From: a virus
Strand: one strand, 5' to 3'
IMG/VR virus record: IMGVR_UViG_3300034198_027423
Span: 1-29,409 of that record
DNA length: 29,409 nucleotides
The translations under genes and the position numbers were made by a program. The notes under the pieces are model-generated. The model ran no database searches. It worked only from the letters and a program-made list of their open reading frames with translations, and was not told the DNA's origin. Below, one piece after another: positions 1-29,409 of the stretch (position 1 is the first letter of the stretch; each line of letters begins with the position of its first letter).

Positions 1-174
1 CTCTACAGCCATATTTATTTCGTTAACTGGGTAAATTCGATCATTGGCGTTTTTTACCGCGCCTTGGATAAAAATCCCTTTCATATAAAGAGATTTTCCA
101 TCACCGTCATCTAACGATTCGACCACCATATTCGCGCGGTCGAATGTTAGATTTTCCCGAAGATACAAAGCCAT
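1..174 (-). CDS. 21: Prohead core protease gp21, N-terminal part (cut by window edge)
   Basis: The first 58 residues of a protein that continues beyond position 1. It starts MALYLRENLTFDRANMVVES and contains GIFIQGAVKNANDRIYP. The G-I-F-x-Q/E-x-x-x-x-N-x-N-R-x-YP pattern is the N-terminal signature of T4 gp21-type prohead proteases, serine proteases that digest the internal scaffold and trim capsid proteins during head maturation. The catalytic residues lie outside the window. A purine-rich AGGGAA lies shortly before the ATG, and the gap to the upstream scaffold gene is only 15 bases, so the two are probably co-transcribed. The order portal, small protein, core scaffold, protease matches T4 20-67-68-21, which supports the call. 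Confidence 0.85.
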   Translation of the reverse strand, partial: MALYLRENLTFDRANMVVESLDDGDGKSLYMKGIFIQGAVKNANDRIYPVNEINMAVE

Positions 175-189
175 TGTTCTCAGGTTCCC

Positions 190-996
190 TTAGATACGCT
201 TCTTAGTAATTCTGCGTGACTCAGCTACGGGGCTCTTGGTATTAGCACCATCATCATCCAACTTTGGCTTTGGTGCTGACGCTAAATCTTGTGATTTATG
301 TCCAGGAGCATTTTTGAATTGCCCTGCACCCTTGACCTGTGTTTCACCCTTAGCATATGCATTTGTTGCACCTTTTGGTCCTTTTGGGTCAGTTTCAGCG
401 AAACCTGAAAACTTCACTGGTCTACTATCCATACCTGCCTGTCCACTGTTTTGTGGGGCAGAACTTTTTGTTTGATTACCATTGTCACCCGAAGTCAACG
501 AAACTTTTTGTAGCTGTACAGCTTCCATAACTTCTTCGTCGCTCATTGAATCCATATCCATATCGCCTTCTTCGTCGGCGTCCATATCCATGTCCATGTC
601 TTCGCCTTCTTCATCTTCACCACCCATGATATCTTCAAATTCAGCCATTAGCTGATCTAATTTATCTTCTAGGTCTACTACTCGATCTTCCAATTCTTCT
701 TCACCGCCCATTTCTTCAGGTTCATCTTCAGGACTCATTTCAACTTCGTCATCCATCTCAATGTCTAAGTCGTCTTCAGATTCATCATCTTCGGTCATGC
801 CCTGTTCCTCTGCGGTAATGTCATCAAGTAGATCGCCCACTTGACCACCCATACCTTCTTCCATTTCATCATCCATCATTGATTCGTAAATCTCACGCGA
901 TTTTTCAACCACGATATCATGAAATAGTGAGCGGGCTTGATCTTCATCCTCATTGATAATTAATTCAATAAGTTGTTCGAATTTTTTATTGTCCAT
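190..996 (-). CDS. Prohead core scaffold protein (gp67/gp68-like)
   Basis: 268 residues from the second of two close ATGs. AGGAG lies 8 bases before this ATG but only about 2 bases before the upstream one at 1002, so the inner start is preferred. The first ~45 residues (KFEQLIELIINEDEDQARSLF, then an amphipathic stretch) resemble the short helical N-terminus of T4 gp67/gp68 prohead core proteins. Residues ~45-160 are extremely acidic and Met-rich, with runs of Asp-Met dipeptides. The C-terminal ~100 residues are Gly/Ala/Lys/Pro-rich and end in a basic tail (RRITKKRI). It sits directly upstream of the gp21 protease, which in T4 degrades the core, so a role as internal head scaffold is inferred from composition and position. 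A late-promoter box lies ~37 bases upstream. The exact gp67 versus gp68 assignment is uncertain. Confidence 0.65.
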   Translation of the reverse strand: MDNKKFEQLIELIINEDEDQARSLFHDIVVEKSREIYESMMDDEMEEGMGGQVGDLLDDITAEEQGMTEDDESEDDLDIEMDDEVEMSPEDEPEEMGGEEELEDRVVDLEDKLDQLMAEFEDIMGGEDEEGEDMDMDMDADEEGDMDMDSMSDEEVMEAVQLQKVSLTSGDNGNQTKSSAPQNSGQAGMDSRPVKFSGFAETDPKGPKGATNAYAKGETQVKGAGQFKNAPGHKSQDLASAPKPKLDDDGANTKSPVAESRRITKKRI

Positions 997-1032
997 GTAC
1001 ATTTCTCCTGAATTAAATGGCTTCTTAATAGT

Positions 1033-1039
1033 TATTTAG
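1033..1039 (-). promoter_or_regulatory. Late promoter box (CTAAATA) for the scaffold gene
   Basis: CTAAATA followed by AC reads on the minus strand, matching 7 of the 8 bases of the T4 late consensus TATAAATA. By T4 spacing, with the last A of the box at about -6, transcription would start near 1027. That gives a ~31-base leader containing the AGGAG ribosome site of the scaffold gene. Confidence 0.55.
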
Positions 1040-1064
1040 ACTATACGAGGTAAAAGTGCTATAT

Positions 1065-1118
1065 AAGCGTAGTTTTTTACGCTTTTAGGCAAAAGTAACG
1101 ATCTTCTTTGCGAAGATC
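1065..1118. terminator. Two hairpins between the small gene and the scaffold gene
   Basis: GATCTTC pairs with GAAGATC (1100-1118, loop TTTGC), overlapping the stop codon of the small upstream gene. AAGCGTA pairs with TACGCTT (1065-1084, T-rich loop). On the minus strand neither stem is followed directly by a clean T-run, so they may be weak terminators or processing sites ahead of the next late promoter rather than classical terminators. Confidence 0.3.
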
Positions 1119-1350
1119 ACATAGTAGGCATTGCTGCTTGCTCAGCAGATGCCGCGCCATATTGTTCATGGACTTTATTGAGGTGTTGTTGCCTTTCATA
1201 TGATCTAACATCTAACATTTTTCGCAATTTTCTAATTTGCTTTAATGTTAGTTTAGTTTTGCGATTTTCTTTCCAGCGTGGGACGGAGTTGTCGGAATCG
1301 ACATCTTGGTAACCTGAAATTGGAGGGGAAAACATTTCAAATAGGCGCAT
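1117..1350 (-). CDS. Small conserved protein between portal and scaffold (gp67 position)
   Basis: 77 residues if started at the ATG at 1350 (MRLFEMFSPPISGYQ). A longer reading needs a TTG at 1374 and would run through a late-promoter box, so it is rejected. The protein is basic in the middle (KTKLTLKQIRKLRKMLDVR, then RQQHLNKVHEQYG) and probably helical, with a low-complexity Ala/Met end. A protein of this size and style follows gp20 in marine T4-like phages, but I cannot assign a biochemical function. Position alone suggests a head-core or head-assembly role. The late box GATAAATA ends exactly 5 bases before the ATG and there is no Shine-Dalgarno, so the mRNA is probably leaderless. Confidence 0.6.
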   Translation of the reverse strand: MRLFEMFSPPISGYQDVDSDNSVPRWKENRKTKLTLKQIRKLRKMLDVRSYERQQHLNKVHEQYGAASAEQAAMPTM

Positions 1351-1355
1351 TACTT

Positions 1356-1363
1356 TATTTATC
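1356..1363 (-). promoter_or_regulatory. Late promoter box (GATAAATA) abutting the start codon
   Basis: GATAAATA, five bases (AAGTA), then ATG at 1350. With T4 late-promoter spacing the first transcribed base would be the A of the ATG. No ribosome-binding sequence is visible upstream. Confidence 0.6.
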
Positions 1364-1387
1364 GTCCATGTCAAAATCCAACCTCAA

Positions 1388-3169
1388 TTAAATTTGGCCG
1401 GGCGCAGCTTGTGGCGCTGGTTCTGTTCCGGGTGCGCCTCCCGCTACAGGAGGTGCTACTTCCATATCAGAGGCTTCACCCTCAGGAGATTCCAATTCTG
1501 ACGCCAAGTCTTGATCAGTTTGTATGTCCCCCACACTTACTCCAATATTACGGATATCAGAACCCTTGGGTTCATTAATTTTATCTTTGTTTTGTTCTTC
1601 ACGCCAAAGCTTTTCATTCTTTTTTATATCATCCTCAGTCAATCCTAAAAATCGTTCTAGCGCAAAACGTTTCGAAATATAAGGATATGCTTCCATCGAA
1701 CTGAATGTGTTGACCCTAGCGGTATCCAATTCACTTTGGCGGTAAGCAGCAAAATTTTGAGGTGGATTAAATTTTAATGTAAACAATCCACTATCAATAT
1801 TGAACCCCCTCCATCGCAAAAATAATTTAAATTCTTCGTCTAATTGGTGACTGATATATGCTTGTAATCTTTCACAGTATTTGTTAAATCTAAATTCCTG
1901 AATCATGGCTGTACCTACACGACCGTCGCTAAGGGGTGTATTATTATCATCTGGGCCCGTGGGTAAATAAGAGCTAGGTACGCGAAGACCCCTCGCCAAT
2001 CTGTTATTGAAGTAGCGGAGGTCATCAATTTCCCCCAAATTTTGCCCACCCGGTAAAACTTCTACGCTACTTCCTCGACCATCAGCGGTCACGGGAAAGA
2101 AGTAATCTTCATTCATTCCAAGAGGCGAGTATGTGGCATCTAACATACTTTGTCCACCCTGTGATGATGGTATTCTACGCTGATGGATTTCATTTTTAAT
2201 CCGTTCCACGAATGCCATAGCCATATGAGAGGGCATATTACCCACATCAATCTTGAACATTCTTCGTTCTGGGGCACGTTGAACACGATAAATTAACACA
2301 GCATCTTCAAGAAGTTCTTTTTGTTTGTATACCTTAAAGACATTTTCTAATATAGATTGTCCAAAAGGCCAAAATCTATCCAATCCTTCAGTCAAGCTCA
2401 TGTGGACCACATGTTTGGCATCAATCGCACTTTCAGTTTGACCTAAAGTAAATCTACTACCTGTTGTATTATACGGCATAGCGGGTACAGTATAGCCTGA
2501 AGATGGTGAACCCCCTCCTGTCCCGCCCGATCCTGTAGCTGGATTCGAGGCAAAGTCGGTATTAGTCTTCTGGGCTGCTGACAAATTTTGTAAATTAATA
2601 TTGATGTCTTTAATTACATACTGTTCTGGCTTTTTACCCTCACTTTCATTAACTATGACTTTAATGACCTTAGTCATGTCTATCCAATAAAGCTTAAAAT
2701 TTTCTGGGTCTCTAACAAATACTTGATCGCCATACTTTAGTGTATTTCTGAATATTTTGAATATGCGCTGGTCGAATTCATTTAATTTACACCATTGCTG
2801 TATTTGTTGCTTTAGTATTTCTACTTCGTGTGGAGTAGGATCTTCTTTGTACGATAAATCAAATGGAGTGTTATTATGTTCATTCTCTTGGGTGCTAAAT
2901 TCAGCAATAATATCTAAACAAGCATTAATCTCAGCGTCAACATCCATCATTTCATATTGATTATAGCGCTCAATTCGATTAGGATGCCCAGTGTATACTT
3001 CAGGTAAATTACTCATGTAATTTTTATAACCAAACTCTTGATTATTCCAACCACCGGTAGATGACCCATTTTGGCCAGGTGACCCATTCCAAGCGCCAGT
3101 ATTACTATTGACGCCAGAAATAGGGCTAGAAATACCACTTTTATTTAGAAAACGCTTTTTATATGTCAT
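1388..3169 (-). CDS. 20: Portal vertex protein gp20
   Basis: 593 residues from the ATG at 3169 (MTYKKRFLNK); T4 gp20 is 524 residues. Portal signatures include YNQYEMMDVDAEINACLDII (residues ~85-105), WIDMTKVIKVIV, a stretch around the wing and stem with LLEDAVLIYRVQRAPERRMF, and the C-terminal half with DGRVGTAMIQEFRFNKYCERL. The protein forms the dodecameric ring at one head vertex through which DNA enters and to which the tail attaches. A Gly/Ser/Thr-rich insertion (TGSGGTGGGSPSSG) lies near residue 220 and the C-terminus is acidic and Pro/Ala-rich; both look like marine-lineage additions. An upstream in-frame start at 3223 would overlap the endonuclease gene and the late box, so 3169 is chosen. 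There is no Shine-Dalgarno. Confidence 0.93.
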   Translation of the reverse strand: MTYKKRFLNKSGISSPISGVNSNTGAWNGSPGQNGSSTGGWNNQEFGYKNYMSNLPEVYTGHPNRIERYNQYEMMDVDAEINACLDIIAEFSTQENEHNNTPFDLSYKEDPTPHEVEILKQQIQQWCKLNEFDQRIFKIFRNTLKYGDQVFVRDPENFKLYWIDMTKVIKVIVNESEGKKPEQYVIKDININLQNLSAAQKTNTDFASNPATGSGGTGGGSPSSGYTVPAMPYNTTGSRFTLGQTESAIDAKHVVHMSLTEGLDRFWPFGQSILENVFKVYKQKELLEDAVLIYRVQRAPERRMFKIDVGNMPSHMAMAFVERIKNEIHQRRIPSSQGGQSMLDATYSPLGMNEDYFFPVTADGRGSSVEVLPGGQNLGEIDDLRYFNNRLARGLRVPSSYLPTGPDDNNTPLSDGRVGTAMIQEFRFNKYCERLQAYISHQLDEEFKLFLRWRGFNIDSGLFTLKFNPPQNFAAYRQSELDTARVNTFSSMEAYPYISKRFALERFLGLTEDDIKKNEKLWREEQNKDKINEPKGSDIRNIGVSVGDIQTDQDLASELESPEGEASDMEVAPPVAGGAPGTEPAPQAAPGQI

Positions 3170-3174
3170 GATGT

Positions 3175-3182
3175 TATTTAGT
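3175..3182 (-). promoter_or_regulatory. Late promoter box (ACTAAATA) abutting gp20
   Basis: ACTAAATA, then ACATC, then ATG: a five-base spacing that predicts a leaderless gp20 mRNA. The TAA inside the box is also the stop codon of the upstream endonuclease gene (3178-3180), so the endonuclease ends exactly in the promoter and leaves it intact. Confidence 0.62.
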
Positions 3183-4905
3183 CTCGAAGATGCAATGCCC
3201 AAGTAGTTTGTCCACAGTCCCATATACGGTCAAAGCCTAATTCCTGCATGATATTCCACTCTGATTTACTGTTGTCGTGTCCTTGTTCTACTAATTTGTG
3301 TTTTTGAAAATTTAATCGATCAAATCGTTTTTTATAGTCAGTGTAGCAATAACCCACGTTAGTCTTTTGCTGAGTGAAACCTAATGTTTCATACACCTTA
3401 CCAGTGAAATACCTATTGTCGTTGTACGAAATGATATTTTTTGGAGAGTATTTGTCTACAAAAAATTTCAGTAATTTACTGGACCCACCCACAATGTTTT
3501 TGTTGGAGCAATACCTAACAATTTCATAGTCATACTTCTTATTGTACCTAGCTTTGTTGAAAGTCATTACTGAAATCAATTGGTCCTCGTGATAAAGACC
3601 TAATGAAATTTTAGCTGGCGAACTAGATTGGATATGATACTCATCAGTGAAGTATTTAGCAGTAGGGGAATCAATTTCTTTCACTATTGTTTTTCTAGCG
3701 TACACGTAAGTTTTAGACTTTTCTACACTCAGTTTAATTCTATTTTGAATCTTTTCTTTTTTATTTTGCCAGTCGTCTTCAAAGATAGTTAGCAGATTTA
3801 TCCCTAAATCAGCACACTTTTTATACTTAGTATGATGATAGTTTCTGTTTCGACCTGACGAATTTTCACTGTGCCAATATAGCCCACAACATTCTATTGC
3901 TAAGTTAGACATGGGAATGTAAAAATCAAGTTCCAAAGGTGCTATGACAGCCCTATTATTTTGAATAAAATCGACTTCTAGTGTAGTTAAAAAGTTGGCT
4001 ACTTCAATTTCAAATTGACTGGTAAGCGGGCGCTTGAATAAATGTCTAGCATCGTACTTTTTAGCATAGAGGTACAGAGTATGTTCGTGAATTTTTAATG
4101 TGTCCATTACCTGTTTACGTTCTTTGCCCTCGACGAATGCTCGAAAATCATGGGCTGATGCCAAAATTTTAATAGTGGATTCTGGTAAGGAAATTTTACT
4201 GGCAGCATCTACCCCATATTTTTCTATTAAGGTTTGTTTTCTGTTAGAGTTAACTTGAGCTATATCATTTTTTTCCCAAGAAGTTTTCATCTTGGCTAAT
4301 GACACGGGGTTTTGAAGTGGAAATTCAACGCCATACTTTAATAGATTGGTGTTTATTAATTTTTGCTGCTGAGCTTTCATGTTCATGTGATGTGGGACAT
4401 CATATTTCTTCAAATTTGTATTTCTTGCCCTTTCTTTTGTTTTTTCTTTTTGTTCAGGTGTTCTTGAATTTCGAGTGAGTCTGGATTTTTCCTTCACTAG
4501 AGCATTTTGACTATGGTGTGCTGTGCCATATTTTTGTAAATTGGTTTCTTTTATTTTTTGTTGGACTATTTCTAATTTTGCTGCGTTTGATACACCAAAT
4601 TTTCTAAGTAGAGTTATTTTTTGCTTTTCCGTCCGATTTTCACTTACATCTAAACAGGCATTGCCTAATACACACCCAATTCGATATCCCAATATAAAGG
4701 TATTGAATACCCGATAGTTACCACATTTACATTTGGGTGGTGCTCCATTAATGATAATGTATACTTGCTCCATGAAATTTTTTGTGGGGTAATCTCGTGT
4801 TTCTTCTTGAATTTTTTCAAAAAGCTGTGGTCGGGCAGCTTTAATCCACCTGGGTATACCCACTATTGGGCGCGATCCACAAATTTTTAATAGCTCTTCC
4901 CTCAT
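3178..4905 (-). CDS. Free-standing homing endonuclease, Vsr/EDxHD-like, with KYGV repeats
   Basis: 575 residues. Domains in order: a four-Cys zinc module (C-x-C near residue 60, C79, C85); four or five repeats built around K-[KF]-[YF]-G-V/T (residues ~100-235), likely DNA-binding; a Vsr-like PD-(D/E)xK nuclease core (~300-380) with E302, ELDFYIP (D328), IECCGLYWHSE (E339, H346), HH358-359 and FEDDW (~376-380); and a C-terminal domain (~395-560) with LGLYHEDQLISVMTF and VYETLGF. The nuclease layout resembles the EDxHD homing endonucleases. It is paralogous to the gene at 13464-15098. It lies between the tape measure and portal genes, where T4 has no such gene, so insertion by homing is inferred. 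It has its own late box 4 bases before the ATG; a TTG at 4908 is the alternative start. Confidence 0.8.
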   Translation of the reverse strand: MREELLKICGSRPIVGIPRWIKAARPQLFEKIQEETRDYPTKNFMEQVYIIINGAPPKCKCGNYRVFNTFILGYRIGCVLGNACLDVSENRTEKQKITLLRKFGVSNAAKLEIVQQKIKETNLQKYGTAHHSQNALVKEKSRLTRNSRTPEQKEKTKERARNTNLKKYDVPHHMNMKAQQQKLINTNLLKYGVEFPLQNPVSLAKMKTSWEKNDIAQVNSNRKQTLIEKYGVDAASKISLPESTIKILASAHDFRAFVEGKERKQVMDTLKIHEHTLYLYAKKYDARHLFKRPLTSQFEIEVANFLTTLEVDFIQNNRAVIAPLELDFYIPMSNLAIECCGLYWHSENSSGRNRNYHHTKYKKCADLGINLLTIFEDDWQNKKEKIQNRIKLSVEKSKTYVYARKTIVKEIDSPTAKYFTDEYHIQSSSPAKISLGLYHEDQLISVMTFNKARYNKKYDYEIVRYCSNKNIVGGSSKLLKFFVDKYSPKNIISYNDNRYFTGKVYETLGFTQQKTNVGYCYTDYKKRFDRLNFQKHKLVEQGHDNSKSEWNIMQELGFDRIWDCGQTTWALHLRD

Positions 4906-4909
4906 CAAC

Positions 4910-4917
4910 TATTTATG
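4910..4917 (-). promoter_or_regulatory. Late promoter box (CATAAATA) abutting the endonuclease start
   Basis: CATAAATA, GTTG, then ATG. The predicted transcription start falls within one base of the start codon, so the endonuclease mRNA would be leaderless. An AAGG sequence lies about 19 bases upstream of the ATG, too far to act as a normal ribosome site. Confidence 0.55.
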
Positions 4918-4939
4918 CTTTCACCTTGGCATCAATATT

Positions 4940-7504
4940 TTAACTTTGGACTCTTAATAATTTATCTTGAAGATCATTGCTGGTTGACAGTTTATCTACC
5001 ATTTCTGTTAACTTATATTCCATCATTGAGTATAATTCTTCCATAATACTTCTAAGAGCATCGCCATTCATTCCTGTCATAGCTGAAGTTATTTTATTGG
5101 CGGCGGCATCGCCCTCTATTTTAATTAAGCTAGTACTTGGGTTAGGTGTTGGTACAACTGTTTCTGCTCCATGAAGCATTACTGGGTATCCTGAGTTTGG
5201 CCCTGAAAAAGAACCCCCCAGACTAGCCCTAGGCAATGCTTCCATTAACTGTTGCCGGCTAATTAGAGATTTGTTCGATCCTACTTTATCATAATGGCTC
5301 TTACCTGTGCTAGTGGGCAATGCTGCCCACTCCTGTGCAAGATTATCCGCAAACTGGTCTGGAGTTATTTTTTTACTCATGTAAGCTGAGTACCCTCTTT
5401 TCTCTAATAGGGCGCGACCTAATTTTTCTTGGGTAGATTCGTTGAATAAATCATCAGGTCCCACTCCTGCGCGTTTCATTGTTGCCTCTAGAGTTTTTTT
5501 TATTATTTGATATTTACCTACAGCAGTAGATTCAAACCCCATTCCAGGCATTTTTTCTTGGAAGGCAAGTACATCTTTAACCGTCATTCCTGTTAGATTT
5601 TCCTTTTTCCCACCCACAAGAACATTATAATCTCCCCCACTTTCTTTACTAGCAATTAGATTTAATAATGCTGACTCCGAACCGTTAGATGCCATACGTT
5701 GTCCTGGTGCCTGTGATCCTTGTGAATTGCTACCAAATCCCAATATGTTACCCAAGCCGCCACTGTGTGGCGCACCAGTAATATAATCTTTTATATCGGC
5801 TGCTTTGCCTCCTAAAAACTCGCCGGCGCGGCCGGGCGCAGTCATCACATCTTTTATATTATTAAAATACCCTACCAGGGTTTTAAAACCGTTAATCATA
5901 TCATCAATTGTTTTCTTCCAGTCCACTTTACTTAATTTTTCTACAAAACCCGTCATTATTGTTGTAAATTGGTTAAATGTAGGTATAAATGACTGCAGTG
6001 ATTTTGAAAATCCATCTATACTTTCCCTAAATTTTTTCTCATTTTCTAGGGCCTTTTTTCTATTCTGTTCCGCTTCGTCATTCCCTAATCCTGCTTTTAC
6101 CTTTGCTTCAATTTCCTTTTTAGTTTCTTCAATTGACTTATCGTTTAATACAGCTAATTTAGCCAATCGTTCGCTGTTAAGTCCCATACCCTCACTATAT
6201 TCTTTGCTAAGCTGCAATGCAAGGCCCTGACTTTCTATCAGTTGCAGGTCCGCTTTAGCCAAGCCCTCTACGAATTTTACACCAACATCTTCACCTCTTT
6301 CGAATGCAGATCGCAATTCTTCTAATGTCATACCCGTATTACGCATGATTTTCATTGTTTCTGGGGTATACACGCCGGTTTTCAAAAAATGCTGTAATGA
6401 TTTGGCAGCATCCATACCCAGTGTGGCTGAAGTGAATTGGATGACCGATCTTTCTAAATCCAATTTCTTTTGTAATCTAGCTGCTTCTTGCCGATCAGCA
6501 GCATTGCCCTTTTCTAACTCTCTAATTTTATTAGTGGTCGCCAAATCAGCTATTTGTGATTCTCTTTCTTGCGCCAATTGCAATTGTTTTTGTTTTTGTT
6601 CTTGTACACTCTCACCCGATAATGCACTCAGTACTAATAAATTTTCAGTATATTCTTTTGCTGATCGTTGTAGATACCCGCTAGTTTTCATTTCTTCAGT
6701 AATCATTCTACCTGACATTGTTTGTAATCTAACAAAATCAGCAGTGTTTTCAACGAAATCATCGATTGTAACGCCCAACGATAACAATCTGCGTTGTTCT
6801 TCGTCAGTGATCTTAGTTAATTTTGTAAACTCTACTACACCTTGACTTACTGAACCTCCCAATCCCGCTAGGCCTACGCCAGCTTTGGTAACCATCTTAG
6901 TATACTTTTCTATTTCAAATGTAGAAAAGCCTGAGGCTTCTCCCATTTTTTGAATTTCAAGAGTAGTAAGTTGTCCCACAGCACCAAATTTAGCTAATTC
7001 GTCTTTAGCGATAAACAAATTATCTTGAAATGCAAATGCTTGTTCCACTAACATCGTCAATGGTTTTAATAATAATCCTACAACTTTACCCAAAGGTCCA
7101 AAAGCTGACAACCCAGTCGCTGCTGCACTTGCTGCTTGATTTAATGCAGCATTATATTTGGACATACCCTCACGGGTATCCAACATAGTTTTACCCAATG
7201 TAGCTAAAGCATCTTTACTTTCTTTAGTAGCTGTACCCAGTATTGATAATGATTTGCCTACTGTGTACGCAGCCTCTGCTGCCATCTTGTTTGCTGTGCT
7301 GACATTGGTTGCAGAAGTTGCAACTTCTTTATTGCGGGTACTTAATACTGACGCCGATGATGAAGCATTACCTAATGCTTTACTGAAATCTTTTTGATTG
7401 CTCATCGAAGATCCAGTGATACCCATAGAGGATTGCATAACTCCCGTTAGTTCACGGATGCTAGCATCTAATTCTCTAACCGTTTCTTCATTAAATTCAG
7501 CCAT
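4940..7504 (-). CDS. Tail tape measure protein with C-terminal muramidase/SLT-like domain
   Basis: 854 residues. The N-terminal 130 are Ala/Ser/Thr-rich and helical. A hydrophobic Gly-rich segment follows (~130-160, GLSAFGPLGKVVGLLLKPL), then long coiled coil with Gln/Lys/Glu runs (~290-500). Residues ~608-735 look like a lysozyme/transglycosylase: LLNLIASKESGGDYN places a likely catalytic Glu at 621, with the downstream motif AVGKYQII at ~661-668. Near the C-terminus SGYPVMLHGAETVVP (~771-785) is a motif common at the ends of phage tape measure proteins. The protein sets tail length and is expected to pass into the cell envelope on infection. T4 gp29 plays this role (590 residues). Here the gene sits beside the portal operon and is divergent from the gp26-like assembly gene. 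The leader is ~21 bases with no clear Shine-Dalgarno. Confidence 0.85.
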   Translation of the reverse strand: MAEFNEETVRELDASIRELTGVMQSSMGITGSSMSNQKDFSKALGNASSSASVLSTRNKEVATSATNVSTANKMAAEAAYTVGKSLSILGTATKESKDALATLGKTMLDTREGMSKYNAALNQAASAAATGLSAFGPLGKVVGLLLKPLTMLVEQAFAFQDNLFIAKDELAKFGAVGQLTTLEIQKMGEASGFSTFEIEKYTKMVTKAGVGLAGLGGSVSQGVVEFTKLTKITDEEQRRLLSLGVTIDDFVENTADFVRLQTMSGRMITEEMKTSGYLQRSAKEYTENLLVLSALSGESVQEQKQKQLQLAQERESQIADLATTNKIRELEKGNAADRQEAARLQKKLDLERSVIQFTSATLGMDAAKSLQHFLKTGVYTPETMKIMRNTGMTLEELRSAFERGEDVGVKFVEGLAKADLQLIESQGLALQLSKEYSEGMGLNSERLAKLAVLNDKSIEETKKEIEAKVKAGLGNDEAEQNRKKALENEKKFRESIDGFSKSLQSFIPTFNQFTTIMTGFVEKLSKVDWKKTIDDMINGFKTLVGYFNNIKDVMTAPGRAGEFLGGKAADIKDYITGAPHSGGLGNILGFGSNSQGSQAPGQRMASNGSESALLNLIASKESGGDYNVLVGGKKENLTGMTVKDVLAFQEKMPGMGFESTAVGKYQIIKKTLEATMKRAGVGPDDLFNESTQEKLGRALLEKRGYSAYMSKKITPDQFADNLAQEWAALPTSTGKSHYDKVGSNKSLISRQQLMEALPRASLGGSFSGPNSGYPVMLHGAETVVPTPNPSTSLIKIEGDAAANKITSAMTGMNGDALRSIMEELYSMMEYKLTEMVDKLSTSNDLQDKLLRVQS

Positions 7505-7515
7505 GGGATTTGTCC

Positions 7516-7538
7516 ACTAAATACATAATGTATTTAGT
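7516..7538. promoter_or_regulatory. Palindromic bidirectional late promoter
   Basis: An almost perfect 23-base palindrome: 11-base arms ACTAAATACAT and ATGTATTTAGT around one central base. Each strand carries the late box CTAAATAC, and the two boxes face each other. By T4 spacing, rightward transcription starts near 7529 (47-base leader for the gp26-like gene, including AAGGA before its ATG) and leftward near 7525 (21-base leader for the tape measure gene). The two start sites therefore lie within or next to the opposing box. Confidence 0.65.
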
Positions 7539-7575
7539 TATAATTTTACCACATATTTCACTTTAAGGAATTTTT

Positions 7576-8406
7576 ATGTCAGATCCAAATAACCCACTAC
7601 GACAATATTTTAGAAGACCATCGATTTATCTAAAATTACCCAGCGGTGGCACTGGCTATGGACCCGATGTATTAGACTTACCAAAAAATGGTGAATTGCC
7701 TATATATCCCATGACTGCCATTGATGAAATCACTACGAAAACACCTGATGCATTATTCAACGGAGATGCTATATCAGAGCTAATTAAGAGTTGCGTACCT
7801 AATATTAAAAATCCGTATGAAATAACTAGTGTAGACTTTGATACCATATTAGTAGGTATTAAAACAGCGACTCAAGGCAACGACTATGAGATCCAATCGA
7901 AATGTACTAAATGTGAGGAAATCGCAACATACAATGTGAATTTAATTTCGTTATTGTCTGGTATGAATGCTGCTGATTATAGTGTTCTATTAGAGATAAA
8001 TGGACTAAAGATAAAATTTAGACCACTTAAGTACAAAGAAATGAATGCGGTAAATCTTAACCAATTTGAAGTTCAAAAAATCTTTAGTCAAATTGAAAAC
8101 GAAACAAATGATAAGATCAAAATTGAAAAAAGTCAAGAAGCATTGAAAATGATCACTGAGCTTACAATGAAAATATTAAGTACAACTATTGAGTACATTG
8201 AAACTGAGAGTGAATCCGTAACAGATTCGAATTACATATTAGAATACTTAAGAAATTGTGACAAAAAGACTTTTACATCCATAAGAGATTATAACGCAGA
8301 GCTAAAAAATTCCACCACGATAAAACCCTTAAAGGTTGTTTGCCCAGGATGTAGTAATAAGTATGACCAAGAGGTGGTGATAAACGCAACCGATTTTTTC
8401 GGTTAA
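7576..8406 (+). CDS. 26: gp26-like baseplate/tail assembly protein (T4 base plate protein family)
   Basis: 276 residues beginning MSDPNNPLRQYFRRPSIYLKLPSGG, the opening typical of T4 gp26-type base plate proteins in marine phages, followed by LPIYPMTAIDEI and ALFNGDAISELIKSCVPNI. Two Cys pairs, C110-x2-C113 and C256-x2-C259, could form a split zinc ribbon. The start is supported by AAGGA 5-6 bases before the ATG. The last codons are GAT TTT TTC GGT TAA, and the T_TTT_TTC heptamer would permit a -1 shift into the downstream frame. The gene is head-to-head with the tape measure gene, the place where long-tailed phages normally keep their frameshifted tail chaperones, so a chaperone role is plausible. 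The family name is fairly sure; the molecular role is inference. Confidence 0.78.
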   Translation: MSDPNNPLRQYFRRPSIYLKLPSGGTGYGPDVLDLPKNGELPIYPMTAIDEITTKTPDALFNGDAISELIKSCVPNIKNPYEITSVDFDTILVGIKTATQGNDYEIQSKCTKCEEIATYNVNLISLLSGMNAADYSVLLEINGLKIKFRPLKYKEMNAVNLNQFEVQKIFSQIENETNDKIKIEKSQEALKMITELTMKILSTTIEYIETESESVTDSNYILEYLRNCDKKTFTSIRDYNAELKNSTTIKPLKVVCPGCSNKYDQEVVINATDFFG

Positions 8407-8436
8407 GGCTTCTACATCTCGACCATGAGGGAGTAG
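8394..8436 (+). other. Candidate programmed -1 ribosomal frameshift site
   Basis: The heptamer T_TTT_TTC (8394-8400) is in the correct phase of the gp26-like gene for a -1 slip, two codons before its stop. A hairpin follows after 11 bases: CTAC (8412-8415) pairs with GTAG (8433-8436) and TCTC with GGGA, with one bulged A and an 8-base loop. The -1 frame is then open to 8630. The fusion would be 275 + 76 = 351 residues. Confidence 0.6.
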
Positions 8437-8630
8437 CAAAGCTTATAAAAGATATGGAAACAGAATGCGTGGAGATCAAAAAACAAGCATTCAGTTTTTC
8501 ATGGTATATGAGAGGCGGAGCTTCTTATAATGACATCCTAAACATGTCCTGGCAGGAAAGGCAGCACATTAAAGAACTGATTGAATCGAATTTGGAAACG
8601 GCAAAAGCTACTAAGATGCCATTTTTCTAA
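8400..8630 (+). CDS. -1 frame extension of gp26-like gene (gp51-like small protein)
   Basis: The frame is open from within the gp26-like gene and has no ATG, GTG or TTG between the slip site and an ATG at 8454, which itself lacks a nearby ribosome site. The 76 downstream codons read RLRLLHLDHEGVAKLIKDM, then a part with FSWYMRGGASYNDILNM, ending in KMPFF. The even amino-acid composition and the MPFF ending look like a real conserved protein of marine T4-like phages, in the slot of the T4 hub assembly gene 51. I favour translation only as a frameshift fusion with the upstream gene. A separate 58-residue product from 8454 is the alternative. The exact homology to gp51 is not certain. Confidence 0.6.
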   Translation, partial: RLRLLHLDHEGVAKLIKDMETECVEIKKQAFSFSWYMRGGASYNDILNMSWQERQHIKELIESNLETAKATKMPFF

Positions 8631-8661
8631 TCACACATCAGTCTAAAAATCAGATGTAACT

Positions 8662-8687
8662 AATATGGGGAGAGTGCTCCCCATATT
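8662..8687. terminator. Strong hairpin, probable bidirectional terminator
   Basis: A perfect 11-bp stem, AATATGGGGAG with CTCCCCATATT, around a 4-base loop (AGTG). It lies 31 bases after the last plus-strand coding base and at the inferred 3' end of the minus-strand RNA. It lacks an immediate T-run on either side, so it may be a termination/stabilising structure rather than a classical intrinsic terminator. Confidence 0.5.
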
Positions 8688-8705
8688 CATGGCTATTAAG
8701 CCATG
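8688..8705. terminator. Second hairpin next to the first
   Basis: CATGGCT pairs perfectly with AGCCATG around ATTA, starting right after the preceding hairpin. Twin stems at a convergent junction fit a bidirectional stop or a protective 3' end for the structured RNA. Confidence 0.4.
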
Positions 8706-8709
8706 GAGT

Positions 8710-8717
8710 TATTTATG
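8710..8717 (-). promoter_or_regulatory. Orphan late box (CATAAATA) five bases before an ATG
   Basis: CATAAATA, ACTCC, then ATG GCT TAA on the minus strand. The spacing is identical to the abutting late promoters of real genes here, but the reading frame ends after two codons inside the twin hairpins. It may be a relic promoter of a lost gene or chance. Confidence 0.3.
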
Positions 8718-9186
8718 GGCTGGTAATATTAGAGTTTTGTTTACAATGGCCATGGATATTCATTAAACCAACAAATTTGTATATCCTATCTATCTTACTT
8801 ATTCTAAAGATTACTGTGATATCAAGATGATCTACCGATCATCTATACCTTAAATTTGCTATTGCGCTTTCGCGCACCAGAGCGCTTCACTGCGCTTGCG
8901 CTCTTATAGCAAATTTGGTATTCTTTTTAACTATAAAGAGCTAATCCAATTGTCTTTAACACTAAACCTAGCACTCCTGTGCTGCACGCCTCAGGGGCGT
9001 AATCATCATCCAGATTAGAGTCCATGGTAGTGCCGGAAAGCACTACCAGGGATTTACTTCCGGGTTATCCGGGACCGTCATCCTTCTGCTGTCTTTCCCA
9101 CAGTGATTAGCCATTTTTTCGCCATCGACCGCCACCGGTTGCTCGGTAAGGTATTACTGGGCCGTAGTTGATGCAGATTGAGAAGC

Positions 9187-9241
9187 CAAGTCACCTTGAC
9201 CAAAACCAAGTTCAACTTGGCCGACCAAGTTCAACTTGGTC
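9187..9241. repeat. Three serial CAAG/CTTG hairpins inside the structured RNA
   Basis: CAAG-TCAC-CTTG (9187-9198) is followed by two copies of CCAAGTTCAACTTGG (9206-9220 and 9225-9239). The second extends to a 19-base GACC...GGTC palindrome (9223-9241). Because the arms are identical they can pair within or between copies, allowing alternative folds or intermolecular (kissing) contacts. Confidence 0.6.
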
Positions 9242-9636
9242 ACTACTTATATAACAATCCATGAAAGGACAGGTTCATCCCTATTAAATCAATAGGTGCT
9301 ATATAGTATCGGGTTCTTCTATATAGCGGACTCCCGTCCACATCCGCAACGCACATCCTATAACATCAAGACAGGATAGTTATAGGCTTGTTCAGGGTTC
9401 GCAATCTATGTCGAGTGCCCTGTCGGTATTCGATGATTGTATTCAATCATCCTAACTCCAGATCCGCCGGCGACGAGCCTTACCTCGGCTGGCTCAAGGA
9501 GAGTCGAGGATCCCCGACCAAACAGCACTCACGAGGGCGTTAACCCCGCGTCCCATAAACAAATTCAGACTACCGTGTCCATGAATGTCTATTTGCATAA
9601 ACTCATTGGACCGCTAGGCAATTCATAGGCTTGTTA

Positions 9637-9665
9637 AATCTAACGCAACCCTTTGCTTATGTCAA
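9637..9665 (-). promoter_or_regulatory. Candidate sigma-70 promoter for the structured RNA
   Basis: A perfect -35 TTGACA (9660-9665), a 17-base spacer and a -10 TAGATT (4 of 6). The predicted start is near 9630, just after the resolvase stop codon and at the upstream edge of the folded region. Confidence 0.4.
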
Positions 9666-9727
9666 AACCAATATACTATCAACTCTTGGGTATGCCCAGG
9701 ATGATTAATCATATTGATCTTTGATAC

Positions 9728-10276
9728 TCACTGATCTGTTGATTCTTCCTCAGTGATATCGATTGTTGCAACGGAAGAATAAGTTTTTAGTAAGTCTTTG
9801 TTCAATTTAAAAAATTGTTCAAATTCAATAATAACCCAATCACCATATGATTTAGATGAATAATAAGTGAAATTATCAGTGATCCACGTCAAACTGCTTT
9901 GTACTGCTACAAACTTACCTTTCCTGTTAAACTTCATGACTAGAATATTTACGTCACTTGATTCAGCGACTTCCATCATTTGACCTAACCAATTATCTAA
10001 TACCTTACAATCTCCTGTGTACAGTAGATGGAAAGGAAAATTGGCATAACTTTTGGCCTCAGCATTGAATTTAATCCAAGAATCAGGTGGGACAATATCC
10101 CCCTTAAAGGATTTAATTTGCGCCTCACTTAGAAAATCTTTTCTTCGTGAATTAGATCCGCCCACATATGCTCCAGAACCTGGTGCGCGGACGAAACTGT
10201 CGTTATATAGCTTTGAGAGAAAAGTAGCGACTTCCCTTTCAAATGAGCTTCCTTTATTTTTAGATTTAGATGGCAT
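9728..10276 (-). CDS. PD-(D/E)xK nuclease, Hjc-like Holliday junction resolvase
   Basis: 182 residues from the second ATG (MPSKSKNKGSSFEREVATFL); a first ATG at 10282 is inside the promoter box. The N-terminus K-x-K-G-S-x-FERE is the signature of Hjc/archaeal-type resolvases (E13/E15). It is followed by GD60 and AEAKS (E73, K75), completing the PD-(D/E)xK metal site. Such enzymes cut four-way junctions during recombination and before packaging. T4 uses the unrelated endonuclease VII (gp49) for this, so this looks like a functional replacement. It follows gp46 after 36 bases but has its own late box whose predicted start is the A of the second ATG, fitting a late debranching role. A more general phage nuclease of this fold cannot be excluded. 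Confidence 0.72.
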   Translation of the reverse strand: MPSKSKNKGSSFEREVATFLSKLYNDSFVRAPGSGAYVGGSNSRRKDFLSEAQIKSFKGDIVPPDSWIKFNAEAKSYANFPFHLLYTGDCKVLDNWLGQMMEVAESSDVNILVMKFNRKGKFVAVQSSLTWITDNFTYYSSKSYGDWVIIEFEQFFKLNKDLLKTYSSVATIDITEEESTDQ

Positions 10277-10281
10277 GATCA

Positions 10282-10289
10282 TATTTATA
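10282..10289 (-). promoter_or_regulatory. Late promoter box, perfect TATAAATA, for the resolvase
   Basis: An exact match to the T4 late consensus, followed by TGATC and ATG at 10276. The five-base spacing predicts a leaderless mRNA and decides for the second of two in-frame ATGs, since the first overlaps the box. Confidence 0.72.
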
Positions 10290-10317
10290 TACCTTAGAAT
10301 AGCACAAAAAATTTAAT

Positions 10318-12381
10318 TTAGATTTCCGAGTGATTAAAACTAGTGAATCCGCCCACTTTCACAACCTTAAGAATACTGGGTACTCTGCCTGAAAGTTCTT
10401 CACGATGGCTGATCAACCAAATTGATTTTTGTCTCACACGATACATATCTTTCAAAATAGCGATGGCATTTTCTACACCTAGAGTATCCAATCCAGAATC
10501 GATTAATTCATCTACGAATAGAGTATTTATGGGCATGTATAAATTCTCCCATACATCACGGAAAGCAAAACTTAGGGCTAGGATAAGCCGGTTCATTTCC
10601 CCTCTGGACAAATTATGAAAGTCCATTTCTCTACCCAATTCAGTAATTTCAACTTGTAAGTCATTTTTAAAAATTACTTGATGGGGTAATCCAATCTTAT
10701 CTAGATAATGAGTTAGTCTAATGTTTAGGTAACTAAGATTTTGATCAATAATTTTTTTACGGAGAAAGCTATCTTTACTTGTTAGCATTTCAAATAGAAA
10801 CTTTAGGTGTTCCATTTTTTTAGTAAGGGCATTGATTTTATCAAAGCTTATTTCTTGTAGCGCCCTAGCCTCCATTTCCAAAATTTGCTCAGCATAAGGG
10901 TCTGATTCGTCATTTTTATTGGTAATCTGACCCAATAATGATTCTATTCTACTGCTATGCTTAACTGCCTCTTGCTCAGTATCATAATGTGTTTTGGGTT
11001 GAACGCCCAATTCTACATTATTTTCAACTAATTGCTCAGCGTATGGATCAACTTCCAATTCGTTAGCTGATATTTGTTGCTTTATGTTATCTATTTCACT
11101 GCTATGACGAATGGCTTCGGCCTCAGTTTTATATAAGGTGTTGGGCTTAGTGGGTACAAATATAGTAGTAGATTCTAATAACGCTAGATCGGAATATAAC
11201 TTATCTTTTGCCTTTTTGCTTTCTTCTAAGTCTTTTAATTTTTTATTCAATACCATAGCATGTTCCTCGTCATGTAACTCTTGGTTACAAGCGTAACATT
11301 TATGGTCTTTTAAAGTTTTAACCTCAGTATCTAATTTAGTCCAGTTGGTGTTTTCTTTAGCTAGTTCTTTTCTAAGTTGTGCTATATTGGACTTTAGTTC
11401 CTCACTTTCTTTGACTTTTTCATTATACACGACTAAATTCTTATGTGCTAATATCTCATCTTCTATGTTATAGAAGTTTAGTTTAAGCAATTGTGTGTTT
11501 AGTTCGCGCAATTCTGTATCTTGTTTTTGTTTCCAAGCAGCTTGCCTTCCCAACAATGAATTATACCGGTCCAATTTTTCTTTATTCTGGCTCCAAATAG
11601 TTAATTCTTTGTGCGCCAATAATTCAAGATTGATATTAATTTTACTTAAGCCATCATATTCTGTAACTAGTTTTAGTAAATCTTCGTCGTGCTTTGCTAG
11701 CCAAAGCTTTTGCCGACGCTTAAAACTGTCGATTTGTTCTTTTACACGCTTATTGGCTTCTTCGATTGCTCTTATATTGAATTCTTCTTGCTGAAGGCTA
11801 TCCTTGGACTCACGGATCAAATTTTTGACAACTTCTGCCTTTTCAGTAAGTAATGTTATACCCAATAGCTGTTCTATGATTATTCGCTGTTCATTGTTTC
11901 GTAAAGCTAAAAAGGGTTCCGAATATGTATTTAATGCTACAATTTGCTTGAACATATCGATAGACATGTTTATGATTTTTTCAATCGCAGCCTGAGTTTC
12001 CTTGTTTTCTCCCTGAGCGTCATCCTGAATTTTCTGCTGAACATCGTTAACATAAAATTTTAGAATATTGGGTTTTCGACCCCGTTCAATTTTGTATTCA
12101 ACCCCACTGACTGAAAATTCTAATGTAACCACCATGTTCTTGCCGTTGGTTCTATTTACTAAATTGTCTTTGCGAATATTGTTGATTGGAACACCAAACA
12201 AAGCATAACTAAGGGCCTGTACCAACGCAGTTTTCCCTACACCATTTTTTGAGGCGCCGCCACCTAAGTCTTGGTTATCACCCAAAATAAGCGTGAGATC
12301 GTGCCTGTCAAAATTTACTTCTTGACAAACTGCACCTATGGAAAGGAAATTTTTAAGAGTTATATTTTTGAGTATTAGCAT
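10318..12381 (-). CDS. 46: Recombination endonuclease subunit gp46 (Rad50/SbcC-like ATPase)
   Basis: 687 residues from the ATG at 12381 (MLILKNITLKNFLSIG); an upstream reading to 12462 would overlap gp47 and is rejected. It shows a Walker A P-loop (S44-K-N-G-V-G-K-T51), long coiled-coil arms (~180-540), a zinc hook CYAC (C362, C365), an ABC signature LSRGEMNR (~591-598), Walker B LFVDELIDSG (~621-630) and a switch His in WLISHREE. With gp47 it forms the Mre11/Rad50-type complex that resects DNA ends for recombination-dependent replication. T4 gp46 is 560 residues; the extra length is in the arms. Each arm carries a tandem duplication: LAHK blocks at 255 and 311, and TExEAxxHSS...DPYAEQ blocks at ~419 and ~468. 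It begins 25 bases after gp47 with no clear Shine-Dalgarno. Confidence 0.95.
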   Translation of the reverse strand: MLILKNITLKNFLSIGAVCQEVNFDRHDLTLILGDNQDLGGGASKNGVGKTALVQALSYALFGVPINNIRKDNLVNRTNGKNMVVTLEFSVSGVEYKIERGRKPNILKFYVNDVQQKIQDDAQGENKETQAAIEKIINMSIDMFKQIVALNTYSEPFLALRNNEQRIIIEQLLGITLLTEKAEVVKNLIRESKDSLQQEEFNIRAIEEANKRVKEQIDSFKRRQKLWLAKHDEDLLKLVTEYDGLSKININLELLAHKELTIWSQNKEKLDRYNSLLGRQAAWKQKQDTELRELNTQLLKLNFYNIEDEILAHKNLVVYNEKVKESEELKSNIAQLRKELAKENTNWTKLDTEVKTLKDHKCYACNQELHDEEHAMVLNKKLKDLEESKKAKDKLYSDLALLESTTIFVPTKPNTLYKTEAEAIRHSSEIDNIKQQISANELEVDPYAEQLVENNVELGVQPKTHYDTEQEAVKHSSRIESLLGQITNKNDESDPYAEQILEMEARALQEISFDKINALTKKMEHLKFLFEMLTSKDSFLRKKIIDQNLSYLNIRLTHYLDKIGLPHQVIFKNDLQVEITELGREMDFHNLSRGEMNRLILALSFAFRDVWENLYMPINTLFVDELIDSGLDTLGVENAIAILKDMYRVRQKSIWLISHREELSGRVPSILKVVKVGGFTSFNHSEI

Positions 12382-12406
12382 GTATATTGTTGGTTGGGAA
12401 TTAAAA

Positions 12407-13423
12407 TCACAAGTTATTATAGATAGATAAGAGATACTGTTTGTCGAACCCCTCGCTCTCAATAGCGTTAATGCTTTCTATTACCATCTGATCTACACTT
12501 TCAAACTTAAGTCCAGTTACTGGATCTTGCCCAGCTTGATCAATTTTAATAGGTAACAATGTCATTTCTCTGAGGTTGTATTCGGGTATAAAAGTTTCAC
12601 GTAAGAAATTGGCTTCTTCATAACTTACATCAATATCTAAGTGTACCCTTACGTGGCTATCAGGTAGCAGCAAGCCTTTGGGATTTTCTAATACGGAGCT
12701 TAGTTTGTGTACTCTAAATTTAGGTTGATTGGGCCAAGAATGAAATTCGGGATTTTGCCCCCATTCCAATATCATCATTCCTCTGGCGTCATCACCAGCA
12801 TCGGAATAATTATGTGGGAAAGCATTCCCAATATACCAAATATTTTTTATAGATTGTCTCTTGTGGAAGTGACCAGAAAACACTGTACCTGTATTACCAA
12901 AATCATCAATTTTTAACAACCCATCATGTTCTGGCATTAGAACCTGAGCATTCATATAAAAATTGCCCAATTCAAAATGCCCAAATATATAAGTAGATTT
13001 TATTTTTTTAACTCTGTTTGCCTCATCGCCCACTAGCCATGGACAAAAGGTAACATCACCGACCGAGAGAATATCATTAATCACCGTTACATTGGGTAAA
13101 TAATCTGCCCATCCAACACTGTGTATATTCCTATTTTCTCGGTAATATAAATCATGGTTACCTGTTATAAAAAATACTTGTGAAAAGTTGTTGTTTAACA
13201 ATTCCAAACAACGCATTGAATAATGTAAGCTATGTATATTGATATTGGCTCTATGATTGTGCCAATCACCACATATTATGGCTATTTCGCACTGTTCTTT
13301 CTTTGCCTTATCAACAAACCAAGTCACGAAGTTTAAACAGTCTTCGTTATGGACTACACTATTTGACTTGAGTCCTATGTGGAGGTCAGTCATAACCGCT
13401 GCTTTTTTGAATAAATTTGCCAT
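12407..13423 (-). CDS. 47: Recombination endonuclease subunit gp47 (Mre11/SbcD-like nuclease)
   Basis: 338 residues with the full metallophosphoesterase set: DLHIG (D13, H15), CGDWHNH (D53), TGNHD (N89, H90, D91), GHFE (H149) and SGHFHK (H185, H187). It is the nuclease partner of gp46 in DNA end processing and recombination-dependent replication. The length equals T4 gp47 (339). It is followed immediately by gp46, as in T4. Upstream of the ATG there is TTTACT, 17 bases, TAAAAT, a weak sigma-70-like match whose start would fall near the ATG. Otherwise it is read through from the gp55 promoter, via the intervening endonuclease gene. No Shine-Dalgarno is evident. Confidence 0.95.
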   Translation of the reverse strand: MANLFKKAAVMTDLHIGLKSNSVVHNEDCLNFVTWFVDKAKKEQCEIAIICGDWHNHRANINIHSLHYSMRCLELLNNNFSQVFFITGNHDLYYRENRNIHSVGWADYLPNVTVINDILSVGDVTFCPWLVGDEANRVKKIKSTYIFGHFELGNFYMNAQVLMPEHDGLLKIDDFGNTGTVFSGHFHKRQSIKNIWYIGNAFPHNYSDAGDDARGMMILEWGQNPEFHSWPNQPKFRVHKLSSVLENPKGLLLPDSHVRVHLDIDVSYEEANFLRETFIPEYNLREMTLLPIKIDQAGQDPVTGLKFESVDQMVIESINAIESEGFDKQYLLSIYNNL

Positions 13424-13463
13424 AGATTCTATTTTATATTATTAGTAGGTGAAAGTAAAGAAG

Positions 13464-15098
13464 TTATTTGCCCTGAGTGATGTTGGGTACTTTGCTCCAA
13501 ACAAATACATCATGTCCACAATCCCACAAACGGGTGTATCCATTGTTTAACATATTGGCTGCTTCGGATAGAGAACTATCAAAAATGGGCAGTGATTTTT
13601 TTAATTTGTGTTTCTGAAATTTCTGCCGGTTGAACACATCGGTATAGTTTTTTGTATATTTGTAGCCAGGTTTACTAGTACCCATATGAGTAAATCCCAA
13701 GATGGCATACATTTTCCCAGTTGAATGCATTTTGTCAGAAAAGGATACTATTGATTCGGGACTGTGATGCTCCAAGAAATTTTTGAATAATTTACTAGCT
13801 CCTCCTACTACAGTAGTATTTATTTTATTTGCGAACCGCAACAATTCCCATTGATACTTTGAAGTGAAGCGATTAGAGCCAAAAGACATGACAGAAACTA
13901 GTTCCCCAGCAAAATATAACCCCAGGTTCACTGCTGCTTGGTATGTTCTACCTTGTAAATGGTTATTTTTAAAAAATACGGCAGCATCTGGTTGACTGAT
14001 CTCTTTGATTTGGGTTTTTCTAGCTGGTATCTTCACCGAGACATGGTTCACTCGACTGGCAATCATAGACTTCATAATGTCATTTTTTTGATACCAATCA
14101 TGCTCCCAGATATGGACGAGAGTAATGTTGTTTTCCCTACACCTAGCTGTTTTGGATAAGTGATATTTGTTGCCTCTACCCAACAATTCAGTGTGCCAGT
14201 ATGTACCATTACACTCGAATGCTAGACTCAATTTGGGTAACAAAATGTCTAATTGTTTGTCTTTCAATATAGTCCAATCATTCGTCAAAACCTCATCCGG
14301 GTACAAAGATGAAATGAAGGCAGTGACTTCTACCTCAAATGAACTAGAGACCCTATGCGTTAGTTTGATACCAAGAAAGTTTACTTTGTCGTATATAGGT
14401 TTAACTGAGATATCATATTTTTTAGAAAGGTCAATCACTGAAAAACTATCTAATTCTGTTTTAAAAAACTCATCGTCCTCTAAGAAATGGATTGCCTCCG
14501 GTGAATAATTTTTTTGCGCTGGATTGCTCACACCATATTTTTCTAAGCATGTACCTTTAATCCGATCTGCGATTTCTTGTACCTTGGCGGGGTTATCTAC
14601 ACCATATCGTTCAGTACAAGTATTCTTCATTTTAACTTGTATTTGCGGTGATTGTGCGGGATAATCAACATTAAATTTTCGTTGATTACTCTTTTTTGTC
14701 CGTTCCTTGTGCTCAGGTGTTTTGCTATAATGCTCAGTGCCGTATTTCTTTAAACTGGTAGATCGCATTTTGGATAGCCAATCAGCACGTTGGCTATGCC
14801 ATTCTACGCCATATAACTCTTTATTTTTTTCTTTTTTGGCAGCAACTGAATAGGTTGCGGTACAGGCATTGCTACAATATACTCGATATCTTCTATGATC
14901 ATCAGACCAAGATAAAGTAGAGCCACATGGACATTTTGGAATAGAACCCAACCCACTAATAGCATGACTCAATATTTGTCTTGGTTTTGATATTCCCAGT
15001 GATAATTTAATTTGTTGAAAAACATCAGCCAACACCGAAGATTCTAAGTCTTTGGGAGTAAGTCGTTTTAGGTTAGCTAATCTTAATAGTTCACTCAT
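13464..15098 (-). CDS. Second free-standing homing endonuclease, Vsr/EDxHD-like
   Basis: 544 residues, paralogous along its whole length to the product of 3178-4905. A zinc module has CPC (C56, C58) plus C75 and C79. KYG-type repeats follow (~95-195: LYGVEWHSQ, KKYGTEHYS, RYGVDNPAK, KYGVSNPAQ), then the nuclease core with SSSFEVEV (E255, E257), LDILLP (D284), FECNGTYWHTE (E295, H302), H313 and WEHDW (E332, H333, D334). The C-terminal domain has ARKTQIKEIS, LGLYFAGELVSVMSFG, VVGGASKLF and MYAILGF. All candidate catalytic residues look intact. It begins 3 bases after the gp55 stop codon (TGA TTA ATG) and precedes gp47, so it sits inside the replication/late-regulator operon next to the intein-bearing gene. 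That position suggests it targets this locus. The family assignment is from motif layout only. Confidence 0.8.
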   Translation of the reverse strand: MSELLRLANLKRLTPKDLESSVLADVFQQIKLSLGISKPRQILSHAISGLGSIPKCPCGSTLSWSDDHRRYRVYCSNACTATYSVAAKKEKNKELYGVEWHSQRADWLSKMRSTSLKKYGTEHYSKTPEHKERTKKSNQRKFNVDYPAQSPQIQVKMKNTCTERYGVDNPAKVQEIADRIKGTCLEKYGVSNPAQKNYSPEAIHFLEDDEFFKTELDSFSVIDLSKKYDISVKPIYDKVNFLGIKLTHRVSSSFEVEVTAFISSLYPDEVLTNDWTILKDKQLDILLPKLSLAFECNGTYWHTELLGRGNKYHLSKTARCRENNITLVHIWEHDWYQKNDIMKSMIASRVNHVSVKIPARKTQIKEISQPDAAVFFKNNHLQGRTYQAAVNLGLYFAGELVSVMSFGSNRFTSKYQWELLRFANKINTTVVGGASKLFKNFLEHHSPESIVSFSDKMHSTGKMYAILGFTHMGTSKPGYKYTKNYTDVFNRQKFQKHKLKKSLPIFDSSLSEAANMLNNGYTRLWDCGHDVFVWSKVPNITQGK

Positions 15099-15101
15099 TA
15101 A

Positions 15102-16979
15102 TCACTCATCATATGTACCTGAACCCCCAGTACCTTGTCTAGACCACGAGGGAGCTAGGTTGTTCATTTCTAATATATCGTCACGAATGTTTTGATTTTT
15201 CTTTTCAGTATTTAGCACTCGACAAAAAGAATTAGTAATCGCCGCAGTGTAGTAGGCGAATGGATTAGCGCTCTTTGCCTCGTTAAAGCGTAACCCTACA
15301 TATGTAAGTTGAAGAATAGCGCTAGCCTTCATTTCGTCATTGTAGGTATTTCCTGTAAGGTAAATTTTACCATTTCGTTTCGCCATAAAACAACCAAATT
15401 CAGTTTCTGGGCACCAAACTTTTCCAACATATGGCTCAGTTGGTATGTTGGGGTGAGTAATTTTACCCAAGCCTGGATGGGATTTTCCAGAATTTTTACC
15501 GCCGTGAAGGTCAATGTATTCTCCGCGCGCGGTATTCCCTCGATCATGATATAAATTCACGTTATAATATTCGACTGACTTTCCATAATTTATACTATTT
15601 GTTACAGGCTCTGTGCTAGTCCTAATGCCAGACAAAGTACATAGAGCCTGAAACATTTCTATTCCAGATAGAGATTTCTCGGTATAACCGCGGCGCCCGC
15701 AACGTCGCCATCCGGCACCATCTATCATATTTTCTACCAGAAGAATCTTTTGCCCTTGTGACAGGGATAGAATAAATTCCATAGTCAGATTTTTATTAGG
15801 TATAAGTTTGGTAATATGTTGGCTGTCTGATTCCTCGATTCTGAAGGCGATGTTTTTATCTGCGACCTCAGTAAATTTTAGCTCCAGCCGCTGAAGGCAA
15901 TTTCTAATTCGGTCAGCCTTAACGCCAGGATTTTGGTATATGGTAATAGACTTAATCCCAGACTGATCCAGATCGTATTGCCCATTAGCGACAATCCATC
16001 CCACCAGTTCAACTAAATTATCTGAATAGATGGGCGATGGAGCATCAACGGAGTCTGCCATGATTATAACTTGGTCTGATTGCTTTAATAATTCAATTGG
16101 CACTAATCCGTTTTTAGTTACAATTTTGTGGCCTGGGGTGATCAGTGAATCAATTCCACGGGATGACAGCTTGAACATTTTACCAGAAAAGTCTCCTCGA
16201 TAAATTGATTTAACTGCGCTCCAGGCTAGATTAGTACCATTATAGCTTAATATAGTATGATTTGTGGTGATAGAATTAATATCGACCCAGCCAGTATCAG
16301 TCAATGCTTGAGTTTCGGCATCGACACAATACCCACGCCAATTATATTTCATGGCATATTTTTCACATAGCATCATGTACATTTTTGCTAGTTTATTAGT
16401 TATATTGCCATGGTCTTTTGAAAACTCGCCCGTCTCTAAATCGCCCAACCAATGTGACTTGCCAATACAATAGAAAGTATTATTATCATCAATTTTAAAA
16501 TGTTGGAATGGTGGGAAGTTGACTTTGACATGCACCATATCGTCTATTTCATCTCTAGTTGAAACATCTTCTAAATCTGAAAAGGCTTCGTCAGTATCAT
16601 TATCAAACTCAAAAATATCTTTCGCTGTTTTCTTTTTGGTAACTTTTCTTGGTTGTTTGGGTGCTACGGGAATATGATCCCATGTCATTATTCTGAATAC
16701 TAAATCAGTGACCGGAATATCATCTGCTGTTAGTTTTTGGTTGGTCTCTTGATTAATCCTGTTGGCCCTATTTTCTCTTGCTTCTAATAAAGTTTCAGAT
16801 TTCCCCGCATATTGAAGCCCCTTTTCAACTGGTTCTTGGGGCAAGTCCACGATAAAGTCATACCTATGCGAGGTAGAATCCACATATGAGCAATAAGTAT
16901 TTTTACTTTCGTGAATTTCTTTGAGTATATCTTTGTTATTCAAATAATTTTTTGGTTTACTTGGGGCTAATAATGACAT
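15102..16979 (-). CDS. 55: Late-transcription sigma factor gp55, interrupted by an intein
   Basis: 625 residues as translated. The N-extein starts KPKNYLNNKDILKEIHESK, matching T4 gp55 KYNYVNNKELLQAI. Just before the intein NKLAKMYMMLCEKYAMKYNWRGY matches the T4 segment ending in RFNFSGY. After the intein TYNDEMKASAILQL and NPFAYYTAAITNSFCRVLNTE match the conserved sigma region. The exteins add to 298 residues (217 + 81), against 185 in T4; an acidic and Lys-rich insertion (~50-190) accounts for the difference. gp55 directs host RNA polymerase, with sliding-clamp help, to TATAAATA-type late promoters. Start: AGGAAA 9 bases before the ATG at 16979. Upstream lie a perfect sigma-70 promoter and a late box, so expression should be early and then self-sustained. 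Activity requires protein splicing. Confidence 0.9.
   Translation of the reverse strand: MSLLAPSKPKNYLNNKDILKEIHESKNTYCSYVDSTSHRYDFIVDLPQEPVEKGLQYAGKSETLLEARENRANRINQETNQKLTADDIPVTDLVFRIMTWDHIPVAPKQPRKVTKKKTAKDIFEFDNDTDEAFSDLEDVSTRDEIDDMVHVKVNFPPFQHFKIDDNNTFYCIGKSHWLGDLETGEFSKDHGNITNKLAKMYMMLCEKYAMKYNWRGYCVDAETQALTDTGWVDINSITTNHTILSYNGTNLAWSAVKSIYRGDFSGKMFKLSSRGIDSLITPGHKIVTKNGLVPIELLKQSDQVIIMADSVDAPSPIYSDNLVELVGWIVANGQYDLDQSGIKSITIYQNPGVKADRIRNCLQRLELKFTEVADKNIAFRIEESDSQHITKLIPNKNLTMEFILSLSQGQKILLVENMIDGAGWRRCGRRGYTEKSLSGIEMFQALCTLSGIRTSTEPVTNSINYGKSVEYYNVNLYHDRGNTARGEYIDLHGGKNSGKSHPGLGKITHPNIPTEPYVGKVWCPETEFGCFMAKRNGKIYLTGNTYNDEMKASAILQLTYVGLRFNEAKSANPFAYYTAAITNSFCRVLNTEKKNQNIRDDILEMNNLAPSWSRQGTGGSGTYDE
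15348..16328 (-). mobile_element. Intein with degenerate LAGLIDADG endonuclease, inserted in gp55
   Basis: 327 residues, C218 to N544 of the gp55 reading frame. Block A: CVDAETQALTDTGW. Block B: LITPGHKIV (T281, H284). Block C: LVELVGWIVANGQ (~323-334). Block E: LVENMIDGAGWRR (~414-426). Block F: VWCPETEFGCFMAKRNG. Block G: KIYLTGN, followed by Thr as the +1 residue. The penultimate residue is Gly, not His, as in several phage inteins. The splicing residues look complete. In the endonuclease, the acid expected in ADG (block C) is Asn (ANG) and that in GDG (block E) is Ala (GAG), so cleavage is probably lost. Insertion is in the most conserved helix of gp55, between GY and TY, a typical intein choice. 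Confidence 0.9.
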
Positions 16980-17004
16980 GTGGTTTAGTTTCCTTTATGG
17001 TTAT

Positions 17005-17033
17005 ATTATACAATGATATACTACATTTGTCAA
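17005..17033 (-). promoter_or_regulatory. Perfect consensus sigma-70 promoter for gp55
   Basis: TTGACA (17028-17033), a spacer of exactly 17 bases, and TATAAT (17005-17010) on the minus strand. The start would fall near 16998, giving a ~19-base leader that contains AAAGGAAA before the gp55 ATG. A full consensus match in both hexamers with optimal spacing predicts strong expression by unmodified host polymerase. Confidence 0.9.
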
Positions 17034-17081
17034 TACTTAGGCGAATGACGGTTAAGGATGATTTTGGGTACTTTTTTAAAA

Positions 17082-17107
17082 GCTAAATACAGATAGTACT
17101 ATTTAGC
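17082..17107. promoter_or_regulatory. Second face-to-face late promoter pair
   Basis: The arms GCTAAATA and TATTTAGC are separated by 10 bases. The plus-strand box CTAAATAC predicts a start near 17095 and a 24-base leader for the gp48-like gene, with GGAAG before its ATG. The minus-strand box predicts a start near 17094 and a ~115-base leader for gp55 that runs across its sigma-70 promoter. Arrangement and box sequence parallel the palindrome at 7516-7538. Confidence 0.62.
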
Positions 17108-17118
17108 CGGAAGACTAC

Positions 17119-18648
17119 ATGACCCAACAAAGCGTCGATGAACTAAGAAAAGAAGCTGCCAATCAGCAAGGATTAGCCACGGCAGCCAAAGCTAAATTAG
17201 ACAAAGAAAAAATCACTTTACAACAGCAGCAAAGTGAATTGAGAAAAATTCAAAGTGATATTGTATCATTGGGTCAGGCTTCTCCAGGCGCCACGCCCTT
17301 GGGACAACAAGCAATTGCTAACTCTATCATAATGTTAGAGAAAAGAAAACTTGTGTTGACTCAAACTATTAGTCAAACCAATAATAAAATAAATTCACTG
17401 GCAACCGAAACCGTAAGTTATGAAAGCGCCGCCAATGAGTTAACACAGCAAGCAAATTCGATATTAGATAATGAGCTAACCCCACCCATTCCAGAACCAG
17501 TTCAAACGGCAACGGTAACCACAGTTGATCGTTCAGTAAGAGCAACTCCTGAAATTGGTAACCCAGATTTCGAAGTAGTAATTGATGGTCCCCTGCAACC
17601 CACCACAGTTGTAATACCAGACGATATAGAATTAGCGGCACCTGTAATAATACAAAATATTGCCAGCCCTTCCCCTAAATTTACAGATCCATATGGTCCT
17701 TCTAGAGACGAATTAAATAATTTAAATCCTGGATGGGAGGCGGGCGAGCTTGGCGACCAATATGTAAGTCCAGATTATATTCCTGGATTCATTCAGAATA
17801 AAAATACAAATCAAGGGCTATCATTAATTAGCAATCTCACTGGGGCCGCACAATCAGCACAGGACACGGCAAATAAAAATACACTGTCAGATTGGAGAGT
17901 TAGATTATCACTGGCCACGGAAAAAGGCGGATATTTATATAATTCGGCTGAACCAGGTATTCTAGCACCGCTTAAAAATACCAATGGCGTTATTTTCCCT
18001 TATGTCCCCACTATAAGTGTAAACTATACCGCTAGCTATGACTCGACTGATGTGGCGCACAGTAACTATAAAATATTCAGTTATAAACAAAGTGGAGTGG
18101 ATAGTATAAGTATAAATTGCGATTTTACCGCACAGGATACTGGAGAAGCAAATTATTTATTGGCAGTCATACACTTTTTTAGGTCAGTAACTAAAATGTT
18201 TTATGGTGCGGATCAAAATCCCAAGCCAGGAACTCCTCCCCCATTATGTTATCTGACTGGCATGGGAGCATTTCAATTTGATAAACATCCCTTAGTGATT
18301 ACCAATTTTAATTTTACCCTACCCGATGGAGTAGACTATATCAGAGCATCAAATTATGAAAAAACGATGCCACAACCTGGAGGGAGCCAAGCAAATAGCA
18401 ACTCTTCGGCCAGCAGTGTTAGATTACCCAATGTATTAAAAGCTGGTGGAATTCAAGGTCCCCCTCAATGGAAAACCGCAGTGGGTACAAATATTGAACC
18501 TACTTACGTTCCCACTAAAATGATGATACAATTACAAGCTTTACCTATAGTCACCCGAAATGATATAAGTAAGAATTTTAGTGTGCGAGATTACGCCTCT
18601 GGTAAAATATATCGTGGTAAAAATGGCAAGAATGGAGGAATTTGGTAA
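17119..18648 (+). CDS. 48: Baseplate tail tube cap/initiator (gp48-like)
   Basis: 509 residues. An N-terminal ~125-residue extension is coiled coil (Gln/Lys/Glu-rich, e.g. KLDKEKITLQQQQSELRKIQ). A Pro/Thr/Val linker follows, then the conserved domain from ~260: WRVRLSLATEKGGYLYNS, VIFPYVPTISVNYTASYD, HSNYKIFSYKQSGVDSI, HFFRSVTKMFYG and GAFQFDKHPLVITNFNFTLP. This is the pattern of marine T4-like gp48, related to gp54 and the tail tube fold, which caps the baseplate hub and nucleates the tail tube. T4 gp48 is 364 residues. It leads the plus-strand tail operon and is followed by gp53, as in marine T4-like phages. gp48 versus gp54 cannot be fully separated by eye. Confidence 0.8.
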   Translation: MTQQSVDELRKEAANQQGLATAAKAKLDKEKITLQQQQSELRKIQSDIVSLGQASPGATPLGQQAIANSIIMLEKRKLVLTQTISQTNNKINSLATETVSYESAANELTQQANSILDNELTPPIPEPVQTATVTTVDRSVRATPEIGNPDFEVVIDGPLQPTTVVIPDDIELAAPVIIQNIASPSPKFTDPYGPSRDELNNLNPGWEAGELGDQYVSPDYIPGFIQNKNTNQGLSLISNLTGAAQSAQDTANKNTLSDWRVRLSLATEKGGYLYNSAEPGILAPLKNTNGVIFPYVPTISVNYTASYDSTDVAHSNYKIFSYKQSGVDSISINCDFTAQDTGEANYLLAVIHFFRSVTKMFYGADQNPKPGTPPPLCYLTGMGAFQFDKHPLVITNFNFTLPDGVDYIRASNYEKTMPQPGGSQANSNSSASSVRLPNVLKAGGIQGPPQWKTAVGTNIEPTYVPTKMMIQLQALPIVTRNDISKNFSVRDYASGKIYRGKNGKNGGIW

Positions 18649-18959
18649 TGACATCAAATAAAATTTATGGATCTTCTAGTCCTTATCTTTATACAGAGAT
18701 AACAGCCGGTAAATACTTAGACATAATGACAAATAGACCAATACCCATGTTAGATTCTGATATCTATTGGGAAATTTCAAAAGTCCATGAATACCGGCCT
18801 GATTTGCTAGCATACGACTTATACAGCGACCCCAAATTATGGTGGGTATTTGCTCAACGAAATCCCAATAGATTGAAGGATCCATATTTTGATTTTGTAG
18901 CGGGGCTGGGAATATACATACCAAAACAAGATACATTAGTTAGAGCATTAGGACTATAA
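18648..18959 (+). CDS. 53: Baseplate wedge subunit gp53
   Basis: 103 residues from the ATG at 18648, which overlaps the upstream stop codon (TAATG) and has GGAGGA ~8 bases before it; a TTG at 18642 is the less likely alternative. The core WEISKVHEYRPDLLAYDLYS followed by DPKLWWVFAQRNPNRLKDP is characteristic of gp53. In T4, gp53 joins the wedges around the hub and clamps the inner baseplate. It is about half the length of T4 gp53 (196), so it represents the conserved LysM-like core. Translational coupling to gp48 is likely from the overlap. Confidence 0.9.
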   Translation: MTSNKIYGSSSPYLYTEITAGKYLDIMTNRPIPMLDSDIYWEISKVHEYRPDLLAYDLYSDPKLWWVFAQRNPNRLKDPYFDFVAGLGIYIPKQDTLVRALGL

Positions 18960-18960
18960 T

Positions 18961-21273
18961 ATGGCAACTGAACCCAATTTACCCGAAAGTGTAATTACTT
19001 CGGAACAAAACCGCCAATATATTAATTTAAATGGTGCAGATGAAGACCGTGTTCAACCGCCTAACCCGGGTAATAATTCTAGTAATAAATCAACTACGAT
19101 AGATGATAGACTACGCAACCCCTTGGGTAAATATTCAAGTTACACATATCAACTATCATTGTATATGATAAGTCCCGGTGCTTATAATGCCTTTGTGGAA
19201 TCAGGCAGGACCAATATAAATGCTATAGGGCCAGTTCAAACATTGAACTCAAGAAATACTCAACAGAATAATGGTGTTTATATCGTTGCTCAGAGTGGAG
19301 GGGTCAACAAAATTGAAAATCGGTCTCCTTATTTAGATTTAGACTATTTCATAGACGACTTGAGGATTAGGAGTATGCTGACTGGTCCCGCCACTAAGTC
19401 TGCAACCGGAGTTACTGAAATAAATTTCAAAATAATAGAACCTTATGGTTTCTCGTTGATTACCCAATTAAAATTGGCATCAGACACCATAAAAAAAACT
19501 AAGTCGGGCATTGCTGGATACAGTAGCCTTAATAATGCGATAAAACAGTTTTTTGTTTTGGGCATTAGGTTTATGGGATACGATTCTGAAGGAAATATAA
19601 TTAAGCCATCATCAGCTATTAATAGCACCGATGTCCCATCAAGTGAGTTGTATGAACAATTTTATGATATCCAACTTACTAAAATGAATTTTAAGTTAGA
19701 TGGTAGATCAACTGTATATAATATATCTGCCAATGTCATTAGCTCAAACGTGGGGTTTAGTATTAAACACGGTAGAATAGATAATAATGTTGAAATATCC
19801 GCAAGTAACGTAGATCAAGCTTTATCTAGTCTGATGAAAAATTTAACTAGTACAGCGAAAAACGCAAACATTGATAATACATACAGCGTAGCATTTATAG
19901 GTAATGGTGATGAGATCGAAACGTTACAAAAAGCGGAGTTTTATAGCGAAGCAGATATGAGTAAAATTAAATCAGCAATGTCTATATCAGAAAACATTGG
20001 GCAAGTAAATGAAGCGACGTCATTAACAAACGTACCTAACTTAGTGACCCGACAGTTCAAACTTAAAAATGATACTTCTATTTTACAGGCAATTGAAGAC
20101 ATTATTTCTCAAAGTAACTATTTGACTAATGCTCTTAGTGTGATTCGCAAGGCAAATTTACAAGCAAACCAAAATATAGGTAACGAGAATGAAGTCACCC
20201 AATTACAAAATACAGAGCTAAGTTGGTATCATATAAGTGCTGAAGTAAAAGTAAAAGAATTTGATGAGGCAAGGACTGATTATTCGTATGATATAAAATA
20301 TATTATAACTCCCTATAAAACCCCCGTAATTAGAGCAGCGTTTATACCAAAGACTACAAAATACTATGGACCTCGCAAACGGTATGATTATTATTTCACG
20401 GGGCAGAATAGTGAAATAATAAATTATGAACAAACCTTTAATAACACTTACTTTACGGTGCAAGATAAAAAGGATCCAGAAGCTAGTAATCAAAATACTG
20501 CTACCCAAGATGGGCAATCTACTGTGGCATTCAATAAAAGGCAGAATGAAAGTAGACCTGGCGATCCTAATGTTAACAGAGAAACCGCAAATGCAACCAG
20601 AACTTCTTTGTATGATCCTGCGGCAATAGCAACGGCTAAGATATCTATACTAGGGGATCCTGATTTTTTAATACAAGAAACACCAAATAGCGTATCAAAA
20701 GTATATAATCAATTTTATGGTCCAGGATCTACTATCAATGCCAGTGGTGGTCAAGTATTCGTTGAAATCTCGTTTAATGAGGCAAGGGATTATGATAATG
20801 CTACTGGATTGTTAGAGGTAAATGACAAAATATTGTTATGGGACTATCCCAAAGATGTAGCGGATAAGATAAAAGGTGTCGTATATTTAGTTACACAAGT
20901 AACAAGTAATTTTTCTAGAGGTAAGTTTACCCAAGACTTGGATTGTAATATTGCTACCTTGCCTATGAGAAGAGAATCCTTAGAAACAGCCGATAATCAA
21001 AACTCAGCAGAGGTTGCGCGATTGTCTAGATCTTCTACCACAGCTTCATCGCGCGTAGTGGTATCGCCAATTACTCCCGCAACACCCGCAGTTACACAAA
21101 CAACTACCGCTAGTACTAATCAACGAACAGTTCCAGCAAAAAGTAACACACAATTGACAGGCGACGCTATCAGAGCGTCAAGGCCAGTACCCACGACGTC
21201 TACTAACCCCAATCCAGTTAGGGACGATGACTCAGATAATAATCCGTTTGGAAACTACTGGACAGGAGCATAA
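18961..21273 (+). CDS. Probable central baseplate hub protein (gp27 analogue)
   Basis: 770 residues; no confident family by eye. Visible features: a disordered Asn/Pro-rich N-terminus (~1-50), a folded part with GKYSSYTYQLSLYMISPGAY and YIVAQSGGVN (~60-115), a repeat-free beta-rich middle, a basic segment PKTTKYYGPRKRYDYYFTGQ (~460-480), and a C-terminal domain with QVFVEISFNEARDYDNATGL, DKILLWDYPKDV and VYLVTQVTSNFSRGKFTQDL (~600-690). The latter V-x-x-V-x-x-x-F-x-x-G-x-[FY]-T pattern is typical of hub proteins of the gp27/VgrG/Mu gp44 type. The last ~90 residues are Thr/Ser/Pro-rich. It lies between gp53 and the gp5-like spike, where the hub that holds the spike is expected. AGGA precedes its ATG by 7 bases. 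Confidence 0.6.
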   Translation: MATEPNLPESVITSEQNRQYINLNGADEDRVQPPNPGNNSSNKSTTIDDRLRNPLGKYSSYTYQLSLYMISPGAYNAFVESGRTNINAIGPVQTLNSRNTQQNNGVYIVAQSGGVNKIENRSPYLDLDYFIDDLRIRSMLTGPATKSATGVTEINFKIIEPYGFSLITQLKLASDTIKKTKSGIAGYSSLNNAIKQFFVLGIRFMGYDSEGNIIKPSSAINSTDVPSSELYEQFYDIQLTKMNFKLDGRSTVYNISANVISSNVGFSIKHGRIDNNVEISASNVDQALSSLMKNLTSTAKNANIDNTYSVAFIGNGDEIETLQKAEFYSEADMSKIKSAMSISENIGQVNEATSLTNVPNLVTRQFKLKNDTSILQAIEDIISQSNYLTNALSVIRKANLQANQNIGNENEVTQLQNTELSWYHISAEVKVKEFDEARTDYSYDIKYIITPYKTPVIRAAFIPKTTKYYGPRKRYDYYFTGQNSEIINYEQTFNNTYFTVQDKKDPEASNQNTATQDGQSTVAFNKRQNESRPGDPNVNRETANATRTSLYDPAAIATAKISILGDPDFLIQETPNSVSKVYNQFYGPGSTINASGGQVFVEISFNEARDYDNATGLLEVNDKILLWDYPKDVADKIKGVVYLVTQVTSNFSRGKFTQDLDCNIATLPMRRESLETADNQNSAEVARLSRSSTTASSRVVVSPITPATPAVTQTTTASTNQRTVPAKSNTQLTGDAIRASRPVPTTSTNPNPVRDDDSDNNPFGNYWTGA

Positions 21274-21275
21274 TA

Positions 21276-24200
21276 ATGGAAGACTTTTTTAAACCTAGGG
21301 GTTCTACAAAGGCCAGTAGACCAGATTCTGGTGATGCCAATATACGCACCGTTCCCGTGTTTGCTGTAGTTAAGGACAATATAGATCCCATCAGATCAGG
21401 TAGATTGCGGGTGTATATATCAGACTTTTCAGGAAGCCAACCTGATAATTCCAGTAGTTGGGTAACGGTTAGTTATATGACTCCATTTTATGGTAGGACC
21501 AATGGCAATCCACCTAATACAGGTTATGGTAACTACAAAAACAACCCCCACTCGTATGGCATGTGGACAAGTCCACCCGATATAGGAACCACAGTAATTT
21601 GTATTTTTATTAATGGTGATCCTAATTTTGGCTTTTGGATTGGGTGCGTCCCTGACCCAGACGCCTTACATATGGTTCCTGCCATAGGAGCAAGTAACAA
21701 GATTATTGCCAATGTTAAAGAAGCAGAAAGCTATGGGGGCGCACTACTGCTACCAGTTACTAATATAAATCCCAAAGACAATTCAATAGCGCAAACAGCA
21801 GAATTCTTGACCGCAAATAAGCCAATACACAGCTATTCCGCTGCGGTTTACGCTCAGCAAGGATTAATAAGAGACACTATACGGGGCCCCTTAACCACGA
21901 ATGCTCAGCGGGAAACCCCATCCCGAGTTGGGTTTGGTGTAAGCACTCCAGGAAGACCAATATATGAAGGCGGATTTACTGACGACACTGTTATTGATAA
22001 TTTAGATTTAAAATCTCCCGAAAAATTAAAGATAATAGGTAGGCGAGGTGGGCATACCTTTATCATGGATGATGGTGATATAGTAGGCAATGATAAAGTA
22101 ATACGACTTAGAACCACATTGGGTCACCAAATATTATTAAGCGATAGCGGGCAATGCCTACACATAATCCACGCGAATGGTCAAAGTTGGATTGAATTGG
22201 GTAAGGAGGGTACAATAGATATGTATTCTACTAACTCGGTAAATGTTAGAACTCAGGGCGATCTAAATCTCCACGCAGATAATAATATCAATATCCACGC
22301 AAAAAAAGACCTAAGTATTCAAGCCGAATCAATAAAAATTAATAGTGAAAAAAATATACAAGTAAAAGCTGGGGCCGACTTCTTGGGATATGCCATGGGA
22401 AAATACACATTTAAGGCCGATGGTCCAATGGCCATGTCCTCAGAGGGCGAGGGGTCTTACTCATCGGGTGGCACCATGTTTGTTAATGGTACGAAAATAA
22501 ATTTAAATACTGGAAAGGCATCTACGGTACCAGAAGTAGTAGCTGCATTAAAAACATTTACACATACTGATACATTATATGACTCGGTTAAGGGCTTCGC
22601 CGCGGCACCTGGCAGATTGGTAAGTATAGTTAGTCGTGCCCCAGCGCATGCTCCTTGGGCTAATGCAGGACAGGGAGTTAATGTAAAAACCACACTTAGT
22701 GCTGAAGATAATTTACCTAAGCCCGCATCTGATGCCATAGCAGTAGCAAATTCTTCCGCCGCAACAAATACCTCGCCTGGTCCTACGGTAACTACCATAT
22801 CTACTGTCCCTCCCTCAATACCGGTCAGTAATGGTATAGATAAAAATACTACATCAGGATTGCTATCAGCACAAGCTGTAATTGCTGCTACTGGACCAGG
22901 TGCACAGGCAGTAAACACAGGCACAGCCGTAGTTCAGGATTCTGGGTCATCAATCGTATACATAGGAAATTTTGCGATGTCTCCCAAACGAATGGAAGAT
23001 GGTGAATATCTGAAGCCAGGCACTGCTGAAAAAATCATGGCTAATATAAAATCAGGAATGCCCCCGGATAAAGCATTCGATCCAGCGTTTTTTACTAATA
23101 AGCGTGGGATATCAAACTTATCCGAATTCATTAACAACTCATCAGCCCAAACTGACGCGCAAGTTACTGCCCTACAAAAAACTCAGACTTCGTTACAAGC
23201 CGCGGGAGTAATGACAGGCAACGAATCCCCAAATCAAATAGGGGGAACAATATTAGCAGGAGTTCAGGTGGGTGTCACTCAAGTAGTGGGTGTTATGAAA
23301 TCTATTTCAGGAAATGTCGTAGGTGATCTTCAGAATAGATTTACTGCTGTTAAAAATGTATTGGGTATAGGAAGCAATTTAGCTAATTCAATTTCTGCTG
23401 GCAATATGGCAGCAAATTTGACTGATAAAGTTACCGGTGGACTGTCTTCTATATCTACGTCATTATCAGGAATTAAAAACTCTTCTGGATTACAGGGCAT
23501 AATAGACAGCGCAAAGTCTGTGTCGGAGTCTGCCTTTAAAGCAATTACTGCGTCTTTTAAATCGTTTGCTGCCAATGTTCCAGTAGATACACTGGACGAG
23601 GTCAAAAAGAACGCATCGACCGAAAGAACTTCTACCTCTGCCAATAATTTAGCAGCTAAGGTACCTGGTATAACATTGAATCAACTGGGTAATGGTGCGA
23701 GAAATGGTAGTGGGGTAAATAATTTACCAGGCGGCCAACAAGCAATCGACGCGATGGTTGATTCTTCAGGAAATTTGGTAGCAAAAAATTCAGCCAGTGT
23801 GGCAGGGACCTCAAATGAAGTAAAGAACCTATCAACTTCTACCACCAATAATGTACCGTCCGTTAATGGTGAAAATATAAAGGGATTAATAATTGGTGGG
23901 CTTAGTAGTGCTGCTCAAATTTTGGGTAGCTTACCCAACAAGGGCAATCTAGCACAAACCGCACTACAGGGTTTATCCGCAGGATCATCGGCTCAATTAC
24001 AATCCGCAATTAGCTCAATTGGATCAGGTGGAAATTCAAATATAAAAATGCCACAGGTAGCAGAAAATACCAATGACAGAGCAAGTTTGGATGCAACAAC
24101 AGCTAGCTCACTGAATGATCCCAGTATCCCTCCACCAAATTATTCTGTTTCTTCTCAAGACCGCAGTGCCTCAAACGCAAGATTACAATCTAGCATAGCA

Positions 24201-24389
24201 AGATTAAATGCTGAGCAACAGGTAGAAAATATTGAGAAAGCTGAATCATTGAAAAAAGAATCTGAAATCGCGTATGCTTCTTATATAGAGGCTAAAAATA
24301 CTTTACCTCAAGGAGATCCCAGAATCGAAGAATTGAGAATTAAAGCAGTGACCGAAAGCGCAAAATACCAACAAAATAGGTTGTCATAA
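21276..24389 (+). CDS. 5: gp5-like baseplate spike/hub protein without lysozyme domain
   Basis: 1037 residues. An OB-fold domain occupies ~25-130 (VVKDNIDPIRSGRLRVYISD, SPPDIGTTVICIFINGDPNF, GFWIGCVPD). A middle part includes GGHTFIMDDGD and RTTLGHQILLSDSGQ (~258-292). A triple-helix spike follows (~310-370) with ~8-residue steps such as VNVRTQGD, LNLHADNN, INIHAKKD and LSIQAESI. T4 gp5 has the same OB fold and beta-helix but carries a lysozyme between them; none is visible here. After ~410 comes a ~600-residue Ala/Ser/Asn/Gly-rich extension with one folded-looking insert (~575-640) and a helical C-terminus. The ATG follows AGGAG by 7 bases. The stop codon TAA lies inside the late box of the next gene. 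gp5 identity is strong for the first 400 residues; the tail is of unknown function. Confidence 0.85.
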   Translation: MEDFFKPRGSTKASRPDSGDANIRTVPVFAVVKDNIDPIRSGRLRVYISDFSGSQPDNSSSWVTVSYMTPFYGRTNGNPPNTGYGNYKNNPHSYGMWTSPPDIGTTVICIFINGDPNFGFWIGCVPDPDALHMVPAIGASNKIIANVKEAESYGGALLLPVTNINPKDNSIAQTAEFLTANKPIHSYSAAVYAQQGLIRDTIRGPLTTNAQRETPSRVGFGVSTPGRPIYEGGFTDDTVIDNLDLKSPEKLKIIGRRGGHTFIMDDGDIVGNDKVIRLRTTLGHQILLSDSGQCLHIIHANGQSWIELGKEGTIDMYSTNSVNVRTQGDLNLHADNNINIHAKKDLSIQAESIKINSEKNIQVKAGADFLGYAMGKYTFKADGPMAMSSEGEGSYSSGGTMFVNGTKINLNTGKASTVPEVVAALKTFTHTDTLYDSVKGFAAAPGRLVSIVSRAPAHAPWANAGQGVNVKTTLSAEDNLPKPASDAIAVANSSAATNTSPGPTVTTISTVPPSIPVSNGIDKNTTSGLLSAQAVIAATGPGAQAVNTGTAVVQDSGSSIVYIGNFAMSPKRMEDGEYLKPGTAEKIMANIKSGMPPDKAFDPAFFTNKRGISNLSEFINNSSAQTDAQVTALQKTQTSLQAAGVMTGNESPNQIGGTILAGVQVGVTQVVGVMKSISGNVVGDLQNRFTAVKNVLGIGSNLANSISAGNMAANLTDKVTGGLSSISTSLSGIKNSSGLQGIIDSAKSVSESAFKAITASFKSFAANVPVDTLDEVKKNASTERTSTSANNLAAKVPGITLNQLGNGARNGSGVNNLPGGQQAIDAMVDSSGNLVAKNSASVAGTSNEVKNLSTSTTNNVPSVNGENIKGLIIGGLSSAAQILGSLPNKGNLAQTALQGLSAGSSAQLQSAISSIGSGGNSNIKMPQVAENTNDRASLDATTASSLNDPSIPPPNYSVSSQDRSASNARLQSSIARLNAEQQVENIEKAESLKKESEIAYASYIEAKNTLPQGDPRIEELRIKAVTESAKYQQNRLS

Positions 24390-24392
24390 ATA
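24385..24392 (+). promoter_or_regulatory. Late promoter box (CATAAATA) abutting gp25
   Basis: CATAAATA, CTAATT, then ATG at 24399. The predicted start is one base before the start codon and no Shine-Dalgarno is present, so this transcript should be essentially leaderless. The box contains the stop codon of the upstream gene. Confidence 0.6.
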
Positions 24393-24398
24393 CTAATT

Positions 24399-24848
24399 AT
24401 GCCAACATACATTGGATTCAGCACAGTAAACGCAAACAAACCCCGCACCACGGACCTAAATTCGGGGGTGGATGGGGGTGTGGGCAGTACAGTGATATCA
24501 ACCTCTCCTGGTAAAAAATTTAGATTAGTAGACAATCCATTAGTAATTCAGGATTTAGTCAATGCCCTTAATATACAACAGGGCGAAAAGGTAGGCAATC
24601 CTGAATATGGCACCACACTGTGGTCATTCATTTTTGAACCCAATACATCAGATGTTACTAGTCAGCTAGAAAGTGAAATCCGTAGAGTCGCCAATCAAGA
24701 TCCTAGACTCATATTGAATACAATTTCTGTATTCCCACAAGAAAATGGTATTCTAGTTGAAGTAGAATTAGCAGTATCACCCTTTAATCAAGCCACTCAG
24801 ATATCTTTATTTTTTGATCAAGCGACCAACAGCGCCGTAATGAACTGA
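24399..24848 (+). CDS. 25: Baseplate wedge subunit gp25
   Basis: 149 residues, close to T4 gp25 (132). The signature region is KFRLVDNPLVIQDLVNALN, then QQGEKVGNPEYGTTLWSFIFEP (~60-85), LESEIRRVANQDPRL and a C-terminal beta part with GILVEVELAVSP. gp25 (the W/gp25-like fold) bridges wedge proteins gp6 and gp53 to the inner ring and helps start sheath assembly. The N-terminal ~40 residues (Asn/Thr/Gly-rich, with a GVDGGVGSTV stretch) extend the family core. It lies directly upstream of gp6, its partner in the wedge. Confidence 0.93.
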   Translation: MPTYIGFSTVNANKPRTTDLNSGVDGGVGSTVISTSPGKKFRLVDNPLVIQDLVNALNIQQGEKVGNPEYGTTLWSFIFEPNTSDVTSQLESEIRRVANQDPRLILNTISVFPQENGILVEVELAVSPFNQATQISLFFDQATNSAVMN

Positions 24849-24870
24849 AAATAGTAGTACTTTTTGAGGG

Positions 24871-24878
24871 CATAAATA
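24871..24878 (+). promoter_or_regulatory. Late promoter box (CATAAATA) for gp6
   Basis: CATAAATAC lies 20 bases before the gp6 ATG (24899). The predicted start near 24884 leaves a ~15-base leader that just includes the purine-rich AAGAGA, unlike the gp25 promoter whose leader is absent. Confidence 0.6.
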
Positions 24879-24898
24879 CTTAAAAAGAGAATATTAAC

Positions 24899-27800
24899 AT
24901 GGCAACATCATCTAGGCAAAAAGCGCTTTTTGGAATCAATGACTGGCGTGCCATTTACCAAACATTCAGTGAAGCAGATTTTCGTAGCTTCGATTATGAA
25001 ACACTGCGTAAAAGTTTCATAGATTATCTTCGGCTATATTACCCTGAAACCTTCACAGATTATATAGAAAGCTCAGAATTTATAGCATTGATGGATGTTA
25101 TAGCATTCATGGGTCAAGGTCTTGCGTTCCGTAATGATCTAAACACCCGAGAAAATTTCATCGATACAGCAGAAAGACGGGACTCGGTGGTGAAACTAGC
25201 TAATCTAGTATCGTACACTCCCAAAAGAAACTTAGCAAGTCAGGGGTATCTTAAGATAGTAAGCATCAAAACCACTCAAAACATTACTGATTTGAATGGG
25301 TTGAATCTAAGTAATATCCCCATACTATGGAATGATCCCGCCAATACAAATTGGTTAGAACAATATACTACCATCGTTAATGCAGCATTAATAAATTCTC
25401 AGAGAGTTGGTAGGCCTGGAAACAGCGCAGAGATTTTATCTATTAAAACAGATGAATACTCATTGAGCATCCCTCCCGATTCACTGCCCATAGTACCATT
25501 TAATTCAACTGTAGATGGAATCGCAATGGGATTTGAATTAGTAAGTGTTACTAGTTTAGATGAAGATTATGTGTATGAACTGCCTCCTGAGCCCACGGGT
25601 AAGTTTAATATCCTATATCGCAATGACAAATTAGGTTATGGTAGCCCAGACACAGGATTTTTCTTTTATTTTAAGCAAGGGTCATTACAGAATTTTGACT
25701 TTACAATAGAGCAACAAATTAGTAACCAAGTAATAGACATAGATATTCAGGGTATAAACAACACTGATACATGGTTATATAAAGTAAATGATAGCAACTC
25801 TACTTTTGATTTATGGAGAAAAGTCGAGAATGTATACTCTGACGCTTATTTACAAACCACAAAGGAAGATAGAACTATATTCTCAGTTGGGTCACGATTT
25901 AACGATCAAGTAAGCTATATTTTTGGTGATGGAGTATTTTCTGAGATCCCCGTAGGCACATTCAGAGCATATGTGAGGGGTGGTAATGCGCTAACCTATA
26001 CGATAGAACCTGCGGAGATGCAAGGTATTACCGCATCAATAACTTATGTGAATAGACAAGGCAGACCTGAAGTATTGACATTAGGACTTGAGCTACAAGT
26101 TCCCGTATCTAATGCTCAAGCTAGAGAACCGTTAGCGCAAATAAAACAAAGAGCACCCACAAGATATTACACACAAAACCGCATGGTAAACGGGGAAGAT
26201 TATAATAATTTCCCTTATACCCTATACAGTTCTATAATAAAATCAAAAGCGGTTAATCGTTCAAGTATTGGTGTATCTAAAAATCTAGACCTTTTGGATC
26301 CAACAGGAAAATATAGCTCGACTAATACTTTTGGTAATGATGGTGCGCTTTATCAAACTAATTCCGATGGGTTCTTAAATCTCAATATCATAAATGACTC
26401 GGTTATTAGGAGATTTTTGTTTGGTCCCTTAGCTGAGGTCCTAGGTAAAATTAGAGCAAATCAATATTATATACAAACATACCCCAGATATAATATCGAG
26501 GGAAATTTGTTTTGGAATTTGTCTACCGTGGACGCCAATAGCATTACTGGTTATTTTTACAACGACGCTAATATAGCTGTAGCTACGGGAACATTCTCAA
26601 CTAATAATTTAAAGTATATTTCAAAGGGTGCTTTGATCTTACTACAAGCACCAACAGGCTATTATTTTGATAATGATAATAGGCTAGTATCTGGAGTACC
26701 AACTCTAGAAAACCCTACACAAGTTTGGACAACAGTTCTTAATGTAGTGGGTGACGGATATAATTATGGTGATGGCAATTTTGTTAACGGAACTGGTCCA
26801 GTCGTACTTAATGGCTTTATTCCCCAGGGAGTTAAAATTCTAACAGTAATACCAGTATTTGACAATAGTTTATCTAACCAAGTTATAGATGAATGCGTAA
26901 TTAGAATGGAACTACAACAAAATTTCTCATTAGTATTTGATAATTCATTAGCTATAAATCAAGATAGATGGAGTATTCAATTGTATGATAATACAAATTG
27001 GTTCGTTAGATTCCTAAGTTTAGGTAATAATCGATATTCAATCGCCTACAAGTCTTTGGCTTATTTTTATGGTAGCGTATCTGACAATAGATTTGCGTTT
27101 GATGTTAATAAACTAGTGTACGATCCCTTTTCCGGAAAACAACTACAAGATTATGTAGCCGTATTACCAGTCAACACACAACCTAATTCTAATATTTGTT
27201 TGGGAAATCAAGTAAAACTAACTATAGTAGATCAACCAGTTCAAAGCGATGGCTATATAAATAGTTTTGAAGTAGAAGTATCAAGCGTAAATCTGAACAA
27301 TAGTTCGGTCATTGACGACCCAGATTTCTTCAAAAAAATTACAGGGTATGAATATGGCAGTGCTAATATAGGAATTTACGCATTTTTTGAAATAATTCAG
27401 GACGCTGTATCACTGACCAGAGAGCAGCTAATCAGTACCAGTGAAGTAGTATATTCGTATGCTAACAAAAACTCAATAGAAGTTGTAAAATATGAATATC
27501 CTATAGGACAGCTATTTTATGCTTATTCTGAAAATATTTTCTATACTACAGTAGAAGATCCTCAATCTATAACCCCGCTATATCAATTAGTGGTACAACC
27601 TCAATTCTTGATGAAGCCAGGTCGACAGGGCCTTAAGTTTCAATATAAGCACAACAGCAACAATACTAATAGAATTGATCCCGCCACAACAAATATCATA
27701 GATTTATATGTAGTGACACAAGCATACTATACTGCGTACCAAAATTGGATTCAAGATACTACTAACAATGTACCAGAACCTGATAAGCCCACTATCAACC

Positions 27801-28243
27801 AACTAAGTCAATCATATGGCGAGTTACAGAATTATAAAATGCTCACGGATTCTGTAATACTAAATAGTGTTATATTTAAACCCTTATTTGGACCCAAAGC
27901 AGTACCGGCGCTAAGAGCCACAATAAAAGTAATAAAGACAGGTAAAACTAATGCTAGTAACAGTGAAATCCGTAGCGCAGTATTGACAGCAATGAATAGT
28001 TATTTCAATATTAACAATTGGACCTTTGGTGATACATTTTATTTTTCAGAGTTAAGTGCGTACCTACACTCAGTGGTAGGGGAATTAGTTAGCTCTATCG
28101 TATTGGTTTCTAACGATCCCACAAAGCCCTTTGGGGACTTATACGAAGTAAAATGCGCTCCTTACGAGATATTCGCAAATGCGGCAACAGCAGATGACAT
28201 ACAAGTTATAGCAGCACTTACACCTAACGAGCTAAATCAATAA
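24899..28243 (+). CDS. 6: Baseplate wedge subunit gp6
   Basis: 1114 residues, against 660 in T4. The N-terminal ~125 residues are highly characteristic: ALFGINDWRAIYQTFSEADF, FDYETLRKSFIDYLRLYYPE, IESSEFIALMDVIAFMGQGL and NFIDTAERRDSVVKLANLVS. A gpJ-like baseplate domain follows (YIFGDGVFSEIPVGTFRAYV, then REPLAQIKQRAPTRYYTQNR, ~340-415). Extra beta-rich material at ~500-900 is typical of the marine lineage. The C-terminus (~1000-1110) resumes family character with IKVIKTGKTNASNSEIRSAV and FGDTFYFSELSAYLHSVVGE. gp6 forms the continuous inner ring of wedges that changes shape on contraction. It follows gp25 after 50 bases with its own late promoter. Confidence 0.95.
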   Translation: MATSSRQKALFGINDWRAIYQTFSEADFRSFDYETLRKSFIDYLRLYYPETFTDYIESSEFIALMDVIAFMGQGLAFRNDLNTRENFIDTAERRDSVVKLANLVSYTPKRNLASQGYLKIVSIKTTQNITDLNGLNLSNIPILWNDPANTNWLEQYTTIVNAALINSQRVGRPGNSAEILSIKTDEYSLSIPPDSLPIVPFNSTVDGIAMGFELVSVTSLDEDYVYELPPEPTGKFNILYRNDKLGYGSPDTGFFFYFKQGSLQNFDFTIEQQISNQVIDIDIQGINNTDTWLYKVNDSNSTFDLWRKVENVYSDAYLQTTKEDRTIFSVGSRFNDQVSYIFGDGVFSEIPVGTFRAYVRGGNALTYTIEPAEMQGITASITYVNRQGRPEVLTLGLELQVPVSNAQAREPLAQIKQRAPTRYYTQNRMVNGEDYNNFPYTLYSSIIKSKAVNRSSIGVSKNLDLLDPTGKYSSTNTFGNDGALYQTNSDGFLNLNIINDSVIRRFLFGPLAEVLGKIRANQYYIQTYPRYNIEGNLFWNLSTVDANSITGYFYNDANIAVATGTFSTNNLKYISKGALILLQAPTGYYFDNDNRLVSGVPTLENPTQVWTTVLNVVGDGYNYGDGNFVNGTGPVVLNGFIPQGVKILTVIPVFDNSLSNQVIDECVIRMELQQNFSLVFDNSLAINQDRWSIQLYDNTNWFVRFLSLGNNRYSIAYKSLAYFYGSVSDNRFAFDVNKLVYDPFSGKQLQDYVAVLPVNTQPNSNICLGNQVKLTIVDQPVQSDGYINSFEVEVSSVNLNNSSVIDDPDFFKKITGYEYGSANIGIYAFFEIIQDAVSLTREQLISTSEVVYSYANKNSIEVVKYEYPIGQLFYAYSENIFYTTVEDPQSITPLYQLVVQPQFLMKPGRQGLKFQYKHNSNNTNRIDPATTNIIDLYVVTQAYYTAYQNWIQDTTNNVPEPDKPTINQLSQSYGELQNYKMLTDSVILNSVIFKPLFGPKAVPALRATIKVIKTGKTNASNSEIRSAVLTAMNSYFNINNWTFGDTFYFSELSAYLHSVVGELVSSIVLVSNDPTKPFGDLYEVKCAPYEIFANAATADDIQVIAALTPNELNQ

Positions 28244-28261
28244 ACCAACTTAGAGAAAATA

Positions 28262-29409
28262 ATGGCTAACCGAATCCGAAGTTTAAATTTTCTACCCGAA
28301 ATATTCAAAACATCTACTAATTCTCAGTTTTTACGGGCGACCCTAGATCAAATAGTAGATCAGCCTAATCTTAAACTCACACAAGGCTTTGTGGGCAGTA
28401 AGTTGGGTTATGGTATAGACCCCAAAGATTATTATGTAACAGAACCCACTAAAACTAGAAAAGATTATCAACTAGAACCTGGTGTAATTTTTACCAAACC
28501 CAATGAATCCGTAGCACAAGACTTTATAAGCTATCCTGGCATAATAGATGCGTTGAAATTAGAAGGTGGGGTAACAAATAACAATAACCGGTTGTTTAAC
28601 AGCCAATATTATTCTTGGGACTCGTTTACTAATTTAGACAAGATAATTAATTATAATCAATATTATTGGTTACCCAGTGGCCCGCAAGCCGTTACGGTTT
28701 CACAAGAAGTAGTATTCAATACGGAGACTTATTCGATTACTAGCTTGCCCAATGCATATGAAGTCAAAGATGATACCGCATCACAGGGTAACTTAAACCC
28801 AACATTAACTCTACTACGGGGTGGTACATATACATTTGAGGTAGATCAGTCGTCACAATTTTGGATTCAAGGTGAACCTGGGGTTACTGGATTTAGCCCC
28901 ACACAATCTAACTTAAATACCCGAGAAATATTTGGCGTACAAAATAATGGTTCTACCCAAGGAACAATTACTTTTAATGTACCCGTAAAATCAGCACAAG
29001 ATGAATATGATTTACCTGGGAACAATGTTGTTGATTTAGTTAGCACATTACCCTATAGTGCTATTAATGGGGTAAAAGTTTCCACTTTAGGGGGTATAGA
29101 TGGAATAACATCACTCAGTGGGTTGACATTATTGATTTACAATAATGCGGTTGCCATTAACAATTACTATACAATAAGTTTAGTTGGGTTAGTAGAAGAT
29201 CCCACTATTCAGTTAGTGTTGAGCAATTCAATTCCGGTTAATGAAAAAATTACAGCCCAATATGGTACCCAATGGGTAGGTAGAAGTTTCTACAAAGCGA
29301 TAACTGGCAGTATTCAATTAATTCCCTATATAAGCGCTATATTAGATGTATTATATTACCAAGATGGAACCTCATCTAATAAACTAGGTATAATACGGCT
29401 GATTGATGC
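28262..29409 (+). CDS. Large virion structural protein at the gp7 position (3' end outside window)
   Basis: At least 382 residues, open to the window end. It starts MANRIRSLNFLPEIFKTSTN and continues with SQFLRATLDQIVDQPNLKLT, GFVGSKLGYGI and RKDYQLEPGVIF. Also present are NYNQYYWLPSGP (~137-148) and a beta segment LRGGTYTFEVDQSSQFWIQG (~186-205) like the cupredoxin-like/YHYH modules of phage structural proteins. Proteins with this opening follow gp6 in marine T4-like phages, but it does not visibly resemble T4 gp7, so the wedge role is inferred from position. It begins 18 bases after the gp6 stop codon with only a weak AGAGA ribosome site, and is probably co-transcribed with gp6. Confidence 0.75.
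   Translation, partial: MANRIRSLNFLPEIFKTSTNSQFLRATLDQIVDQPNLKLTQGFVGSKLGYGIDPKDYYVTEPTKTRKDYQLEPGVIFTKPNESVAQDFISYPGIIDALKLEGGVTNNNNRLFNSQYYSWDSFTNLDKIINYNQYYWLPSGPQAVTVSQEVVFNTETYSITSLPNAYEVKDDTASQGNLNPTLTLLRGGTYTFEVDQSSQFWIQGEPGVTGFSPTQSNLNTREIFGVQNNGSTQGTITFNVPVKSAQDEYDLPGNNVVDLVSTLPYSAINGVKVSTLGGIDGITSLSGLTLLIYNNAVAINNYYTISLVGLVEDPTIQLVLSNSIPVNEKITAQYGTQWVGRSFYKAITGSIQLIPYISAILDVLYYQDGTSSNKLGIIRLID

Follow-up and report, generated by a model that had tools for sequence, protein, structure and literature searches.

The DNA analysed here, hereafter the window, is a virus fragment of 29.4 kb (29,409 nucleotides) from IMG/VR with T4-like gene content. Its genes include a gp26-like baseplate protein, SbcC/SbcD-type gp46/gp47, and portal-like and tail proteins. 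A gene-poor stretch of ~1.1 kb (8631-9727) is bounded by the end of a plus-strand ORF at 8630 and the end of a minus-strand nuclease gene at 9728 (Table 1). We found no convincing gene in this stretch, which bore out the initial annotation, made from the letters of the window alone, in its description of about 1 kb without coding capacity. Further, no tRNA was predicted in the window. The stretch folded more stably than its shuffled versions: z was -3.6 for the core at 9006-9533, -5.7 for 8662-9005 and -2.7 for 9534-9727. The initial annotation had read the whole stretch as one RNA of about 1 kb; its observation was confirmed in part, in that a conserved RNA is real and comprises a core of ~350-530 nt plus flanking hairpins, but not the whole stretch.

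Elsewhere in the window, a gp55-like late sigma factor carries an intein-like insertion of 327 residues (15348-16328, minus strand; start CVDAETQALTDTG, end IYLTGN before T), and its orthologue in the related locus L003 is uninterrupted. Two related large DUF7487 ORFs are present on the minus strand (3178-4908 and 13464-15098), one of them with a weak REase_MTES_1575 match, and both probably encode homing endonucleases. In L003 the gp47-gp55 interval, the site of the second ORF, is nearly closed.

The first IMG/VR relatives were found via the nuclease protein and share blocks of the gene-free region with the window. In two divergent relatives found in this way (71% and 65% protein identity), the gap was shorter (508-658 nt). 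Two independent DNA patterns taken from the shared blocks retrieved 31 and at least 119 viral contigs, with contigs of up to 524 kb; the pattern matches L008, L024, L027, L037, L049, L076, L151 and L053 were false and were removed. A pattern scan of genome contigs gave at least 118 exact matches, many of them in GC-rich hosts; 27 were scored with model R1, none better than E 0.09, and we regard these matches as chance. Neither the region nor a consensus found a convincing blastn match among cultured phages, and E. coli genomes gave no match.

The RNA was found at the same genomic place in more than 120 IMG/VR loci, in the order gp47-gp46-PDDEXK nuclease, RNA, two hairpins and the convergent p58/gp26 baseplate genes. 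In 127 loci the nuclease gene immediately preceded the RNA on the same strand, and convergent p58 and gp26 were downstream in 125 and 122 loci, respectively. We detected gp46 in 110 and gp47 in 78 RNA loci, counts that are often limited by contig ends. Each of 13 large contigs contained one RNA copy per genome. So as not to select for the RNA, we also collected 80 loci, 79 of them new, by alignment of the gp26 protein. Of the new loci, 75 were matched by model R1; the other four were short, and their DNA ends before the site. The RNA was therefore present in 75/75 gp26-fetched loci with enough flanking sequence, and this complete retention suggests strong selection on the RNA at one gene locus.

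In one locus (L094), the RNA is retained though a SegE-type GIY-YIG nuclease gene (L094:6718-7161, Pfam 9e-36) replaces that of the PDDEXK nuclease. Four loci (L015, L098, L125 and L135) have single-ORF insertions between the RNA and p58, on the p58 strand. Those of L015 and L098 are homologues of each other that resemble homing-type endonucleases and have no Pfam match; the ORFs in L125 and L135 are unrelated.

We aligned 53 diverse sequences and obtained a consensus structure using RNAalifold. Covariation was decisive: at least one compensatory double change was found in 33 of the 55 consensus pairs, the kind of covariation among homologues that the initial annotation had named as a check. 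In a core of 146 positions (51 sequences), 18/30 pairs were double-changed; this core contained 222 double-changed cells compared with 63±9 after shuffling, and its covariation score was 0.394 compared with 0.155 for shuffled sequences and no more than 0.093 with the strands slid. These numbers, like the shuffle comparisons for the pseudoknots below (Table 1), are not probabilities because the shuffles ignore relatedness. Sliding removed most of the signal, and several positions showed three or four pair types. Further, a model-free covariation scan of 97 distinct sequences (effective number, ~53) placed the same helices on top, plus two pseudoknots, PK1 and PK2. Both pseudoknots are fully paired in the window, where C-G pairs replace U-A pairs of the consensus. 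The core also has long invariant unpaired stretches, and its loops are conserved.

At paired positions, G-U outnumbered A-C by 105 to 12 (58 to 7 when P9 was left out). This excess fixes the minus strand of the window as the RNA strand, as the initial annotation had it, in a test with a mild bias, the structure itself having been predicted on that strand. The P2 CUCC/GGAG helix was almost invariant and resembles an anti-Shine-Dalgarno/Shine-Dalgarno pair; that the ribosome might be the target of the RNA is a guess only.

Table 1. Features of the gene-poor stretch and its flanks in the window (relatives are the IMG/VR loci with the same RNA)
Feature	Position	Strand	Basis
gp26-like baseplate gene	7576..8406	+	Pfam T4_baseplate 5e-13; synteny
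p58, 58-aa ORF, convergent, downstream of RNA	8454..8630	+	synteny
Perfect 11-bp hairpin between convergent transcripts, possible terminator	8662..8687		fold
Three-way-junction hairpin, GAAA loop	8846..8922	-	sits where relatives have paired terminator-like hairpins; presumably equivalent
Conserved RNA core, P1 to P10 and two pseudoknots	9026..9519 (alignment row 9006-9533)	-	53-sequence alignment; window R1 78 bits, E 7e-20
P10 hairpin GGUAGUGC/GCACUACC	9026..9047	-	8 outer pairs formed in nearly all rows
PK2, P6 loop; consensus UUGUC with GACAA	9370..9374 (5' strand) + 9089..9093 (3' strand)	-	97% paired; 79 double-changed cells vs shuffle mean 25, max 36
PK1, consensus UCCC with GGGA	9158..9161 (5' strand) + 9097..9100 (3' strand)	-	95% paired; 29 double-changed cells vs shuffle mean 6.4, max 13
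P9 stem-loop	9102..9130	-	consensus structure
Closing helix UACCG/CGGUG (9424-9428 / 9133-9137) around P5, P6, P7	9133..9428	-	alignment, covariation
P7 helix GUUGC/GCAAC (9346-9350 / 9138-9142)	9138..9350	-	alignment, covariation
P8 region, ~165 nt longer in the window than in nearly all relatives	9165..9345	-	length comparison
P6 stem-loop	9353..9391	-	10/11 pairs double-changed
P5 stem-loop	9393..9422	-	outer helix 4/5 pairs double-changed, e.g. AU 25 / GC 25
P4 hairpin	9432..9453	-	length variable, pairs covary in relatives
P2, CUCC 9498-9501 / GGAG 9456-9459, encloses hairpin P3	9456..9501	-	paired in 53/53 rows, 3/4 pairs invariant
P1 hairpin GGUCGGGGAUCCUCGAC	9503..9519	-	stem covaries in relatives
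Probable P0 hairpin GAC-ACGGUA-GUC	9568..9579	-	counterpart of relatives' upstream GAC-ACCAA-GUC; window copy deviates in loop
PDDEXK_15 nuclease gene, directly upstream of RNA	9728..10282	-	Pfam 3e-26; upstream in 127 loci

At most tens of bases separate the nuclease stop codon from the start of the RNA in the relatives. Of 127 loci, 98 carry the sequence GACACCNNGTC, which forms the GAC-ACCAA-GUC hairpin (P0), at a distance of -129 to -210 from the ACCGA box; elsewhere, 2.38 Mb contained 2 matches. Variants of P0 keep the pairing (GUC-ACCAA-GAC and GAG-ACCAA-CUC). In most loci P0 overlaps the 3' end of the nuclease gene, and L094 has two copies (near 7200) in non-coding DNA. P0 may be a protein-binding or processing site. 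The initial annotation had also named a plausible sigma-70 promoter at 9637-9665. The sequence TTGACA-17-TAGATT exists there, but sites of this kind are at chance level (2 in the region compared with 4.3 in shuffles), and in the relatives there is no room for such a promoter because so little DNA separates the upstream gene's stop codon from the start of the RNA.

Downstream of P10, the relatives have two terminator-like hairpins with a GAACGAAGUGA-like apex. Hairpins with this apex recur at 3' ends in relatives (e.g. L013, L041 and L055) and also in L318 and L157, and may be a terminator or processing element that giant phages share. The sequence of the window hairpins at 8662-8922 is not conserved in the relatives. 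The initial annotation had described a three-way junction and GNRA loops; a three-way-junction hairpin, larger than the relatives' hairpins, is indeed present at 8846-8922, with a GAAA loop in GCGC-GAAA-GCGC.

The window member of the family is an outlier. We excised 124 full-length copies of the RNA; nearly all were 348-390 nt long, compared with 528 nt in the window, in which the extra length is due to ~165 nt inserted into the P8 hairpin, which bring tandem hairpins such as ACCAAGUUGAACUUGGU. Further, the window RNA is ~200 nt away from the nuclease gene, compared with tens of bases in the relatives, and its 5' end is therefore uncertain.

When the window and 17 relatives were searched with Rfam 15 (4227 families), there was no match at the gathering threshold, and a permissive search returned only implausible chance matches, mostly to eukaryotic snoRNA and miRNA models. 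The initial annotation had suggested a GOLLD- or ROOL-class RNA, to be checked against Rfam; no such match was obtained at E<=10 in the region or at E<=1 in the 17 relatives. The accession that it gave for GOLLD, RF01998, is that of group-II-D1D4-1, and GOLLD is RF02032. A genuine GOLLD was detected in the sister-phage contig G006 (the contig of L073) at 227205-227668 (locus L359; 203 bits), inside a tRNA island with 10 tRNA predictions around it. The copy of the window-type RNA in G006 is at 293679-293834, 66 kb from this GOLLD, and no tRNA was predicted at the window-type RNA of the same phage (L182/L073). A further genuine GOLLD, of 187 bits, was found in Phosso (PV764938, 33533-34001; locus L357); both of these phages are giant and T4-like. 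Since the GOLLD model works in the clade and the two RNAs coexist, GOLLD and the window-type RNA are different things.

GOLLD, which forms an RNA-only nanocage, resembles the window-type RNA in that it is a large, pseudoknotted phage RNA of unknown function from the same phage clade. However, there is no sequence or structure match between them, and the window-type RNA keeps to the gp46/gp26 locus. ROOL (RF03087) is likewise a large, ornate phage RNA; its model gave no match in the window region, the relatives or 13 records, these 13 giving no positive control signal. GOLLD and ROOL are often located in or near tRNA islands (PMC12286853), whereas the locus of the window-type RNA, unlike the frequent setting of ROOL, has no tRNA island. 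Among open-access papers, we found no description of the window-type RNA. Thus, covariation, pseudoknots, strand bias and full retention in relatives support the initial interpretation of a structured minus-strand non-coding RNA, possibly of a new class, but its assignment to GOLLD or ROOL was not supported. Judged by Rfam 15 and open-access papers, the RNA is new as an RNA family only; the broad type, large phage RNA, is known, and we claim no new mechanism.

The closest cultured proteins were those of PA5oct, Phosso, Atu_ph07 and Rak2-like phages. Model R1 gave no match on CBB, PA5oct, Phosso, Atu_ph07 or XaC1, and a match in a 93-nt gap of Vibrio phage 2.275.O (E 0.064) was rejected as chance. 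Unannotated gaps of ~790 nt occupy the corresponding place in CBB and XaC1 and are conserved in 61 phage records. The RNA of ~500 nt seen in Rak2-like giant phages (L155:5346-6131 in CBB, L157, L159-L165 and L190-L193), here called CBB-type, is not in Rfam. CBB, Munch, slurp01, XaC1 and BF have 4-5 paralogues of it per genome; the CBB copies lie in intergenic gaps of 660-790 nt, and most of them are preceded by a -35/-10-like pair (TGAAACG...TATAAT). Several annotators placed small ORFs on this RNA. The CBB-type RNA is apparently undescribed, and the words "noncoding", "non-coding" and "intergenic" are absent from the CBB genome paper (PMC5259590). Like the window-type RNA, it is conserved and intergenic and occupies the same syntenic place. 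However, the two models do not cross-match, the only shared motif is CGUUGC...ACAGrGCAACC, and the CBB-type is present in 4-5 copies whereas the window-type is single-copy.

Gene-poor, structured-looking gaps were also found at the same syntenic place in PA5oct (L154:4168-5680, ~1 kb), Phosso (L153:4760-5773, ~1 kb) and L318 (4014-4450, 0.4 kb), none with similarity to the window-type or CBB-type RNA. The gap in PA5oct is preceded by a promoter-like sequence, TTGACA...TATAAT, and the small ORFs annotated in it look doubtful. Atu_ph07 has no gene-poor gap of ~1 kb at this place, the gaps in L317 and L328 were rejected as RNA sites since they are coding, and the Phosso resolvase as the query found no IMG/VR relatives. 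It is possible, although we are doubtful, that several giant T4-like lineages devote the gp46-gp26 locus to a large RNA, either as one family that diverged beyond recognition or by repeated replacement.

Comparison of the relatives at the level of their sequences establishes a conserved fold with two pseudoknots, the sense strand, a fixed position and presence in all checkable relatives. We consider it probable that a large non-coding RNA of a new, pseudoknotted class is encoded on the minus strand, kept by a clade of large T4-like phages and active as a scaffold in trans. The RNA would be transcribed as the 3' part of a gp47-gp46-nuclease transcript and then cut or released in the vicinity of P0 upstream, and its end would be set by the terminal hairpins opposite the convergent baseplate genes. 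It would then serve as a stable scaffold in trans, in an RNA-protein particle or in an RNA-only assembly. Its core would be rigid, with the peripheral hairpins P4 and P8 able to grow, as happened to P8 in the window. The strong alteration of this P8 and the distance of the window RNA from the nuclease gene count against the reading.

The main rival to this trans-acting scaffold, which we favour, is a cis-acting 3' UTR that would stabilise and terminate the gp46-nuclease transcript and block antisense read-in from the late baseplate genes. The constant position between convergent genes fits this role, as do the terminal hairpins and the start of the RNA near the nuclease stop codon in relatives, and we give it a minor but appreciable chance. 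However, a core of ~350 nt in which two pseudoknots are combined with long, invariant, unpaired stretches far exceeds the needs of a terminator, and the RNA survives replacement of the upstream gene in L094. The same locus bears on the possibility that the RNA serves the adjacent PDDEXK nuclease as a guide or scaffold, much like the IscB omega RNA or the TnpB reRNA, which are likewise structured RNAs beside a nuclease gene. The nuclease gene is adjacent and on the same strand in 127 loci, with P0 overlapping its 3' end, but the nuclease is probably not the partner of the RNA because L094 keeps the RNA with the unrelated SegE-type gene. Further, the PDDEXK relatives of PA5oct and Phosso are inverted and without the window-type RNA, no guide segment was seen in the alignments, and the family is filed as phage PDDEXK endonuclease, with relatives annotated as Holliday junction resolvases. 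In contrast to the omega RNA and reRNA systems, the nuclease at this locus is unrelated to theirs and replaceable, and the RNA does not strictly co-occur with one nuclease; we regard a guide role as improbable.

The position between the replication/recombination and baseplate operons would also suit a DNA-level element, that is, a replication origin or recombination site with repeats that mimic RNA stems. Such an element is hardly credible, as the large excess of G-U over A-C at paired positions is not expected of DNA hairpins, and the loops are conserved and the pseudoknots covary. An unrecognised self-splicing intron or ribozyme remnant would account for the complex fold and for the homing-type nucleases that are nearby and, in some loci, inserted; we consider it very unlikely, given that the RNA was inside a gene in no locus examined, has no group I or group II match in Rfam, and is a single copy at a strictly conserved position. 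A highly diverged GOLLD or ROOL would likewise be a large phage RNA with pseudoknots and of unknown function (PMC12286853). This identity is already contradicted by the absence of an Rfam match in the window region and relatives, by the GOLLD model reaching 203 bits elsewhere in a sister genome in which both RNAs coexist, and by the lack of a tRNA island at the locus, and there is little chance that it is correct.

Large structured RNAs without known function are rare. GOLLD and ROOL are often near tRNA islands, and the window-type RNA is instead fixed at one gene locus. Probing or cryo-EM could start from the consensus structure and its two pseudoknots. Further, the CBB-type RNA is present in cultured giant phages of enterobacteria, which makes the question testable at the bench. 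If several giant T4-like lineages do devote the gp46-gp26 locus to a large RNA, this would point to a core RNA-based function of giant phages that nobody has described.
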